From NCBI GenBank assembly GCA_021739695.1, contig JAIPBM010000008.1, positions 101,013-165,012 of the forward strand: a stretch of DNA of 64,000 nucleotides, given 5' to 3'. A model generated the notes under the pieces. It was not told where the DNA came from and made no database searches. It was given only the letters and a program-made list of their open reading frames with translations. This document shows, in pieces, positions 1 to 64,000 of this stretch. Made by a program: the position numbers and the translations under genes. Positions within the stretch are counted from its first letter, which is position 1, and every line of letters starts with the position of its first letter. The DNA comes from Flavobacteriales bacterium. GTDB taxonomy: Bacteria; Bacteroidota; Bacteroidia; UBA10329.

Positions 1-1
1 T

Positions 2-895
2 GATTATAGAGTAGGTTTCTTCTTACCAAGTGAAGTAACAACAACATTGGCGGTTTTGAGAGGTGCACATGACATCAATGCATGTGTCCGATTCCTTAAA
101 AAATCGGCTGCAGAGGATGGAAATCCTTACGGAATTGACTGTGAAAGAATTGTTGTAGGTGGAATTTCAGCCGGAGCCATCGCTGCCATTCATTCTGCAT
201 ATCTAGATAAGTTGACAGAAGTCCCTTCTTATATGGTAAACGACACAGCAGGACTAGGCGGTGTTGAAGGACATAGCGGAACTCCTGATTACAATAGCAC
301 ATCAGTTGGTGTACTAAGTTTCAGCGGAGCCATCGGTGACACTTCATGGATTGAAGCTGGAGATGCTGCCATAGTAAGTGTTCACGAAGAATTGGACAAT
401 GTGGTTCCTTACCTGACTCAAGAAGTTTCTGTATCGGGATTCCCTACAGGATTGATCGCTTCCGGTAGTGCTCACGTTCACCTAAGAGCTGATAATGTTG
501 GCGTTCCAAACGACCTAAAAACATACTTGGGCGTTCAGGACCATGTTGGTTATCTAAGTCCTATTGACCAATCTGCTTTGGATTTTGCCATGTCCTTCAT
601 CGGTGACCTAGTTTGCGGTCAAAGCACAAACAGCTGCGAAAAATTGGCATCTGGAATTGCTGATGTAGAACGAAATGCGATCTCTGTCTATCCAAACCCA
701 ACCAAAGATCAGATCAACTTCAGTACGGAAGAGCAAGGAACAGTGGAGGTGATTGACGCTACAGGAAGAACCGTTCTCAATGCAACTTCAGTCGTAGGAC
801 AGAACAGATTGAATGTGAGTTCCCTACCTGCAGGCGTTTACACGCTGCGAACGATTGGAAAGCAAATCGGCACAGCTCATTTCATCAAAGAATAA
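2..895 (+). CDS. Secreted alpha/beta hydrolase with T9SS sorting domain (5' partial)
   Basis: The reading frame is open from base 2, so the N-terminus lies outside the window. A nucleophile elbow G-I-S-A-G sits in GGISAGA about 50 residues into the visible part. An Asp in LDNVVPY and a His in AHVHL follow in the order expected for a Ser-Asp-His triad, so this is probably an esterase/lipase-type enzyme. The last ~75 residues begin with VYPNPT and end with a GVYTLRT strand pattern, which is a type A sorting domain used by the type IX secretion system in Bacteroidota. The product is therefore probably exported across the outer membrane and anchored or released. Substrate is unknown. Confidence 0.85.
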   Translation, partial: DYRVGFFLPSEVTTTLAVLRGAHDINACVRFLKKSAAEDGNPYGIDCERIVVGGISAGAIAAIHSAYLDKLTEVPSYMVNDTAGLGGVEGHSGTPDYNSTSVGVLSFSGAIGDTSWIEAGDAAIVSVHEELDNVVPYLTQEVSVSGFPTGLIASGSAHVHLRADNVGVPNDLKTYLGVQDHVGYLSPIDQSALDFAMSFIGDLVCGQSTNSCEKLASGIADVERNAISVYPNPTKDQINFSTEEQGTVEVIDATGRTVLNATSVVGQNRLNVSSLPAGVYTLRTIGKQIGTAHFIKE

Positions 896-915
896 TTATT
901 CAATTAGCGCTTGAG

Positions 916-952
916 AAAGCCTCGGGAATCGAAAGACTCCCGAGGCTTTTTC
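916..952 (+). terminator. Rho-independent terminator after the hydrolase
   Basis: A perfect 12-bp stem (AAAGCCTCGGGA paired with TCCCGAGGCTTT) closes a 10-nt loop and runs into a T-rich tail, 20 bases after the hydrolase stop codon. Confidence 0.9.
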
Positions 953-1107
953 GTTTTCGTGCAATAAACAAGAAGAATTGCGTTTCTGCTGAACAAACCC
1001 TTGCATGATGGGGTTTTATTACAACACCGATGGGTTGAAGTGATACGCAAATGCTGGTCGTTTTTGCTTGGTTTATTGGTTGATCGAGTTATCATGGACC
1101 ATCGGAT
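953..1107. other. Gene-free stretch between two terminators
   Basis: This is part of a 339-bp gap (896-1234). No convincing coding frame is visible; the only start-stop pair is a 12-codon one near 1006. Another terminator follows at 1108, so a short untranslated RNA is possible, but there is no direct evidence for one. Confidence 0.3.
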
Positions 1108-1146
1108 GGGGCCTCGGAATCGTCAGATTTCGAGGCCTTCTTTTTA
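1108..1146 (+). terminator. Second terminator-like hairpin in the same gap
   Basis: GGCCTCGGAATC pairs with GATTTCGAGGCC (11 of 12 positions) around a 4-nt loop and is followed by TTCTTTTT. No recognised gene lies between it and the terminator at 916. Confidence 0.75.
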
Positions 1147-1180
1147 ACGAAACCCTGTTAACAAGTGAACGAAGAACTGC

Positions 1181-1211
1181 TTTGATCCCCGTTAACCTGA
1201 ACATAACTTTG
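1181..1211 (+). promoter_or_regulatory. Bacteroidota-type promoter
   Basis: TTTG at 1181-1184, a 19-nt spacer, and TAACTTTG at 1204-1211 match the -33/-7 consensus of the Bacteroidota primary sigma factor exactly. Transcription would begin about 15-20 nt before the start codon at 1235. Confidence 0.8.
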
Positions 1212-1234
1212 CTTAAACCAACAGTTACATATCA

Positions 1235-1786
1235 ATGGCCTTAGGCATCACCTCCATTTTTAAGAAGAAGGTATCAGAAGAAAAGGTAGCCGAACTGTTC
1301 GTCAATATCATTTTCAACGCTGTAGATTCCAGTTTTGCCGAAGTGGCCGATCTGTTGAACAATGATGTGAACCTGATTTCGCGAGCCCTTGTAAACCCAG
1401 AGAATCAGGATGATTTCCTGATGATTGTTGTTGCTGGGAATTTTGACCTCTTGGAAGATTATTTCCACGAAGGTCAGGAAGACAGAATCCGTCAACTGAC
1501 CATTGAGAAACTTTCGAGTGTATATGGCGTGGACACCGTAACCATGCGTTCTGCCATCAACAACACCATTGCATTGTTCAAGAAGATCAATTATCCATCA
1601 AAGAATACGCACTATGCCATGAGCCGTGCGGTTTTTCACAAGTACAAACTGAACGATTTCCAAAAGGATTATTTCAAAAACCTGAATGCTCCTGACCCGA
1701 TTCTACTCAAGAATATTGATGAGATCATGGAACAATTCATCATCAAGTGGGATACGTTTACAGAGAAGTACCGGATTACAGATTGA
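1235..1786 (+). CDS. Conserved hypothetical protein, soluble, mostly helical
   Basis: This 183-residue protein has no signal peptide or membrane segment. Its N-terminus contains a lysine cluster (FKKKVSEEK), and the rest alternates acidic and hydrophobic residues as expected for an all-helical cytoplasmic protein. I do not recognise a named family. A consensus promoter lies directly upstream, so it is probably a monocistronic gene. Its last 11 bases overlap the convergent L-2-hydroxyglutarate oxidase gene, so transcription from the two sides meets here. Confidence 0.75.
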   Translation: MALGITSIFKKKVSEEKVAELFVNIIFNAVDSSFAEVADLLNNDVNLISRALVNPENQDDFLMIVVAGNFDLLEDYFHEGQEDRIRQLTIEKLSSVYGVDTVTMRSAINNTIALFKKINYPSKNTHYAMSRAVFHKYKLNDFQKDYFKNLNAPDPILLKNIDEIMEQFIIKWDTFTEKYRITD

Positions 1787-3014
1787 TCTTATCCTTTAGC
1801 GCAAAACGCTCCTCTGCCATTTCCCTTATTTGATTGCCAATAGCCAAACTGGCCGTAGCCGCTGGACTTGGTGCATTTAATACATGTAAGGAATTCCCTT
1901 TCTGCTCAATTCTAAAATCATCGATGGTTTCGCCATCAAGACCAAGTGCCATTGCCCTCACTCCTGCTCTTCCTGGCTGAAGGTCATCCATCGTCAGATC
2001 AGGAATCAAGCGTTGAAGCGTTTTCAGGAACAATCGTTTCGAGAAAGCTCTTCTGTATTCATTGTAAGCGAATCCAAAATGATTGAAGAGCAGACTCCAA
2101 GTTCCTTTGAATGAAAGCGCCTCGACCGTATCGCGCAGACTGAAGTCCAGTTTACCGTATCCTTCGCGTTTGAAAGTGAACACGGCATTCGGACCGCACT
2201 CTACACTTCCGTCTGTCATACGCGTAAAGTGAACTCCCAAGAAAGGAAACTCCGGGTTTGGAACGGGATAAATGAGATTCCGCACTTTATACTTGGCAGC
2301 ATCAGTCAATTCGTAGTAATCGCCACGGAAACCAACAATAGACATGTCGAGTTTCACGCCATCCTTCTTGGCCAATCTATCTGATTGCAATCCGCCACAG
2401 AAAACCATGTACATGGCCTTGTAATTCGCCTTATCCGTTCGAATTTTCTTTACTCCTTCTTCTTCAACATAGGAAAGGACTTCCTCACCAAAAATGACCT
2501 TGCTTGCTGAGTTCAACGACTCCGTTATCTCCAACATTTTGGCTGTTGCGCCCACAAAATCGATGATACCCGTGTAAGGCACCCAAATGCCTTTGATGCC
2601 CGTGCAATGCGGCTCAATTTCTTTGATCTCATCCGCATTGATCCAGCGATTGTCGGTCAGTCCATTGGCAATGCCATTATTGAAAACCTTTTCCATATGT
2701 GGGAACTCGCTTTCGTCCGTTGCCACAATGATCTTTCCGCAGACATCATGCTTTATCCCATGTTCTCTGGCAAAGGCAATGAGTTGGTCTTTACCCTTCA
2801 CGCAATTCTTAGCCTTATAAGAACCTGGTTTGTAATAAATCCCCGAATGGATAACACCTGAATTATGTCCCGTTTGATGCGGTGCTGGACGATTTTCCTT
2901 CTCAATCAGAAGAATTTTCAGATCAGGATACGCCTGCTGAAAACTGTAGGCGGTAGCCGCTCCTACAATTCCTCCACCAACGATGCAGAGGTCGAATATT
3001 TTATCTTGAGACAT
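1776..3014 (-). CDS. lhgO: L-2-hydroxyglutarate oxidase
   Basis: This FAD-dependent oxidoreductase of the DAO family oxidises L-2-hydroxyglutarate to 2-oxoglutarate, a metabolite-repair reaction that passes electrons to the respiratory chain. The N-terminal dinucleotide-binding motif GGGIVGAA is at residues 13-20. It is followed by the family signature HNSGVIHSGIYY near residue 50. The C-terminus has the PGRAGVRA and PSPAATASLAIG segments that close the FAD site. The length of 412 residues is normal for LhgO. It has no signal peptide. The 3' end overlaps the convergent upstream gene by 11 bp. Confidence 0.93.
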   Translation of the reverse strand: MSQDKIFDLCIVGGGIVGAATAYSFQQAYPDLKILLIEKENRPAPHQTGHNSGVIHSGIYYKPGSYKAKNCVKGKDQLIAFAREHGIKHDVCGKIIVATDESEFPHMEKVFNNGIANGLTDNRWINADEIKEIEPHCTGIKGIWVPYTGIIDFVGATAKMLEITESLNSASKVIFGEEVLSYVEEEGVKKIRTDKANYKAMYMVFCGGLQSDRLAKKDGVKLDMSIVGFRGDYYELTDAAKYKVRNLIYPVPNPEFPFLGVHFTRMTDGSVECGPNAVFTFKREGYGKLDFSLRDTVEALSFKGTWSLLFNHFGFAYNEYRRAFSKRLFLKTLQRLIPDLTMDDLQPGRAGVRAMALGLDGETIDDFRIEQKGNSLHVLNAPSPAATASLAIGNQIREMAEERFALKDKINL

Positions 3015-3064
3015 GGTTCGCGAATTTACATCTTCCGCAACTAGAGGCGCAAAACATTGCGCTT

Positions 3065-4225
3065 CTACGGAAACACCACATGGAAGAAATGCGCCATTCC
3101 AAGTCCGAGGTAGTTGGCAATGGCATAACCGACCAGACCTGTAGTTAAACCGCTCACCACAATATCTTTGTTCTTGAGCACACTTGCCACTGGGCCGATA
3201 AAGGCCGGACCAAAGATTCCAGCAACCGAGGTTATCAATGTAGTATCGGCATCAATCCTAAATATCCACGAAAGAAGAAAATGTACACTAAGTGTTCCAA
3301 CAAAAACGCACGACACATAGAACAATACTTCTGGGCTTGCTTCCAACATTTTTTGAACGTTGGAAATGGATCCTATTCCCATGCAGAAAATGAGTAGGAA
3401 ATATTCTCCGAATTCGTAGGTACGCGGGAGGAAGCGCACTTTCTTTATAAATGAAGCTCCGATACTTAATGTCGTAACTGCAAGAATGACGGATGGCGCA
3501 GTAATCTTTCCATCAATCAATATGGAGAAACCAATGCTTGCAACAACAATTGCCACGGAGATTCCAAACGCAGAAAGCAACGATAATCCGACTTTCGTGT
3601 TCGACACCATTTGTTGTAAGCGTTGATAATGAAAGGTTTCATCCCTATCGTCAGCTTCACGCGGAACAAAGGATGGCAAGAATTTGAGAGCCAATTTCTG
3701 CGCCACCGATAGCAGCAACATCAGATACAATGCGCTCAGCATCAGATCACAGGCATTCAGCACAATGAAAACCTCATTCGAAATACCAAGCGCTGTACCA
3801 ATAGCGGCCAAGTTGGGCGTTCCGCCTGTGTATACTCCAACCATCATTCCTGACAATTTCCATACATCATCGACACCCATTTCGCGCAAATGGAAAAATG
3901 CTGAAACACAGAAAGAAGAAACCAACACTGCGACTACCGCCAAGGCAAAAGATTTCGCGGTCTGCTTCGCGTATTTGAGCCACGCCATAAAACGGGTGGA
4001 CAGCAACATCAGCGAAATGGCCAATGGCACGCAGCCTTCAGCCACATCCTGACTCAATTTCATGTTCACCGGAGAATCCGGCACATTCCCCATTATCAAT
4101 CCGAGAGCATAGCAAAGAATGACCGGGCCGACCATTCCAGCGAGTTTATTCCGTTTCACCACCTCAATGACGAGGACAGGAAACGCAAGCATGACCAATA
4201 TCTGTATGATGGACGGTAAATGCAC
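3065..4225 (-). CDS. DUF819 family integral membrane protein (YjcL-like)
   Basis: The 386-residue protein is hydrophobic throughout, with about ten or eleven predicted membrane helices. It matches the DUF819 family (Bacillus YjcL) in length and in features such as GGTPNLAAIGTALG and GPVASVLKNKDIVVSG. Those glycine-rich segments resemble discontinuous helices of sodium-coupled transporters, but the substrate is not known. It lies 50 bp upstream of lhgO on the same strand, so a transport role for a carboxylate is conceivable but not shown. Confidence 0.82.
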   Translation of the reverse strand: MHLPSIIQILVMLAFPVLVIEVVKRNKLAGMVGPVILCYALGLIMGNVPDSPVNMKLSQDVAEGCVPLAISLMLLSTRFMAWLKYAKQTAKSFALAVVAVLVSSFCVSAFFHLREMGVDDVWKLSGMMVGVYTGGTPNLAAIGTALGISNEVFIVLNACDLMLSALYLMLLLSVAQKLALKFLPSFVPREADDRDETFHYQRLQQMVSNTKVGLSLLSAFGISVAIVVASIGFSILIDGKITAPSVILAVTTLSIGASFIKKVRFLPRTYEFGEYFLLIFCMGIGSISNVQKMLEASPEVLFYVSCVFVGTLSVHFLLSWIFRIDADTTLITSVAGIFGPAFIGPVASVLKNKDIVVSGLTTGLVGYAIANYLGLGMAHFFHVVFP

Positions 4226-4332
4226 AATCGAATTTAGTCAAGCAACTTCAAGAAGCAACTTTCTGCCCATCGAATTATTAATAGTCAGAACAATCTTGAT
4301 TATGCTTTCTTTGAAGCAATATTAGCACTCAA

Positions 4333-5364
4333 ATGAATATTAACGCTTGGATCAAATCGGCTTTTTGGAAAATAGAAGATGTCGGAGTCGAAGTGCTTCA
4401 TCGCATTGAGATCAAACCATTCGAACATTTTCCAACTGAATTTACTGATGAGCGCGTAAACGTTGCGGTGAAATATCATAATGAGAAATGGTTTCACAAT
4501 GAGATCATAGTGAAAGCGAAAAACGCTTTGGTGGAACCACAATACGGCTATGCGATAGATGGCTTGGACACAATTATTGGAACCAGTATCCGAACTAGAA
4601 GTAATTTACCTTCCCCTATTCCAACGCTGAAAGCGAAATTGCTTGGCAGCAAGAGAAGTCTTGATCGGGCAATCCTTTTTGATGGAAGTATGGGCATCAA
4701 CTATTTCCATTTTCTGTCGGACGTACTGCACAAGGTCTATTTGCTTGAAGCTTTCATGGAAATGGACTGTCCATTATTGGTGGGAAGACAGGTTTTTTCG
4801 AAGCCATTCTTTCAGTTTTTCATCACGCAGACCGAGCTTTCAAAACTGAATTGGCAGCCAATTGACTTGCCCGTTCAGGTGGAGGAACTTTTCATTGCAA
4901 GGCCGATGCCTTATGGAAAGGAGCATTGGCTTCGGACGAAGCAACTATTCATAAAGCAAGACGCTACCATCGGATCCAGAAAGGCAGTTTTCGTCAATCG
5001 AACTGGTACTCGCCATATCACGAACTGGAGCGCTGTCGAAAAGATTTTAAACGAACATTCAATAGAAATCGTTGATCCTGGGAACCTGGATGTAAAGCAA
5101 CAGGCTGAATTGTTCAATTCTGCGAGTCATGTTATAGGCATTCATGGCGCTGGAATGACCAACCTCGCTTTCTGCAACCATTCAAAAGTGAAAGTGCTCG
5201 AATTGTGCTCCAACAACCGAATTGGAACACAATATTATTGGCTCTGTCAGGCTTTGGGAATTGACTGGGACATGATGCTTGGAGGTACTGCGGAAGCGGA
5301 TCAGTCGTTTGAACTGAATCCTACGGCTTTCGAAGAAAGACTGAAGATTTTTCTCGCTAATTGA
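4333..5364 (+). CDS. Glycosyltransferase family 61 (DUF563) protein
   Basis: The 343-residue protein carries the family signature in the C-terminal half: [15 protein letters not shown] at about residue 217, then [16 protein letters not shown], where HGAGMTN is the conserved GT61 block. The middle section ([19 protein letters not shown]) is also typical. GT61 enzymes transfer sugars such as xylose or GlcNAc onto glycans; in bacteria they usually act on surface polysaccharide or glycoproteins. No signal peptide is seen. No other glycan genes adjoin it. Its last 8 bases overlap the convergent hemE. Confidence 0.85.
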
Positions 5365-6382
5365 ATCGGAACCCCTTCACCGTATCCACAAACAATTTCA
5401 CCTTCTGTGGATCGATGTCTGGGTAAACTCCGTGGCCAAGATTGGCAATGTGTCGGTTGGGGCCAAATGCCTGAAGCATTTCTTTGGTCTTGGATACAAT
5501 GACCTCATCTTCTGAATAAAGAACACACGGGTCGATATTTCCTTGCAACGTTTTGCTGGAACCGACCAACGCACGACTTTCGGCTATATCCATGTTCCAA
5601 TCAAGACCGATTGTTTGGCAATTAAGCTCACCTAATTCCTTTCGGACAAAATAAGCCCCTTTGGCAAATACGGTAACGGGAACTTCATTGACCGCGTCAC
5701 AGATTCTGGCAATGTATGGCAATGCAAATTCCCTGTATTGTTCTGGGCTAAGAATACCGGCCCAGCTATCGAAAATTTGAACGATGTCCGCACCAGCTTC
5801 TATTTGTCCTTTCAGGTAATTGATGGTGCTAAGCGTGATCTTCTCCAAAAGCTTGTGAGCAAGAACAGGTTCTGTGTAAAGGAATTTCTTGGCATCTGAG
5901 AAGGTCTTGGAACCTCCACCTTCAATCATATAACTGAAAATGGTCCATGGCGCACCAGCGAAACCGATCAATGGAACTCGACCATTCAGTTCTTTTTTGG
6001 TCATGGCAATGGCATCAATCGTATAACGAACGCCATCAGCCTCAGCAACAATCATTCGTTCTACATCGGCTGCAGTTCTGATCGTATTCTCGAACCAAGG
6101 TCCACGCTTCTCTACCATTTGATATGGCAATCCCATTGCTTCGGGAATGACAAGAATATCTGAGAAAATGATGGCCGCATCCACACCAAGATGATCAACA
6201 GGTTGGATGGTCACTTCGCAGGCGAATTCAGGTGTTTCGACCAACTCTTTGAAGCCGCCCATTTTAGCACGGACTTCCCTGTACTCAGGAAGGATTCTAC
6301 CCGCTTGACGCATCAGCCAAACTGGCGTTCGTTCTACTTTTTCTCCTCGCGCTGCGCGCAGTAAAAGGTCATTTTTCAGCAT
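5357..6382 (-). CDS. hemE: Uroporphyrinogen decarboxylase
   Basis: HemE removes four acetate carboxyl groups from uroporphyrinogen III to give coproporphyrinogen III in haem synthesis, in the cytoplasm. The start [14 protein letters not shown] and the signature [17 protein letters not shown] near residue 20 are diagnostic. The invariant Asp lies in [12 protein letters not shown], and [16 protein letters not shown] follows. The length of 341 residues is standard. The gene stands alone, without other hem genes. It overlaps the convergent GT61 gene by 8 bp. Confidence 0.97.
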
Positions 6383-6440
6383 GCGGCAAAGGTAAACTCA
6401 TAAAAGCACGAAAAAAGTAAAATCGAAATCCGAAATCGTT

Positions 6441-7571
6441 TCAGGAAAGTACAACCATCGAAGACGGAATATCTTCTCTTCCTAAAGCGCGCAGCATTTT
6501 TCCGTGGCCGAGAACCGCTTCGGTAAAGGTTGGAATGCAATGGTAAGGCACTCCGAATTCTTCTGCTGTCTGCCTCACAATCGGGGCCAAATTAGGATAA
6601 TGAACATGGCTCACCTTCGGAAAAAGGTGATGCACGACTTGAAAATTCAAACCACCAACAAACCATGTGACGAGCTTATTGTTTGGAGCAAAATCTGTGG
6701 TGGTGCGAAGCTGATGAACCGCCCATTCGTCCTTCATTTTTCCTTCATCGTTCGGTTTCGTGAACTCACAGATTTCCATGATGTGTGCTGATTGAAACAC
6801 CATTCCAAGGATCAATCCGCCAATGAAATGCATCATGAAGAAACAGCCCAAGGTTCCGTACCAAGGAAGTGGTAAAATGTAAATCGGCAAGGCCAGCGTA
6901 ACGAAAAGGTAAGCTGCTTTTATTAGAATGATGCGTAAGGTGATCAGCCCAAAACCAGTATCGTAATTATTCGTCATGCCCGAATTCTTGTAATCAACCA
7001 GCTGCTTAAAGTCTTTCATAAAAATCCAGCTAACCGTCATCAATCCGTAGAAGAACCAACCATAAATGTGCTGATAGCGATGAACCGCTCTGCGCTTGGC
7101 AAAAGGCGAAAATCGTAACATAGGAAAGGTCACGGTATCAGCATCCAAACCATCAATATTGGTATAGGTATGATGAAGGATATTGTGCTGGATCTTCCAG
7201 TTTTCGGCACTACCACCGATCATATTCAGGAAATAGCCAACGAACTTATTGACCAATTCATTCTCCGAATAGGAACCATGATTTGCATCATGCATCACCG
7301 ACATTCCAATGCCCGAAATGGCCACGCCCATAACCATCCACGAAAGAACGATTGCCATTGTAGAAGTGGTGATTCCAGCCAGCATTAAGGCCAATGGAAC
7401 GACATAGGCAGAAACGATGACCACCGATTTGAGGTACATACGTGCATCTGCAAACTTGGAAATATGCTTGTCTTTGAAATAGGCATCCACGCGTTGATTA
7501 AGCGTTTTTGCAAATCCATCCTTGCTTTCGCGTGGGGCGAATTTTACTCTTTGAATAAGATCTTGGGCCAT
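6441..7571 (-). CDS. Membrane fatty acid desaturase (acyl-CoA/acyl-lipid type)
   Basis: This 376-residue enzyme has the three histidine boxes of front-end/linoleoyl-CoA-type desaturases: HDANHGS near residue 114, HNILHHTYTN near 148, and FQVVHHLFP near 312 with the QxxHH form. Four or more membrane helices occur between boxes one and three. It probably inserts a double bond into membrane acyl chains using di-iron chemistry, oxygen and reduced ferredoxin or cytochrome. There is no fused cytochrome b5 domain. It lies 92 bp downstream of the sterol-desaturase-like gene on the same strand. Confidence 0.92.
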   Translation of the reverse strand: MAQDLIQRVKFAPRESKDGFAKTLNQRVDAYFKDKHISKFADARMYLKSVVIVSAYVVPLALMLAGITTSTMAIVLSWMVMGVAISGIGMSVMHDANHGSYSENELVNKFVGYFLNMIGGSAENWKIQHNILHHTYTNIDGLDADTVTFPMLRFSPFAKRRAVHRYQHIYGWFFYGLMTVSWIFMKDFKQLVDYKNSGMTNNYDTGFGLITLRIILIKAAYLFVTLALPIYILPLPWYGTLGCFFMMHFIGGLILGMVFQSAHIMEICEFTKPNDEGKMKDEWAVHQLRTTTDFAPNNKLVTWFVGGLNFQVVHHLFPKVSHVHYPNLAPIVRQTAEEFGVPYHCIPTFTEAVLGHGKMLRALGREDIPSSMVVLS

Positions 7572-7663
7572 TTAGGCAATTATGATGATGTGGGTTCGCT
7601 AAAGGTCGTTGAATTACGACAGCTTTGGCGTCAGTCGAAGACGAATTTGAAGAAATACGTCAA

Positions 7664-8485
7664 CTAAGCCAATTCGGCCTCACAAATACGCTTCTTCTGC
7701 TCGGAAGGTTTGCGATTCTGAATCTCCTCCAAAGTCGCAGTGTACTTGGCATGTGTTGTTCCCATCCACTCGTCCCACCAACGGAAATAGAGCCCATAAT
7801 TGCCATCAAAATACTTGTGATGCATATTATGATTCGTGCTCGTATTGAGCCAAAACCCGAGCTTACTCCGCGTAAGCCATTTCGGGAAGAATTCGTAACC
7901 GAGATGTCCCATCACGTTTTCCATGGTCATAACCACAAGGAAAAGCATCAGCGCGTACAAGTGCATGGGAATAATGAATGCCAAAACGATGATGATCCCA
8001 GATTCGACCATAGCTTCCAACGGATGGAACGCGAATGAAGCCCAAGGCGTTGGATTTGTGCTTTTATGATGCACCAGATGGAAGGCCTTGAAAAGCTTTG
8101 GATGATGCATCAATCGATGCGTCCAGTAGAAATAGGTGTCGTGAATCACAAGAGCAACGGGAATACTGAGCACAAACCACCAGATCGGGTAATCGGATAT
8201 GTTCGCGTAAAGCTGTGTGTGGTCTTTTATGACAAATACGAGTAGGCCTGAAAGCCCGAAGAAAACGAAGGTGAGCAAGGAATAACCAATCTCGCGCTGA
8301 TAGTCTTTACGAACTGGAAATTTGGCCTGAATCCTTCGCCATGCGATTGAATTCTTGAACCAGAAGTAGCACGGAAAGAAGACGAGCGATGCAAAAAACA
8401 GGTATCGCAATGTGACGATGACGAAAACCTTGAGCCAGATGAAAAAATATGCTTCCATGCCATGAAGGTAAAGATGTTGGCGCAT
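7664..8485 (-). CDS. Sterol desaturase / fatty acid hydroxylase family protein
   Basis: The 273-residue membrane protein has the eight-histidine pattern of the ERG3/FA-hydroxylase superfamily: HDTYFYWTHRLMHH near residue 103, HLVHH about 10 residues later, and NHNMHH near residue 212. It has four or five membrane helices. Members hydroxylate or desaturate lipids with a di-iron centre; the bacterial substrate here is unknown (sterol, hopanoid, carotenoid or fatty acid are all possible). A second ATG at 8458 could be the true start. It lies between the desaturase gene and oxyR on the same strand. Confidence 0.88.
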   Translation of the reverse strand: MRQHLYLHGMEAYFFIWLKVFVIVTLRYLFFASLVFFPCYFWFKNSIAWRRIQAKFPVRKDYQREIGYSLLTFVFFGLSGLLVFVIKDHTQLYANISDYPIWWFVLSIPVALVIHDTYFYWTHRLMHHPKLFKAFHLVHHKSTNPTPWASFAFHPLEAMVESGIIIVLAFIIPMHLYALMLFLVVMTMENVMGHLGYEFFPKWLTRSKLGFWLNTSTNHNMHHKYFDGNYGLYFRWWDEWMGTTHAKYTATLEEIQNRKPSEQKKRICEAELA

Positions 8486-8537
8486 TTAATCAGTGGAGAA
8501 TCAATCAATAGCTCATCCAATTAAACGATATGTCGGT

Positions 8538-9467
8538 TTAGAGCGCCACCACTTCGCCTTGCGCTTCCAACAAACGTGCAGGAACTGAATCTCGGATGGA
8601 GTCGGCCAAAGCATTGATCATTGCGGTTTTTACGTGCACACGATTGGTGGCGATACTCACTTCTCGAATGGGCAGATTCCCCTTGAATTCACGAAGCAAT
8701 TCTCGCTTTGCATCATCAAGGTTAATGGTTGCAAGAAATGGAAGAATCGTCATGCCACGATGATGTTCAACCAATCGTTCTAGCGTTTCTAAGGAACCGC
8801 TTTCGAATACGAAAGTGTGCGTCTCATCTTTCTGATGTGCTTTGCAAATATTGAGCACTTGAGCGCGAAGACAATGACCTTCTGAAAGAAGCCAAATGTC
8901 GTCCAGATCGAGGTCGGAAACGGCAATTTCAGCTTTTGAGAAAAGGCGATGATTTCTCCCCACGTATCCAACCATTGGCTCGTTGAAAAGCACCATTTCT
9001 TGAATACCTTTTTCCTCTATTGGAGTAACCAGAATACCCAGGTCAAGTTCATCTTTTCGGAGTTTCTCCACAATCATGTTGGTTTGGAGTTCCTGTACCA
9101 GCAGACGGATGTTCGGGAAATCACGCTCAAATAGAGGTACAAAAAGTGGCAAGAGATAGGGAGCCAAGGTTGGAATGATTCCTATCTTCAATTCGCCCGT
9201 GAGTTTTCCCTCCTGTTCTTTCACCAACTCCTTCAAACGTTCCGCTTCGCGAAGGACTGCGTAAGCCTGCGCCACGATTCTCTCGCCCAAGGGTGTTGGA
9301 ATGAGCGGCTTTTTAGATCGATCGAAAATCTTGACTCCAAGCTGTTCTTCGAGCTTTTGTACTTGCATCGTGAGCGATGGCTGTGTCACAAAACATCGCT
9401 CGGCAGCTCGCACAAAGTTGCGTTCAATATCAAGTGCGCGGATGTATTCTAATTGTTGAAGTGTCAT
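8538..9467 (-). CDS. oxyR: OxyR-type LysR regulator (hydrogen peroxide sensor)
   Basis: This 309-residue LysR protein has an N-terminal winged helix-turn-helix (AAERCFVTQPSLTMQVQKLE) and a C-terminal sensor domain. Two cysteines, Cys199 and Cys208 in GHCLRAQVLNIC, have the same numbering and 8-residue spacing as the redox pair of E. coli OxyR, which forms a disulfide on peroxide exposure. It is therefore called OxyR rather than generic LysR. It is transcribed divergently from the VOC-dps unit, and an OxyR operator starts 4 bases upstream of its ATG, indicating autoregulation. Confidence 0.95.
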   Translation of the reverse strand: MTLQQLEYIRALDIERNFVRAAERCFVTQPSLTMQVQKLEEQLGVKIFDRSKKPLIPTPLGERIVAQAYAVLREAERLKELVKEQEGKLTGELKIGIIPTLAPYLLPLFVPLFERDFPNIRLLVQELQTNMIVEKLRKDELDLGILVTPIEEKGIQEMVLFNEPMVGYVGRNHRLFSKAEIAVSDLDLDDIWLLSEGHCLRAQVLNICKAHQKDETHTFVFESGSLETLERLVEHHRGMTILPFLATINLDDAKRELLREFKGNLPIREVSIATNRVHVKTAMINALADSIRDSVPARLLEAQGEVVAL

Positions 9468-9470
9468 TAA

Positions 9471-9506
9471 ATAGTTTTAAACTATTCAAATATAGATACT
9501 ATTGAT
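9471..9506. promoter_or_regulatory. OxyR operator (two half-sites)
   Basis: Bases 9471-9485 read ATAGTTTTAAACTAT, a full match to the ATAG-n-T-nnn-A-n-CTAT element of the E. coli OxyR site. A second, partly matching element, ATAGATACTATTGAT, starts at 9492 after a 6-nt spacer. The site covers the space between the oxyR start codon and the -33 box of the VOC-dps promoter, which suits activation of dps and repression of oxyR. Confidence 0.82.
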
Positions 9507-9537
9507 TTGACTGATAATGATTGAGCTAGCACCTTTG
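9506..9537 (+). promoter_or_regulatory. Promoter of the VOC-dps unit
   Basis: TTTG at 9506-9509, a 20-nt spacer and CACCTTTG at 9530-9537 (one mismatch to TAnnTTTG) form a Bacteroidota promoter directly next to the OxyR operator. Confidence 0.65.
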
Positions 9538-9570
9538 TATCAGAAATAATTATCCATAAACAACTACATC

Positions 9571-9990
9571 ATGAAAACTCAATCATATTTAGAACACAAC
9601 AACATTACGGTGAACAATTTGGATGAGGCAGTCAGGTTCATTCAAACAGCCATGCCTGAATTTAAAATACGCGGAGGTGGCGAGGACAATCAAAGACGTT
9701 GGCTCCACATTGGAACAGACGAATCGTATTTAGCACTCAGCGAATCTTTCGACAAGAAGAAAGGAAGTGATGATTACCTCTCTTTCGGATTCAATCACAT
9801 GGGATTTGTGGTAGCTGACGCAAAAGCTGTCGGCAAGCGTCTTTCTGATGCGGGTTACAAGCGCAGTTACCCGTTGACTGAACAAAAGCACCGCATACGC
9901 GATTACTTTATAGATGCGGATGGCAATGAGTATGAATTCATTCAATATTTAAGTGACAAGCCGGAAGAGCGAAATTCGTACGATGACTAG
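9571..9990 (+). CDS. VOC superfamily (glyoxalase/bleomycin-resistance fold) protein
   Basis: The 139-residue protein has the beta-alpha-beta-beta-beta repeat of the vicinal oxygen chelate fold. It starts with LEHNNITVNNLDEAVRFIQ, its second module has FNHMGFVVADAKAVGKRLSDAGY, and the end DADGNEYEFIQYL supplies a metal-binding Glu. The likely ligands are His9 (or a neighbour), a His in FNHMGF and the terminal Glu. The substrate is unknown. It is the first gene after the OxyR-controlled promoter and is followed 71 bp later by dps, so a role in oxidative or electrophile stress is inferred. Confidence 0.85.
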   Translation: MKTQSYLEHNNITVNNLDEAVRFIQTAMPEFKIRGGGEDNQRRWLHIGTDESYLALSESFDKKKGSDDYLSFGFNHMGFVVADAKAVGKRLSDAGYKRSYPLTEQKHRIRDYFIDADGNEYEFIQYLSDKPEERNSYDD

Positions 9991-10061
9991 CCCATGTGAC
10001 CTAAGTCATACCAAGCCGACTTGAATAGACGACCTTTAAAAAAACCGAAAAGACAGAAAAG

Positions 10062-10538
10062 ATGAGCACAAATCAAATAGGATTGAACACCAATCAATCG
10101 AATGAACTGGCTAAGGAGTTGAATACGCTTTTGGCAACATATCAAATGTTCTATCAGAATCTTCGTGGTTTTCATTGGAACATTCAAGGATCAAGTTTCT
10201 TTGAACTTCACTTGAAATTTGAAGAGTTGTATAACGATGCGATTCTGAAGGTGGATGAAATTGCAGAACGCGTTCTGACTTTAGGAGAGACCCCTTACCA
10301 CACCTTTACTTCGTATTTGGAACATTCGACCATTAAGGAAGCTGCAAATGTGCATGATGGCCAAGGAACCGTTTCAACAACTCTCGCCAATTTGAAAACG
10401 TTATTGGAAATGGAACGGAAAATCCTTGACATGGCAGGAGAAGCTGGCGATGAAGGAACGAATTCGCAAATGAGTGATTACATCACGCAGCAGGAAAAGA
10501 CTGTTTGGATGTTGACGGCATATTTGGGAAAAAAGTAA
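10062..10538 (+). CDS. dps: Dps-family ferritin-like DNA-protection protein
   Basis: Dps dodecamers oxidise and store iron using hydrogen peroxide and protect DNA. The ferroxidase ligands are visible with Listeria-Dps spacing: His38 in GFHWN, His50 in FELH, and Asp65 and Glu69 in KVDEIAER. The length of 158 residues is typical. The N-terminus is short and not lysine-rich, so protection may come mainly from iron removal. It follows the VOC gene downstream of an OxyR operator; OxyR control of dps is established in several bacteria. A 17-bp terminator follows. Confidence 0.95.
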   Translation: MSTNQIGLNTNQSNELAKELNTLLATYQMFYQNLRGFHWNIQGSSFFELHLKFEELYNDAILKVDEIAERVLTLGETPYHTFTSYLEHSTIKEAANVHDGQGTVSTTLANLKTLLEMERKILDMAGEAGDEGTNSQMSDYITQQEKTVWMLTAYLGKK

Positions 10539-10541
10539 AAT

Positions 10542-10606
10542 GAGAAAAGGGAAAAAGGGAAAACGTGTCTCGAATGGGCACGTTTTCCCTTTTTCATTTT
10601 CTCCTT
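10542..10606. terminator. Terminator after dps; copy 1 of a dispersed hairpin
   Basis: The left arm at 10551-10567 and right arm at 10579-10595 pair perfectly over 17 bp (GAAAAAGGGAAAACGTG with its complement) around an 11-nt loop. A-rich and T-rich flanks make it work on either strand. The AAATGAGAAAAGGGAAAA lead-in recurs at 17.38 and 23.72 kb. Confidence 0.88.
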
Positions 10607-10690
10607 CTTCAAATTCAGAACAACTCATTCAGGTTTTTCTGAATAGTTTCTGAGTTTTGGCAGCAAAATAGGATTGCCGAATTTCATTGA

Positions 10691-11788
10691 ATGAATAAAC
10701 TCACCTCTTCGGTTCTGATTTTCTGGTTGCAGAAAACTGCCAACCAATACCTGATAAGCCTACTGCTTATCGTGCTTACATCGGTTTTCTGTCATTTTGT
10801 GACCGATGCCATTGGGTATAGGGTTGTAGCCCTTATCCTACTCTTGGAAGTTTCGTTCCTGGCCATGGTATTCAGCATCCTGCCAACCTTGGCCACAGCC
10901 GTACTGAGTGCTTTGGTATGGAATTTCTTTTTCATTCCTCCCACCTACAAGTTTGTGATAGAATCTGCCGAGGACACGCTTCTGTTCATCATGTACTTCG
11001 CTGTGGCCTTGATCAATGCGGTTCTCACCTTTAAGGTCAGACAGTTGGAAAAACAGGCGCAGGATAAGGAAGGTCGGGAACGGACGATCAGGCTTTACAA
11101 TACGATGCTCAATTCGCTTTCGCACGAATTGAGAACCCCGATCTCCACCATCATCGGTTCGGTCGATACCATTAAAGGAAACGCTGACCGCTTGTCCGAA
11201 GCCGACCGATCGGAACTCATCAATGAAATTGAACTCGCGGGGCTGCGACTGAACAGTCAGGTCGGAAATCTTCTCGACATGAGCCGATTGGAAGCGGGTG
11301 TACTGCAACCAAAGAATGACTGGTGCGACCTGAATGAACTGGTGCACAAGGTGGTGGTTGATATTCGGGCAACTTGGCCTGAAAGAACGGTTCAATTCGA
11401 AAGCAATGACGACCTGTCGTTGTTCAAGACCGACCACGGGCTGGTGGCGCAGACGGTTCATAACCTTCTTCAAAATGCGGTGCAGCACACTCCACCAACA
11501 GCCACCATGAAAATTGAGGCGCATGGAACCTCAGAAGGGTTCAGTATCGTGATCATCGATAACGGCCCAGGATTTCCAGAGGAACACATCATCTCTGCCT
11601 TCGATAAGTTTTATCGCTTGCCTGAAGCTGCTTCCGGTGGTATCGGTCTCGGACTGTCCATTGTCAAAGGATTTGTGGAAGTTCTTGGTGGTTCTGTCAA
11701 ATTGGAGAACGTACCTACTGGAGGTGCCAGATTTACCATTGGCATTCCTGCCGAAACGTCTAAAATGAACAAACTCGAACATGAATAA
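10691..11788 (+). CDS. KdpD-like sensor histidine kinase, short form
   Basis: The 365-residue protein starts with four closely packed membrane helices (residues ~20-115) matching the DUF4118 sensor region of KdpD, including WNFFFIPPTYKF. A kinase core follows: H-box SLSHELRTP with His145, N-box LLQNAVQHTP, and G-boxes DNGPGFP and GIGLGLSIVKG. E. coli KdpD has ~900 residues; the large N-terminal KdpD and Usp domains and the GAF region are absent. It overlaps its response regulator by 8 bp, and the downstream TrkH/TrkA genes point to potassium sensing. Confidence 0.9.
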   Translation: MNKLTSSVLIFWLQKTANQYLISLLLIVLTSVFCHFVTDAIGYRVVALILLLEVSFLAMVFSILPTLATAVLSALVWNFFFIPPTYKFVIESAEDTLLFIMYFAVALINAVLTFKVRQLEKQAQDKEGRERTIRLYNTMLNSLSHELRTPISTIIGSVDTIKGNADRLSEADRSELINEIELAGLRLNSQVGNLLDMSRLEAGVLQPKNDWCDLNELVHKVVVDIRATWPERTVQFESNDDLSLFKTDHGLVAQTVHNLLQNAVQHTPPTATMKIEAHGTSEGFSIVIIDNGPGFPEEHIISAFDKFYRLPEAASGGIGLGLSIVKGFVEVLGGSVKLENVPTGGARFTIGIPAETSKMNKLEHE

Positions 11789-12458
11789 GGCCGAAATTCT
11801 GATTATTGATGATGAACCGCAGATAAGGAAGTTGCTACAGATCAGCCTGGAAAGCAATAGCTACAAGGTGAATCAGGCCGCAACGGCCAAAGAAGGCATC
11901 TTATTGGCCGCCAATCACCCGCCCGACCTTATTCTTCTCGACATCGGTCTGCCAGACAAGGATGGACACCAGTTGCTAAAAGAACTACGTCAATGGTACG
12001 ACCGCCCCATCATCATGCTATCGGTCAGGAACAGTGAGGAAGATATTGTAGCCGCGCTCGACAATGGTGCCACCGACTATCTGTGCAAACCTTTCCGAAC
12101 AGGCGAACTGATGGCGCGGATACGCTCAACGCTGAGGCGTAGCAGTTCCGATCATGCAGAGACCGTTCTACAGTTCAGCAACATTGTAGTGGATCTGATT
12201 GCCCGCGTGGTGAAACGCCATGGTGAGGTGGTGAAGCTTACGACCACCGAATACAATCTGCTGGTGCTCTTTGCAAAGAACGAAGGCCGAGTGCTCACCC
12301 ATCAGTTCATTCTGCGAGAGGTCTGGGGTGTCGGTTATCAGACCGAAACGCAGTATCTGAGGGTGTATGTGGGGCAACTGCGCAAAAAATTGGAGGACAA
12401 CCCCAATGCGCCCAAACACTTCATCACCGAAACAGGCATTGGATACCGCTTCCAATAG
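11781..12458 (+). CDS. KdpE-like response regulator, OmpR/PhoB family
   Basis: The 225-residue protein has a receiver domain with the acidic pair Asp10-Asp11 and the phospho-acceptor Asp54 (LILLDIGLPDKDG), a Lys in DYLCKPF, and a C-terminal winged helix (VVKLTTTEYNLLVLFAKNEG and TETQYLRVYVGQLRKKLE). The sequence is closest in character to KdpE. It overlaps the kinase by 8 bp, so the two are translated together. A TTTATA direct repeat begins 3 bases after its stop and may be its own binding site in front of the transporter genes. Confidence 0.93.
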   Translation: MNKAEILIIDDEPQIRKLLQISLESNSYKVNQAATAKEGILLAANHPPDLILLDIGLPDKDGHQLLKELRQWYDRPIIMLSVRNSEEDIVAALDNGATDYLCKPFRTGELMARIRSTLRRSSSDHAETVLQFSNIVVDLIARVVKRHGEVVKLTTTEYNLLVLFAKNEGRVLTHQFILREVWGVGYQTETQYLRVYVGQLRKKLEDNPNAPKHFITETGIGYRFQ

Positions 12459-12460
12459 TC

Positions 12461-12477
12461 TTTATACAATCTTTATA
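12461..12477 (+). promoter_or_regulatory. TTTATA-N5-TTTATA repeat, candidate KdpE-type operator
   Basis: Two TTTATA boxes start exactly 11 bp apart, the spacing expected for tandem OmpR/PhoB-family binding. From memory, the E. coli KdpE site upstream of kdpFABC also begins TTTATA-N5-TTTACA. It lies between the regulator gene and the transporter genes. No clear TAnnTTTG box was found beside it. Confidence 0.5.
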
Positions 12478-12541
12478 CCTGCCCCTTTTCTTTTATTCTG
12501 CCCTTATGCGCTGAGGACTTACTTCGTCCCGTTAAGCATTG

Positions 12542-12700
12542 ATGCTTCAAACCGTGGCAGACACACTTCTACTTGAACCGAATGTTGACCTGACTTCAGA
12601 CCATCTGATGCAGGTAATAGGGCTTACCATCATGGTCGGGCTGGTGGTCTGGATGTTTTACATCGGCATTCGAGAAGCATTCAAGAAAAGAGGAAAATAG
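12542..12700 (+). CDS. Small single-span membrane protein in the potassium operon (52 aa)
   Basis: ATG at 12542 opens a 52-codon frame ending TAG at 12698-12700. An N-terminal, mostly polar, acidic part (LLLEPNVDLTSD) is followed by one membrane helix (residues ~23-43, QVIGLTIMVGLVVWMFYIGI) and a basic tail REAFKKRGK, giving an outside-N, inside-C orientation. It lies between a KdpE-like regulator and TrkH, where a small subunit such as KdpF might be expected. It is not recognisably homologous to KdpF (29 residues). The next small gene starts 2 bases after its stop, suggesting coupled translation. Confidence 0.65.
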   Translation: MLQTVADTLLLEPNVDLTSDHLMQVIGLTIMVGLVVWMFYIGIREAFKKRGK

Positions 12701-12702
12701 CC

Positions 12703-12840
12703 ATGCCAGAGGACGAAGACGAAAAACCCTACACCTCATTCCAAGATTGGAAAAAGGAAGTGGCACACCTCAAGTGGCCTTCCATCATTTCCCTCATCTT
12801 ATTGTTCATCCTCATCGTTCTCTATGATGTGTTTTTCTAA
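12703..12840 (+). CDS. Small tail-anchored membrane protein in the potassium operon (45 aa)
   Basis: ATG at 12703 opens a 45-codon frame ending TAA at 12840. The N-terminus is very acidic (MPEDEDEK), then comes a basic/aromatic stretch (DWKKEVAHLKW) and a C-terminal membrane helix (PSIISLILLFILIVLYDVFF). The gene begins 2 bases after the previous small gene and ends 41 bases before trkH. Its organisation suggests an accessory subunit or regulator of the TrkH channel, but no family is recognised. Confidence 0.65.
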   Translation: MPEDEDEKPYTSFQDWKKEVAHLKWPSIISLILLFILIVLYDVFF

Positions 12841-12881
12841 AGAGATCCACCTGGGCACAAGCACCGAAAAGAATTGAGAAG

Positions 12882-14441
12882 ATGTACCGAACATTCATAA
12901 AACAGATAGCTAGCCTTCAGATCATTCTGGGCTTTGTAATTCTCATCCCATCCATCGTTGCCATCATCTATGGCGAATGGTATTCCTTGGCAAGCTTTGC
13001 CCTTTCGGGCAGCTTCGTTCTTGCCACCGCCTATCTCATCTACCGCTCTTTAAGGAAGACTGAGGAGCCCCAGTATCGGCATTCCCTCGCCATTGCCGCG
13101 CTCGGCTGGATCATGATCATCACGCTGGGAGCATTGCCCTATTTCGTGGCCGCCCATCTGACCCCGTTGGAGGTCATGCAACAATTCGTGCCTGCGGGAC
13201 AGGACTACACATCGAGTCTACTGAACTTCAAAAATCCCTTGCACGCCCTGTTTGAAAGCACAAGTGCCTTCACCACCACTGGGCTGACCATGGCCTATCA
13301 TGAACCATCCGTAGGCAAGACCGTGCTCTTTTACCGCTCGCTGTCGCAATGGGTCGGTGGTGCGGGCTTCATTGTGATGGCCTTGGCCGTGTTCCGGCAG
13401 CTTCCTGGACAAGGGGCCATGCTCCTTTATGGGTCGGAAGCAAGCGGGACCAAGCTGCGCACAACGGTCATTCAAACGGCACAGGCCATTTGGAAGACCT
13501 ATCTCACGCTGACCCTGTTGGTCACCGCGTATATCTTCATTGGAACGCTCCTCATCCTGCCTGAATATCCCTTGGGAGAAAGCCTGTTCGATGCCATCAA
13601 CCACGCCATGGCCGCACAGTCAACAGGCGGGTTCAGCACCTTGGACGACAGCATTGCCGGATATGGCTCGGCCAAAATGGATGCACTTTTCATTCTTCCC
13701 ATGATCCTCGGAGGACTATCCATACCGTTTCTCTATCGTTTCATGTTCCAAGGCAGGATAACGGAGGTTTGGAACGACATTCAGACGCGCGCCATGCTCA
13801 TTGCCTGTGTGCTGGGTAGCATCGGACTTTCGGTATTGCTGATGTATTCGGGCATCGTGTCGGATTCGATGCGCGAAGGTGCGTTCCAATACGTGAGCGC
13901 CCTCACCACCACGGGCTGGCAGACATCCAATATCGGGGCGTGGGACGACCTTTCGGTGCTTTTCATTGTGGCCGCAGCCATGATAGTAGGAGGTTCGGCC
14001 GGTGCCACTGTTGGTGGTATCAAGATACTCAGAGCGCTCATCCTTCAAAAAGGACTACGTTGGCATGTGTCCAAGGTGTTCCTGTCTCGCAATACCATCA
14101 AGGCCGTGAAATTCAATGGAGAGACCCTACTTCCTGAAAGGATGAACAGAGAATTGGCCAATGCGGGCATTTTCACTCTCATTTATATTCTATTCCTCTT
14201 CATTTCAACCATGATCACGGTTGCCCTCATGGGAACCGATTTCACATTGGCTGACGCCATTTTTGAAGCAGCTTCAGCCCAAGGTACGGTTGGACTTTCC
14301 ACTGGAATAACCGACCCTTCCATGTCAAGCATCCTCGAAATAGTTTACATCATTCAGATGTGGGCCGGAAGATTGGAGATCATACCCGTGCTCGTACTCA
14401 CCAGGGTACTGTTGTTCGGTTCAAAACCACGAATCATATAA
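12882..14441 (+). CDS. trkH: TrkH/KtrB-family potassium uptake channel subunit
   Basis: The 519-residue membrane protein has the repeated membrane-pore-membrane units of the superfamily of K+ transporters. Selectivity-loop signatures are visible: ESTSAFTTTGLTM near residue 127, AQSTGGFSTLD near 246, ALTTTGWQTSN near 341, and ASAQGTVGLSTG near 466, each with a filter-like glycine. Length and sequence fit TrkH. It probably pairs with the cytosolic RCK protein encoded 10 bp downstream to import potassium, gated by nucleotide. The genes upstream are a KdpDE-like pair. Confidence 0.93.
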   Translation: MYRTFIKQIASLQIILGFVILIPSIVAIIYGEWYSLASFALSGSFVLATAYLIYRSLRKTEEPQYRHSLAIAALGWIMIITLGALPYFVAAHLTPLEVMQQFVPAGQDYTSSLLNFKNPLHALFESTSAFTTTGLTMAYHEPSVGKTVLFYRSLSQWVGGAGFIVMALAVFRQLPGQGAMLLYGSEASGTKLRTTVIQTAQAIWKTYLTLTLLVTAYIFIGTLLILPEYPLGESLFDAINHAMAAQSTGGFSTLDDSIAGYGSAKMDALFILPMILGGLSIPFLYRFMFQGRITEVWNDIQTRAMLIACVLGSIGLSVLLMYSGIVSDSMREGAFQYVSALTTTGWQTSNIGAWDDLSVLFIVAAAMIVGGSAGATVGGIKILRALILQKGLRWHVSKVFLSRNTIKAVKFNGETLLPERMNRELANAGIFTLIYILFLFISTMITVALMGTDFTLADAIFEAASAQGTVGLSTGITDPSMSSILEIVYIIQMWAGRLEIIPVLVLTRVLLFGSKPRII

Positions 14442-14451
14442 AATCAAACTC

Positions 14452-15132
14452 ATGCACATAATCATAGTAGGCGCAGGAAGAACAGGCAAACACGTCATAG
14501 AGTCGGCCATTGCCGACCATCACGAAGTTTTTGTCATTGAAGCAAGTAAGGAACGGGCCGAGTGGGTGTCCTCCCATTACGATTGCATTGTGATAAATGC
14601 CTTGGCAAACAACCCAGAGGTGCTTATGGAGGCAAAGGCCGAGCAGGCCGATGCCATTATTATCACCACAAGTGATGATGCTGTTAACATGATGGTGGTG
14701 CTGTTGGCAAGGGAATTGGGCACCAAAAGGTTGGTCAGTTCGGTCAACCGGGAAGGGTACATCCCTGTTTTTGAACAATTGGGCATAGATGTGGTGGAAA
14801 GCCCTTATCGCCTCAACGGAAGATACCTCTACCGTGCTGTTCAGGAACCGAATGTGAAGGAATTCCTTGATCTGGGCGATGGCATTGAGATCATTGAACT
14901 GGAAGTATCTGCGGGATCGGTGGTTGAAGGGAAACTGATAAAGGAACTGAACAAGCAACGGATGCTGCCCGCAAATTCAAGGGTTGTGGTCATCAAACGC
15001 AGCAGTCAGCTCATTGTGCCTGAAGGCGATACGCGCATAAACGTAGGTGATATAGTGGCCGTGTTGACCTCAAAAGAAAACGTGTCAAAGGTGGATGCGC
15101 TTTTCGGGGTGAAAACGGCCGTTGTCGAGTGA
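14452..15132 (+). CDS. trkA: TrkA/KtrA-type potassium channel regulatory subunit
   Basis: The 226-residue cytosolic protein has an N-terminal Rossmann RCK_N domain (IIIVGAGRTGKHVIE, glycines at 7, 9 and 12) and a C-terminal RCK_C domain beginning near residue 145. It contains one RCK_N plus one RCK_C, like KtrA and unlike the duplicated ~458-residue E. coli TrkA. It binds NAD(H) or adenine nucleotides and gates TrkH. Its TGA stop overlaps the ATG of the next gene by one base (TGATG), so the porin is translationally coupled. Confidence 0.93.
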   Translation: MHIIIVGAGRTGKHVIESAIADHHEVFVIEASKERAEWVSSHYDCIVINALANNPEVLMEAKAEQADAIIITTSDDAVNMMVVLLARELGTKRLVSSVNREGYIPVFEQLGIDVVESPYRLNGRYLYRAVQEPNVKEFLDLGDGIEIIELEVSAGSVVEGKLIKELNKQRMLPANSRVVVIKRSSQLIVPEGDTRINVGDIVAVLTSKENVSKVDALFGVKTAVVE

Positions 15133-16250
15133 TGCGGCCCACACTCATCCTTCTGTTCGTCCTCACCAAGCTACTGACGCTGGAAACAGTGGCCCAGAAC
15201 GATACAGCTTGGTCAGGAAAACCGCAACTCGACCTTACGGTTTTCCTAGAAACCTTCTATTCGTACAGTATCAATCGGCCTGAAACCGAAACCCGACAAC
15301 CATTCCTTTACAATTACAACAGGCACAGCCAGTTCAACCTGAACCTGGGGCTGTTGAAATTCAGCCTAACCCACGCCAAGTATCGCGCTGGACTGGCCTT
15401 GCAGGTGGGTACTTATGTTGCCGACAACTATGCGGCTGAACCGCCCGTTCTCAAGAACATCCATGAAGCAAGCATCGGCCTTGCCATCGACCGAAAGAAC
15501 AAGCTGTGGCTGGATGCGGGCATTTTCGGTTCGCACATCGGTTTCGAAAGTGCCATCGGAACTGATAACTGGACGCTGACACGCTCGTTGATTGCAGAGA
15601 ATTCACCCTATTTCCTTGCAGGGGCCAAACTCAGCTACAGCCCCACTTCCAAGATCGACATCACGGCTCTTGTGCTGAACGGTTGGCAGCGCATTCGCAC
15701 CGTTGGAGGAAACTCCATCCCTTCTTTCGGTACACAGCTCAGTGCGCGGCCATCCTCCAAGTTCAGCTTCAATTGGAGCACCTTCATTGGAACGGACGAC
15801 CCCGACACCACCAGACGCATGCGCTATTTCAGCAACCTCTATTCCATTATCGCGGTCTCGAAGCGTGTTGGCATCACCCTCGGTTTTGATGCGGGCATAC
15901 AGCAACGGAGCAGGGCAAGCAATGCCTATGAAGCGTGGTTCGGTGCCGTCATTATCGGAAGGGTGAAGGTGAGCAACAGGTGGTATTTGGCAACAAGGGC
16001 TGAATATTACCACGACCGGTCAGGTGTCATTGTCGCCCCACTCAATGGCTATGCTTTCACAACCTTCGGCCTTTCTGTGAATGCTGATTTCGTGCCCATT
16101 CCCAACCTTTTCTGCCGCGTTGAGGCCCGGTGGTTGAACGCACCCGCGCGAATGTTTGAGACAAACAATGGCCATTCAATGAATGATGTCTCATTCACAG
16201 CATCCATTGCTTACCGTCTGAAAACAGGATTGATCAAATCCACCCCTTAA
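15132..16250 (+). CDS. Outer-membrane beta-barrel porin, BBP2/OmpL-like
   Basis: The 372-residue product starts with a signal peptide (LILLFVLTKLLTLETVAQ, cleavage after about residue 22). Alternating aromatic beta-strands follow, including the FLETFYSYSINRPE segment and regular strand-turn repeats to the C-terminus. This matches the putative beta-barrel porin-2 family common in Bacteroidota. ATG at 15132 is preferred over GTG three bases earlier because it overlaps the trkA stop. Its place at the end of the TrkH/TrkA unit suggests it lets potassium or other ions cross the outer membrane; this is inference. Confidence 0.8.
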   Translation: MRPTLILLFVLTKLLTLETVAQNDTAWSGKPQLDLTVFLETFYSYSINRPETETRQPFLYNYNRHSQFNLNLGLLKFSLTHAKYRAGLALQVGTYVADNYAAEPPVLKNIHEASIGLAIDRKNKLWLDAGIFGSHIGFESAIGTDNWTLTRSLIAENSPYFLAGAKLSYSPTSKIDITALVLNGWQRIRTVGGNSIPSFGTQLSARPSSKFSFNWSTFIGTDDPDTTRRMRYFSNLYSIIAVSKRVGITLGFDAGIQQRSRASNAYEAWFGAVIIGRVKVSNRWYLATRAEYYHDRSGVIVAPLNGYAFTTFGLSVNADFVPIPNLFCRVEARWLNAPARMFETNNGHSMNDVSFTASIAYRLKTGLIKSTP

Positions 16251-16285
16251 GGATCATGTCAGTGGATGCGTTGCTCAAAATGAAC

Positions 16286-16306
16286 TGTAACCCTCACAGG
16301 GTTACA
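16286..16306. promoter_or_regulatory. Perfect 9-bp inverted repeat before the Xre gene
   Basis: TGTAACCCT, a 3-nt CAC centre and AGGGTTACA form a perfect palindrome. No T-run follows, so an operator for the downstream Xre protein is more likely than a terminator for the porin gene. An mRNA hairpin remains possible. Confidence 0.45.
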
Positions 16307-16355
16307 TGAAATCCAAACGAAGGCTTTCCATTTGTATTACAACTACCTGTAGTCG

Positions 16356-16586
16356 TTGAGGAACTTGGTTGGAGATAGGATAAGGGAACTCCGAAAACGG
16401 AAGAGTTTGACCCAACAGGAACTCGCAGACAGGTTGGAAGTGGATAGGCAGTATATCTGGAAAATTGAGAATGCAAAGGTCAATATCACTATGGATTATC
16501 TGGAAAAAGTCATTCGAAGCTTGGACTATAGCTACCATGAGTTCTTCCGTTTTCCAGAAGACCAAACAGAACGTGTAAACCCTTAA
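16356..16586 (+). CDS. Small Xre-family helix-turn-helix regulator
   Basis: This 76-residue protein is essentially one HTH_3 domain: GDRIRELRKRKSLTQQELAD, then LEVDRQYIWKIENAKVNIT. It binds DNA and probably represses its own promoter or a neighbour's. There is an in-frame stop 6 bases upstream, so the start must be TTG at 16356 or TTG at 16365; no ATG fits. It precedes the next small gene by 12 bp and both probably form one unit. Confidence 0.83.
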   Translation: MRNLVGDRIRELRKRKSLTQQELADRLEVDRQYIWKIENAKVNITMDYLEKVIRSLDYSYHEFFRFPEDQTERVNP

Positions 16587-16598
16587 AACCCAAATATC

Positions 16599-17126
16599 AT
16601 GAGTGTAAACAAGATCAGTTTTGAATTGACGGCACAGGAAAAGACGGACCTGAACACTGCGCTGACCACCATCCGCGGTATTCTGAACCCTAAGTGCATC
16701 AACCTCACACCCGATGGAAGAAAAGAGTTCGGCTCGGTGGGCGATGAACGCATTGCGTGGATATTGAAGGTGAGAAGCTATATGCAACAGTATCCGCAGA
16801 TCATTCCATTCTTTGTGGATGCAGTGGAGCACGACAAGGATTTCAACGCGTTCGGGGACCTGATGCCTTTTGTGCAGCAGTTTGCGGAATTGACTGACAT
16901 GCTTTCTGACACCAAGCTGCTTACCGGATACGACCTTTGGCAGAACAGCCTTTCAATCTACAACTATGTGGCGTTGTTGTCTGAACAGCAGAACATTCCG
17001 GGAATCACGCCACTGTACGAGGATCTTAAGAAGGAATTCCCTGGCCGTGGTCCGAAACCGACCTCTACTGAACCAACGGAGCCTGAAACTCCAGAAACCC
17101 CATCTGATACCAGCAGTCCTTCCTGA
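16599..17126 (+). CDS. Hypothetical protein with Pro/Thr/Glu-rich tail
   Basis: The 175-residue protein has a helical, soluble N-terminal domain (residues ~1-145) with no signal peptide or membrane segment, and a low-complexity tail rich in Pro, Thr, Glu and Ser (TSTEPTEPETPETPSDTSS). I do not recognise a functional family. It follows the Xre regulator by 12 bp. A hairpin plus T-run (17165-17208) follows the stop codon. Confidence 0.72.
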   Translation: MSVNKISFELTAQEKTDLNTALTTIRGILNPKCINLTPDGRKEFGSVGDERIAWILKVRSYMQQYPQIIPFFVDAVEHDKDFNAFGDLMPFVQQFAELTDMLSDTKLLTGYDLWQNSLSIYNYVALLSEQQNIPGITPLYEDLKKEFPGRGPKPTSTEPTEPETPETPSDTSSPS

Positions 17127-17164
17127 TGTGGTGAAAGTATTTGCGTTGCATCTCTACGAGAATG

Positions 17165-17208
17165 GTGCCTCGAACATGCAAATGGCTGTCCGAGACACCA
17201 TTTTTGCT
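17165..17208 (+). terminator. Terminator-like hairpin after the P/T-rich protein
   Basis: GGTGCCTCG near 17164 pairs with CGAGACACC near 17191 (one mismatch) around an 18-nt loop, and TTTTT follows. It lies at the start of the 42-bp repeat region. Confidence 0.6.
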
Positions 17209-17386
17209 GTTTTTCGGAGCAATTTTTCTGCGATTCACCGAAACGTTCATGTCCAGAACAGCAATTTTCCTGTTCGGAACTGAAAAATTGGTCTAAAACA
17301 CAGCAATTTTCATCTGAAAGACAGAAACTTAGACGTTCAGAACCGCAATGGCTACTCAAGGAACGCCTGCAACGGATGAAATGAGA
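17178..17386. repeat. Degenerate 42-bp periodic repeat, about four to five units
   Basis: GCAATTTT-like cores begin at 17219, 17261 and 17303, and a related GCAATGGC begins at 17345: three intervals of exactly 42 nt. A weaker unit starts at 17178. The bases just before the cores are also alike (CCAGAACA, AAAACACA, TCAGAACC). This fills the 314-bp gap between convergent genes; no gene is seen in it. Confidence 0.6.
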
Positions 17387-17431
17387 AAAGGGAAAACGTG
17401 TCTCGCAGTGGGCGCGTTTTTCTTTTTTCAT
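17373..17431. terminator. Terminator-like hairpin; copy 2 of the dispersed element
   Basis: GATGAAATGAGAAAAGGG... pairs imperfectly with CGCGTTTTTCTTTTTTCATC. The left arm shares about 35 nearly identical bases with the copy at 23.72 kb. It can end the downstream phosphatase gene (minus strand) and transcripts from the left. Confidence 0.72.
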
Positions 17432-17440
17432 CATTCGCCT

Positions 17441-18913
17441 TCAGACTGAAAACCCGAACAGACAGATGTCATCCACCTGCTCCTCTGCCCTTTTCCATTC
17501 ATGAAGTTTTGAGATAAGTTGGGCCTTTCCTATATCGGCCATTGGCCCGTTGAGCGAGGCCAACCAACTGCGCAAGGAACGATGTCCCAGTTTCTTTCCT
17601 TGTTCGCCACCGAACTGATCCTGCAACCCGTCTGAATAGAGAAAATATCGGTCTGATGGGGTCATGGGCAATGCTACATCCATGAATGAACTTCCGTTCA
17701 ACTGCTGTTCACCTATGCTTTTGCGTGTGGCATCCACCAATTGTGTATCGCCATCACGCACTACCAAAAGCGGCCTCCGTGCTCCAGCGTAAGTGATTGT
17801 GGCCAATGAGCGATCGATCAGGCAAATGCCCATGTCCATTCCATCTGAAGATTGTCCGCTCTGCTGGCAACCGAAAGCTTTACAGATGCGCATATCAACA
17901 TACTTGAGAATGCCCGCAGGAGATGTAGCGCCTTCCATGTTCACGGCATCGTTGAGCAGATCATATCCCATGATCGTCATGAGCGCACCCGGAACGCCAT
18001 GCCCTGTGCAATCAGCCACGGCAACCAATGCACGGTTTTCATCCAAGCGGTGAAACCAAAGGAAATCGCCACTTACGGTGTCCTTTGGCAGATCAATGAA
18101 CAGTTGATCGGCAAAGAAGTCAGAAAGTTCGTCCCTACTGGGCTGAAGTGAGGTCTGCATACGTGCTGCATAACGGATGCCGGCCTCCAGATCCTCGGTC
18201 TTTTCGCGTAACTGTTCGTGGGTCTGTTTCAACTCCAGTTGACGCTTCTCATCCGATCGCATCATCACGCTTAGCGCTGCAAAAAGGATGATGGCAATAG
18301 CGCTGAATATGCCCAATGCCGCCCTGATATTGGCCACGGCATCGTCTTCGGCATACATCACAAAATCATCAAACGGATAGTCAACGGCCAGTGCTGCAAT
18401 CTGCTTTCCATCGGCAGTACGCAATGGTATAAGCGCAGAAAGCCACGTTCCGTAAGCATCCGTGTACACAGGTATTACACCACCCTGCTCATAAACATCC
18501 AAATGTTCCTGTACATGCGAGGTGTAAAGTAGCCCGTAGGTGGATACGCCATGGCTGGAAATGCCCAACCGCAATTGGTTGGTGTCCTTATCGCAGGTAA
18601 GCGTGTAGATTGGGGTTTTCAATTCGTTTGCATCGAACGCATTCCGAAGAATGCGACTGAACTGGCCGTAAACCGAGTCTGTTTTAAGTTGTATCGTGTC
18701 GAAAGAACCTAAGGGATATTGTTCGAAAAGCGCCTGTAAAAGCTCAACGTCCAACCGTGGCTCCAAGGTAGTTGCCACCGAACGCAAGCGCTCCAACACC
18801 AATCGCTCAGACAGGTCGAGACTTCGTTTGTATTGCCCATAGATGAGAAACGCTGCCAAAAGCAGCATTCCCATCAATACGGTGGTCAATATCCGTGCTC
18901 GGAATTTCCGCAT
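17441..18913 (-). CDS. SpoIIE-type PP2C phosphatase with periplasmic sensor
   Basis: From ATG at 18913 the protein has 490 residues: a short basic start, a membrane helix (TTVLMGMLLLAAFLIYGQY), a periplasmic region of ~190 residues, a second helix (ALGIFSAIAIILFAALSVMM), a coiled coil, and a PP2C SpoIIE domain (SGDFLWFHRL, ADCTGHGVPGALMTIMG, SDGLQDQFGG). It probably dephosphorylates a serine/threonine on an anti-sigma antagonist or similar partner in response to an envelope signal. A longer frame exists, but this start lies one base after the preceding gene's stop and gives a proper N-terminal anchor. Confidence 0.88.
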   Translation of the reverse strand: MRKFRARILTTVLMGMLLLAAFLIYGQYKRSLDLSERLVLERLRSVATTLEPRLDVELLQALFEQYPLGSFDTIQLKTDSVYGQFSRILRNAFDANELKTPIYTLTCDKDTNQLRLGISSHGVSTYGLLYTSHVQEHLDVYEQGGVIPVYTDAYGTWLSALIPLRTADGKQIAALAVDYPFDDFVMYAEDDAVANIRAALGIFSAIAIILFAALSVMMRSDEKRQLELKQTHEQLREKTEDLEAGIRYAARMQTSLQPSRDELSDFFADQLFIDLPKDTVSGDFLWFHRLDENRALVAVADCTGHGVPGALMTIMGYDLLNDAVNMEGATSPAGILKYVDMRICKAFGCQQSGQSSDGMDMGICLIDRSLATITYAGARRPLLVVRDGDTQLVDATRKSIGEQQLNGSSFMDVALPMTPSDRYFLYSDGLQDQFGGEQGKKLGHRSLRSWLASLNGPMADIGKAQLISKLHEWKRAEEQVDDICLFGFSV

Positions 18914-18914
18914 A

Positions 18915-19451
18915 TCAACTTTTTGACCAGTGTGTGATGCGTTCAAGTTCGAGGTGATCACCGAAATGCTTTCCGTAATGGCTTTCGGAAATGCGCTGAT
19001 CTCTTCCAATGAGGAAATCGGCCGGAATAATGGGTCTGTCCTTGGCCGCCTTGGTATTGAAGAACCCACTGGTCATTACCTGCCACATACGTTTGGGGCT
19101 GAGCATGGCCTTCACCATACCCGAAGCCGAACTTTCCACTCCGTACTTCCTGTACAGTTCGCCCGAAGGGTCAGGGATGATCGGAAACGGGGCCTGCTGC
19201 TTGCCGGCATACTCTGCTATCTGTGCTGCGGTAGAATTGAACACCACCATGACGTTCAGTCCGTGTGCCTTCAATTCGGGATAGGCGTTTATCAGTTCAT
19301 GCAATCGGAGGTTGCAGAACGGACAGGCCGCACCACGGAAGAAACTCAGCAGCACCTTTTTTCCTTCGTAGGAAGAAAGCTGCACCGTATTGCCGAGATA
19401 ATCGGATGTTTTGAAATCAATGGCCTTCTGATGGCGTTCCAATCTGCTCAT
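18915..19451 (-). CDS. AhpC/TSA-like redoxin (cytoplasmic peroxiredoxin-like)
   Basis: From ATG at 19451 the protein has 178 residues in the thioredoxin fold. The active-site region FFRGAACPFCNLRLHEL has a CxxC in place of the classical peroxiredoxin PxxxTxxC. It has no signal peptide. Proteins of this type reduce peroxides or disulfides; the exact substrate is unknown. It starts 7 bp after the preceding peroxiredoxin stop and ends one base before the SpoIIE phosphatase start, so it is clearly inside the operon. Confidence 0.85.
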   Translation of the reverse strand: MSRLERHQKAIDFKTSDYLGNTVQLSSYEGKKVLLSFFRGAACPFCNLRLHELINAYPELKAHGLNVMVVFNSTAAQIAEYAGKQQAPFPIIPDPSGELYRKYGVESSASGMVKAMLSPKRMWQVMTSGFFNTKAAKDRPIIPADFLIGRDQRISESHYGKHFGDHLELERITHWSKS

Positions 19452-19458
19452 GATCGTT

Positions 19459-20094
19459 TCAGTTTTTACTTGCCGCGATGATGGCAGCCACCGATGCGCG
19501 GTTCTTGTAGTTGGGGTCCACGTGCTTCGAAAGCACTTTTCCATCCGTGTCTATTAGAAATGTGGCGGGCACAGGCAATTGCTGGCTATCGTCCGAATGG
19601 GCATTCTTGAGGTCGGCACCCAACATGGTATTGTAAACTCCCAAGGTCTTCTGGTCGGGTCTGAACAGCACATCGAATGCTTTGGCAAAGGCATAATTGC
19701 GATCATGCACCAAGGTGAATGCGGCCTTGGTCTTTTCCTGCGTGCGTGTCAGCTTTTCCGGCTTTTCGGGAGATACGGCCACCACGTTGATGCCCGCATC
19801 TTTCAACACTTGCAGGCTGTCCTGCACATTGCTTAGATGTCGGCTGCACACGGGGCACCACTGTCCACGGTAAAAGATAACCACTGTTTTCCCTTTCTTC
19901 AGCTCTTTGTCAAGGTCATATTCCGAGCCATCGGCCAGTACGCCTTGCAGACCTGCTACCCTCTCTCCCACTTCAATTCCTTTCACCTCTTCCGCAGTGC
20001 GGTACTCTTGCGCCATAACGGTCTGGGCAGTCAGGATCTGAAACGCAGCGGCCACACAGGCAACAGGCAGTGTTCTCAAGTGTATCATCTTCAT
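19459..20094 (-). CDS. Exported AhpC/TSA-family peroxiredoxin-like protein
   Basis: The 211-residue product has a signal peptide (LPVACVAAAFQILTAQTVMAQ) and a redoxin domain with FYRGQWCPVCSRHL near residue 75. The CPVC motif supports thiol-disulfide exchange or peroxide reduction in the periplasm. PATFLIDTDGKVL forms the typical C-terminal strand with a cis-Pro position. It lies between thioredoxin and the cytoplasmic redoxin, so the cluster covers both sides of the membrane. Confidence 0.87.
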   Translation of the reverse strand: MKMIHLRTLPVACVAAAFQILTAQTVMAQEYRTAEEVKGIEVGERVAGLQGVLADGSEYDLDKELKKGKTVVIFYRGQWCPVCSRHLSNVQDSLQVLKDAGINVVAVSPEKPEKLTRTQEKTKAAFTLVHDRNYAFAKAFDVLFRPDQKTLGVYNTMLGADLKNAHSDDSQQLPVPATFLIDTDGKVLSKHVDPNYKNRASVAAIIAASKN

Positions 20095-20132
20095 GTTTCG
20101 AATTTCATTTTTCAGATTTCCAATTTCTCTTT

Positions 20133-20606
20133 TCAGTGCCCACCGAGCGGACAGCCACCGGAAGAACTGGACTTTTGTTCCAAACTGAGTTCTTTGACCA
20201 GATCAGCAGCGCCAACATACCCTTTGATGGTCTTTTTGACGGTTCCATCAGGGTTAATCACCAACATGGTCGGATAACCGGATATGGCGTAGCGCTCTTT
20301 CAAGGCAGGTCCTTCGCCCTTCTCCATGTCCATATTCAAAGAAATGTAATTGGCATTCACGGTCTCTACCACAAGACCATCGGTCATAGTGGTGCTTGCC
20401 ATTTTCTTACATACACCACACCACGAGGCATGGGCTTCCAACAGAATGGGCTTACCTGTTTCTGCCGAAAGTTTCAAGGCTTCTTCAAAAGAGCCTTCAA
20501 AATAGTTTATGGCAGGCGGGTTTTCGCGCTTAACCGCCCAACTGCTTGCTTCTGCTGTGGAGAACACTGCTATCAGCGATAAGATGGAAAGAAATGCTGT
20601 TTTCAT
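20133..20606 (-). CDS. Exported thioredoxin-like protein
   Basis: Starting at ATG 20606 it has 157 residues: a signal peptide (TAFLSILSLIAVFSTAEA), then a thioredoxin fold with AHASWCGVCKKM and the cis-Pro in SGYPTMLVI. The tail SSSSGGCPLGGH carries an extra Cys and His that may bind metal. It probably reduces periplasmic disulfides, as DsbD gamma-type or TlpA-like proteins do. A longer frame exists but would start inside the preceding gene's 3' end and lack a signal peptide. Confidence 0.85.
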   Translation of the reverse strand: MKTAFLSILSLIAVFSTAEASSWAVKRENPPAINYFEGSFEEALKLSAETGKPILLEAHASWCGVCKKMASTTMTDGLVVETVNANYISLNMDMEKGEGPALKERYAISGYPTMLVINPDGTVKKTIKGYVGAADLVKELSLEQKSSSSGGCPLGGH

Positions 20607-20622
20607 GTTTTTGGGTTTAATG

Positions 20623-20648
20623 ATGGCGGGCCATGAGACCCGCCATCG
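20623..20648. other. Hairpin between P460-like gene and thioredoxin gene
   Basis: GATGGCGGG pairs perfectly with CCCGCCATC across an 8-nt loop. No T-run follows on the minus strand, so an mRNA-processing or stability hairpin inside the operon is more likely than a terminator. Confidence 0.5.
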
Positions 20649-20658
20649 GTTATAATGT

Positions 20659-21165
20659 TTATTTGGAAAAAACGTAATCCTGATTGGCCGCGCCCGCATG
20701 GCAACCGCCACACATGCCGTTCATCAGGTTGGCTCCGCGCATTTCCATGCCGTTGTCCATGGCTATCTGCCCTTCGCCCATCAGCATGAACCACTCCCAG
20801 TCGCCATTCCCTGGGTTGAAACCGTTGCCTCTCTTGACCATGGCGGTATACTCATTGACCGTAGCGGATGGATTTGAAGAATGCTTAACGATCACGGTCC
20901 CGACAGGATATTCACCGTTCACAGGGTCTTGACCGTCCTTGAAATATACATTCCGCACCACCGTGCTGTCATTTCCACCGTGGGCCATAGCAGCCAAAGC
21001 GGGGTCGGCACCCTGTGCAGTGGCATCGAGTGACCAGTTCAGAAAGTCGTCAAAGGTGCTGTTGTCAGCAATGAACTCCTCCGGGTCCTCTTCTTTCGTA
21101 CAAGAATTAAGCACAAACGACCCGCAAAGGCCAAGCATCAGTAGGTAAGCAACATTCTTCTTCAT
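20659..21165 (-). CDS. Cytochrome P460-like lipoprotein with c-type haem motif
   Basis: The 168-residue protein starts with a lipoprotein signal (LLMLGLCGSFVLNSC, Cys22), then an acidic linker. The central part (VYFKDGQDPVNGEYPVGTVIVKH, KRGNGFNPGNGDWEWF) resembles cytochrome P460 domains. Near the C-terminus there is a CGGCH motif (Cys152 to His156) for covalent haem. P460 proteins oxidise hydroxylamine or handle nitrogen oxides; here electron transfer or NO/H2O2 handling at the envelope is plausible. It sits in the redox cluster, after YceI and before the thioredoxin. Confidence 0.78.
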   Translation of the reverse strand: MKKNVAYLLMLGLCGSFVLNSCTKEEDPEEFIADNSTFDDFLNWSLDATAQGADPALAAMAHGGNDSTVVRNVYFKDGQDPVNGEYPVGTVIVKHSSNPSATVNEYTAMVKRGNGFNPGNGDWEWFMLMGEGQIAMDNGMEMRGANLMNGMCGGCHAGAANQDYVFSK

Positions 21166-21304
21166 GTTAATTGATTTTGGTTATTGATTATTGAATTGAT
21201 TTTGAATTTTCATTTAGGTCCGGCTGCGGAAATTGGTAGAGCGGGGGTTGCAATTCATGCAACCTGCCCGCCCAAACCAACCACCAACCACCAACCAATG
21301 TGTT

Positions 21305-21901
21305 CTATGCTTTACGGGTAAGTTCGAGGGTGACTTTGATCTCCACCTCATCGCCAACGACCGCTGATGCAGCCCAACTTCCGGACCCGATACCGTATTC
21401 GTTACGATTGATGGTGGTCTTGAGTTGAACTCCTGACACAAGCGTTCCTTTCTTCATCGGATGCTCGGTTTCACCGAGGATCTTGAACGGAAGCGCTACT
21501 TCCTTGGTCACATCGCGGATGGTGAGCTTGCCATGCACTACGTAATTGCCATTGCCCTTGTCTTCAAACTTGGTGGAGGCGAATGTCATCTTCGGAAATT
21601 TCTTGGCGTTGAAGAAATCTCCGCTTTGAAGGTGGCCGTCACGTTTGGCATCGCGGGTATCAATGCTTGCCACATCGATACTGAAATCGGCCTTGCTGTT
21701 CAGCAGATTGTCCTTGTCGAGTTTCACGCTTCCTTCAAAATTATTGAAGCGGCCATCAACTGGAATAAGGAAGTGATTGACAGCAAATGTTACCGAGCTG
21801 TGCGAATTGTCAATGTCCCAAGCTGGTGCATCGATTGGTTTGAATGCGCTCAGAACAGGAACGAGAATGAGAGCCAGAAATAAACTTGAAATTGTTTTCA
21901 T
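21305..21901 (-). CDS. YceI family periplasmic lipid-binding protein
   Basis: The 198-residue protein has a signal peptide (ISSLFLALILVPVLSAFKP) and the YceI lipocalin-like fold beginning DIDNSHSSVTFAVNHF and including KRDGHLQSGDFFNAKKFPKMTF, the family signature. YceI proteins bind isoprenoid quinones or other polyprenoids in the periplasm. It is the first gene after the sigma/anti-sigma pair. A motif shared with the divergent methionine-rich gene lies 33 bp upstream of its start codon, suggesting ECF sigma control. Confidence 0.92.
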   Translation of the reverse strand: MKTISSLFLALILVPVLSAFKPIDAPAWDIDNSHSSVTFAVNHFLIPVDGRFNNFEGSVKLDKDNLLNSKADFSIDVASIDTRDAKRDGHLQSGDFFNAKKFPKMTFASTKFEDKGNGNYVVHGKLTIRDVTKEVALPFKILGETEHPMKKGTLVSGVQLKTTINRNEYGIGSGSWAASAVVGDEVEIKVTLELTRKA

Positions 21902-21934
21902 GATGTAAGTGTTTTTTTTGATTTACACCATGAT

Positions 21935-21960
21935 GGTCGGAGGTCAAGAGCGTTCCTTAC
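21935..21960 (-). promoter_or_regulatory. Candidate ECF promoter motif before YceI
   Basis: Read on the minus strand this is GTAAGGAAC, ten variable bases, TCCGACC. The same two blocks at the same spacing occur at 23203-23228 in front of the methionine-rich membrane gene. GGAAC is typical of -35 elements used by ECF sigma factors. It lies 33 bp before the YceI start. Confidence 0.6.
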
Positions 21961-21979
21961 ACCCCTCTCGAAAAAAAAA

Positions 21980-22258
21980 TCACTTTTCCTTATTCTCTTC
22001 GTTTTCGAGGTCTTTCAGAATGCGCATTTTCAGCTCTTCGCACTCTTCATGCACTTGAGGCAATTGGTCGCATTCGTCTTTCATGGCCGCGTCTATCATT
22101 GTAGTATGCGACTGATAATCTGAACAGGCCTTGCACATGCTGATGTGCAGCTTCAACTGAAATGTTTCAGTAGTGCTCAATTTCTTATCGAGCTTTTTCT
22201 CCATCAGCTCAGTGGCCTTACGGCACGAGAGCATCATTACGTTCATAATCTTACCCAT
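21980..22258 (-). CDS. Anti-sigma factor with zinc-binding motif
   Basis: The 92-residue protein has Cys12 and the HxxxCxxC motif (His38, Cys42, Cys45 in HISMCKAC) of ZAS-type anti-sigma factors such as RsrA and ChrR, which hold ECF sigmas through a zinc centre and release them upon oxidation or other signals. It has no membrane helix, so it is cytoplasmic. It overlaps the sigma gene by 8 bp, the usual arrangement. The redox proteins downstream fit a thiol-based oxidant response. Confidence 0.88.
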   Translation of the reverse strand: MGKIMNVMMLSCRKATELMEKKLDKKLSTTETFQLKLHISMCKACSDYQSHTTMIDAAMKDECDQLPQVHEECEELKMRILKDLENEENKEK

Positions 22259-22802
22259 TCGTCCAGTTTTTCTGCAGGCAGTCTCTTAATTTCAGTTTGG
22301 CGCGGTGCATGAGCTGCCAATAGTTGGTCGGTGATATGTTCAGTTCCTTACAGATGTGGTCGGCATCCAACTCTGAATAGTATTTCATCTGAATGACGGC
22401 AAAAAGGTTTTCGGGTAGCAGTTTTCGGCAGTGCAACAGTACGCGATTGAATTCGGCATTATCTAAAAGATGTACTTCCTCACCTGCCCGTGGCTGTGCC
22501 TCAGGTTTCCAATTGCCATCGGCATCAAAAAAATCGTCAGTCGAAACCATTTTTTCCGCTTCACGATAGTGCTTGCGGTAATGGTCCATCAACTTGTTTT
22601 TCAGTATCGAGAACAACCAAGTTCTTGCAGATGCCTCCTTATTGAAGTTGTCCCAGCCTTTGTAAGCGGCCAGAAAGGTTTCCTGTACAAGATCATCGGC
22701 ACTTGTCGCATCCTTCACCCGTGCTTTTGCATAGGCTAACAGCTCGGCCGTGTGGTCGTTCACCAGTTTGGTGATGGTTGAAGTGGCCGTTTGCGTGGTC
22801 AT
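22251..22802 (-). CDS. ECF-family RNA polymerase sigma factor
   Basis: The 183-residue protein has sigma region 2 (ADDLVQETFLAAYKGWDNF and TWLFSILKNKLMDHYRK) and region 4 (LLPENLFAVIQMKYYSELDADHICKELNISPTNYWQLMHRAKLKL), joined by an acidic linker, with no regions 1 or 3. Such sigmas redirect RNA polymerase to stress genes. It overlaps its anti-sigma gene by 8 bp and is separated by 9 bp from the small secreted protein upstream. The shared motif at 21935 and 23203 may be its promoter. Confidence 0.94.
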   Translation of the reverse strand: MTTQTATSTITKLVNDHTAELLAYAKARVKDATSADDLVQETFLAAYKGWDNFNKEASARTWLFSILKNKLMDHYRKHYREAEKMVSTDDFFDADGNWKPEAQPRAGEEVHLLDNAEFNRVLLHCRKLLPENLFAVIQMKYYSELDADHICKELNISPTNYWQLMHRAKLKLRDCLQKNWTNG

Positions 22803-22811
22803 GCGGCTAAG

Positions 22812-23177
22812 CTATGAGTTCGGTTCGGTTTTAGAAACTGCTGATCGTTTCTTTTTAGATCGGAAAGCATACTTGGTCAGCCCCGCCACATTCACCCAGA
22901 ACATGGCAAAATAATGAGGCGCGGCAAATACCGCTTCGTAGGTTTTTCCTTTCCGTTCACCCCGCTCCTGTACGCAGGCCTCGCCTATGTATGACATCCG
23001 TTTCCAATGGTGCGACCATTGCCCTTCGCAGCCATGCTCAAATACTTCCCGTGCCGTGATGCGAATGCATTCCCGATGTCCTTTGGCATTGCAGTTCAGC
23101 TTTACCTGAGCGGTGTCTGTCTGGGCCGAAACGGCAACCGATAGCATCAAGAAGAAAAGCGTTATGTGGATTCGCAT
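22812..23177 (-). CDS. Small secreted protein with cysteines, upstream of the sigma factor
   Basis: The 121-residue protein has a clear signal peptide (IHITLFFLMLSVAVSAQ, cleavage near residue 18). The mature part contains four cysteines (LNCNAKGHREC, FEHGCEGQ, GEACVQE) and a basic tail (RSKKKRS). I do not recognise a family. It is the first gene of the cluster and ends 9 bp before the sigma gene, so it is probably co-transcribed, possibly as the signal input of the system. Confidence 0.75.
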   Translation of the reverse strand: MRIHITLFFLMLSVAVSAQTDTAQVKLNCNAKGHRECIRITAREVFEHGCEGQWSHHWKRMSYIGEACVQERGERKGKTYEAVFAAPHYFAMFWVNVAGLTKYAFRSKKKRSAVSKTEPNS

Positions 23178-23190
23178 GGTGCCACAAATA

Positions 23191-23239
23191 TCTGAGGTAC
23201 CTGTAAGGAACTGGCAATCCGTCCGACCAATACCTCAGA
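23191..23239. promoter_or_regulatory. Divergent control region with 9-bp inverted repeat and ECF-like motif
   Basis: TCTGAGGTA (23191-23199) and TACCTCAGA (23231-23239) form a perfect inverted repeat 31 bases apart. Between them, on the plus strand, 23203-23228 holds GTAAGGAAC, nine bases, then GTCCGACC, matching the motif before YceI. It lies between the sigma operon (minus) and the methionine-rich gene (plus). Confidence 0.65.
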
Positions 23240-23268
23240 AACATTCAAAAAACCAAAAACTAAGTAAA

Positions 23269-23688
23269 ATGAATTCTAACGTATCAAAATCAGTTATTTC
23301 CGGTGTTGCCGGAACAGCGGTAATGACCGCCATCATGTTCATCGCTCCGATGATGGGCATGCCGAAAATGAACCCTGCCGAGATGCTTTCATCCATGTCA
23401 GGAATGCCTGTTGCTGCTGGCTGGGCCATGCACTTCATGATCGGTATTGTGTTCGCTGCTGCTTACGTTTACCTGTTTGCAGCAAAAGTGAAGATCGGCA
23501 ACAGACTGCTGAAAGGTGCGGCTTTCGGTATGGCCGTTTTCATCTTTGCACAGGTGATGATGGGCATCATGGGGGCCATCATGGGCGGAATGCCGCAGCC
23601 CGAAGGTTCCATGGTTCTAATGATGATAGGAAGCGTCATGGGGCATGTGATCCACGGGGTTGTGGTGGTGGCTATTGTAAAGGAATAA
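23269..23688 (+). CDS. Methionine-rich small multi-pass membrane protein
   Basis: From ATG at 23269 the protein has 139 residues and four membrane helices. About 22 residues are methionine (~16%), clustered in helices, e.g. FIAPMMGMPKMNPAEM and AQVMMGIMGAIMGGMP. It resembles the uncharacterised DUF6789-type membrane proteins, a tentative identification. Met-rich helices suggest soft-metal binding (copper or silver) or a sacrificial target for oxidants. It is divergent from the sigma operon and has the shared ECF-like motif 40 bp upstream. Longer frames upstream overlap that control region and lack support. Confidence 0.78.
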   Translation: MNSNVSKSVISGVAGTAVMTAIMFIAPMMGMPKMNPAEMLSSMSGMPVAAGWAMHFMIGIVFAAAYVYLFAAKVKIGNRLLKGAAFGMAVFIFAQVMMGIMGAIMGGMPQPEGSMVLMMIGSVMGHVIHGVVVVAIVKE

Positions 23689-23715
23689 GAAGACCTCTTC
23701 CAAAAGTCTCGATTT

Positions 23716-23790
23716 TGCAACGGATGAAATGAGAAAAGGGAAAAACGTGTTTAGCAGTACGTTTTTCATTTTTCCATTTTCTCCTTTTTC
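23716..23790. terminator. Bidirectional terminator; copy 3 of the dispersed element
   Basis: GAAAAACGT pairs with ACGTTTTTC, extended by A-rich and T-rich arms. The lead-in GCAACGGATGAAATGAGA and onward is nearly identical to the copy at 17.37 kb. It separates the convergent methionine-rich and bestrophin genes. Confidence 0.78.
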
Positions 23791-23793
23791 TAA

Positions 23794-24660
23794 TCAGTAC
23801 AACTCCTTCAAATTCCCTTTGATGGTCTCCGATAGCGTATCGGTAGGAAGATCGTTGGCATCACGCCCGAAGGGATCCTCAATCTCTTCTGCAATAAGCT
23901 CCAAACTGGCCAACACATAGAAGATGAAGATGACCACGAAGATGGTGGAGTAGCCGAAATCGCGCACCACACCAAACGGAAGGCTCATCACATAAATGAA
24001 GATGAATTTCTTGATGAACGCGCTGTAGGAATACGGAATGGGCGTTTTCTTAATCCGTTCGCAGGCACCGATGATATCGGTCAACGAGCGGAATTCACTG
24101 TCAAGTGTTATCAGCTGCTCATCCGAAATGAAACCGTCCTTTTTCAGAAGTAAGATCTGATGATAGAGTTGCTGTGCGATTGCATTGGGGACATGTGCGC
24201 GTTGCAATGCGCTGTCCAGATCAAAACCCGGATGTGTTTCCATCTCGAAAGGCAAGACACCGCTGCGCAGATGTTCTTTCATGGCAAACACATAATTGGT
24301 GATAAGCACCCGGAAAAGTTGCCTTCGCTCGACTTGATCTTCAGGAATGATCTGACTGAGTTTGATGCTAAGATTACGGGTATTATTGACCAATGCGCCC
24401 CAGTTTTTCCTGCCTTCCCACCAGCGATCGTATGCGGTATTTGTTCGAAAAACCAGCAACAAGGAAAGCACAAAACCGATGAGCGAATGCACGGCAATGG
24501 TGCTCGTGTACTCAAGGTTTAGAATCTCAATTTCCAGATAGCAAAAGGCGAGTGTCAGAAAGGCCAACACAAGCATGGTAGGAAGTAACTGACGGAAGGT
24601 GTCGTACTTGTGTAACTGAAAAATGATGCTGAACCAGCTTTTTGGGTTGTAACTGACCAT
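23794..24660 (-). CDS. Bestrophin family (UPF0187) ion channel
   Basis: The 288-residue membrane protein has the N-terminal signature FLLSLLLVFRTNTAYDRWWEG-like segment (here VFRTNTAYDRWWEGRKNWG near residue 70). It also has the conserved RTWW-type aromatic/acidic surroundings and a C-terminal EEIEDPFGRDANDLP motif, which are diagnostic of bestrophins. Bacterial members form pentameric channels, chloride- or cation-selective. It lies 3 bp downstream of mtgA on the same strand. Confidence 0.92.
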   Translation of the reverse strand: MVSYNPKSWFSIIFQLHKYDTFRQLLPTMLVLAFLTLAFCYLEIEILNLEYTSTIAVHSLIGFVLSLLLVFRTNTAYDRWWEGRKNWGALVNNTRNLSIKLSQIIPEDQVERRQLFRVLITNYVFAMKEHLRSGVLPFEMETHPGFDLDSALQRAHVPNAIAQQLYHQILLLKKDGFISDEQLITLDSEFRSLTDIIGACERIKKTPIPYSYSAFIKKFIFIYVMSLPFGVVRDFGYSTIFVVIFIFYVLASLELIAEEIEDPFGRDANDLPTDTLSETIKGNLKELY

Positions 24661-24663
24661 TGG

Positions 24664-25452
24664 TTATTTCCTCTTTTTCTTCTTCTTTTCCTTGTGAACA
24701 GGCGGATTATCATAATCCAGTTTTCCGCCCCAGTGGCTCATCTGCCCCATTGTCCACGATTGGCGACCTCGCACAAAACCACTTGGCCTTACAACCGAAT
24801 ATCTTCTCGGACTTGGAAGAATGCTTGCCAAAAGTGCAGCCTCAGCGCTCGAAAGTTTGGACGCATCTTTTCTGAAATAATGTTTAGAAGCAGCTTGCGC
24901 ACCATAAATGCCATCGCCCATTTCAATCACATTCAAGTAGACTTCCATGATGCGCTCCTTGCTCCAAATGAGCTCAATCAAACCAGTGAAGTAAACTTCC
25001 AATCCTTTTCTCACCCACGTTCTTCCTTCCCACAGGAAAACATTCTTAGCCGTTTGTTGGCTGATCGTACTTGCTCCGCGAACTTTCTTGCCTTTGTTGT
25101 TGTGTTCAATGGCTTTTTCAATGGCCTCCACGTCAAAACCATAGTGATTCAGGAATTTCTGATCCTCGGCACAGACCACCGCCAATTGCAATTTGTTGCT
25201 GATGTTTTCGAGCGGTTCCCAATCCTTGTACAGCACCATCGGTTTATCTTCCTGAAACTGCTCCACGCATCGTGTTAGCTGCAAGATGGTAACTGGAACA
25301 GGCACAAAACGATAGATGACAACCATCCCAACGCTGAATAGGAACAGTGCCAGAATGGTAAAGCCAATGAACCGAAGGATGCGCTTGAACCAATGACGAC
25401 TCTTGCCTGATCTGGCAGGCTTTGCTTTTTTAGGGATGATCTTTTTAGCCAT
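24664..25452 (-). CDS. mtgA: Monofunctional peptidoglycan transglycosylase
   Basis: This GT51 enzyme polymerises glycan strands from lipid II on the outer face of the inner membrane. The 262-residue protein has a basic cytoplasmic start, one membrane helix (FIGFTILALFLFSVGMVVIY) and the catalytic motifs EDQKFLNHYGFD, RGASTISQQTAKN and KERIMEVYLNVIEMG, in order. It lacks a transpeptidase domain. Its start overlaps the upstream ATPase gene by 8 bp, and it is followed by the bestrophin gene 3 bp later. Its C-terminus is lysine-rich. Confidence 0.96.
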   Translation of the reverse strand: MAKKIIPKKAKPARSGKSRHWFKRILRFIGFTILALFLFSVGMVVIYRFVPVPVTILQLTRCVEQFQEDKPMVLYKDWEPLENISNKLQLAVVCAEDQKFLNHYGFDVEAIEKAIEHNNKGKKVRGASTISQQTAKNVFLWEGRTWVRKGLEVYFTGLIELIWSKERIMEVYLNVIEMGDGIYGAQAASKHYFRKDASKLSSAEAALLASILPSPRRYSVVRPSGFVRGRQSWTMGQMSHWGGKLDYDNPPVHKEKKKKKRK

Positions 25453-26806
25453 TGAAAGTGACCTGTTCGGCCAAATGTTTTACGTAATGTGGTAATTGTG
25501 CTGCTGCGTAGTGAGGCACATTCATCAAATGAAACTCTTTTCCTGAAATGGTTTTCACTTTTTCAATACTAAAATTTCCACCATGAACCCGAATGGCCAT
25601 GCTATGCGGAGCAACATCCATGAATTGATGGAGCGAACGCAGTTTCCCCGTTTTTCCAGCCTTGACCTCTATCGGAATAAGATCAGCGCCCAAAGGTATG
25701 ACCATATCGACCTCGGCATCGCTATTCACCTTTTCACGCACCCAAAAATGTGGCCTGAATAATGGATCCAATTGCATTGAAATAAATTCCTGTATGACCA
25801 GATGCTCCATCAGTCTGCCTTGGTGAATGGGATAAAGGTCGCTGAGAAGCACCATTTCCTGCTGAACGCCCGACATGTGATTGAACATACCTGTATCGAG
25901 TACCTGTAGTTTAGGAGAACGTTTCAGGTCGGGAATAAGCGGCAAAGTTGTTCCTGTTACAGGATACATCAAGCGGATGACCATGGCCTGTTCCAACGTA
26001 CGGAAAGCCTCTGCCATTTCGCGAGAACGGTAGTTCGACCGCCCGAAACCCTGAAATTTTATACGTATTCCTGCTTCCAGGAAAGATGCATTTATCACGT
26101 GCCGTATCACCTGTCGCTGCGTTTCATTCTTCGCATATTTCTCCACATCCTCCAAATATCCCTGAATGAGCGAAGCGTATAGCTTTGAAACCTTGGTCAG
26201 GTCGCGACTTGCGGCATATTCAGCCACAATTTCAGGCATTCCACCAATAATAGCGTACGTATTGAACAAGCGTTTCAGCTCGTCATGCGCATAGCTCTTT
26301 ACAGGAACAAACTCAAGTGCCTTCTGTGCCTCATGCTCTCCAATGGCACCCAAAAACTCCGAAAAATTCACGGGGTGCATCTGCATATATTCCACTCTTC
26401 CCACAGGAAAACTCCTGTTCACATCAAAAAGCGTTTCGAGTAGCGACCCTGCTGCAATCACCTTGAGGTCGGGAAATTCCTCGTAGAGATACCGAAGTAT
26501 TGGAAACGTCTTTGGTTCTGCCTGTATCTCGTCAATGAACAGCAACGTTTCGGAAAGCAGTTCCGTGTTCTTCCTTGCTTGAAAGAAGATGGCATCCACC
26601 AATTCAGCAATCGGGCGTTCTGTTTCAAACAGTTTTCGGTGTTCCGTCCTTTCCAGATTCAGATGAATGAATTGTTTGAACGTTGCTGCAAATTCGATGA
26701 CAGCCGTGGTCTTGCCCACCTGCCGTGCCCCACGCAATACCAACGGCTTGCGTTTCTCAGATTGTGCCCAATCCCGCAACCGATAGTGTATTTTCCGATG
26801 ATACAT
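25445..26806 (-). CDS. AAA-type ATPase with C-terminal DUF4143 nuclease-like domain
   Basis: The 453-residue protein has Walker A GARQVGKTT near residue 27, Walker B LLFIDEIQ near residue 90, and a sensor region AAGSLLET. Its C-terminus (residues ~220-430) is a DUF4143 domain with AEVDMVI and IPIEVKAGK, the PD-(D/E)xK-like core. Such genes are common and variable in Bacteroidota and their role is unclear; nucleic-acid or toxin-antitoxin roles have been suggested. It has no signal peptide. It overlaps mtgA by 8 bp. A tandem palindromic array lies directly upstream, suggesting autoregulation. Confidence 0.9.
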   Translation of the reverse strand: MYHRKIHYRLRDWAQSEKRKPLVLRGARQVGKTTAVIEFAATFKQFIHLNLERTEHRKLFETERPIAELVDAIFFQARKNTELLSETLLFIDEIQAEPKTFPILRYLYEEFPDLKVIAAGSLLETLFDVNRSFPVGRVEYMQMHPVNFSEFLGAIGEHEAQKALEFVPVKSYAHDELKRLFNTYAIIGGMPEIVAEYAASRDLTKVSKLYASLIQGYLEDVEKYAKNETQRQVIRHVINASFLEAGIRIKFQGFGRSNYRSREMAEAFRTLEQAMVIRLMYPVTGTTLPLIPDLKRSPKLQVLDTGMFNHMSGVQQEMVLLSDLYPIHQGRLMEHLVIQEFISMQLDPLFRPHFWVREKVNSDAEVDMVIPLGADLIPIEVKAGKTGKLRSLHQFMDVAPHSMAIRVHGGNFSIEKVKTISGKEFHLMNVPHYAAAQLPHYVKHLAEQVTFNG

Positions 26807-26810
26807 GCTA

Positions 26811-26818
26811 CAAATGTA
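26811..26818 (-). promoter_or_regulatory. TACATTTG -7 box at the ATPase start
   Basis: TACATTTG on the minus strand matches TAnnTTTG and lies 4 bases before the ATPase ATG, so the transcript would have almost no leader. A TTG lies 24 bases upstream, inside the first palindrome; this spacing is longer than usual. Confidence 0.45.
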
Positions 26819-26824
26819 ACATTT

Positions 26825-26956
26825 ACAGGGTTAAATATTCACCAACTTGGTGAATATACGGGGTTATATATTCGCTAATTTGATGAATATACAGGGTTAA
26901 TTTCACCTCTTATTGTATCATTTATAGGGTTAAATAAATAGGTGAAAACAAAAACG
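26825..26956. repeat. Four 33-bp tandem units with palindromes upstream of the ATPase gene
   Basis: The phrase ACAGGGTTA (or ACGGGGTTA, ATAGGGTTA) starts at 26825, 26858, 26891 and 26924, exactly 33 bp apart. Unit 1 contains a perfect palindrome: ATATTCACCAA, one base, TTGGTGAATAT (26835-26857). Unit 2 has the same layout with two mismatches (26868-26890). Units 3 and 4 keep the phrase but the palindrome is lost. No spacer differs as in CRISPR. It may be an operator array. Confidence 0.8.
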
Positions 26957-26990
26957 GGCACCAGACCACGTCTGATGCCCGCTTCAAAAA
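26954..26990 (-). terminator. Terminator of the aconitase gene acnA
   Basis: On the minus strand CGGGCATCAGAC pairs with GTCTGGTGCCCG (11 of 12 positions) around a 3-nt loop and is followed by TTTTTGTTTT. It lies between the acnA stop and the ATPase promoter region. Confidence 0.88.
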
Positions 26991-27001
26991 TAGTCAAACA
27001 A

Positions 27002-29281
27002 TTAAGCGTTAGCCGCAGCCTCCGCTTTGATCATATTCAGAGCTGAACCAGCCTTGAACCACCCAATTTGTGCTTCGTTGTACGTGTGGTTTGCTACGAT
27101 GGTGTCTTTAGAACCATCCGCATGAACCACTTCGATGGTAAGTGGTTTGCCGTCAACAAATTCCGTCAGATCAACGAAGTTGAAGGTGTCATCTTCTTGG
27201 ATCTTGTCGTAATCTGCTTCGTTTGCGAAGGTTAACGCCAACATTCCTTGCTTCTTCAAGTTGGTTTCGTGAATCCGGGCGAATGACTTCACCAATACGG
27301 CACGAACGCCCAAGAAGCGTGGTTGCATCGCTGCGTGCTCACGAGAAGAACCTTCTCCATAGTTGCTGTCTCCAACAACAATGGATGGAACACCTGCTGC
27401 TTTGTACGCTCGCGCCACCGCAGGAACTTCTCCGAATGAACCGTCCAATTGGTTTTTCACCTTATTGGTCTCTCCACCGAATGCATTCACCGCACCGATC
27501 AATGTGTTGTTTGAGATATTATCTAAGTGACCTCTGTAACGCAACCATGGACCTGCCATCGAGATGTGGTCGGTGGTACATTTTCCGAACGCTTTGATCA
27601 GCAATTTGGCACCTGTTATGTTCTTACCATCCCAAGGAGCAAATCCTGCCAACAATTGAAGTCGGTCGCTGTCCGGTTTCACTTTTACTTCTACTCCACT
27701 GCCATCTTCCGCAGGCTCCAGATATCCGTTGTCTTCCACGTCAAATCCTTTTGGTGGAAGTTCAAACCCATGTGGTTCGGCCAATTTAACTTGCTCGCCT
27801 TTATCGTTAGTAAGCGTGTCGGTAATTGGGTTGAAGTTCAAGTCTCCAGACATTGCCAACGCTGCAACCATTTCTGGCGAAGTCACAAATGCGTGTGTAT
27901 TCGGGTTTCCATCCGCACGCTTGCTGAAGTTTCTATTGAACGAATGAACAATCGTGTTCTTCGGTCCATTTTTCGGGTCGCTGTAACGGCCCCATTGTCC
28001 GATACATGGTCCGCAAGCATTGGTGAAAATTGTGGCTCCAAGCTTCTCGAATGTGTTGATAAAACCATCGCGTTCAATCGTGAACCGAACCTGCTCCGAA
28101 CCTGGGTTGATACCGAACTCAGCCTTTGGCTTTAAGCCTTTGGCCAATGCATCTTCTGCAATGGAACATGCCCTCGAAATATCCTCGTAAGAAGAGTTGG
28201 TACAAGAACCGATCAATCCCCACTCAATTTTGGTTGGCCATCCTGCTTTCGCAGAAGCTTCTTTCATTTCAGCAACTGGCGTAGCCAAATCTGGCGTAAA
28301 CGGTCCGTTGATGTATGGAGAAAGTGTAGAAAGATCGATCTCAATTACTTGATCGAAATACTTCTCTGGATTTGCGTAAACCTCATCATCGCCTGTCAAA
28401 TGCTCTTTTACTCCGTTTGCCAGATCAGCAACATCAGCCCGACCTGTAGCACGTAAATAACGCTCCATACTTTCGTCATAACCGAAGGTTGAAGTGGTAG
28501 CACCGATCTCCGCGCCCATGTTGCAAATGGTTCCCTTTCCGGTACACGACATGCTTTTGGCGCCTTCTCCGAAATACTCAACAATCGCATCTGTTCCACC
28601 TTTCACCGTAAGAATTCCAGCTACTTTCAAGATGACATCTTTTGGAGAGGTCCAACCGTTCAGTTTTCCGGTCAGTTTAACTCCAATTAATTTCGGAAAC
28701 TTCAACTCCCAAGGCATTCCAGCCATCACGTCAACCGCATCCGCACCACCAACTCCAATAGCAACCATTCCCAAGCCACCAGCATTCACGGTGTGGCTGT
28801 CGGTTCCAATCATCATTCCGCCTGGGAATGCATAATTCTCCAACACCACTTGATGAATAATGCCCGCTCCTGGCTTCCAAAAACCAATACCATACTTGTT
28901 GGAAACGCTTTCTAAGAAATTGAATACCTCAGAACTTTTGTTCATCGCTTCCTGCAAATCGGCCGTTGCGCCAATGCGTGCTTGAATCAAGTGATCGCAA
29001 TGAACTGTGGATGGAACAGCCACTTTCGGTTTTCCAGCTTGCATGAATTGCAACAAAGCCATTTGAGCCGTTGCATCTTGCATGGCCACTCTATCTGGGT
29101 CAAAATCCACGTAAGACTTACCTCTTTCGTACTCCTGAGTTGCCTCTCCATCCCATAAGTGAGTGTAAAGGATTTTCTCGGCCAGCGTAAGTGGTTTACC
29201 AACTGCTTTTCGTGCTGCCGCGATACGCTCTGGAAAACGAGCGTATACTTCTTTAATCATATCTAAATCGAATGCTGCCAT
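27002..29281 (-). CDS. acnA: Aconitate hydratase, mitochondrial/AcnA type
   Basis: The enzyme interconverts citrate and isocitrate in the TCA cycle using a [4Fe-4S] cluster. The 759-residue protein begins with [13 protein letters not shown]-type substrate motifs and contains the cluster cysteines in [16 protein letters not shown] and [13 protein letters not shown], followed by the swivel domain with [18 protein letters not shown], which carries the active-site Ser/Arg. This is the shorter mitochondrial-like class rather than the ~890-residue E. coli AcnA. It lies 198 bp downstream of a second aconitase on the same strand, separated by a terminator. Confidence 0.95.
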
Positions 29282-29427
29282 GTTTGAAAATGTTTTGTTG
29301 TGATAATCCGTAAGGTATCAATGCTTAGCGGAATTTCAAATTCTGCCTCTTGATTTTACAACAAGTGGAATCGGCTTCTAGTTCAAATCAAACTCATTTA
29401 TTGGGAAATGATTCGAAAATAAAGACA

Positions 29428-29459
29428 CAAAAAAACCCGAGCGTTTAACTCGGGTTTTC
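29428..29459 (-). terminator. Terminator of acnB
   Basis: AAAACCCGAG pairs with CTCGGGTTTT (10 bp) around a 7-nt loop and is followed, on the minus strand, by a run of seven T residues. Confidence 0.9.
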
Positions 29460-29479
29460 TGGTTAATTATCTCGTGGAC

Positions 29480-32260
29480 TTAAGCAAGCACCAAGCTCTT
29501 CGCTGATGGTTTGAATCGAGTTAAGACGATACCATCTACCGCGGCTTCGTACTCGGCCATTGTTGGAGTTCTACCCAAAACTGTAGACAACACAACCACT
29601 GGAGTTGACGACAACAAAGACTCGCCTTTCTTTTCGCCTGAATCTTTCACAACTCGTCCTTGGAACAAACGTGTTGAAGTTGCCATTACGGTATCGCCTG
29701 GCTCTGCCTTTTCTTGGTTACCCATACAAAGGTTGCAACCAGGTCGTTCTAAGTAAAGCTTGTTTTCGTACTTGGTACGAGCTGCTGCTTTCGGAGCATT
29801 ATCGTCAAATACGAAACCTGCGTATTTCTCCAATACTGCCCAATCGCCTTCCGCTTTCAATTCATCAACGATATTATACGTTGGAGGCGCAACAACCAAA
29901 GGAGCTTTGAACTCCACTTTACCTTGCTGAGCTTCAATATTCTTAAGCATTTGAGCCAAAATCTTCATGTCTCCTTTGTGAACCATGCAAGAACCTATGA
30001 ATCCTAAATCCACTTTCTTAGTACCACCGTAGAAAGACAATGGTCGAATCTGATCGTGCGTGTAGCGCTTAGAAACATCCTCATTGTTCACATCTGGATC
30101 GGCAATCATCGGCTCCGCAATCTCATCTAGGTCGATAACAACTTCAGCAAAGTACTTAGCATTGGCATCTGGCTTCAATGTTGGATTCGCTCCAGAATTG
30201 ATCTCGGCAATTCTACGCTCAGCCTTGTCAATCAATCTTTGCAGAACTTGCGTCTTATTATCCATTCCCTTATCAATCATGATCTGGATACGGGATTTAG
30301 CAATCTCCAAAGATTCAATCAACGTTGCATCTTCAGAAATACAGATTGAAGCTTTCGCTTTCATCTCTGCAGTCCAGTCTGTAAACGTGAAAGCTTGGTC
30401 AGATGTCAAGGTTCCAATATGAACCTCAATCACTCGTCCTTGGAACACGTTTTCACCGCCAAACTGCTTCAACATTTGCTGCTGCGTTGCATGAACAACA
30501 TCACGGAAATCCATGAAACTTCTCATCTCTCCCTTGAAAGTCACTTTCACAGATTGTGGAATTGGCATTGTCGCTTCACCCGTGGCCAATGCCAATGCAA
30601 CCGTTCCTGAGTCAGCACCAAAAGCAACACCTTTCGACATTCTTGTGTGAGAATCACCACCGATGATGATGTCCCAATCGCTCACCGTAATGTCATTCAA
30701 TACCTTATGAATTACATCCGTCATAGCTGGATAAACGCCTTTCGGGTCGCGAGCTGTGATCAATCCAAAGTCGTTCATGAATTTCATCAACCTTGGAATA
30801 TTCGCCTTCGACTTATCATCCCAAACAGAAGCTGTGTGGCAACCTGATTGGTAAGCTCCATCTACAATTGGAGAAATTACCGTAGCAGCCATATTCTCCA
30901 ATTCCTGCGAAGTCATTAGACCTGTAGTGTCCTGAGAACCTACAATGTTTACTTCAACACGAACATCAGAGCCAGCATGCAATGTTTTACCTGGTGTATT
31001 TCCAACTGCATTCTTGTTGAAAATCTTCTCAACGGCAGTCAGACCTTGTCCTTCAATTGAAATTTCTTTAGAAGGAGCATACACTTGAGGAACATTGATT
31101 CCTAAAATTTTGCAAGCAACCGTTTGCAATTTCTTTCCGAAAACAACAGCATAAGACCCCCCGGCTTTGATGAACTCCATTTTCTGAGGAGTCAGCGCTG
31201 CCGAAATGTCTTTCAATTCCTTATCACCGCTGTAAAGCTTCTTCGTCTTGGTATTAATTGTAAGAACAGTTCCTGTTTCTACAGAATACTCATGATCTAG
31301 AACTGGTTCTCCATCAGCATCAACAACGGTATTTCCATCAGCATCTTTTTGCTTCACCCAGTTTTGAAGGTCGATTCCGATACCGCCAGTTACACCAACG
31401 GTGGTCAAGAAGATCGGAGAAATTCCATTCGTTCCAGCAATTACAGGAGCAATATTGATAAATGGCACATACGGACTAGACTCAACACCCGTCCACAAAG
31501 CCACGTTATTCACGCCAGACATTCTGGAAGAACCAACGCCCATTGTGCCTTTTTCGGCAATTAACATCACTCGCTTGTCTGGGTGTTTTGCCTTAAGCGC
31601 AGTAAGTTCTTTCTGCATTTCCTTGTTGTGCTCGAAAATGCACTGACCATGCAACTCACGGTCTGACCGAGAGTGCGCATCGCCACCAGGAGAAAGCAAG
31701 TCTGTAGAGATATCACCAATACCTGCGATGAATGTGACCACATTGATCTCTTCTTCTATATCTGGAAGCTGCGTAAAGAACTCTGCCTTGGCGTAGCTTT
31801 CAATCAATTCCTTAGCGATCGCATTACCAGCTTTGAAGGCTGTCTCTAAGCGAGCTGTATCTGCATCATATAGGAATACCTGAGTCTTTAGAACCTTCGC
31901 GGCTGCTTTCGCGATGCTTGCGTCTTCTCCCAAAGCAAGATCAAGAAGCACCTCAATAGATGGTCCTCCTTTCATATGAGACAGCAATTCGAAAGCGAAT
32001 TCAGTCGAAATTTCTTCAACTGATTCCTGTCCAAGAATTATTTCTTTTAGAAATTCTGCTTTTGCACCTGCCGCAGGCGTGGTTCCTGGAAGCACATTGT
32101 AAATGAAGAAATTAAGAGAATCTTTTCTGTGTGGGTTGCTCAGATCCTTAATCTGATCAATAACCTCGCTTAGCAACTCCGCACCATCAATTGGCTTCGG
32201 ATGAAGACCTTGCGCTTTTCGTTCTTCGATTTCCTTTAGATAATCTTCATACATACTCAT
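29480..32260 (-). CDS. acnB: Bifunctional aconitate hydratase 2 / 2-methylisocitrate dehydratase
   Basis: The 926-residue protein has the AcnB domain order: an N-terminal HEAT-like helical domain (MSMYEDYLKEIEERKAQGL to ~160), a swivel domain with GVGSSRMSGVNN, then the catalytic [4Fe-4S] domains with GGDSHTRMSKGVAFGADSG, FIGSCMVHKGDMK and CNLCMGNQEKAEPGDTV. AcnB works in the TCA cycle and can dehydrate 2-methylisocitrate. Keeping an AcnB beside an AcnA-type enzyme may give different oxygen tolerance. The region to the next gene (32261-32431) holds divergent promoters. Confidence 0.96.
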   Translation of the reverse strand: MSMYEDYLKEIEERKAQGLHPKPIDGAELLSEVIDQIKDLSNPHRKDSLNFFIYNVLPGTTPAAGAKAEFLKEIILGQESVEEISTEFAFELLSHMKGGPSIEVLLDLALGEDASIAKAAAKVLKTQVFLYDADTARLETAFKAGNAIAKELIESYAKAEFFTQLPDIEEEINVVTFIAGIGDISTDLLSPGGDAHSRSDRELHGQCIFEHNKEMQKELTALKAKHPDKRVMLIAEKGTMGVGSSRMSGVNNVALWTGVESSPYVPFINIAPVIAGTNGISPIFLTTVGVTGGIGIDLQNWVKQKDADGNTVVDADGEPVLDHEYSVETGTVLTINTKTKKLYSGDKELKDISAALTPQKMEFIKAGGSYAVVFGKKLQTVACKILGINVPQVYAPSKEISIEGQGLTAVEKIFNKNAVGNTPGKTLHAGSDVRVEVNIVGSQDTTGLMTSQELENMAATVISPIVDGAYQSGCHTASVWDDKSKANIPRLMKFMNDFGLITARDPKGVYPAMTDVIHKVLNDITVSDWDIIIGGDSHTRMSKGVAFGADSGTVALALATGEATMPIPQSVKVTFKGEMRSFMDFRDVVHATQQQMLKQFGGENVFQGRVIEVHIGTLTSDQAFTFTDWTAEMKAKASICISEDATLIESLEIAKSRIQIMIDKGMDNKTQVLQRLIDKAERRIAEINSGANPTLKPDANAKYFAEVVIDLDEIAEPMIADPDVNNEDVSKRYTHDQIRPLSFYGGTKKVDLGFIGSCMVHKGDMKILAQMLKNIEAQQGKVEFKAPLVVAPPTYNIVDELKAEGDWAVLEKYAGFVFDDNAPKAAARTKYENKLYLERPGCNLCMGNQEKAEPGDTVMATSTRLFQGRVVKDSGEKKGESLLSSTPVVVLSTVLGRTPTMAEYEAAVDGIVLTRFKPSAKSLVLA

Positions 32261-32351
32261 AGCAGAAGTATTTTTAATGTTGTTTATTGATTTGCGAATT
32301 CGCTTTTAGCCGATGAACAATTCAGTTTAGAACCCGTTCATTTTCCGAGCG

Positions 32352-32382
32352 CGAATTTAGGCAATCAGCGCACCATAATCAA
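32352..32382 (-). promoter_or_regulatory. Candidate promoter of acnB
   Basis: On the minus strand TTG (32382-32380), a 20-nt spacer and TAAATTCG (32359-32352, one mismatch to TAnnTTTG) form a Bacteroidota-like promoter, with a leader of ~85 nt. Confidence 0.45.
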
Positions 32383-32431
32383 GGCAAAAACTACGTTCAA
32401 ATAGCTACCTTTCGCAGGTCGTAATTGAGGA

Positions 32432-33685
32432 ATGGACAGAAAGTATTTACAGCTTGTAACTGAGAACGTAAAAGTGGCTTTGGGCTCCATTCGAAGTCAG
32501 TGGCTGCGCGCTATTCTTACCATGCTGATCATCGCCATTGGCATTACTGCGCTTGTCGGAATTCTGACCTCTATCGATGGAATAAAAAGTTCCATCACCA
32601 GCAATTTCACGAGTATGGGGGCGAATACATTCACCATCCGAAATCGCGGAAGCAACATCCGTATTGGTAGAGGTGGAAAAAAACCGAAGAATTACACACA
32701 CATCACATATCGAGAAGCCGAACGTTTTCAAGAAACCTTTGAATTTCCTGCGCTTGTAAGTGTTTCTGCATACGCATCATTTGCATCTACATTGAAACAC
32801 GGATCTGAAAAAACCCAACCGAACATCAACGTAATGGGTTGCGATGCCAATTACTTTGCCGCCAGTGGCTACGAAATAGAACGGGGAAGGAACTTTTCTG
32901 AAATGGACCTACGTTTCGGCATTCCTGTCATTGTGATCGGTAAAGAGATCAAAACCGTGCTTTTCCCCGGAAATCTTGACCCGATCGGAAAAATAGTAAC
33001 CGTAGGCGCCTACAAATATGAGGTCATTGGCGTTTTGGCAGAGAAAGGTTCCAGTATGGGATTTGGTGGCGACAAAACCTGCATGATCACTTTGACCAAT
33101 GCTCGCCAGCATTTCCTCCGACCGAAAACATCATTCACCATTAGCGTATTGGCAGACAATATCGCTTCGTTGGAAAGTGCCATCAGCGAAGCCACCGGAA
33201 CGTTCCGAGTAGTTCGAGGTATGCAGGCCAGCGAGGAAAACAACTTCGAAGTTGTCCGAAGCGACAACCTTTCAAAAATGTTGGTGGACAACCTCTATGA
33301 AGTTCAAGTGGCTGGATTCATGATCGGCATTATCACACTGATGGGCGCAGCGATTGGACTGATGAACATCATGCTTGTTTCCGTTACAGAACGAACACGT
33401 GAAGTGGGCGTTCGGAAAGCACTTGGCGCCACAAAAGCATTCATCCGACTTCAGTTTCTGGTAGAAGCAGTTTCCATCTCCGTTCTAGGCGGATTGTTCG
33501 GAATTGTGTTCGGAATTATGATCGGTAATGGTGTTTCAAGTTTTATCGGTGGCGGATTCATTATCCCATGGTTGTGGATAATCGTTGGAGTGATCATCTG
33601 CTTTGTGGTTGGAGTTGTCTCAGGAATTTACCCTGCCATTAAGGCATCCAATCTGGATCCGATTGAGAGTTTGAGGTTTGAGTAA
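32432..33685 (+). CDS. ABC transporter permease, MacB/FtsX type
   Basis: The 417-residue protein has an N-terminal membrane helix (AILTMLIIAIGITALVGILT), a large periplasmic MacB_PCD domain (residues ~45-285), and three C-terminal helices forming an FtsX domain with ERTREVGVRKALGAT, the family signature. Such permeases do not import; they transmit force across the envelope for lipoprotein release or export of peptides and antibiotics. No ATPase gene is adjacent, so its partner is encoded elsewhere. A hairpin follows the stop codon. Confidence 0.9.
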   Translation: MDRKYLQLVTENVKVALGSIRSQWLRAILTMLIIAIGITALVGILTSIDGIKSSITSNFTSMGANTFTIRNRGSNIRIGRGGKKPKNYTHITYREAERFQETFEFPALVSVSAYASFASTLKHGSEKTQPNINVMGCDANYFAASGYEIERGRNFSEMDLRFGIPVIVIGKEIKTVLFPGNLDPIGKIVTVGAYKYEVIGVLAEKGSSMGFGGDKTCMITLTNARQHFLRPKTSFTISVLADNIASLESAISEATGTFRVVRGMQASEENNFEVVRSDNLSKMLVDNLYEVQVAGFMIGIITLMGAAIGLMNIMLVSVTERTREVGVRKALGATKAFIRLQFLVEAVSISVLGGLFGIVFGIMIGNGVSSFIGGGFIIPWLWIIVGVIICFVVGVVSGIYPAIKASNLDPIESLRFE

Positions 33686-33689
33686 AAAA

Positions 33690-33722
33690 AGCCCCGACTC
33701 ACGCAATGCGTGAATCAGAGCC
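33690..33722. terminator. Hairpin after the permease gene
   Basis: GACTCACGC pairs with GCGTGAATC (one mismatch) around a 3-nt loop. The A-run before it suits termination on the minus strand; the plus strand lacks a strong T-run. Confidence 0.5.
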
Positions 33723-33778
33723 AAACCTTGCATCCGAAGAACTCGAACGCTCACTGAACAAAGACGTTCAATTGATTT

Positions 33779-34321
33779 TCAGTTAACCTTAATATTGATT
33801 CCTGTGAAGCTTCCACTGACCTGAATCTGCTGAGGAGGTGTATCGGTACTTTCCATAAGTATGGTGAATGAACCGTCTATGAAATAATCGTCAGCACCTC
33901 CCAAACCTGATCCGACACCCTGGTACAATTCGGCTTTGCTGATGCTAATGGTTCCGGAAGTCGCCAAAAATCCAGCCTGGGCCAAGGAAGGATTGCTAAA
34001 TCCACTTGTGCCTAATACATCGTAAGTCCCAACTCCGAAGCTTGTGGCACTATAGGAAATGCCGAATTGCCAGGTTCCAATGTCCTGTGCAGACATAGCA
34101 AACATGTCAGAAGCACCAGTGTAACTTCCATTCACGGCCTGTGTTCCGTTTACCATGTTTTCGGCAAGGGTAAAACTGATGTTTTGGCTAATTGCACCTG
34201 TCACCGTGGCGTTGAAAATCGCGTCTGGCAATTTGTCATCGTCATCCTTGTCGGTATTGCACGAAGAGCAAAGCGAACCTATCAGGAAAGTCGCCAAAAG
34301 AAATGTTGGTAATCTTTTCAT
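33779..34321 (-). CDS. Hypothetical lipoprotein
   Basis: The 180-residue protein has a lipoprotein signal (FLLATFLIGSLCSSC, Cys21) and an acidic linker NTDKDDDDK. The rest is rich in Ser, Gly and Thr with alternating beta-strand pattern, e.g. GTYDVLGTSGF and QIQVSGSFTGINIKVN. It is probably an outer-membrane-anchored beta-sandwich protein. No enzyme motif or family is recognised. It stands alone. Confidence 0.75.
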   Translation of the reverse strand: MKRLPTFLLATFLIGSLCSSCNTDKDDDDKLPDAIFNATVTGAISQNISFTLAENMVNGTQAVNGSYTGASDMFAMSAQDIGTWQFGISYSATSFGVGTYDVLGTSGFSNPSLAQAGFLATSGTISISKAELYQGVGSGLGGADDYFIDGSFTILMESTDTPPQQIQVSGSFTGINIKVN

Positions 34322-34417
34322 TGTAAATAGTTTAATGGTTTATGTTCAGTTGCAGGCAAAATTGCGGCAGCTGCACACCTGAACACAAGGAGAAAAAACT
34401 AAACTTGTGATGAAATA

Positions 34418-35875
34418 ATGTCAGAAAAAGGAAATAGAACCGTTGCGCTGGTCGCTTTGCTGAGCAATCAGGAAAGGAAAGCTTTCGGCAATCAGTTGCG
34501 TGATGCGAAACGGACTTCCCTCCCACTCCTTTTTGATGCTATCTGTTCAGGTCTGAAATCGTCAAGGTCTGATGGTTTCGAGAAGGAAATACTCTTCAAA
34601 AGGACATTTGCAACCAACTATTCCAAACACAAGGATTACCTGCTTCGCAATGAGTTTCGATTGTTGTCAAAAGAGCTGACAAATTTCCTCGCCATGGAGC
34701 AGACAAAAAAGGCGATTCGTGACAGTCCGCTTGAGGAAAAGCACTTGCTTTTGCAATCGTTCATCGATCGGAATGCCTTCGATCTTTTTGACCGTGAATG
34801 GGAAAAAGTGGTCAACGAAGCCAAGGGCCAATTAGAATTGGAGGTTGCTCTGGAAATTCAAAAACTCGCCATCAATCACCTGATCTCAACACGACAAGCT
34901 ACAATTGAGAATTACAAGCTGATCTTAGAATTGCTGACCGATTATCAGGAAACGTTGAAACGGTACTTCACCCACCAACATCTGTTCGGGAGACATAAGC
35001 AGGCTTTTGCGGAAAGAACGCTTCAGGCGATCGGATCAGACATTCAGGTTGCTCCCTTGGAAACCGTTTCGATCGATCCTTCGGATATCGAACGGAATGA
35101 TGTCTTATCAAATCACTTTGCAGCTTTGACCAAAGCCTATGCACACCGAGGTGAAGAGAAAATTGGATTACTCAAAAACGCTGCGGGATTCGTATCAGAA
35201 ATCAACTCAAAGTCGTTTGATCAGAATGCTGCGCTGGCGACCGTGAACGCTTCCATCGCTTTAGAGTATTTTCTGCTTCGCGAATTGGAAACCTCCCTGC
35301 CTTATCATCAAAAAGCGTTGGAGTTCGGTACAGGTTTGGAAGATGGAAAACTCATCAGTTTCGTATTCAATTACCTAAGCACTCTTATCCGTTTAGAGCG
35401 TCACGAACAGGCCATAGAGCTAATCACTGAATATACTTCCGTTTGGGAGAATCTACCTAGGATGCGAGACCGCTTTCTGTGCTTGAAAGCAATGTGCCAC
35501 ATTTTCGAAAATGACCCCAAAGCTGCAGAAAACTGCATTCCCGAAGACCGAAAGGCTTGCGGCCTGGACCACTATTATTATTATCGCTTCATTCAGATCA
35601 TCATTCTTTTGCAAAAAGGAAAACCCGAGTTGGCAATGAACGAGGCAGAGAATTTTGAGCACACCGTTCGGTACAACGACAAGGACGAGGATTACCTAAA
35701 GTTGATACAAGCTATCAAAAAGTTCTTATCGTTGAAATCTGAACAAGCGGTTGTTTCCGAGGAAGTCTTTTCGGAGAAAGCCTATAAGTTGAAAGAATCA
35801 CTGAATCAAGCCAACGAAAGCGCCTTTGCCGACCGAGCTCTTCTGTACAAGTGGATTCTGAAAAATTTGGAATAA
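34418..35875 (+). CDS. Large all-helical hypothetical protein (paralogue of the 61.3-kb gene)
   Basis: The 485-residue protein has no signal or membrane segments and looks like a string of helical (TPR-like) hairpins. Its N-terminus (ALLSNQERKAFGNQLRDAK, then LLFDAI, then LSKELTNFLAMEQ) aligns in order with the protein encoded at 61262 (SLSKAEKRYFKVYTSKQ, LFDAV, RLYDVILRALDSY). Both therefore seem to belong to one Bacteroidota family of unknown function. It ends at a 13-bp terminator shared with rplI. Confidence 0.78.
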   Translation: MSEKGNRTVALVALLSNQERKAFGNQLRDAKRTSLPLLFDAICSGLKSSRSDGFEKEILFKRTFATNYSKHKDYLLRNEFRLLSKELTNFLAMEQTKKAIRDSPLEEKHLLLQSFIDRNAFDLFDREWEKVVNEAKGQLELEVALEIQKLAINHLISTRQATIENYKLILELLTDYQETLKRYFTHQHLFGRHKQAFAERTLQAIGSDIQVAPLETVSIDPSDIERNDVLSNHFAALTKAYAHRGEEKIGLLKNAAGFVSEINSKSFDQNAALATVNASIALEYFLLRELETSLPYHQKALEFGTGLEDGKLISFVFNYLSTLIRLERHEQAIELITEYTSVWENLPRMRDRFLCLKAMCHIFENDPKAAENCIPEDRKACGLDHYYYYRFIQIIILLQKGKPELAMNEAENFEHTVRYNDKDEDYLKLIQAIKKFLSLKSEQAVVSEEVFSEKAYKLKESLNQANESAFADRALLYKWILKNLE

Positions 35876-35913
35876 AAAAGGGGCGATCAGACTAAGTCTG
35901 ATCGCCCCTTTTC
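35874..35913. terminator. Bidirectional terminator
   Basis: GGGGCGATCAGAC pairs perfectly with GTCTGATCGCCCC (35880-35908) around a 3-nt TAA loop, with A-run before and T-run after. It serves both the helical protein gene (plus) and rplI (minus). Confidence 0.93.
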
Positions 35914-35932
35914 AAAATCTATCAGTTTCAGA

Positions 35933-36382
35933 TTACTCTCCTACCACTTCGAAATCGAACTCTCCTTCCACTTCTTTGTGAAGTCGGATAGAAGCTTTGT
36001 AAGTTCCAAGTGTTTTAACAGTAGCTTCTTTCAAACCTACTTTCTTACGGTCAACTTCAACACCTGTTGCTGCTTTGATAGCATCAGCAACTTGAATACT
36101 GTTAACCGATCCGAAGATCTTATCTCCTTCTCCAGCCTTTGCTCCAACCTTAATGGCAGAACCTTGGATCTTGGCCAACAACTTAGTTGCCTCCTCAATC
36201 AATTTAGCTTCGCGGTGTGCTCGTTGGCGTAGGTCTTCTTCTCTTACCTTTTTTGCGCTTGAAGTTGCAGCAACTGCCAAGCCTTGAGGTACAAGATAAT
36301 TACGCGCATATCCGTTCTTAACCGTTACAAGATCATTCTTGTAACCTAGGTTGTCTACGTCTTTTTTAAGTATAACTTCCAT
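35933..36382 (-). CDS. rplI: 50S ribosomal protein L9
   Basis: The 149-residue protein starts MEVILKKDVDNLGYKNDLVTVKNGYARNYL-like, the L9 N-terminal RNA-binding domain (signature GYARNYLVPQGLA near residue 24), then a long connecting helix and a C-terminal domain. It sits on the L1-side of the large subunit and helps reading-frame maintenance. It is the last gene in rpsF-rpsR-rplI, 6 bp after rpsR. Confidence 0.98.
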   Translation of the reverse strand: MEVILKKDVDNLGYKNDLVTVKNGYARNYLVPQGLAVAATSSAKKVREEDLRQRAHREAKLIEEATKLLAKIQGSAIKVGAKAGEGDKIFGSVNSIQVADAIKAATGVEVDRKKVGLKEATVKTLGTYKASIRLHKEVEGEFDFEVVGE

Positions 36383-36388
36383 GGTCTC

Positions 36389-36661
36389 TTACTTTAAAAG
36401 GTCAGCCACGTAAGGCATGATTGCCAAATGACGGGCGCGCTTTACAGCTTGCGCCACCTTGCGTTGATACTTAAGTGATGTTCCTGTCAATCTTCGTGGA
36501 AGCAATTTTCCTTGCTCGTTGATGAAAGCCAACAGATAATCTGGGTCTTTGTAATCAATGAACTTGATGCCATACTTCTGAAAACGGCAATACTTATCTC
36601 TCGTTACTTCTACTGTAGGTGGATTCAGATATCTGATCTCTCCTTCTTTCTTTCCTGCCAT
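36389..36661 (-). CDS. rpsR: 30S ribosomal protein S18
   Basis: The 90-residue protein has the S18 core: [20 protein letters not shown] and [21 protein letters not shown]18 binds 16S rRNA as a dimer with S6. It lies 5 bp after rpsF and 6 bp before rplI in the usual order. Confidence 0.98.
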
Positions 36662-36666
36662 GATCC

Positions 36667-37017
36667 TTAAGCTTTAGCTGGTTTAGGGTTCTTTAATCGA
36701 TCTCTTCTTTTCACCGCATATTCAACATGGAACTTGTCCATTTTTACGGTTAGGAATCTGATCACACGCTCGTCACGCTTGAATTGCAATTCAAGATCAG
36801 CTATCAACGAAGGGTTGGCTTGGAATTCGAAAAGGTTGTAAAAGCCATTGGATTTCTTTTGGATCGGATACGCCAATTTGCGTAGCCCCCAATCTTCCGT
36901 AGAGACAATTTTGCCTCCATCAGCTTTTATGAACTTTTCGTAATCCTTTACCGCTTCCTTCATCTGAGCTTCAGACAAAACGGGAGTTAAAATGAAAACG
37001 GTTTCGTACTGGTTCAT
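36667..37017 (-). CDS. rpsF: 30S ribosomal protein S6
   Basis: The 116-residue protein begins [19 protein letters not shown] and contains [24 protein letters not shown], both characteristic of S6. It forms a heterodimer with S18 on the platform of the small subunit. It is the first gene of the operon; a consensus promoter is found 48 bp upstream. The leader has a short CCGC-T6-GCGG hairpin that might participate in S6-S18 feedback, though the leader is too short to be certain. Confidence 0.98.
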
Positions 37018-37064
37018 AAATTAATTATTTGTTTGTGTTTAAATACCCGCAAAAAAGCGGACGG

Positions 37065-37095
37065 CAAAAGTAGTGATTCGATTCATTTTTACAAA
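37065..37095 (-). promoter_or_regulatory. Promoter of rpsF-rpsR-rplI
   Basis: On the minus strand TTTG (37095-37092), a 19-nt spacer and TACTTTTG (37072-37065) match the Bacteroidota consensus exactly. Confidence 0.85.
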
Positions 37096-37118
37096 CACCT
37101 TTTGAACTCAACTTTTCA

Positions 37119-37212
37119 GGGCGCTCCCGCAATGCTGCGCAAAGCGGTCGGGCTGTGCGCTGTATCTTTTTCTCGTTCCTCAAAAAAGGATGCCGCTTCC
37201 ATCCCTAGCGCA
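37119..37212 (+). repeat. Dispersed structured repeat, copy A
   Basis: The 94-bp element begins GGGCGCTCCC, has core GGTCGGGCTGTGCGCTGTAT, and ends GGATGCCGCTTCCATCCCTA. The same blocks in the same order occur on the opposite strand at 44060-44146. It occupies most of the 236-bp gap between rpsF and the dehydrogenase. Confidence 0.8.
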
Positions 37213-37253
37213 CGCGTACCGAAACCTCAGTTCGTAAATCCTAAATTCGCGGC

Positions 37254-38459
37254 ATGAAGATCGGCATTATCAAAGAAGGCAAAACGCCACCAGACAAGCG
37301 AGTAGCACTTACACCAGAGCATTGCAAACATCTCGAAGGAGCGTATCCAGAATTAGAAATTCGTGTTCAGCGCAGTCCGATCCGATGTTTTGCAGACCAA
37401 GAATATGAGGCCATTGGCGTCCAATTGGTTGATTCCGTAAGCGATTGCGATGTCATTTTCGGAGTAAAAGAAGTGAAGTACGAAATGCTTGCCGAAGGAA
37501 AGACAATGCTCTTCTTTTCGCATACCATTAAAAAGCAACCATACAATCGAGACCTTCTTCGTGAAGTGTTGAAAAAGAACGTCCGACTCATCGATTACGA
37601 AACACTCACTTATTCCAACGGTGCGCGAGTTCTAGGTTTCGGTCGCTATGCAGGAATTGTTGGTGCTTACAATGCGCTCATCGCCTACGGAAAACGCTAT
37701 GGAACTTTCGAAATGAAACCTGCTCATCTCTGTGCCGACATGAAGGAAATGGGCCGTGAGATGAAAAAGGTTCAACTCGGAAACGCCAAGATCATCATTT
37801 CTGGAGGCGGAAAAGTGGCAAATGGCGCCAAGGAAACCTTCAAAGAAGCCGGCATTCGACAGGTTTCCATTCCAGAATTCCTAAATCAAGAATTTGACGA
37901 GCCCGTTTACTGCAATGCCGATATTCTCGATTACCATGAAAAGGACGGAAATCCGCCAGCCAATTTTGCGGAATTCGTAAAAGACAGCACCGTTTGGGAG
38001 AACACCTTTACCAAGTTCACCAACGTAGCAGATATCTTTATTTCAGCGCACTTTTGGGACAACAAATCTGCTCACTTCTTCACGGAAGAAGATGTAAAGT
38101 CCGATGATTTTAAAGTGAAAGTGATAGCGGATATCACTTGCGATATTAAAGGTTCAGTTCCAACCACACTTCGTCCATCAACAATTGCTGATCCGATCTA
38201 TGGTTATGACAGAACAACAGGTGAAGAAGCAGAACCTTACGCGGAAAACAGCATCACCATCATGGCGGTTGACAATCTACCATGCGAAGTTCCGAAAGAT
38301 GCTTCAGAAGGTTTCGGGCAAGATCTGATTGAAAAGATCATTCCGTTGTTTTTAGGAAAAGATTCCGAGAAGATTTTGGAACGTGCCACTATTGCACAAG
38401 ACGGAAAACTGACCCAATATTTCAGGTATTTGCAGGATTATGTAGATGGTAATTCCTAA
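37254..38459 (+). CDS. Saccharopine dehydrogenase / alanine dehydrogenase-like NAD(P) enzyme
   Basis: The 401-residue protein starts KIGIIKEGKTPPDKRVALTP, the AlaDh/PNT N-terminal motif, with the substrate-binding Arg and Lys. A Rossmann segment IIISGGGKVANGAKETF follows near residue 180. Overall it fits NAD-dependent L-lysine-forming saccharopine dehydrogenase (LYS1-like) better than alanine dehydrogenase, as it has ADITCDIKGSVPTTLRPSTIADPIYGYD. It could act in lysine metabolism, but no neighbour confirms this. Confidence 0.82.
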   Translation: MKIGIIKEGKTPPDKRVALTPEHCKHLEGAYPELEIRVQRSPIRCFADQEYEAIGVQLVDSVSDCDVIFGVKEVKYEMLAEGKTMLFFSHTIKKQPYNRDLLREVLKKNVRLIDYETLTYSNGARVLGFGRYAGIVGAYNALIAYGKRYGTFEMKPAHLCADMKEMGREMKKVQLGNAKIIISGGGKVANGAKETFKEAGIRQVSIPEFLNQEFDEPVYCNADILDYHEKDGNPPANFAEFVKDSTVWENTFTKFTNVADIFISAHFWDNKSAHFFTEEDVKSDDFKVKVIADITCDIKGSVPTTLRPSTIADPIYGYDRTTGEEAEPYAENSITIMAVDNLPCEVPKDASEGFGQDLIEKIIPLFLGKDSEKILERATIAQDGKLTQYFRYLQDYVDGNS

Positions 38460-38460
38460 T

Positions 38461-38538
38461 TGTCATTCCGAGTGAGGAACGAGCCGAGGAATCTAATCTC
38501 AAATACGCATAGATTTCTCCACTTCGGTCGAAATGACG
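38461..38538. repeat. GTCATTCCGAG-type intergenic inverted repeat
   Basis: The element starts TGTCATTCCGAGTGAGGAAC and ends TTCGGTCGAAATGAC; the two ends are imperfect reverse complements. Such GTCATT...AATGAC elements are commonly seen between convergent genes in Bacteroidota genomes. Here it separates convergent dehydrogenase and rpe genes and could form a long hairpin in both transcripts. Confidence 0.7.
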
Positions 38539-38547
38539 AAGGGCACC

Positions 38548-39195
38548 TTAAGCCTTCTTCAACCCAGCAATAACTGCTTCTGGGTTTTCAGCTTTGAAGA
38601 CCGCATTTCCTGCAACCAGTGCATTCGCTCCTGCAGCAACAAGCTTTGGAGCGTTGTCCAAGTTCACGCCACCATCCACCTCAATGATCAGATCTGGATT
38701 GACCTTATCAGCCATCGCTCTCAGTTTGCGAACCTTGTCGTAGGTATTCTCTATGAATTTTTGTCCTCCAAAACCAGGGTTCACAGACATTATCAGAACC
38801 ATATCTAGCTCAGGAAGCACATCTTCCAAGAGTGCAACGGACGTGTGCGGATTAAGCGAAACAGCCGCTTTCATTCCCAATTCCTTGATAGCACCAATGG
38901 TTCTATGAAGATGCGTGCACGCTTCGTAATGAACCGTCAGAATATCTGCCCCGCAATCTTTGAAGTACTGCAAGTATCGATCTGGATCAACTACCATCAA
39001 ATGCACATCGAAAGGCTTCGTGCAAATCTTCTTCAATGGCTTCATCACGGGTTCACCAAACGAGATGTTCGGCACAAAAACGCCATCCATCACATCCACA
39101 TGAAGCCAGTCGGCCTCACTCCTATTTATCATTTCAATTTCCTCACCAAGTTTGGTGAAGTCGGCTGCTAAAAGTGATGGTGCGATGATTGGCAT
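38548..39195 (-). CDS. rpe: Ribulose-phosphate 3-epimerase
   Basis: Rpe interconverts ribulose 5-phosphate and xylulose 5-phosphate in the pentose phosphate pathway. The 215-residue TIM barrel has IAPSLLAADF at the start, the catalytic Asp in HVDVMDGVFVPN, HLMVVDPDRYL, MSVNPGFGGQKF and the second catalytic Asp in EVDGGVN. Length and motifs are standard. Confidence 0.97.
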   Translation of the reverse strand: MPIIAPSLLAADFTKLGEEIEMINRSEADWLHVDVMDGVFVPNISFGEPVMKPLKKICTKPFDVHLMVVDPDRYLQYFKDCGADILTVHYEACTHLHRTIGAIKELGMKAAVSLNPHTSVALLEDVLPELDMVLIMSVNPGFGGQKFIENTYDKVRKLRAMADKVNPDLIIEVDGGVNLDNAPKLVAAGANALVAGNAVFKAENPEAVIAGLKKA

Positions 39196-39225
39196 TTGCT
39201 GGTCGTTTTGGTGCTACGAAGTAAA

Positions 39226-39263
39226 ACAAAAAGCCCCGTCCACAAGAAGTAAACGGGGCTTTA
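39226..39263 (-). terminator. Terminator of pnp
   Basis: AAGCCCCGT pairs with ACGGGGCTT (39231-39239 with 39253-39261). On the minus strand the hairpin follows the pnp stop, although it lies before rpe, and is trailed by TTTTTGTTTT. Confidence 0.88.
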
Positions 39264-39282
39264 ATATCAACGGAGATCGTAA

Positions 39283-41409
39283 TTACGATTCTGCTTTTTC
39301 TGGCTTAGGAAGCAACACTTTACGTGAAAGTTTCAACTTTCCAGTTTTCTCATCGATAGCGATCAATTTCACCTCGATGATATCTCCTTCTTTCAAAGCT
39401 TCTTCAACTTTCTCCAGTCTTCTGTGCTCAATTTCAGAGATATGAAGCAAACCATCTTTTCCTGGCATAATCTCTACAAAGGCTCCGAAAGGCATGATAT
39501 TCTTCACTTTTCCTTTATAAACCTCTCCAATTTCTGGCTGAGCAGTGATTGCCTTGATGCGAGCAACAGCTCCTTCAACAGACTCCTTGTTTGTGCCCAT
39601 GATCTGGATATGTCCCATTCCATCTACTTCTTCGATATTGATGGTTGCACCAGTTACAGCTTGCATCTCTTGAATGATCTTACCTCCAGGTCCGATTACC
39701 GCTCCGATCATATCCTTAGGAATGATCATGGCAACAATACGTGGCGCGTGTGGTTTGAAATCAGATTTTGCTTCAGAAATCGTCTTGTTCATCTCGTTCA
39801 AGATGTGAAGACGACCTTCTTTTGCTTGGTTCAATGCTTCAGCAAGAACTTCGTAAGGAAGTCCATCAACCTTCATGTCCATCTGAACAGCAGTGATACC
39901 ATCCTTGGTTCCCGCTACTTTGAAGTCCATATCTCCCAAGAAATCCTCGTCACCAAGAATGTCAGAAAGGATGGCATATTTTCCTTCATCGTAAATCAAT
40001 CCCATGGCGATACCAGAAACACCGCCTTTGATCTTCACACCAGCATCCATCAACGCAAGTGAACCTGCGCAAACTGTTGCCATTGATGATGAACCGTTTG
40101 ATTCGAGAATTTCAGACACAACACGAACTGTGTAAGCATTATCTTTTGGAAGTGCTTTTTTCAAAGCTCTTTCTGCTAAGTTTCCGTGTCCTACTTCTCT
40201 ACGACCAACTCCTCTAAGGAATTTAGCTTCTCCTGTTGAAAACGGAGGGAAGTTGTAGTGTAAATAGAAGTTATCGAAACCTTCGTGCGTAACGCTATCA
40301 ACGCGTTGCTCATCCAATTTACCACCAAGTGTAACGGTAGTTAACGATTGCGTTTCACCTCGTGTGAAAACAGAAGAACCATGAGCTGAAGGGATGTAAT
40401 CGATCTCAGACCAGATTCCACGGACTTCATTCGTTTTTCTTCCATCCAAACGAACTCTTTCTGTCAGAATACACGCACGAACGGCTTTCTTCTGAGCATA
40501 CTTGAAATATCCGCCCAACAATGGAAGCAATTCTTTTTCTTCCTCAGACAAGGTTTCAACAAACGCAGCTTTGATCTCGCTCAATTTATCAGAACGCTCT
40601 TGCTTTGCAGAACCTGATTTTGCCATTTCGTAAACCAACGGATAGCAGAAATCATATACTTTTTGTTTGAACGCTTCATCATTCTTCTCGTGAGAATATT
40701 CGCGCTTCACCTTTGATTTTTCAACCATAGAAGCCAGTTCGATCTGACCAGCAATTTGCTTTTTGATCGCTTCATGTCCAATACGGATGGCTTCCAACAT
40801 CTGGTCTTCTGAACATTCGTTCATTTCGCCCTCAACCATGCTGATATCAGATGCTGTCCCTGCGATGATCATATCCATGTCGGCCGTTGCCAACGCACTT
40901 TTTGACGGGTTAACTATGAATTTACCATCAATCAAAGCCACTCGTACTTCAGAAATAGGTCCTCCGAAAGGAATGTCCGATATAGAGATGGCAGCACTTG
41001 CAGCCAATCCGGCCAAGGCATCAGGCATAACGTTATCATCATGAGATATCAGATTAATGATAACTTGAACTTCGGAGTGATAATCTGATGGGAACATTGG
41101 TCGCAAAGCACGGTCAACCAAACGGCTAACCAAGATCTCGGCATTCGATGGTCTTGCTTCTCTTTTAAAGAATCCGCCAGGGAATTTTCCTGCGGCATAA
41201 TATTTTTCTTGATAATCAACTGATAGTGGAAGGAAGTCTGTTCCTTCTTTAGCACCTACGTTAGATACTACGGTTGCCATCAACATACAGTCTCCTGCAC
41301 GAACGATAACGGCACCATCGGCCTGCTTGGCCAATCGGCCAGTTTCAATGGTAACGGGTACGCCATTACCTACATCAATTGTTGTTTTAATTGCTTCTGG
41401 AGCTTTCAT
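39283..41409 (-). CDS. pnp: Polyribonucleotide nucleotidyltransferase (PNPase)
   Basis: PNPase degrades RNA 3' to 5' by phosphorolysis. The 708-residue protein has two RNase PH domains ([22 protein letters not shown] near residue 60; [13 protein letters not shown] near 350), then a KH domain ([16 protein letters not shown]) and an S1 domain ([28 protein letters not shown]), in the correct order. It is located 138 bp downstream of rpsO, the conserved rpsO-pnp arrangement, with a hairpin between them. Confidence 0.98.
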
Positions 41410-41497
41410 TTTCCTCTTTATTTACGTCTATTTATTTTTCTTACAATCCGTCTTTTGCTTCACGCTGAGTTCGCCTAGAACCAAACATCTAAATACG

Positions 41498-41527
41498 CGA
41501 AAAGGCAACCATACAATTGCCTTTTCA
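41498..41527 (-). terminator. Hairpin between rpsO and pnp
   Basis: AAAAGGCAA (41500-41508) pairs with TTGCCTTTT (41517-41525). The T-run is short, so it may be a partial terminator or an RNase processing site that lets some transcription pass into pnp. Confidence 0.7.
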
Positions 41528-41547
41528 ACTTATACTTAACGATATGA

Positions 41548-41817
41548 TTACTTTCTGAGGTCGAGTTCCTTGATCAACGCACGATATTTCTCAATATCCT
41601 GGTTCTTAAGGTAGGTCAGCAAGCTTCTTCTTTTTCCTACAAGGTCAAGAAGTGCTTTTTGAGTTCCGAAATCTTTTCGGTTCTTTTTCAAGTGCTCAGT
41701 CAAATGGCTGATGCGGTGAGAGAACAAAGCAATTTGTCCTTCTGTGCTGCCGGTATTGGTTTCAGAACCACCGTGCTGCTTGAATATTCCTTTCTTTACT
41801 TCTGATGTCAAATACAT
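41548..41817 (-). CDS. rpsO: 30S ribosomal protein S15
   Basis: The 89-residue protein carries the S15 signature TGSTEGQIALFSHRISHLTEHLKKNRKD and LVGKRRSLLTYLKNQD (quoted in parts). It binds the central domain of 16S rRNA. Upstream of pnp as in most bacteria. Confidence 0.98.
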   Translation of the reverse strand: MYLTSEVKKGIFKQHGGSETNTGSTEGQIALFSHRISHLTEHLKKNRKDFGTQKALLDLVGKRRSLLTYLKNQDIEKYRALIKELDLRK

Positions 41818-41922
41818 CTGCTTCTTTATTATAGTCTACAAAAATCGAGGCGCAAAGATAGAAATTGCTTTTAGTTCTGCAATCTACTCGGCCTGAAGTT
41901 TTTTATTGCTGTTTCAAACAGC

Positions 41923-42774
41923 TTAATTACCGAGCAACTGAAGCACCTGAGCCAACTTGGCTTTAAGGTTTTTCCGTTCGATGATCATGTCTAAAAAACC
42001 ATGTTCGAGAACAAACTCAGAGGTCTGAAATCCAACTGGCAGTTCTTTCCCGATTGTTTCTTTGATCACTCGTGGGCCTGCAAAACCGATCAACGCACCT
42101 GGTTCGGCAATGTTCAGATCGCCAAGCATGGCATACGATGCGGTAACTCCACCTGTGGTCGGATCGGTCAGTAATGAGATGAACGGCAACTTGGCATTGG
42201 ACAATTGAGCCAGTTTGGCTGAGGTCTTAGCCAACTGCATCAAACTGAAAGCAGCTTCCATCATGCGCGCACCACCAGATTTGGAGATGATCAATAATGG
42301 CAACTTCTCTTCCAAACAGCGGTCAACTGCTCTGGCAATTCTCTCACCAACCACTGAACCCATTGAACCACCGATGAACGAGAAATCCATACAGGCAACT
42401 ACCGTACGTTGTCCTTCAATTGCGCCCACAGCTGTTCTAATAGCATCAGTGAGTTTCGTTTTCTCGATGGTTTCTTTCAGCCGCTGCGGATAAGGCTTGC
42501 TATCAACAAATTTAAGCGGGTCTGCAGATGTCAGGTTCTCACCGAAGATCTCAAACCTGCCTTCATCAAATAAAATGTGGAAATATTCTCGAGAGCCAAT
42601 ACGCTGATGATGACCACAGCTACTGCATACCCAAAGGTTGTCTTCGTTTTCGGCCGTAGGAATGATCTTTCCGCATTCCTTGCCTGGACATTTCACCCAA
42701 AGACCTTCAGGAGTTTCCTTCTTGTTTTTGGTTGAAGTGGTAATTCCTCCCTTGATGCGTTTAAACCAGCTCAT
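41923..42774 (-). CDS. accD: Acetyl-CoA carboxylase carboxyltransferase subunit beta
   Basis: AccD with AccA transfers carboxyl groups from biotin to acetyl-CoA in fatty acid synthesis. The 283-residue protein has an N-terminal zinc ribbon with Cys29, Cys34, Cys50 and Cys53: the first knuckle is CPGKEC (CX4C) where CX2C is usual. The crotonase-like core has [16 protein letters not shown] and [15 protein letters not shown]. The usual start SWFKR is present. It lies 88 bp downstream of the aldolase gene on the same strand. Confidence 0.95.
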
Positions 42775-42862
42775 CTTAAATCAATGAAAAATTAGGAATT
42801 AAGAACGTTGCAGCAATAGAGAAGAAGAAATCAATTCATAATCTCTAATTCCTCATTCCTAA

Positions 42863-43921
42863 CTAGGCGATAGTGACCTTGTCTTCCAGATATACATCTT
42901 GGATGGCGTTCAACAACTCGATGCCTTGTGCCATCGGTTTTTGGAACGCTTTTCTACCTGAAATAAGTCCGTGACCACCAGCGCGCTTATTGATAACCGC
43001 TGTTTCCACTGCTTCTGCAAGGTCGGTTGCACCAGATGATGCGCCACCAGAATTGATAAGGCCGATTTTTCCCATATAGCAGTTAGCTGCTTGATAACGG
43101 CATAGATCGATCGGATTGTCAGTTGATAGTTCAGAATAAACCTTCGGATGTGTTTTTCCGAAACCAATAGCGTTAAAACCTCCGTTGTTCTCCGGTAGTT
43201 TCTGCTTGATGATATCAGCCTGAATGGTAACTCCAATATGATTGGCCTGACCAGTAAGATCTGCAGCTGTATGGTAATCTACTCCATCTTTCTTGAATCC
43301 AGGATTTCTGAGGTAGCACCAAAGCACGGTTGCCATTCCCAGCTCATGAGCACGCTCAAATGCTTTGGCTACTTCAACGATTTGACGACCGCTTTCTTCT
43401 GAACCGAAATAGATGGTTGCTCCGACAGCCTTCGCTCCCATGTTCCAAGCGCTTTCTACAGTACCGAACATGATTTGATCGAAGGTATTGGGATACGTCA
43501 TCAACTCATTATGATTGATCTTCACGATGAAAGGGATCTGGTGTGCGTACTTTCTAGAACATGCAGCAAGAACTCCGTATGTAGATGCCACCGCATTGCA
43601 ACCTCCTTCTATTGCCAACTTCACAATATTCTCTGGATCAAAATAGATAGGGTTTGGCGCAAAACTAGCTCCAGCAGAATGTTCGATTCCTTGATCGACC
43701 GGAAGAATGGAAACATATCCAGTTCCTCCCAATCGGCCATGACCGTAAATGGATTGCATGCTTCCCAACACTTGATTGTTTCGGTTGGTATCTGAAAATA
43801 CGCGTCCAACAAAATCTCCTCCAGGAAGGGTAAGCGATTCTTTAGGAATAGCGGTGCTTTTGTGGTTCAGCAGTAAATCTGCATTCTTTCCAAGTAATTC
43901 TGCGATCTTATCGTAAGCCAT
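42863..43921 (-). CDS. fbaB: Class I fructose-bisphosphate aldolase (DhnA type)
   Basis: This glycolytic/gluconeogenic enzyme cleaves fructose 1,6-bisphosphate through a Schiff base. The 352-residue protein resembles the archaeal/DhnA class: [12 protein letters not shown] near residue 76, [15 protein letters not shown] with the probable Schiff-base or substrate Lys region, [10 protein letters not shown], and [18 protein letters not shown] near the C-terminus. It is not the ~360-residue zinc class II enzyme. A TAGCTTTG box lies 20 bp upstream. Confidence 0.9.
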
Positions 43922-43940
43922 TTTGCATTTTTTAAGCGTG

Positions 43941-43948
43941 CAAAGCTA
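43941..43948 (-). promoter_or_regulatory. TAGCTTTG -7 box of the aldolase gene
   Basis: TAGCTTTG on the minus strand matches TAnnTTTG and lies about 20 bp before the start codon. No clear TTTG was found at the -33 position. Confidence 0.45.
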
Positions 43949-44059
43949 AAAAATTCTGAAACGGTTTTTTCTCCGCGAACTGTGCTCAAAAATTGACAGC
44001 TCGTAGACCAGCTAGATATCGGAAAGCTTCGTAATGCAGTTGTGGCCTGATGATGCTTC

Positions 44060-44146
44060 GCGTTAAGGATGGTAGCGGCATCCCCCGATTTTTCATCGGG
44101 GATATAGCGGACAGCCTGACCCCGATCTTTTATCGGGGGAACGCCC
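44060..44146 (-). repeat. Dispersed structured repeat, copy B
   Basis: Read on the minus strand, the element begins GGGCGTTCCC, has core GGTCAGGCTGTCCGCTATAT and ends GGATGCCGCTACCATCCTTA, matching copy A at 37.12 kb (18 of 21 and about 21 of 24 positions in the two best blocks). Its two variable loops are the hairpins CCCCGAT...ATCGGGG at 44083-44101 and 44120-44138. It lies in the 236-bp gap downstream of the TamL-like gene. Confidence 0.8.
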
Positions 44147-44157
44147 AAATGATTTGT

Positions 44158-46560
44158 CTAGAACGGATAACCGATTCCGAGATTGAGGTTGACATCGGAC
44201 CATTTGAAATACTTGATGGCCCAGCGGTCGTCTTCGGGCCGACCTGGATCGTGGAATGGCGTGGCAGCATCTACACGGATGATGAAAAAGCTAAAATCGA
44301 GTCGGATTCCGACCCCTGCACCAAGGGCGAATTCCTTGTAGAAGTTCTTAAAGGTGAAAAGCCCGCCCGGTCTGTCTTTGTCGTTTTTGACGAGCCAAAC
44401 GTTGCCAGCATCGGCAAATAATGCGCCCTTGAACCAGCGATAGATATCAAAACGATATTCGAGATTGAATTCGATTTTCATGTCTCCGAACTGATCGAGA
44501 AGGTTGAGCGAATCTGGCAACGAACCCGGACCCAAGGAGCGCGCAGACCACGCTCTGATACCGTTGGCTCCTCCTCCAAAAAAACTGGCCTCGAAAGGAA
44601 GCGCACCTAAATTGAGCAGCGGATAACCGAAACCCTGATTGAGACGCACCACCAACTGACTGAAATTGGTGACCTGCCAATACCTTCGGAAATCGACCTC
44701 GTACTTTAAATACTGCGAAAATGGAATATTGAGAATACGGTAACTGTTATTGGTGTCTTTTTTGGCTCCAACCATGGCCATAACGCCTCGCAGAATGTTT
44801 CCTGAGCTTTCTATCCTAGCCTTGAAATAGCTGAAGTTTCCTTTCTTATTGAGCCGCTGATTGGAGAAGATGTAGGTATAATTGGTGGTTGTGGTTAAGT
44901 GAGATGCAAATGTGTTGGACAGCAATTTATCTCGAAGGCTACTTATCCGCACGAGGAATGAATCTGACTCGTTGTAGATGTTCACGAAATTGACCTCGAT
45001 GGGATTGAGAAAGTGCTGCGCATTCTGGCTTTGCAACCATTGGTACCCAAACTTGGCATTGAAAATAGACCGCGTATAATCGGGTCTTTGCTGATAGTTG
45101 TATCCTAATGTGATCGTGGATTTTGGGTCGCCATACCTTATTACACGGAACGGCTTGAAAGGGACAAGCAATTTTGGAAAGCTGAGACTCAACTCCGGAT
45201 TGATCTCAACAGTATTGAAAGGCAATACCTTATTGATGTTGTTGTCTTGAATGTTGCTTGCCACCACTTGAGACTCGAGACCTCCTGTAAACTTGAATTG
45301 AAGTATCTCTGCACCTCTGAACAGGTTTTTGTTCCTATAAGTGAACGAACCAGAAATACCCAGATTCCCCTCTGTATTTGTACCCTGCAATTCCACCGCA
45401 TAAGATTGTCGTAATCCTGGTGTGAGGTTAATATGACAGTCTAAGACGTATTGTCCATCATCTTCAATGTCTTCTGTGTAAGAGATGTTGATGAACTTGT
45501 AGGCTCGCAGGCTCGAAAGATATCGGTAAGTGAGTTCACCCCGTTTTACCCGATAGATATCGCCCGATTTGAAGAAGACCTTATCGATCAGCATTTCTGG
45601 ACGATACTTGAACTGCCCTTTGTAGATGAAATGAACTCCGTTGTAAACGAGCGTATCGTAATCCATCGTCCGGACCAATTTCGGGTCGTAATCTGTGTGC
45701 AGATAAATATTTCGAATGGTGTATATCTGATGCCCCACAGTCTTCACCAATGAGGTGTCTTTGATCTCGGGGTCCGTGATGAAAAGTTTCAGATCAACCT
45801 GATTAGATCCTAAATTGGAATCTATTTCAAAGCGCACATAATCATCCGTAAATGCGTAATAGCCGTTGCTTTTCAGAATCCGCTCAATCCGATCACGTTC
45901 TGCCTGAAACTTATCGACATCGTAGTCCATTCCGTCTTTCAATATCCGGTCTCTACCACGTGCTGGTTTGGTCAACCGTTCCAATCGATGATCGTTGATT
46001 GCATAGCTCACTTTCCGCACCGAGTATGGCTCTCCACTTACGATTGTGTATTGAACTTTTGCTTTTTTCTTCTTCTCATTCAGACGAACGGTGTCTGAAA
46101 CCGCAGCATGAAAATGTCCTTTCCCTCGCAGGTATATTTCCAGTTGCTCAGAAGATTTATGAGTCATCAGCGCATCATATAAGACTGGCTCTTCCCCAAT
46201 ATCAGCAAGCCATTCCCAAAATGACCTTCTTCGTTCTTTTAATGTTTTGCCTTTTGCCTTCCTTCGGATGTTTCTCTGCTTGTTTTTCTCTTCTAGAACA
46301 AGAGCTCGTTCTTCCAATTTCTCCTGATTCACAAGGTTGTTTACCTGGAGATGGAACCGATAAAAGCCAAAAATCCTCCTATTCGGCTTCTGCCTAATAA
46401 AAGCTTCAAGATCTCCTTTAGACACCTTTTTACTATCGTTCTGAATCGCGTTTTTGGTCAGCAAATACTGTCCATCAGAAAGTTTGCGCGTAGGCGAACA
46501 GGACACCGCTAAAACGGAAAAGGCCAGTAAGAAATACCGTGCAGCGTTTTTGATGATCAA
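44158..46560 (-). CDS. BamA/TamA-family outer-membrane lipoprotein (TamL-like)
   Basis: From TTG at 46560 the protein has 800 residues: a lipoprotein signal (YFLLAFSVLAVSC), an N-terminal domain, POTRA-like repeats (residues ~115-340), and a C-terminal 16-strand Omp85 barrel with FGGGANGIRAW and ending NLNLGIGYPF. TamL is the Bacteroidota lipoprotein homologue of TamA and helps assemble the outer membrane. The upstream frame without a signal is longer but overlaps the divergent trmH-like gene; TTG gives the correct lipoprotein start. The gene stands opposite the RNA methyltransferase. Confidence 0.85.
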   Translation of the reverse strand: MIIKNAARYFLLAFSVLAVSCSPTRKLSDGQYLLTKNAIQNDSKKVSKGDLEAFIRQKPNRRIFGFYRFHLQVNNLVNQEKLEERALVLEEKNKQRNIRRKAKGKTLKERRRSFWEWLADIGEEPVLYDALMTHKSSEQLEIYLRGKGHFHAAVSDTVRLNEKKKKAKVQYTIVSGEPYSVRKVSYAINDHRLERLTKPARGRDRILKDGMDYDVDKFQAERDRIERILKSNGYYAFTDDYVRFEIDSNLGSNQVDLKLFITDPEIKDTSLVKTVGHQIYTIRNIYLHTDYDPKLVRTMDYDTLVYNGVHFIYKGQFKYRPEMLIDKVFFKSGDIYRVKRGELTYRYLSSLRAYKFINISYTEDIEDDGQYVLDCHINLTPGLRQSYAVELQGTNTEGNLGISGSFTYRNKNLFRGAEILQFKFTGGLESQVVASNIQDNNINKVLPFNTVEINPELSLSFPKLLVPFKPFRVIRYGDPKSTITLGYNYQQRPDYTRSIFNAKFGYQWLQSQNAQHFLNPIEVNFVNIYNESDSFLVRISSLRDKLLSNTFASHLTTTTNYTYIFSNQRLNKKGNFSYFKARIESSGNILRGVMAMVGAKKDTNNSYRILNIPFSQYLKYEVDFRRYWQVTNFSQLVVRLNQGFGYPLLNLGALPFEASFFGGGANGIRAWSARSLGPGSLPDSLNLLDQFGDMKIEFNLEYRFDIYRWFKGALFADAGNVWLVKNDKDRPGGLFTFKNFYKEFALGAGVGIRLDFSFFIIRVDAATPFHDPGRPEDDRWAIKYFKWSDVNLNLGIGYPF

Positions 46561-46654
46561 TATTATTTTGAATTTCTGACCTTTGGCAAAGTTAGAACAG
46601 CTTTTCAACCCTTCACAAACATTACACCAACCATTGAATCTCTCTGCATCCGAC

Positions 46655-47383
46655 ATGAAGCGTATTCGTGCTTTGCAGCAGAAAAAATTCAGAAAGGAAA
46701 CAGGTCTTTTTGTGGTTGAAGGTGTGAAAACCGTTCAGGAACTCGTTCATTCAGGCATTGAAATCGAGAGTATTTACAGCACAGAATCATTTGATTTCTT
46801 AAATGGATTAGCTCCAGAATCAGTGTTTCTGATTAAGGAAAATGAACTTGCTCGTATTTCAGGCCTATCCACACCGAATCGGATATTAGCTGTTGCTAAA
46901 ATCCCAAAACAACCGTCCATTGACTGGAACTGTTCGTTGATAATTGTTCTCGATGGCATTAATGACCCAGGCAACTTGGGCACGATCATCCGCAGTGCAA
47001 AATGGTTTGGGGTAAACACAATTGTTTGTTCTGAAGATTGTGTTGATGCATTCGACCGAAAAGTGGTTCAGAGCACAATGGGCGCTCTCTTCCATGTGAA
47101 CGTTCAATACAAAAGCCTTATTCCTTTCATTGAAGATTGTAAACGGAACGGATTTGTGGTGATTGGAGCTGCGATGAATGGTGAATCCATGTACCACCTT
47201 TCAAGGCCAGTAAAAACAGCGTTGGTCATCGGAAGTGAATCTCATGGAATAAGTGAATCTGTACTTAAATGTTGTGATCAGTTACTGACGATTCCAAATA
47301 ATGAATCGCAGCAAAGAGTTGAATCGTTGAACGCTGGCGTGGCCACGTCCATTATACTATCTGAACTCACACGCCCAATATGA
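46655..47383 (+). CDS. TrmH/SpoU-family RNA 2'-O-methyltransferase
   Basis: From ATG at 46655 the protein has 242 residues: an N-terminal substrate-binding domain (KFRKETGLFVVEGVKTVQEL) and a SpoU methylase domain with DGINDPGNLGTIIRSAKWFG, ALVIGSESHGIS and RVESLNAGVATSIILSEL, the three knotted-fold motifs. It methylates a ribose in rRNA or tRNA with S-adenosylmethionine; the exact site is unknown. Its stop overlaps ruvC by 4 bp (ATGA), so the two are co-translated. Confidence 0.92.
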   Translation: MKRIRALQQKKFRKETGLFVVEGVKTVQELVHSGIEIESIYSTESFDFLNGLAPESVFLIKENELARISGLSTPNRILAVAKIPKQPSIDWNCSLIIVLDGINDPGNLGTIIRSAKWFGVNTIVCSEDCVDAFDRKVVQSTMGALFHVNVQYKSLIPFIEDCKRNGFVVIGAAMNGESMYHLSRPVKTALVIGSESHGISESVLKCCDQLLTIPNNESQQRVESLNAGVATSIILSELTRPI

Positions 47384-47934
47384 CCACTGACAAAGTAATA
47401 TTGGGAATCGACCCTGGCACGGTGATAATGGGTTACGGACTCATTCACATTCAGGGAAAGGAAATGAAGGTGCTGACGATGGGTGTGATCAAATTGGATA
47501 AGATGAAAGATCATCCAACTCGATTGAAGAAAATCTTTGACCGAACAGTGGAGATCATAAGAGAATATCATCCAGATGAAATGTCGATTGAAGCTCCGTT
47601 TTTTGGAAAGAATGTTCAATCCATGCTTAAACTAGGACGCGCGCAAGGAGTAGCCATTGCAGCAGCCCTTTCGCAGAATATTCCAATTGCTGAGTATTCG
47701 CCTCGAAAAATCAAGCAGTCTGTAACAGGCAATGGAAATGCAAGTAAAGAGCAAGTAAGCAGTATGCTCGAAACGCTTTTGAATACTAAACTGGATGGAA
47801 TCACCTTAGATGCGACCGATGGATTGGCGGCAGCCGTTTGTCACCATTTCAACAGCTCCGGAAGATCGTCTAGCTCAAAAGCATATTCAGGGTGGGCTTC
47901 CTTTTTAAAGGAAAATCCAGACAGAAAGGCTTGA
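47380..47934 (+). CDS. ruvC: Holliday junction resolvase RuvC
   Basis: RuvC cuts four-way junctions in recombination with RuvAB. The 184-residue protein has the catalytic Asp11 in LGIDPGTVIMGYG, Glu71 in SIEAPFFGKN, and the C-terminal acidic pair in LDATDGLAAAVCHH. Length is normal. It overlaps the methyltransferase by 4 bp and runs towards the HIT gene with only one base between the two stops. Confidence 0.97.
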   Translation: MTTDKVILGIDPGTVIMGYGLIHIQGKEMKVLTMGVIKLDKMKDHPTRLKKIFDRTVEIIREYHPDEMSIEAPFFGKNVQSMLKLGRAQGVAIAAALSQNIPIAEYSPRKIKQSVTGNGNASKEQVSSMLETLLNTKLDGITLDATDGLAAAVCHHFNSSGRSSSSKAYSGWASFLKENPDRKA

Positions 47935-47935
47935 G

Positions 47936-48331
47936 CTAAGCTAGCTTGGAAGCAATCTTGCGGGCCAAAGCAGCAAGTTCATCTGGTGTCAAATCCAACT
48001 TTGGCTGCATGAAATTCATATCACTCAAACTATTGATAGGAATGAGATGCACATGAGCATGCGGTACTTCAAGACCAATTACCGTAACACCTATGCGTTT
48101 GCAGTCAACGACTTGTTCAATGGCTGCACTAACCTTCTTTGCAAAAAGCATCAGATCTGCATAAACTGCATCGTTCAGGTCAAAAATATAATCCACTTCC
48201 AACTTAGGAACAACCAAAGTATGCCCTTGTGCAAGTGGATTGATATCTAGGAAAGCAATGCAGGTTTCAGACTCGGCAACCTTATAGCAAGGAATTTCTC
48301 CGCTGATGATCCGTGTGAAAATGCTTGGCAT
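47936..48331 (-). CDS. HIT family nucleotide-binding hydrolase
   Basis: The 131-residue protein has the histidine triad HAHVHLIPI (HxHxHxx) near residue 95, and the entry motif IFTRIISGEIPCYKV. HINT-type proteins hydrolyse adenosine 5'-phosphoramidates or related nucleotides. Its start codon overlaps the greA stop by one base, so the two genes form one operon. Confidence 0.95.
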   Translation of the reverse strand: MPSIFTRIISGEIPCYKVAESETCIAFLDINPLAQGHTLVVPKLEVDYIFDLNDAVYADLMLFAKKVSAAIEQVVDCKRIGVTVIGLEVPHAHVHLIPINSLSDMNFMQPKLDLTPDELAALARKIASKLA

Positions 48332-48798
48332 TATCTACCTATTTCAACCACTTCAAACATCACGGTGCCGTTTGGCACTTGTATTTCAGCAATATCGCCC
48401 AACTTCTTTCCTAAAAGACCTTTTCCGATAGGCGACTCCACCGAAATCTTCTTTGCCTTCAGATCCGCTTCAGTTTCAGGAACCAAAGTATATTCCACAA
48501 CCATTCCGTTGCCTTGATTCTTCAATTTCACCCTACTCAAGATCAAGACTTTATCCGTGTCCAGTTTCGATTCGTCAATAACAACAGCATCACTGAGCGT
48601 TGCCTCCATCTTTGAGATCTTCAATTCTAAGAGCCCTTGAGCTTCCTTGGCAGCATCATACTCCGCGTTCTCAGAAAGATCTCCCTTGTCTCTTGCTTCA
48701 GCTATCTGCGCTGAAATGGAAGGACGCTCAACCCGTTTCAAATGATCCAACTCTTTTTTAAGCTTATTTAAACCTTCCTGTGTTAAATATGTACTCAT
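48331..48798 (-). CDS. greA: Transcription elongation factor GreA
   Basis: GreA rescues backtracked RNA polymerase by stimulating transcript cleavage. The 155-residue protein has the N-terminal coiled-coil hairpin (TQEGLNKLKKELDHLK, RDKGDLSENAEYDAAKE, with the tip acidic residues) and the C-terminal FKBP-like domain ending SPIGKGLLGKKLGD. Length is standard. Confidence 0.97.
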   Translation of the reverse strand: MSTYLTQEGLNKLKKELDHLKRVERPSISAQIAEARDKGDLSENAEYDAAKEAQGLLELKISKMEATLSDAVVIDESKLDTDKVLILSRVKLKNQGNGMVVEYTLVPETEADLKAKKISVESPIGKGLLGKKLGDIAEIQVPNGTVMFEVVEIGR

Positions 48799-48828
48799 GG
48801 TACGTGATGTTTAGTAGTGTATAAAACA

Positions 48829-48857
48829 AAAGAATCCCGAATGAATCGGGACTCTTT
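48829..48857 (-). terminator. Terminator of the PorV/PorQ-like gene
   Basis: AGAATCCCGA pairs with TCGGGACTCT (9 of 10 positions) around a 5-nt loop, followed on the minus strand by TTTTGTTTT. Confidence 0.78.
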
Positions 48858-48879
48858 GAACGAAGATATGATTTTTTAC

Positions 48880-49965
48880 TTAGAGCGCCAGTCGGATGCC
48901 AATAGCATGTACACCAGAAAATGGATTGGTGGCACGGAACGAATAATCGATGCCCAATTTGGTTTTCTTATCCGCTCCTTTCTTTCCAAGACCAACCTCT
49001 ACAGTTGCTCCAGCAGTTGGACCTGCCAAAGCAGACGTTGCAATATCATTTCCGCCTTTTCCGAACAACAATTGGTATCCTCCACGAAGCATGAACATCT
49101 CTTTGAATGAATACTCAACACCAAAGTTGAATTGGTCTTTCGAAAAACTATTTGAAGCGAAATTTCCCGCGGCAGTTATGCGATTCATTAACTTGTTATC
49201 TCTCCAATGATAAGTAACACCAATGTTAAGAGAAGACGGCATTTCGTATTTAGCTGAACGATATTCAAGCGTCAAGCTATTATCACTTCCAGGAACAGTT
49301 CCTCGCACAGAAAGACCATCGCCTTTATACTTCATTGGCGGTCCGACATTCTTAAGTGAGATACCAAATTGCAGGTTGTCCTTATTCTTTTCCTTGTCTC
49401 GGTTACCCAATCGTGTGGTATAGGAAATACCTGCATCGAAAGCGACTCCAGATGCGTGAAGGTTAGAAATACTCTGATTGATCACTCTTACTGTAATACC
49501 ACCGTTGATGCTATTCGAAAAGTTCTTCGCATACGAGATACCGATGTTCAAATAGTTTGGAGAGAATGTTCCAATACCCCCGTCAGGAAGATCTGATGTG
49601 GTAATGTCGATATCTCCAAAATTCATATTCATGATTCCAACCCCGATAACACCTGCTTCTCCGATCTTTTGAGAAAGACCAAATGAATTGATCATCACCC
49701 CAGAGCCGACAAGCCACTGCGTATTGCTAAAAAGAATTTCCGTCTTCGTAGTGAATGCCAAACCAGCAACGTTCAAATACTGTGCTTCCAGGCCTCTAGC
49801 TGAGGCGGTATTGGCACTTGCGAACCCAGAACTACGGGCCCATGGATTGATCAGTAATTCGGTAGCACCAGCCTGACCAGCTCTATCTGAATTACCTCCG
49901 TGCGTATTAGCAACGGTCAATCCGCTGATCATCGCCACTAAACCTATCTTTAAAACTCTTCTCAT
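48880..49965 (-). CDS. PorV/PorQ family outer-membrane barrel protein
   Basis: From ATG at 49965 (with AAAGGAAAT just before it) the protein has 361 residues: a signal peptide (VLKIGLVAMISGLTVANT), the motif GQAGATELLINPWARSSGFASANTASARGLEA near the N-terminus (a family mark of PorV/UPF0164) and a 14-strand-type barrel. In type IX secretion PorV binds C-terminal signals and carries cargo to the attachment complex. Its gene ends the TonB receptor-giant protein unit. Confidence 0.88.
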   Translation of the reverse strand: MRRVLKIGLVAMISGLTVANTHGGNSDRAGQAGATELLINPWARSSGFASANTASARGLEAQYLNVAGLAFTTKTEILFSNTQWLVGSGVMINSFGLSQKIGEAGVIGVGIMNMNFGDIDITTSDLPDGGIGTFSPNYLNIGISYAKNFSNSINGGITVRVINQSISNLHASGVAFDAGISYTTRLGNRDKEKNKDNLQFGISLKNVGPPMKYKGDGLSVRGTVPGSDNSLTLEYRSAKYEMPSSLNIGVTYHWRDNKLMNRITAAGNFASNSFSKDQFNFGVEYSFKEMFMLRGGYQLLFGKGGNDIATSALAGPTAGATVEVGLGKKGADKKTKLGIDYSFRATNPFSGVHAIGIRLAL

Positions 49966-50001
49966 ATTTCCTTTATTCAATAGAATCAATCAGATTTAAT
50001 C

Positions 50002-53000
50002 TTAGAACGAATTCAAGTCAAGCTGACGAACAGTTCCGAACCATTTGATGACCTTCTCTCCGATGCCAGGTGCATCCACATGAATCAGATAAACACCACT
50101 TGCAACTGGGATTCTCATGTGGTTATTCAAGTCCCAATCCAACGAAGTAATTGGGGAATCTTTCTTGAATTGACGCACAAGGATTCCATTCACACTATAG
50201 ATGCTGACAGTACACGTCTGTGGTAAATTAATGATCTTAACCACATTGTCCAACTGAGTATCCTCATACCCAGAATGAGCATAGTACGGATTTGGAACCG
50301 CTCTGATCAGATCAAGCGCGTTTTCAGCCGTTGGGTTATCACCTCGCACTGTAGCAAAATCTCCTGTAGAGAAGGTGTACATCGGCAAATTATCATTCTC
50401 TGGCTGACCAGCTGCCCATCCTGGAGCGTAGCTCTGACGATATGGTTTGGTCACTCTTAAGTTGATGTTCACCACATTTTCAAGAAGATTTGAATTCGGT
50501 GCAAGCAATGGCACCCCTACCCACATAGCATCTTTGAAAATGCGTCTCTTCGAAGTAGTTGATGGATCAAAATTGTTCTCAGACAATTTGCTATAAATGA
50601 ATGCTCCTTGATCGTATGCTGGAACATCATCATTAGGGCTGTCTCCATTGTGTCCAAAGACATAGATGTAGTGTCCACCACCGAAAATCGGATTCACAAA
50701 CGGAGTTGCAAGGTCTGGATCGAAATTCCCATCAAACACTTCAGTGGTAGGATTCCAGATCATATCTGCACCATTGCTTTGTTGTAACCAAGAATTCTCT
50801 CCGAATGCCATGTTCAATCTTTCTCCAGTTTCCACATTTATTGCAAAACCAGGGAACCATCCCATTCCTGTGGTGCCTGAACCATCAGGCTTGCCGTCTT
50901 TTCCAACAGAAGGACTCATGCGAAGGTTAAACCTTTGAGCATCTCCAATTCTTGGAACGTAATCATCCCCGATTTCCAACACAGGACAACGAGTCCATTT
51001 GTCTTGATCGGCAGTAATCTCAATGTCAACACTAGCAAGTTCTGACAGCTTTACCAACGCTTTGAACTTATCCCAAGAAGGCGACATAACGCTATCTCGA
51101 TGGCTGGCCAATTTATATGGAGCCCACGTTCCATTCAAAACAGTTTCATATACCTGTTCATCATCACCCACATAATCACTATTGGCAGGTACATTTTGAT
51201 CGACAAGTGTTCCCGAACGAATCCAGTTTAAAGGAGATGTTCCATCCACATCTGGAATACCGGTCAACCAGAATTTCGAACCAGAGTATGAGATTCTACC
51301 ATCAATAAATCCGTTTCCGCTTGCCTCATCTCCTGGGTCGATTGTTTGCTCCACGAAAACAGATAATCCCCATTCCGGAATCAATTGCTCATTCCCATTA
51401 GATAATCCCAACGACTTGGAAGACCAAACAGTATTATCTGTGAACGCTTGAACATCTGGACAACCATCACCAATACACTGTAGCGACCAATAAGCATCTG
51501 AAAGGTCATTTACATCAGTACTATCGTGCATTTTAAACACAAAATCAGCATTTGGAAGGTTCTTCGGGTTAATCACCTTAATGTCTACTGGTCCTTGACC
51601 GTATTCATACGTAATGGTATCGATACGACCCGTTGAACTAGCTAGGATATCTCGGATACTTTGACGCACCAAAGAAAGATCTCGCCCTCCATTTCCTTGA
51701 CCTTCAATCCTTTTTAATCTTGGGCCATCACCATAAGCTGCAGCAAGAACAGTTCCTTCTTGTTCAGGCTCAGTTTTGTGCGGTATCCCGATGACTGGAA
51801 CAATTGCTCCTCCAAAAGCATTCTTACGTCCTGCCAAGTATGGGTTCTTCTGACCATCCAATTGAAGTGGGTCATTCTGATCGTAAGGCTTGTAGTTGTT
51901 GTACGAGTAGGCAACTGCCATGTAGTAGTACTTCTTGTGATTTACTAAAGCTCTATCTGTTGTGGCAAATTGATCCTGAGTTATTTTAAAGGAGTGCTGT
52001 AAACCATCATTTGCACCATTCACCATTTCCACAGGAATACTAGCATTCAATTCGTCTGAGAATGTAAAGTTTATGAGTTGCGATATTGATGCACCAGTGG
52101 TAGAATCAGTGTTCTCGATGTCGCACTGTGCAACCAAACGAGCAACATCAGGATTAGTCAACTCAGACGAAGAAACACTTGAATTCTTCAATTGGAATAT
52201 CTGATAACCTTCGAATCGAAAAACGTTTCTGCCGTCTCCACTGAATGCTGGCGGAATAAACGGATCAATCTGAGCATAATCTTCGTTCGCGTTATTGGAA
52301 GAAGAAGGATTCGAAAGAGTCAAAATAAGCTCCTTGTCCAACTCAACAATACCTAGTTCTGGGGCATCTGGACCATCAATTAGGACAAAGCAGTTGTCAA
52401 ATAACGACTGTGCCTTATCGTCAACTACTCTCACTTTTTCAACTGATTCAAAAGGGTCTGTAGAATTACTCGCTCGAGCCCAAACCACCCCCACAGTGAT
52501 ATCATTTACTGCACCTGGTTCCAATGTAAAAGGACCTGCTGACTGCATAAACCTTCTATCAAACGGAACGTTGTTTGAGGTTTGCTCAGTCCAAATAGGT
52601 TGTGGTGTTCCTCCAGTTCCCCAACCACAAGGGTCAGAATCTCCAGGGAACATATATCCAGATAACGTTCCCACATCGCAACCACCACTTGGGTGACCGT
52701 TTTGTCCATAACACATTGGCGAACCATCTTTCCAAATACCACGCATATAGTTGTAATAATCAGCACCTGTTCGCGGATCCTGTGTGGCTTGATTTCCTTG
52801 ACCTGAATTATTGTGGTAAACAAATCGTCTCATACCAAAACGCTCATTGTCAACTCGACCATCTCCATACCCTACCCCAATGCCACCGTAGACGATTCCT
52901 CCTTCACTTATTGCTTGAGCAACCTCACAGTTTGTGTAAAGCGGGTTGTCCATTCCATCGTTATCTTGATAAGGACCTTGGAAAAAGTCAACTCCAACTG

Positions 53001-54057
53001 CAGGGGGATTTGCTCCATATTGCTGAGGTCCGCCAGTTCCATCAATGGCAAAACCATTGTAGCAGTATCCAAGTCCTCTTCTAACATCACATCCGACATA
53101 GTCGTCTTGTGAATATCCAAGGTCCGGATCTACCCACTGCGCGAAATAAGTATTTGTAAGCGTAAACGAACCACGATTAATAAGCTCATAATTGTAAAAG
53201 GTCATGTCATTAATCTCATCGTTGGTTGAGAACGCAAAGGCCTGCCCACGAATTTCCATACCGATTGGATTTGCTCCTGTTTCGGTGTGAATATTTCCTT
53301 TATCATTGAAAACCCACCACAAAGTTTCATCACCGAAAAGCTTTACTTCTCGTTCTAAAAGACAGTTGAACTCAGTAGGATTAAGATCGTAGTAAGGGTA
53401 ATCTCCACCATCCTCTGGATTGTAGTTTCCACTTCCATCAGCATCGTAATACGGTGCAAGATTATAATCCTGCCCCATGGATATGTCTCCGTGTGCAGGC
53501 CAATTCAGAATGGAGGCTGGAATGGAATATCCCGCATATTCTGTAGCCTCATCACAATCTGGATCATTAGTGCACAAGTACCAAGCTACAAACTCATCTA
53601 CTTCGGTGCGGGTAATCTGGAAAAACCGATCATATTCCGAACAAGTAGCGGGGTCAATTTCAGCCGTAGTGGTATTTAATGGTCCAGGCCAAAAGTCATA
53701 TCCAGTTTGACGAAATTGAATGGCCGCTACCTTAAGTTGATTATTAACGTCAACTCCTCCCATCCAAAGCGATCCTCTATAGAGCGCATGAACACCACCA
53801 TCTTTTGGAACTTCATAAGCGGCAATATTGGTGGATAAATTCCCCCACATATCGCCTCCCGAATGAACCAACGTCCGAACATTGTTCAAATCGAGCTGTA
53901 TAGACGTGCTTGGAGGCGCACAGTCGGCAGCAAGATCTTTTGGGCCTGCTGTTTTGTTGCTCGAATTTTCGAGTCCTTTAGTTTTCTCAGCGAAGGACAA
54001 ATCGGAAATTCCGATAAGTACTGCTGCAATTGTGAATAATCTAACTTGTTTTAACAT
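50002..54057 (-). CDS. Giant secreted protein with C-terminal T9SS-like sorting domain
   Basis: The 1351-residue protein has a signal peptide (QVRLFTIAAVLIGISDLSFA) and no membrane helix. Its ~1,250-residue body is rich in Asp, Gly, Asn and aromatic residues, with no enzyme motif I recognise. The last ~90 residues begin IRAVPNPYYAHSGYE and end with IPVASGVYLIHVDAPGIGEKVIKWFGTVRQ, resembling a type IX sorting domain. It lies between a TonB receptor and a PorV-like gene on the same strand (24 and 36 bp gaps), so the three are probably co-transcribed and linked in function. Confidence 0.85.
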   Translation of the reverse strand: MLKQVRLFTIAAVLIGISDLSFAEKTKGLENSSNKTAGPKDLAADCAPPSTSIQLDLNNVRTLVHSGGDMWGNLSTNIAAYEVPKDGGVHALYRGSLWMGGVDVNNQLKVAAIQFRQTGYDFWPGPLNTTTAEIDPATCSEYDRFFQITRTEVDEFVAWYLCTNDPDCDEATEYAGYSIPASILNWPAHGDISMGQDYNLAPYYDADGSGNYNPEDGGDYPYYDLNPTEFNCLLEREVKLFGDETLWWVFNDKGNIHTETGANPIGMEIRGQAFAFSTNDEINDMTFYNYELINRGSFTLTNTYFAQWVDPDLGYSQDDYVGCDVRRGLGYCYNGFAIDGTGGPQQYGANPPAVGVDFFQGPYQDNDGMDNPLYTNCEVAQAISEGGIVYGGIGVGYGDGRVDNERFGMRRFVYHNNSGQGNQATQDPRTGADYYNYMRGIWKDGSPMCYGQNGHPSGGCDVGTLSGYMFPGDSDPCGWGTGGTPQPIWTEQTSNNVPFDRRFMQSAGPFTLEPGAVNDITVGVVWARASNSTDPFESVEKVRVVDDKAQSLFDNCFVLIDGPDAPELGIVELDKELILTLSNPSSSNNANEDYAQIDPFIPPAFSGDGRNVFRFEGYQIFQLKNSSVSSSELTNPDVARLVAQCDIENTDSTTGASISQLINFTFSDELNASIPVEMVNGANDGLQHSFKITQDQFATTDRALVNHKKYYYMAVAYSYNNYKPYDQNDPLQLDGQKNPYLAGRKNAFGGAIVPVIGIPHKTEPEQEGTVLAAAYGDGPRLKRIEGQGNGGRDLSLVRQSIRDILASSTGRIDTITYEYGQGPVDIKVINPKNLPNADFVFKMHDSTDVNDLSDAYWSLQCIGDGCPDVQAFTDNTVWSSKSLGLSNGNEQLIPEWGLSVFVEQTIDPGDEASGNGFIDGRISYSGSKFWLTGIPDVDGTSPLNWIRSGTLVDQNVPANSDYVGDDEQVYETVLNGTWAPYKLASHRDSVMSPSWDKFKALVKLSELASVDIEITADQDKWTRCPVLEIGDDYVPRIGDAQRFNLRMSPSVGKDGKPDGSGTTGMGWFPGFAINVETGERLNMAFGENSWLQQSNGADMIWNPTTEVFDGNFDPDLATPFVNPIFGGGHYIYVFGHNGDSPNDDVPAYDQGAFIYSKLSENNFDPSTTSKRRIFKDAMWVGVPLLAPNSNLLENVVNINLRVTKPYRQSYAPGWAAGQPENDNLPMYTFSTGDFATVRGDNPTAENALDLIRAVPNPYYAHSGYEDTQLDNVVKIINLPQTCTVSIYSVNGILVRQFKKDSPITSLDWDLNNHMRIPVASGVYLIHVDAPGIGEKVIKWFGTVRQLDLNSF

Positions 54058-54081
54058 GACCTTAATTTTTTTCTATTCCAA

Positions 54082-57000
54082 TCAGAAGTTTAACATTAGC
54101 CCCACTCTAAATCTCCTTGGACGGGAGTAGTTGAATGGATTGTTTACTGCCACTGCGTACAGGTCACGGAATGATTGTTCGTCAGTTTGGGATTGTATAG
54201 AGGTTTGGAATTCAGCTGCAGCCAAATATCCATCATCATCTGGATTTCCTGTTTTACGATAAACGCTCAGGATATTTTGGGTATTCAAGAGGTTTTGAAG
54301 ATCGAGGTAGATATTGAGCATAGACGTCTTAGCCGGCTTTCCATCCTTTGGCTTGTTCCACTTGATCATTACGTCTTTGTCAATTCTCATATCAATCCTA
54401 AACTGCCATGGTTTGTTCGAACCATTAATGGATCCATCCAGGAACGAAGCTGTGCCTCCCAATGCTGTTGGAGTGGTGTTTCTTTGTCTCGTGTAAGGAT
54501 TACCAGAACCAGCACGAATTATGGCATTCACCCCAAAGCTTTGCAACCAGTTGATTGTTTTTCCTCCTTTGGTGACCGTCTTAGGGCCGTTGTAATTATT
54601 ACCTACTCCGAATCGATAATCAGCAGAAACGACAATATTGTGTCGCTGATCAAAATCCAAAGGCTGAATAACACGAAGATTTGGAAACCCTGAATTGACC
54701 AAGTTTACTCCAGTTTCGACACTAGAACCTGTTCCATCCGCGAATTGAAGGGTATAAGCCACACGAAGTTGCAAATTCTTGGTCCTTCTCATGTCATAAG
54801 AAACTGTTAATCCTTTTACCGTTCCAAAATCGATATTACCGAAAGTGGTATAAGTTCTTGGATATGCTTCAGCAACTCTAATCGTGGCAATCTGATTCCT
54901 CATTTCACGATAGAATCCGTTGAACTCAATCGCAGATCGTTTTCCGATGGTTTGCTTGAAACCGATTGCATATTCTATAGTTGTAGTAGGCTTCAAATCA
55001 GGATTGTTGACACGGTCGGTTCTATTGTTCAAGTACAAATAGTCTATGAGATCCAAACGGTTTCCGCTCAATGGTCGCTGGGTTAAAACATCATAGTTTG
55101 CGTAAAAGAGTGCATTATCTGATATCGGGAACGAAAATGAAATCCTTGGCATCACATTCACTTGTGGAACGTAATCCTTAAAAGCCGATGAAGAGATGAC
55201 ATTTTGGTCTGGATTCACCAAATAGGGCGCTATTCCATTTCCAGTTGCTAGTATAGAAGGGTCAGTTATTTCTGTTCCTTGAGCATTATACCAAACAGTT
55301 CCTTCACGATATCCAACAATTGCAGTAGGACTTGCAACATCGTTAACGTAGACAACTGCAGAATTACTGATGTTTCCAGGATGAGTGATTTCCTCTCCCC
55401 CTAAATTCGTCACATCTCCAGCAGTATAAGCCTCATACAGCAAGAACGGATCCTTTAGCACTTTTTGATTAGCATCATATCGGTCTACACGAACACCAAC
55501 ACGGAAGATAAGATCCTTGAAGGTAAACTCATCTTGAATGTAACCTGCCATGTATATAGGCTGAAACGCTCCGATCTTACGAGTGAGGTTTCCGTATGAA
55601 TCTCTTTCAGTAAAAAAATCATCAAACGTAGGCTTGCTTTTGAGCTTCTTACCAGTATGGTCGAAACCATAATACTGAACAAGATTATTTCCGTTGTTCA
55701 ATAGTTCATCTGCGCTAAACCAACTAACATCAAAGAAATCAGGATTATAAGAGTCAATGTCAATCCAATCTGTCCCTGTAGGATCAAGGCCAAGCGCCTC
55801 GCGGATGTTGTAGTCGATGTAGTATTGGCCTTCCCCGTGGATAGGATATTCATTATCAGCGGTATACAACTGATTGTAAGAAATCGTGTCAGTGTAATTT
55901 CCGTTTGAATCGAAATGAACAATCGGATTATCAGTATCCTGTTGTGAAAGGTGACTGTTCGCATACTGGCGAGTCAAAGTCCATAGTGAATATGGTGAAT
56001 AGCCCACGTATGCATCACTTCGTTGCTCATACTCAAAACCTAATTGGATAGAGTGGTTTCCAATATCAAAAGAACCAGTAGCCATTACCCGAAATTGAGT
56101 TTGATCCAATTTACTGTAGCTGTTATACTGAGTTCCAGTGTTATCCCAAATCCCGTAAACAGATCTTGGAGAATCACCATTACGAAGAGCTCCACGGTCT
56201 TGCGATATCTGGGTCAAGTTCTCGTATTTTTCAGTTGGGTCAGGGTTTTGGTCATAAAACTGAGTCGTGTATGCAGAAAGGTACGGGTTAATGTCTGAGG
56301 ATTCGAAACTCACCAACGTGTCACGGTCAGGTCCTTGAATAAAACCAGGCAATCCGGTAACACCATCAATACCAAAACCATAGGTTTTCTCTCGGTAAGT
56401 TGTGAATTTCCCTACATATCCATAACGGAACAATTCGTCCTTATGCTCATTATCCTGCGTGTTCTGTTGAAAGCTGGAATAATCAGCTTGGATACTATAG
56501 AACGCGTTACCGATTCCACTCTTTTTAGGCGTTTCGCCTTCTGCTGGAGCTTTTGGAGTGAACCGCTGCGTGAAACGCCCATACACCCTCCATGTCTTAT
56601 TGATGATCTCTCCGTTATTGTCATAATTAAAGAGTGAACCTTCATAGTCATAGTTTCGCGCATCGTTGAAATCGATCGAACCACCAACCTTAAGAGTTAC
56701 ATCTGCCGGAAGATAGAAATCGAGGTTTCCAGAGGCCACAACACCACGGCTACGAACGTTCTTACGTTGAGCTGTCCATTCAAGATCGCTCTTTCTAATC
56801 AACTCTGATCTGAGAATTGAAGCACCGGATGATGACTGAACAATTGGGTTAGTCCGAAGGTCATTCAACACATCATCCTTCACGTAGTACGAACCAATTG
56901 CAGACGGACGTGGATCTTTAACATAATTAACCTCGCCAGCCAAAAAGTAACCCATGATAGGCTTTTTAGTATTTCCAGTAGGATCAGATTTATCCTTGAT

Positions 57001-57810
57001 ACTGATGAGAGGACCTGAAACGTTTCCTGCTACCAGTTGATATCCCTGAGGATCCAGAAAATACTGATTCTTACTATTTATTTTAAAACCACCAGAACTG
57101 ACGACCTCTAATCCACCGTAGGTTTTACTTGAGGCGCCTTTAGTTGTAATTGAGATTACACCACCAGTAGCATCTCCATACTGAGCAGGTATACCTCCGG
57201 TGAGTACGCTCACTTGTTCGTACGCTGCCTGAGGCAAACTGGCAGAGCCTCTTACTTTCACACCATCGATGAAAGTATTGGTAGAGCCTTCTCTGGTACC
57301 ACGGATACTACCTACGGCCCCATCATTATCTTGAACACCAGCTACTGTTGTTACCGCAGTTGAAGCTCCCCTACTTGGCATCTTTTCAATATCTGCTCCT
57401 GAAACAGTGGTCTTTGAGCCTCCGTCTTTTTCAATCAACGGAATGACATAAGCCACAACCTGTACTTCATCAAGTTTAACTCCAGCAGACATTTCGAACT
57501 TGACTTCAATGTTCTGCTCTGCCTTAATGATAACCCCGGTTCTTTCCTGAGCTGTAAAACCCACTACAGAAGCTTTCAAAACATAATTGTTGCCTGGTTT
57601 AATCGATTTTATCTTGTATCGACCATCAAAATCAGTGGTACTACCTGTAACCACCTGACCAGCTTGCATAACGGCAACGTTGGCAAATGGAATCGGTTCG
57701 CCCTTGTCGTCCACAACGGTTCCATACACACCACCAGTTCCGATTTGGGCTCTGGATACGCCTACTGCACTTATTATCAGTAAACTAAGAAGTAGAAGTC
57801 TTTTTGTCAT
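54082..57810 (-). CDS. TonB-dependent outer-membrane receptor with carboxypeptidase-like domain
   Basis: The 1242-residue protein has a signal peptide (LLLLSLLIISAVGVSRAQ), a carboxypeptidase-regulatory-like beta-sandwich (GVYGTVVDDKGEPIPFANV to ~115), a plug (ASTAVTTVAGVQDNDGAVG, and GVKVRGSASLPQ), and a large barrel ending RPRRFRVGLMLNF. No SusD-like gene is adjacent. It may import a ligand or support surface export. It is the first gene of a three-gene unit with the giant secreted protein and the PorV-like protein. Confidence 0.92.
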   Translation of the reverse strand: MTKRLLLLSLLIISAVGVSRAQIGTGGVYGTVVDDKGEPIPFANVAVMQAGQVVTGSTTDFDGRYKIKSIKPGNNYVLKASVVGFTAQERTGVIIKAEQNIEVKFEMSAGVKLDEVQVVAYVIPLIEKDGGSKTTVSGADIEKMPSRGASTAVTTVAGVQDNDGAVGSIRGTREGSTNTFIDGVKVRGSASLPQAAYEQVSVLTGGIPAQYGDATGGVISITTKGASSKTYGGLEVVSSGGFKINSKNQYFLDPQGYQLVAGNVSGPLISIKDKSDPTGNTKKPIMGYFLAGEVNYVKDPRPSAIGSYYVKDDVLNDLRTNPIVQSSSGASILRSELIRKSDLEWTAQRKNVRSRGVVASGNLDFYLPADVTLKVGGSIDFNDARNYDYEGSLFNYDNNGEIINKTWRVYGRFTQRFTPKAPAEGETPKKSGIGNAFYSIQADYSSFQQNTQDNEHKDELFRYGYVGKFTTYREKTYGFGIDGVTGLPGFIQGPDRDTLVSFESSDINPYLSAYTTQFYDQNPDPTEKYENLTQISQDRGALRNGDSPRSVYGIWDNTGTQYNSYSKLDQTQFRVMATGSFDIGNHSIQLGFEYEQRSDAYVGYSPYSLWTLTRQYANSHLSQQDTDNPIVHFDSNGNYTDTISYNQLYTADNEYPIHGEGQYYIDYNIREALGLDPTGTDWIDIDSYNPDFFDVSWFSADELLNNGNNLVQYYGFDHTGKKLKSKPTFDDFFTERDSYGNLTRKIGAFQPIYMAGYIQDEFTFKDLIFRVGVRVDRYDANQKVLKDPFLLYEAYTAGDVTNLGGEEITHPGNISNSAVVYVNDVASPTAIVGYREGTVWYNAQGTEITDPSILATGNGIAPYLVNPDQNVISSSAFKDYVPQVNVMPRISFSFPISDNALFYANYDVLTQRPLSGNRLDLIDYLYLNNRTDRVNNPDLKPTTTIEYAIGFKQTIGKRSAIEFNGFYREMRNQIATIRVAEAYPRTYTTFGNIDFGTVKGLTVSYDMRRTKNLQLRVAYTLQFADGTGSSVETGVNLVNSGFPNLRVIQPLDFDQRHNIVVSADYRFGVGNNYNGPKTVTKGGKTINWLQSFGVNAIIRAGSGNPYTRQRNTTPTALGGTASFLDGSINGSNKPWQFRIDMRIDKDVMIKWNKPKDGKPAKTSMLNIYLDLQNLLNTQNILSVYRKTGNPDDDGYLAAAEFQTSIQSQTDEQSFRDLYAVAVNNPFNYSRPRRFRVGLMLNF

Positions 57811-57848
57811 ACTTATTACGTTTCAATTGTGCTTCGCAAAAAGCGCGG

Positions 57849-57880
57849 CTAAAGTAGCAAAGATCAATTCGCGTGTCAAA
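57849..57880 (-). promoter_or_regulatory. Candidate promoter of the TonB receptor unit
   Basis: On the minus strand TTTG (57880-57877), a 20-nt spacer and TACTTTAG (57856-57849, one mismatch to TAnnTTTG) precede the receptor start by ~40 bp. Confidence 0.5.
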
Positions 57881-57917
57881 ATTTGTTAAACAATTGTTAA
57901 AGCCTGTTAATTCAGGT

Positions 57918-58388
57918 TCATTTATACGGTCTTTCTAGGATAGCATTCAACACTACGGCTTGCCTTAAATCGAATCCATTTGGCAGTATTTTATCTATCA
58001 AATTCTCTGTCTCTTCCTCAACCATTTCAGCACGTTTCACCTGCCTTTCTACCCGATGTCCTTGCATTTCTGTAACTGACATTCTGTAATCTTCCTTCAA
58101 ATGTGAATGAGTAAGATCGCTATGCAGGAACTTATCTGCGTTATTTTGGCGTTCAGATTTAACTTTCAGAGGTTGTGGTTCTGGCTTTCCCGAAACCTGC
58201 TCGCGCATCATCTTTTCCAGCGACTCGAACGGATCGAGCTGACCTGTTGTAGATTCCATCTTCGGTCTTTTTCCAGAGCTTCCAGCAGGTTGTGGATTCG
58301 CACCCTTTTCCTGAGATTTTCTGTAAGCATTCCAGAAAAACCAGCCAATGGCTATCACTACGTAAACGATATTTCCTAGATCATCCAT
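57918..58388 (-). CDS. Hypothetical membrane-anchored protein
   Basis: The 156-residue protein has one N-terminal membrane helix (LGNIVYVVIAIGWFFWNAYRK) followed by a charged, probably disordered cytoplasmic region rich in Lys, Glu and Gln. The C-terminus DLRQAVVLNAILERPYK looks like a short helix that could bind a partner. Its layout recalls small scaffold proteins, but no family is recognised. The next small gene on the strand stops one base before its start. Confidence 0.72.
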   Translation of the reverse strand: MDDLGNIVYVVIAIGWFFWNAYRKSQEKGANPQPAGSSGKRPKMESTTGQLDPFESLEKMMREQVSGKPEPQPLKVKSERQNNADKFLHSDLTHSHLKEDYRMSVTEMQGHRVERQVKRAEMVEEETENLIDKILPNGFDLRQAVVLNAILERPYK

Positions 58389-58389
58389 G

Positions 58390-58662
58390 TTATTCTTTCT
58401 TTCTCTTAACCGACCATTTTTTAGAACGTTGGTTCCTGGTTGATTTCTTCTTTGTTTGTTTCATTCGTTTCCTCGTCTCCTTATCCTGCCCTTTCCAATG
58501 CCGTTTGATGGCTTTATCTTGGGCTGCTTGAGACTCTTTTTTGAGAGCCTCCTGCTTTTTATCCGCCTCTTTTTGTGCTTTAGTTGCTGAACTTTGCGCT
58601 AAAGCCACATTGGCGATTACTGATAAGAAGAACAAAAAGATAAAATGCTTGACGTTTTTCAT
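58390..58662 (-). CDS. Small secreted, very basic protein
   Basis: From ATG at 58662 it has 90 residues: a signal peptide (FIFLFFLSVIANVALAQ), then an extremely Lys/Arg-rich region (KEADKKQEALKKESQ, RKRMKQTKKKSTRN, KWSVKRKKE). It may bind polyanions such as lipopolysaccharide or nucleic acid, or be a structural helix. No family is recognised. It ends one base before the membrane-anchored gene's start. Confidence 0.7.
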   Translation of the reverse strand: MKNVKHFIFLFFLSVIANVALAQSSATKAQKEADKKQEALKKESQAAQDKAIKRHWKGQDKETRKRMKQTKKKSTRNQRSKKWSVKRKKE

Positions 58663-58833
58663 GGACGCTAAAAATGAATCGTGGATAACGGACCTAATGT
58701 ATCTGAGCAGACAATTATCTAAACTCAATTTAAAAGGTTCTGAATTACGCAAAATACATCATCTGCAGGCATCGGACACAAACCATCGCAATAAAACCCT
58801 GACCAAACGAGTTGTATCCCCTAACTTTGAGGC

Positions 58834-59265
58834 ATGAATTCAACACGAATTTCTCTTTTAACCACAGTTCTCGGTTGCATAGTAACGTTGAACGCTTGTA
58901 CACGCGACAATCCGAGCGGAATCCCGTATGTACCTGTAAACTATCAACTTACGGTTTCCAATCCTCAATTTTCCCCGTTGCTTGCCGTTGGCGGTTGGGT
59001 CTATATCAACGGTGGTTCGAAGGGAATTATCGTTTATCGGTTTTCGCCAGAGGAATTCCGAGCTTACGATAGGCATTGCACGTTTCAGATCAATGATGGT
59101 TGTAGAGTAACGATGGACAATACTGCCATTACAGCTGTTGATAGCGAATGTTGTCACTCGAAATTTTTGATCATCGATGGTGCACCAATTGATGGACCTG
59201 CTGCTATTGGACTTCAGCAATACAACGCTCAGTTTGATGGAAATACGCTTCTCATTTTCAACTAG
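58834..59265 (+). CDS. Lipoprotein with degenerate Rieske-like fold
   Basis: The 143-residue protein has a lipoprotein signal ending LNAC (Cys22). The C-terminal half resembles a Rieske domain: AYDRHCTFQ, a C-C-H-S-K-F block near residue 106, and GAPIDGPAAIGLQQYNAQFDGNTLLIF, whose GPA-xxxL-xxY tail is typical. But the iron-sulfur ligands are broken: CTF replaces CTH and ECCH replaces CPCH. It probably no longer binds a [2Fe-2S] cluster. Its stop codon directly abuts the ATG of hldD. Confidence 0.72.
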   Translation: MNSTRISLLTTVLGCIVTLNACTRDNPSGIPYVPVNYQLTVSNPQFSPLLAVGGWVYINGGSKGIIVYRFSPEEFRAYDRHCTFQINDGCRVTMDNTAITAVDSECCHSKFLIIDGAPIDGPAAIGLQQYNAQFDGNTLLIFN

Positions 59266-60231
59266 ATGATCGTAGTTACCGGTGCAGCTGGGTTTATTGG
59301 AAGTTGCCTATTGGCAGGATTAAAGGATGCCGGATACAGCGACCTTGTTGCTGTTGATGACTTCAGCAATCCGACCAAAAACCTGAACCTCAATGGAAAA
59401 AAGCTTACGGCAACAGTTGACCGCAAAGACTTTTTCCGATGGGCTGAACAGAACCATCGATTCATCCAGTTTGTGTTTCATTTGGGTGCGAGAACAGACA
59501 CCACCGAATTCGACAAGCAGATATTCCAGGAACTGAATGTCGATTACTCGAAACAAGTGTGGAAACTGTGTGCCGAATTCGGCCTTCCTTTAGTCTATGC
59601 TTCATCGGCAGCGACCTACGGTTTGGGAGAACTTGGATTTGAGGACAATCATTCCGTGATACAAAACCTCAAACCCTTAAACCCTTACGGAGAATCGAAA
59701 AACGAATTCGATCGATGGGCCGTTGACCAGAGAACCAAACCATACTTCTGGTCAGGGCTGAAATTCTTCAACGTGTACGGCCCAAACGAATATCATAAAG
59801 GAAGAATGGCATCTGTCATCCTTCACGCTTTCAACCAGATCTGCAGAACTGGCGAAATGAGACTTTTCCGCTCGCACAATTCGAACTACCAAGATGGCGA
59901 GCAGCTTCGCGATTTCATTTACGTGAAAGACATTATTGCAACCTGCATCTTTCTAATGGAAAACAGAAAGCATTCTGGCATCTACAATTTGGGAACTGGC
60001 ACAGCCAGAACATTTCTTGATCTTACCAAAGCCACTTTTAAGGCAATGGGTAAAACAGAATCAATCCAATTCGTAGATACTCCAGAAGATATCAGAGACA
60101 AATACCAGTACTTCACTGAAGCCAATATGTCCAAACTGCGCGCTATCGGCTTTACCAAACCTTTCTACACGTTAGAAGAAGGTGTGGCCGATTACGTAGG
60201 CAACTATTTGTTGCACGGCAATTATCTCTGA
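59266..60231 (+). CDS. hldD: ADP-glyceromanno-heptose 6-epimerase
   Basis: HldD converts ADP-D-glycero- to ADP-L-glycero-manno-heptose for lipopolysaccharide core synthesis. The 321-residue SDR protein has TGAAGFIGS near the N-terminus, the catalytic Y..K pair in NPYGESKNEFDRW, and FNVYGPNEYHKG and DFIYVKDI, family-specific motifs. It starts directly after the stop of the Rieske-like gene with no gap, so both are likely read from one transcript. No other heptose genes adjoin. Confidence 0.94.
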   Translation: MIVVTGAAGFIGSCLLAGLKDAGYSDLVAVDDFSNPTKNLNLNGKKLTATVDRKDFFRWAEQNHRFIQFVFHLGARTDTTEFDKQIFQELNVDYSKQVWKLCAEFGLPLVYASSAATYGLGELGFEDNHSVIQNLKPLNPYGESKNEFDRWAVDQRTKPYFWSGLKFFNVYGPNEYHKGRMASVILHAFNQICRTGEMRLFRSHNSNYQDGEQLRDFIYVKDIIATCIFLMENRKHSGIYNLGTGTARTFLDLTKATFKAMGKTESIQFVDTPEDIRDKYQYFTEANMSKLRAIGFTKPFYTLEEGVADYVGNYLLHGNYL

Positions 60232-60301
60232 TTCTGAATAAACAGGCTACTGAATATTCTTCTTATCAGTATGTCAAAGAACGAGGTGTACGCAATACTT
60301 T

Positions 60302-60790
60302 TTATTTCTTGATGACCCGTTGGACCTTCGTCTTGTCTCCAATATGAAGTCGAACGATGTACATTCCAGCATCAAATCCCGAAAAGTCTATTGACTGAGA
60401 GCTAATGTTGGGCTCAAATGTGCCTTGCTTAGACAATCGTCCGAGCGGATCGAATACTTCGAACGGAATCGCTTGTCTTACAGTGAATTCGAAATCGAAT
60501 ACAAGCAGATCTTCTACAGGATTTGGCTTGACAACGAATTCATCTCCACCACCATCTTCTGTGGGAAGCCCATCATCTCCTTTACTTCCGTCTCCGGTTC
60601 TTAGAAGTGGCGCTTGTTGCTGACTATTTAATGATTGTAGCGATTGGAACTTGGCACTCATGGCATTCTGACCATAGATATTGCCTTTGTCTATAAGTAT
60701 CCAAACCATTACTAATATAACGATGGCGGATACCCTGACCAGTCTATGAACCAATTTTCCGTCTTTGGACTCTTTGTAAATGTTGTTCAT
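60302..60790 (-). CDS. Small T9SS type A cargo protein
   Basis: The 162-residue protein has an N-terminal helix that is an uncleaved anchor or late signal peptide (VSAIVILVMVWILIDKGNIYG). It has a Gly/Asp-rich linker (DGSKGDDGLPTEDGGGDEF), and then a near-complete type A sorting domain (VVKPNPVEDLLVFDFE to GMYIVRLHIGDKTKVQRVIKK). There is almost no cargo domain, which is unusual. No catalytic motif is seen. Confidence 0.8.
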   Translation of the reverse strand: MNNIYKESKDGKLVHRLVRVSAIVILVMVWILIDKGNIYGQNAMSAKFQSLQSLNSQQQAPLLRTGDGSKGDDGLPTEDGGGDEFVVKPNPVEDLLVFDFEFTVRQAIPFEVFDPLGRLSKQGTFEPNISSQSIDFSGFDAGMYIVRLHIGDKTKVQRVIKK

Positions 60791-61261
60791 GATTTCTTGT
60801 TTTAAACGGTTTAACTAATGGTACTGCTCAATCTCTAGGCTAAAGTTAGGTAGGGTGTTCCGGATCGGCAAACCACGTGATAGGCCATTCTATACATCTC
60901 AAAACACCGATATTTCCAACTAAAAAATCATATCTATTTGATTAACAATCATTTAAAACCATTTTAAAGAAGCCTTGAGATTACATTTCCAAGGCTTTTC
61001 AACAAATCATCCAATTATTACACATCAAAGCTCCAAACTGGCAATCGACATTTGATTAATTACATGTCTAAGCAATGGTTTTGATGCATTACCTTAAAAG
61101 TAACGAAATGAACCCGTAGATGAAAACACTTTTACATACTGTATTCAGTTCAATCAAAGCAACGAAGGCAAGGAGGTCGGATAACGGCTTGGATGGGACT
61201 TTCGATAATTTATTACTTCTCTAAGCGATTTATTGGATACAAAACCGTTAATTTAAATTAC
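60791..61261. other. Long intergenic region with hairpin and a duplicated start sequence
   Basis: This 471-bp gap has no convincing gene. At 60970-60997 AAGCCTTG pairs with CAAGGCTT around 12 nt and a short TTTT follows; no plus-strand gene lies just before it. The 14-bp sequence ATTACATGTCTAAG at 61059-61072 is repeated exactly at 61257-61270, where it forms the start of the next gene; the first copy opens only a 6-codon frame. Confidence 0.6.
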
Positions 61262-62815
61262 ATGTCTAAGACCTCTTCAGATAAAGTATTTCAGCTGATC
61301 AAGTCGCTGAGCAAGGCCGAGAAACGGTACTTCAAGGTCTACACGTCCAAACAGGCGGGAGACAAGAACAATCATCAGGTTTTGTTCGATGCCGTGGACA
61401 AACAGGACGATTATGACGAGGCCTTGATGAAGAAAAATCTCAAAAATCCTGCGCTGGTCAAGGCACTTCCCATTGCCAAAACACGGCTATATGACGTGAT
61501 TCTGAGAGCCCTCGATTCTTACCACTCTAACAGTTCCATTGACGCTCAACTCAAACGCTCGCTTCACTGCGCAGAGATACTTTACAAGAAGGGTCTTTAC
61601 GAACAAAGCCAAAAGCTTTTGGACGGTGCAAAAAAATTAGCCTATACCTACGACAAACACACTTCTCTGCTCGAAATTTTCATGTGGGAGAAACTGTTGA
61701 TCGAAAAAGACAACTACGAAAACATCGGAGACCAGGAGTTGGAAGCCATGATGCACGAAAACACGCGCATCACCAAGATGATTGAGGTATATAATGACTT
61801 CTGGGGCATCAAGAGCCGACTGTTCAATATCCTGAACAAGCGCGGAAAGGCCAGAACAGAGGAAGGTCTGACCAAGTTGAAGTCAATCATTGATGATACA
61901 CTCCTTAACCGGGATGCAGAGCACATCTTCCATCAATCGGAATACCTCTACAATCATATATACAGCGCCTACTATTTTGGGGTGGGCGATTACGCCAACT
62001 CATTCAAGTATCTGAAGGCGAATGTAGATCACATTGAGGCCAATCTTGAGAAATTCCAAGAGGAGCCGAACATCTATTTCTCCATTCTGACCAATATCGT
62101 GTATGTGGCCAGTCAGATGAAGGATTTCAAAGCGGTATTCTTCTATCTGAAGAAGCTGCGGGAGTTGCCTGAGACCATGGAGATCAAGAACAACGAAGAT
62201 CTGGAGATCAAGCTTTTCTCCAGTGCCAACAGTATTGAGCTTACCATCTATTTCCTCACCGGTGAGTTTGAAAAAGGACTAGAGATCATCCCACAGATTG
62301 AAACTGGGCTGATGCTCTACGAGAACCAACTGAACAGCGTACGGAAAGCCTTCTTCTATTTCAACATTGCCATAATCTACTTTGGAGCTAAGAAGTACAA
62401 CGATGCGCTGAAATGGACCAACCGCCTGCTGAACGACATCGACATCTCGAAGAGTTTGGACATCTACTGCTTCGGTCAATTACTGAACCTACTCATACAC
62501 ATTGAACTGAACAACAAGAACCTCCTCCCCTATGCGCTCCGTTCTACGCAGCGTTATTTGAGTACACGTAACCGCTACTTCAAGTTTGAGACCTCGTTCT
62601 TAGATCTTATTGGCAAGTTGCTGAAATCGCCCGATCAGATATCTGAAAATGAGCAATATGAAGTGTTCTTAGAGAAGATGCGTGAATTGAAGGACGACCA
62701 ACTCGAAAGCAGTGCTTTCGAATATTTTGATTTCATCTCTTGGGCAGAAGCCAAAACTTCTGGACGGGAATTCGGTGTGGTGGTGAGGGAAAAGGCTACG
62801 ATGCCGCAGGTGTAA
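61262..62815 (+). CDS. Large all-helical hypothetical protein (paralogue of the 34.4-kb gene)
   Basis: From ATG at 61262 (chosen over a TTG 69 bp upstream that lacks support) the protein has 517 residues, soluble and almost entirely helical, with TPR-like repeats (ILYKKGLYEQSQKLLDGAKKLA, YFNIAIIYFGAKKYNDALKWTNR, each in parts). The N-terminal KVFQLIKSLSKAEKRYFK block matches the equivalent part of the 485-residue protein at 34.4 kb. Function is unknown. It ends exactly where the convergent MerR gene's stop begins. Confidence 0.8.
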   Translation: MSKTSSDKVFQLIKSLSKAEKRYFKVYTSKQAGDKNNHQVLFDAVDKQDDYDEALMKKNLKNPALVKALPIAKTRLYDVILRALDSYHSNSSIDAQLKRSLHCAEILYKKGLYEQSQKLLDGAKKLAYTYDKHTSLLEIFMWEKLLIEKDNYENIGDQELEAMMHENTRITKMIEVYNDFWGIKSRLFNILNKRGKARTEEGLTKLKSIIDDTLLNRDAEHIFHQSEYLYNHIYSAYYFGVGDYANSFKYLKANVDHIEANLEKFQEEPNIYFSILTNIVYVASQMKDFKAVFFYLKKLRELPETMEIKNNEDLEIKLFSSANSIELTIYFLTGEFEKGLEIIPQIETGLMLYENQLNSVRKAFFYFNIAIIYFGAKKYNDALKWTNRLLNDIDISKSLDIYCFGQLLNLLIHIELNNKNLLPYALRSTQRYLSTRNRYFKFETSFLDLIGKLLKSPDQISENEQYEVFLEKMRELKDDQLESSAFEYFDFISWAEAKTSGREFGVVVREKATMPQV

Positions 62816-63151
62816 TCAAAGATTATCCCGCAACTCCACCAGAAACCCGCGTATCTCCTTCAAGCGTTCCACGATTTCTTCGTTGGGAGTGGAGTCGGAC
62901 TTATTCTCGCGCAGTTTCTTCTTGGCGCCATCAAGGGTAAAACCGCGCTCCTTGACCAAGTGAAAGATGATCTTCAGATTATCAACATCCTTTTGGGTGA
63001 ACAATCGATTGCCTTTGGCATTCTTCTTCGGTTTCAGAATATCAAATTCCTTCTCCCAAAAACGAACCAACGATGCATTTACATCGAACATTTTCGCTAC
63101 TTCTCCGATAGAGTAATACAGCTTGGTTATTGGTTTTTCCTTGTAAGCCAT
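62816..63151 (-). CDS. MerR-family transcriptional regulator
   Basis: From ATG at 63151 the protein has 111 residues. Its HTH domain (LYYSIGEVAKMFDVNASLVRFWEKEF) and wing (KKNAKGNRLFTQKDV) fit the MerR family, followed by a helical tail (GFTLDGAKKKLRENK). There is no C-terminal cysteine effector site, so it is not an obvious metal sensor. It probably bends promoter DNA as a dimer. It starts 4 bp after the stop of the M23 peptidase gene, so the two are likely co-transcribed. Confidence 0.9.
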   Translation of the reverse strand: MAYKEKPITKLYYSIGEVAKMFDVNASLVRFWEKEFDILKPKKNAKGNRLFTQKDVDNLKIIFHLVKERGFTLDGAKKKLRENKSDSTPNEEIVERLKEIRGFLVELRDNL

Positions 63152-63155
63152 AACA

Positions 63156-64000
63156 TCAATCAAAAGATTGGTTGGACTGAGACGAAAGCTCAAGTACCTT
63201 TTCGTATTCCTCTGGAGAAAGATCATTGAAGAAGAAATTCATTGGATTGATCTTCTCTCCATTTTTAATCACTTCGTAATGACAATGCGGAGCAGTACTT
63301 GTTCCCGTGCTTCCAACGTAGCCGATCACATCGCCACGTTTTACTTTATCTCCTTTTTTCACCTTGAACTTGCTCATGTGAGCATACAACGTTTCATAGC
63401 CGAATCCATGGTCAATAACCACATGGTTTCCGTAGCCGCGACCTTTGACGATCACGTCTTCAACCACGCCATCACCAGTTGCATAGATTTCAGTTCCACG
63501 AGGTGCCGTAAAATCAATTCCCGTATGAAAATGACGCACTTTGTATATCGGATGGATTCGAAAATTGAATCCAGACGCTACTCGGGTCAGTTTATCATTT
63601 GAAATAGGTTGAATGGCCGGAATGCTCGCCAACATGGCTTCTTTATTCTTTGCCAACGCAATTACCTCATCAAACGACCGTGATTGAACCACCAACTTTT
63701 TGGTCAATTCATCCAAACGTTTTGTTGTTCCGATCACAATTTCAGAATTGGTCAATTGCTCCAAGTCTCTATATCGGTTTACTCCACCAAAGCCAGCATC
63801 TCGAACGGAATTCGGAATTGGTTCTGCCTCAAAGATCACACGATAAATATCATCGTCTTTTTCCTGCAATTCAGCCAACACTTGATCAACCCGAGCCATT
63901 CGGTTTCCGAGCAGTTTATATTGCAATTCCAGCTGCGCGATCTCGCGTTTCAGCTGCTTCTCCTTCGGGCTGTCAAAAAAGGTGGTAAACAGAACAATCA
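63156..64000 (-). CDS. M23 family metallopeptidase (partial, right edge)
   Basis: The frame remains open to the last base of the window, giving at least 280 residues. The visible N-terminal part is a membrane-adjacent helix (LFTTFF) and coiled coil (DSPKEKQLKREIAQLELQY), followed by a zinc endopeptidase domain with FHTGIDF (His and Asp ligands) and PHCHYEV (HxH). It should cut peptidoglycan cross-links in the periplasm or recruit amidases. It precedes the MerR gene by 4 bp. Confidence 0.92.
   Translation of the reverse strand, partial: IVLFTTFFDSPKEKQLKREIAQLELQYKLLGNRMARVDQVLAELQEKDDDIYRVIFEAEPIPNSVRDAGFGGVNRYRDLEQLTNSEIVIGTTKRLDELTKKLVVQSRSFDEVIALAKNKEAMLASIPAIQPISNDKLTRVASGFNFRIHPIYKVRHFHTGIDFTAPRGTEIYATGDGVVEDVIVKGRGYGNHVVIDHGFGYETLYAHMSKFKVKKGDKVKRGDVIGYVGSTGTSTAPHCHYEVIKNGEKINPMNFFFNDLSPEEYEKVLELSSQSNQSFD

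Follow-up and report, generated by a model that had tools for sequence, protein, structure and literature searches.

The window analysed here, a stretch of 64,000 nucleotides from a Flavobacteriales bacterium, contains an ECF sigma factor gene and a zinc-finger anti-sigma gene, flanked by genes for a YceI family protein and a methionine-rich membrane protein. The genes of the locus are as follows:

17441-18952, minus strand: SpoIIE-type phosphatase (PF07228), end of the cluster; same cluster in related locus L049
18915-19454, minus strand: AhpC/TSA-like peroxiredoxin 2 (PF00578), possible read-through target; adjoins YceI in L049
19459-20094, minus strand: AhpC/TSA-like peroxiredoxin 1 (PF00578), possible read-through target
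20133-20606, minus strand: thioredoxin-fold protein (PF13899), possible read-through target; directly after YceI in L047
20659-21165, minus strand: cytochrome P460-like lipoprotein (PF16694), possible read-through target
21305-21901, minus strand: YceI family periplasmic protein (PF04264), presumed target
21980-22258, minus strand: zinc-finger (ZAS-type) anti-sigma factor, 92 aa (zf-HC2; C12, H38, C42, C45)
22251-22802, minus strand: ECF sigma factor, 183 aa (Sigma70_r2 and Sigma70_r4_2)
23269-23688, plus strand: Met-rich membrane protein DUF6789 (PF20587), presumed target

A sequence-only reading had placed an ECF sigma/zinc anti-sigma pair between YceI and the membrane gene, and the domains found (Sigma70_r2, Sigma70_r4_2 and zf-HC2) bear this out. 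The sigma is of ECF type, with both sigma domains and without region 3. TIGR02943 (Sig70_famx1) is its nearest named family among NCBIfam models, but the scores (141.8 and 141.4 bits) are lower than the curated cut-off of 162.2 and the sigma is not classed as a member. The two genes share 8 bp, the anti-sigma start lying across the end of the sigma gene. Its product contains the H-x3-C-x2-C pattern (H38, C42, C45) and an upstream cysteine (C12) that together with the position next to the sigma gene define the ZAS type, and it scores 23.3 bits with zf-HC2 (cut-off 22.2) and 55 with NF052368 (cut-off 50). With the RsrA-type redox-switch model TIGR03988 it scores 21.2 bits, below the curated cut-off of 62.5. 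A 121-aa ORF upstream of the sigma gene (22812-23177, minus strand) has no Pfam or NCBIfam matches, and no tblastn matches in the related loci searched.

The same reading had reported two 26-nt blocks sharing GTAAGGAAC and TCCGACC, one before YceI (21935-21960, minus strand) and one before the membrane gene (23203-23228, plus strand). Both are real and exactly placed, and their distances from the start codons, 33 bp for YceI (ATG at 21901) and 40 bp for DUF6789 (ATG at 23269), lie in the 33-40 bp range that had been given. The count of two is incomplete: a third copy, at 22326-22351 on the minus strand, had been overlooked. It lies within the ECF sigma gene, with 67 bp between it and the ATG of the anti-sigma gene. 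This copy is perfect if the first T of TCCGACC is left free. The conserved core of related sites is TGTMAGGAA-N13-CGWC, so this T is not in the motif. The three predicted promoters are as follows:

21935-21961, minus strand: predicted sigma-type promoter of YceI, TGTAAGGAAC-N12-CGACC, perfect motif; same place before YceI in L047, L048 and L049
22326-22352, minus strand: predicted promoter within the coding part of the sigma gene (region 4; codons TGT AAG GAA CTG ... CCG ACC), perfect motif
23202-23228, plus strand: predicted sigma-type promoter of DUF6789, perfect motif; counterparts in L047 and, with TGTCAGG, in L050

Genome-wide (4.24 Mb), GTAAGGAAC-N11-CCGACC has 3 perfect matches and none with exactly one mismatch, and the other matches listed have 2 or 3 mismatches each. 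The perfect matches are not scattered at random sites; all three fall within 1.3 kb, before YceI, before DUF6789 and inside the ECF sigma gene. Allowing up to 3 mismatches, 4 matches are found in the window against 0.35 in shuffles, and none of 100 shuffles reaches 4. A chance match of the two blocks is ruled out by the shuffle and whole-genome counts. A 9-bp perfect inverted repeat, TCTGAGGTA/TACCTCAGA (23191-23199 and 23231-23239), brackets the DUF6789 promoter; no such repeat is seen around the L047 site.

Within the genus, the sigma is present in 5 of 9 genomes, and all five genes contain the internal site with at most one mismatch to the GTAAGGAAC-N11-CCGAC pattern. YceI lies beside the sigma in four of the five, each with the motif 32-34 bp upstream; generally, the motif is located 32-42 bp ahead of YceI or DUF6789 in congeners. 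DUF6789 is preceded by the motif in genome G004 and also in G007, there as TGTCAGGAACGCTCCTTGTCGCGACC. In G007 three genes, those for DUF6789, the phosphatase and the AhpC-like peroxiredoxin, alike show the -35 changed to TGTCAGG. The 4 congeners without the sigma are also without this YceI, a weak result in that the search had no positive control and 2 of these genomes are less than 90% complete. Searching them for the motif at up to one mismatch gave nothing in three and a single 1-mismatch match in the fourth (G008). In L049, an extra motif copy, GTAAGGAATTTGAAATTCGTGCGAC (10579-10603), is found right after the SpoIIE-type phosphatase gene.

We consider it very likely that the motif is the promoter of the adjacent sigma, and that the sigma, freed by redox stress, drives YceI, DUF6789 and, from the internal promoter, its own anti-sigma. 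The promoter it would read consists of a -35 element TGTMAGGAA, a 13-nt spacer and a -10 element CGWCTAA. Redox stress, a signal suggested by the zinc motif and the target genes, would free the sigma from the zinc-finger anti-sigma, and the free sigma would start transcription at DUF6789 and at YceI, perhaps on into P460, thioredoxin and the peroxiredoxins. It would also fire the third promoter, in its own region-4 codons, which we take to be those of the helix-turn-helix, leading to extra anti-sigma and a braked response. The internal copy is located just ahead of the anti-sigma gene and is kept across much of Bacteroidota, so the sigma appears to switch on its own brake; as a promoter of this type ahead of the sigma gene is absent in this genome, the loop would be negative only.

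A precedent for this wiring is Corynebacterium glutamicum sigH-rshA, in which a SigH-dependent promoter inside sigH drives rshA only, sigH itself is transcribed from housekeeping promoters, and the rshA start points lie 62 and 66 nt before rshA (PMC3489674). The site and spacing here agree with rshA, but the phylum and the promoter sequence (TGGAAGA / TGTTAAA) are different. It is by analogy to this pair that the active sigma would be expected to raise its own anti-sigma.

For Bacteroidota as a whole, 112 homologous sigma genes were gathered, using a profile based on 15 of these genes. A ZAS-type gene follows the sigma at each of the 78 loci examined, mostly 60-90 nt after the -10; L158 is the sole case without the full H-x3-C-x2-C pattern in this gene. 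These loci bear on another reading of the internal site, which we regard as unlikely: that it is active, but mainly raises the downstream genes (anti-sigma plus YceI by read-through) or yields a short regulatory RNA, and is not a brake. YceI follows the anti-sigma on the same strand in this genome, which would let transcription begun at the internal site run into it. However, the first gene behind the site is the ZAS-type anti-sigma in 78 of 78 loci, and a separate motif often precedes the gene after that (a perfect one in 31 of 112).

Aligned to SigW (5wuq), the codons of the internal site map to region 4, and the peptide encoded there is C-K/Q-E-L-x-I-S/T-x-S/T-N. This peptide is well conserved and back-translates close to the motif, and the -35 part alone is partly forced by it, so the internal copy might be its by-product, with promoters only at the intergenic copies. 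Several results make this quite improbable. When each protein was held fixed and synonymous codons were drawn (400 draws), 0.7 perfect copies of TGTMAGGAA-N13-CGWC were expected at the internal codons (maximum of the draws 4), while 41 of the 112 homologues have one; at up to one mismatch, 75 of 112 have the site against 7.4 expected (maximum 13). These homologues are related and the counts are not independent, but proteins only 38-63% identical have diverged long enough for codon choice to drift, and the perfect copies are spread over 18 of 40 family labels, some outside the class of the window. Among 176 codon columns, the top four outliers in codon choice are NCG (z 16.8), MAG (11.4), TGT (10.2) and WCT (5.9), each of which ends in a letter of the motif. 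At this place in the site, 52 of the 68 S/T/A/P codons are NCG, whatever the residue, against 15% elsewhere in the same genes, and in the adjoining codon this bias is absent (5 of 74).

The degenerate bases of the internal site also covary with the intergenic sites of the same locus: M (A/C) agrees in 33 of 36 cases (p 5e-6) and W (A/T) in 29 of 35 (p 1e-4). L050, with A at the internal M and C at the intergenic sites, counts against this. Such covariation is as would be predicted for recognition by one sigma, and shared ancestry contributes too. Peptide conservation alone as the source of the internal site is rejected on the synonymous null model, the neighbour-codon control and this covariation. 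The constraint on the internal copy thus lies at the DNA level, and the copy is both the new result and the most informative of the three; in the open-licence literature, no sigma-internal anti-sigma promoter was found for Bacteroidota.

The repeated motif is very probably a promoter signal read by the neighbouring ECF sigma. This proposal, already part of the sequence-only reading, is well supported by comparative evidence, namely the conserved placement, the joint change of the -35, the enrichment of spacer 13 and the likeness to Neisseria sigmaE. Within 3 kb of the 78 sigmas, 19 extra copies with an exact -35 have spacer 13, against 0-1 copies for any other spacer length between 8 and 19. 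Genes behind the extra copies (exact or with one -35 mismatch) include those for YceI, DUF6789, thioredoxin, P460, YHS-domain proteins, DUF417, DUF1223 and MsrA. The inverted repeat around the DUF6789 site might point to operators of another DNA-binding regulator instead of sigma promoters, which is highly improbable given that the motif is bipartite and non-palindromic, with its orientation fixed towards the gene and its spacer fixed at 13, that it resembles the Neisseria sigmaE consensus, and that its presence tracks the sigma gene within the genus.

The Neisseria consensus is GTMAGBWTT / CGTCTAAH, with a spacer of 12-13 nt between GTMAGBWTT and CGTC (PMC2893595). It shares GTMAGG and CGTC(TAA) with the motif here and the spacing fits too, while the -35 end is WTT in Neisseria and GAAC here, the window sites having GGAAC, and CGACC instead of CGTCT. 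The intergenic -35s are preceded by AT-rich tracts, as also reported for Neisseria (PMC2893595). Neisseria sigmaE / MseR (PMC2893595, PMC3240639) and Haemophilus RpoE2 / HrsE (PMC7907618) are likewise pairs of an ECF sigma and a small anti-sigma, and methionine sulfoxide reductase is a Neisseria target; the msrA gene of L151 is preceded by a sigma site with 1 mismatch. Neisseria rpoE lies in a positively autoregulated operon, unlike the internal-promoter layout here, and in a Haemophilus reporter rpoE2 was very little controlled by its own product (PMC7907618). The internal site is absent from 9 Pseudomonadota homologues (plasmid-collection loci, including the gonococcal Ecf locus), and the gonococcal homologue L206 has 7 mismatches at these codons. 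In a Flavobacterium psychrophilum start-site map, a CGT-type ECF motif is tied to T9SS genes (PMC9723704).

The sigma had further been proposed to control YceI, P460, thioredoxin and the peroxiredoxins together with the membrane gene. This is probable for YceI and DUF6789, which have their own sites, while control of P460, thioredoxin and the peroxiredoxins would depend on read-through past a stable hairpin in the 139-bp YceI-P460 gap (21190-21304, minus strand; -44.5 kcal/mol, z -3.3 against shuffles, without a T run), which may limit it. In relatives, own sites precede the P460-like gene (L141), the thioredoxin gene (L054), and the homologues of peroxiredoxin 1 (TGTCAGGAC...CGAC) and the phosphatase (both L050). 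At the strict consensus, no more targets were seen elsewhere in this genome, and the remaining near-matches are mostly inside ORFs. Nor does this consensus show any sign of a large dispersed regulon: TGTMAGG-N15-CGWC occurs genome-wide as the three locus copies plus two inside ORFs, not above a reversed-pattern control.

About a third of the 112 homologues are without the internal site. Of these 37 homologues, 8 have TGTMAGG-N15-CGWC in perfect form ahead of the sigma gene, against 0 of the 75 having the internal site; at one mismatch the comparison is 8 against 1 (Fisher p 5e-4). Seven of the 8 come from one family label (f40), so they represent few independent events. Where the -10 is intact, the second codon of the site encodes lysine or glutamine in 63 of 75 homologues, compared with 19 of 37 where it is not. 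Canonical autoregulated ECF operons also contain sigma and anti-sigma in one operon, but have the promoter ahead of the sigma gene and a positive plus negative loop (review PMC8103513); this layout exists here only in some homologues without the internal site, e.g. L121, L123, L127 and L139.

Across Bacteroidota, the same codons of the sigma gene probably encode both the region-4 helix-turn-helix and a sigma-dependent promoter, so that the DNA specifying the reading domain contains the very sequence which this domain reads. It would then be the promoter, and not protein function alone, that fixes the codon choice and favours Lys or Gln at one residue, where the two alternate with the A/C of GTMAG, and evolution could switch the circuit between a negative-only loop and upstream autoregulation by moving one promoter.

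Predictions of which promoters an ECF sigma recognises usually start from the autoregulated promoter ahead of its gene. Members of this group that have no upstream site would seem non-autoregulated, but the sequence they target is legible within the sigma genes themselves. For many Bacteroidota sigmas that are still uncharacterised, and for their redox genes, the internal sites would allow promoters to be predicted, and they offer a clean case of DNA-level selection acting through coding sequence.

Several homologues deviate from the common pattern. In family label f54 (L147, L154, L158, L159, L162, L223-L226), asparagine replaces the lysine, giving TGTAATGA, and NCG-TCT-AAY is kept; this may perhaps reflect a shifted -35 preference. 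L152, L156 and L157, from one genus label, are without the region-4 site and have TGTCAGG-N15-CGAC elsewhere in the sigma gene, about 224 bp before the place of that site, perhaps a moved internal promoter. The sigma match in L144 (genome G086) contains one TGA inside.
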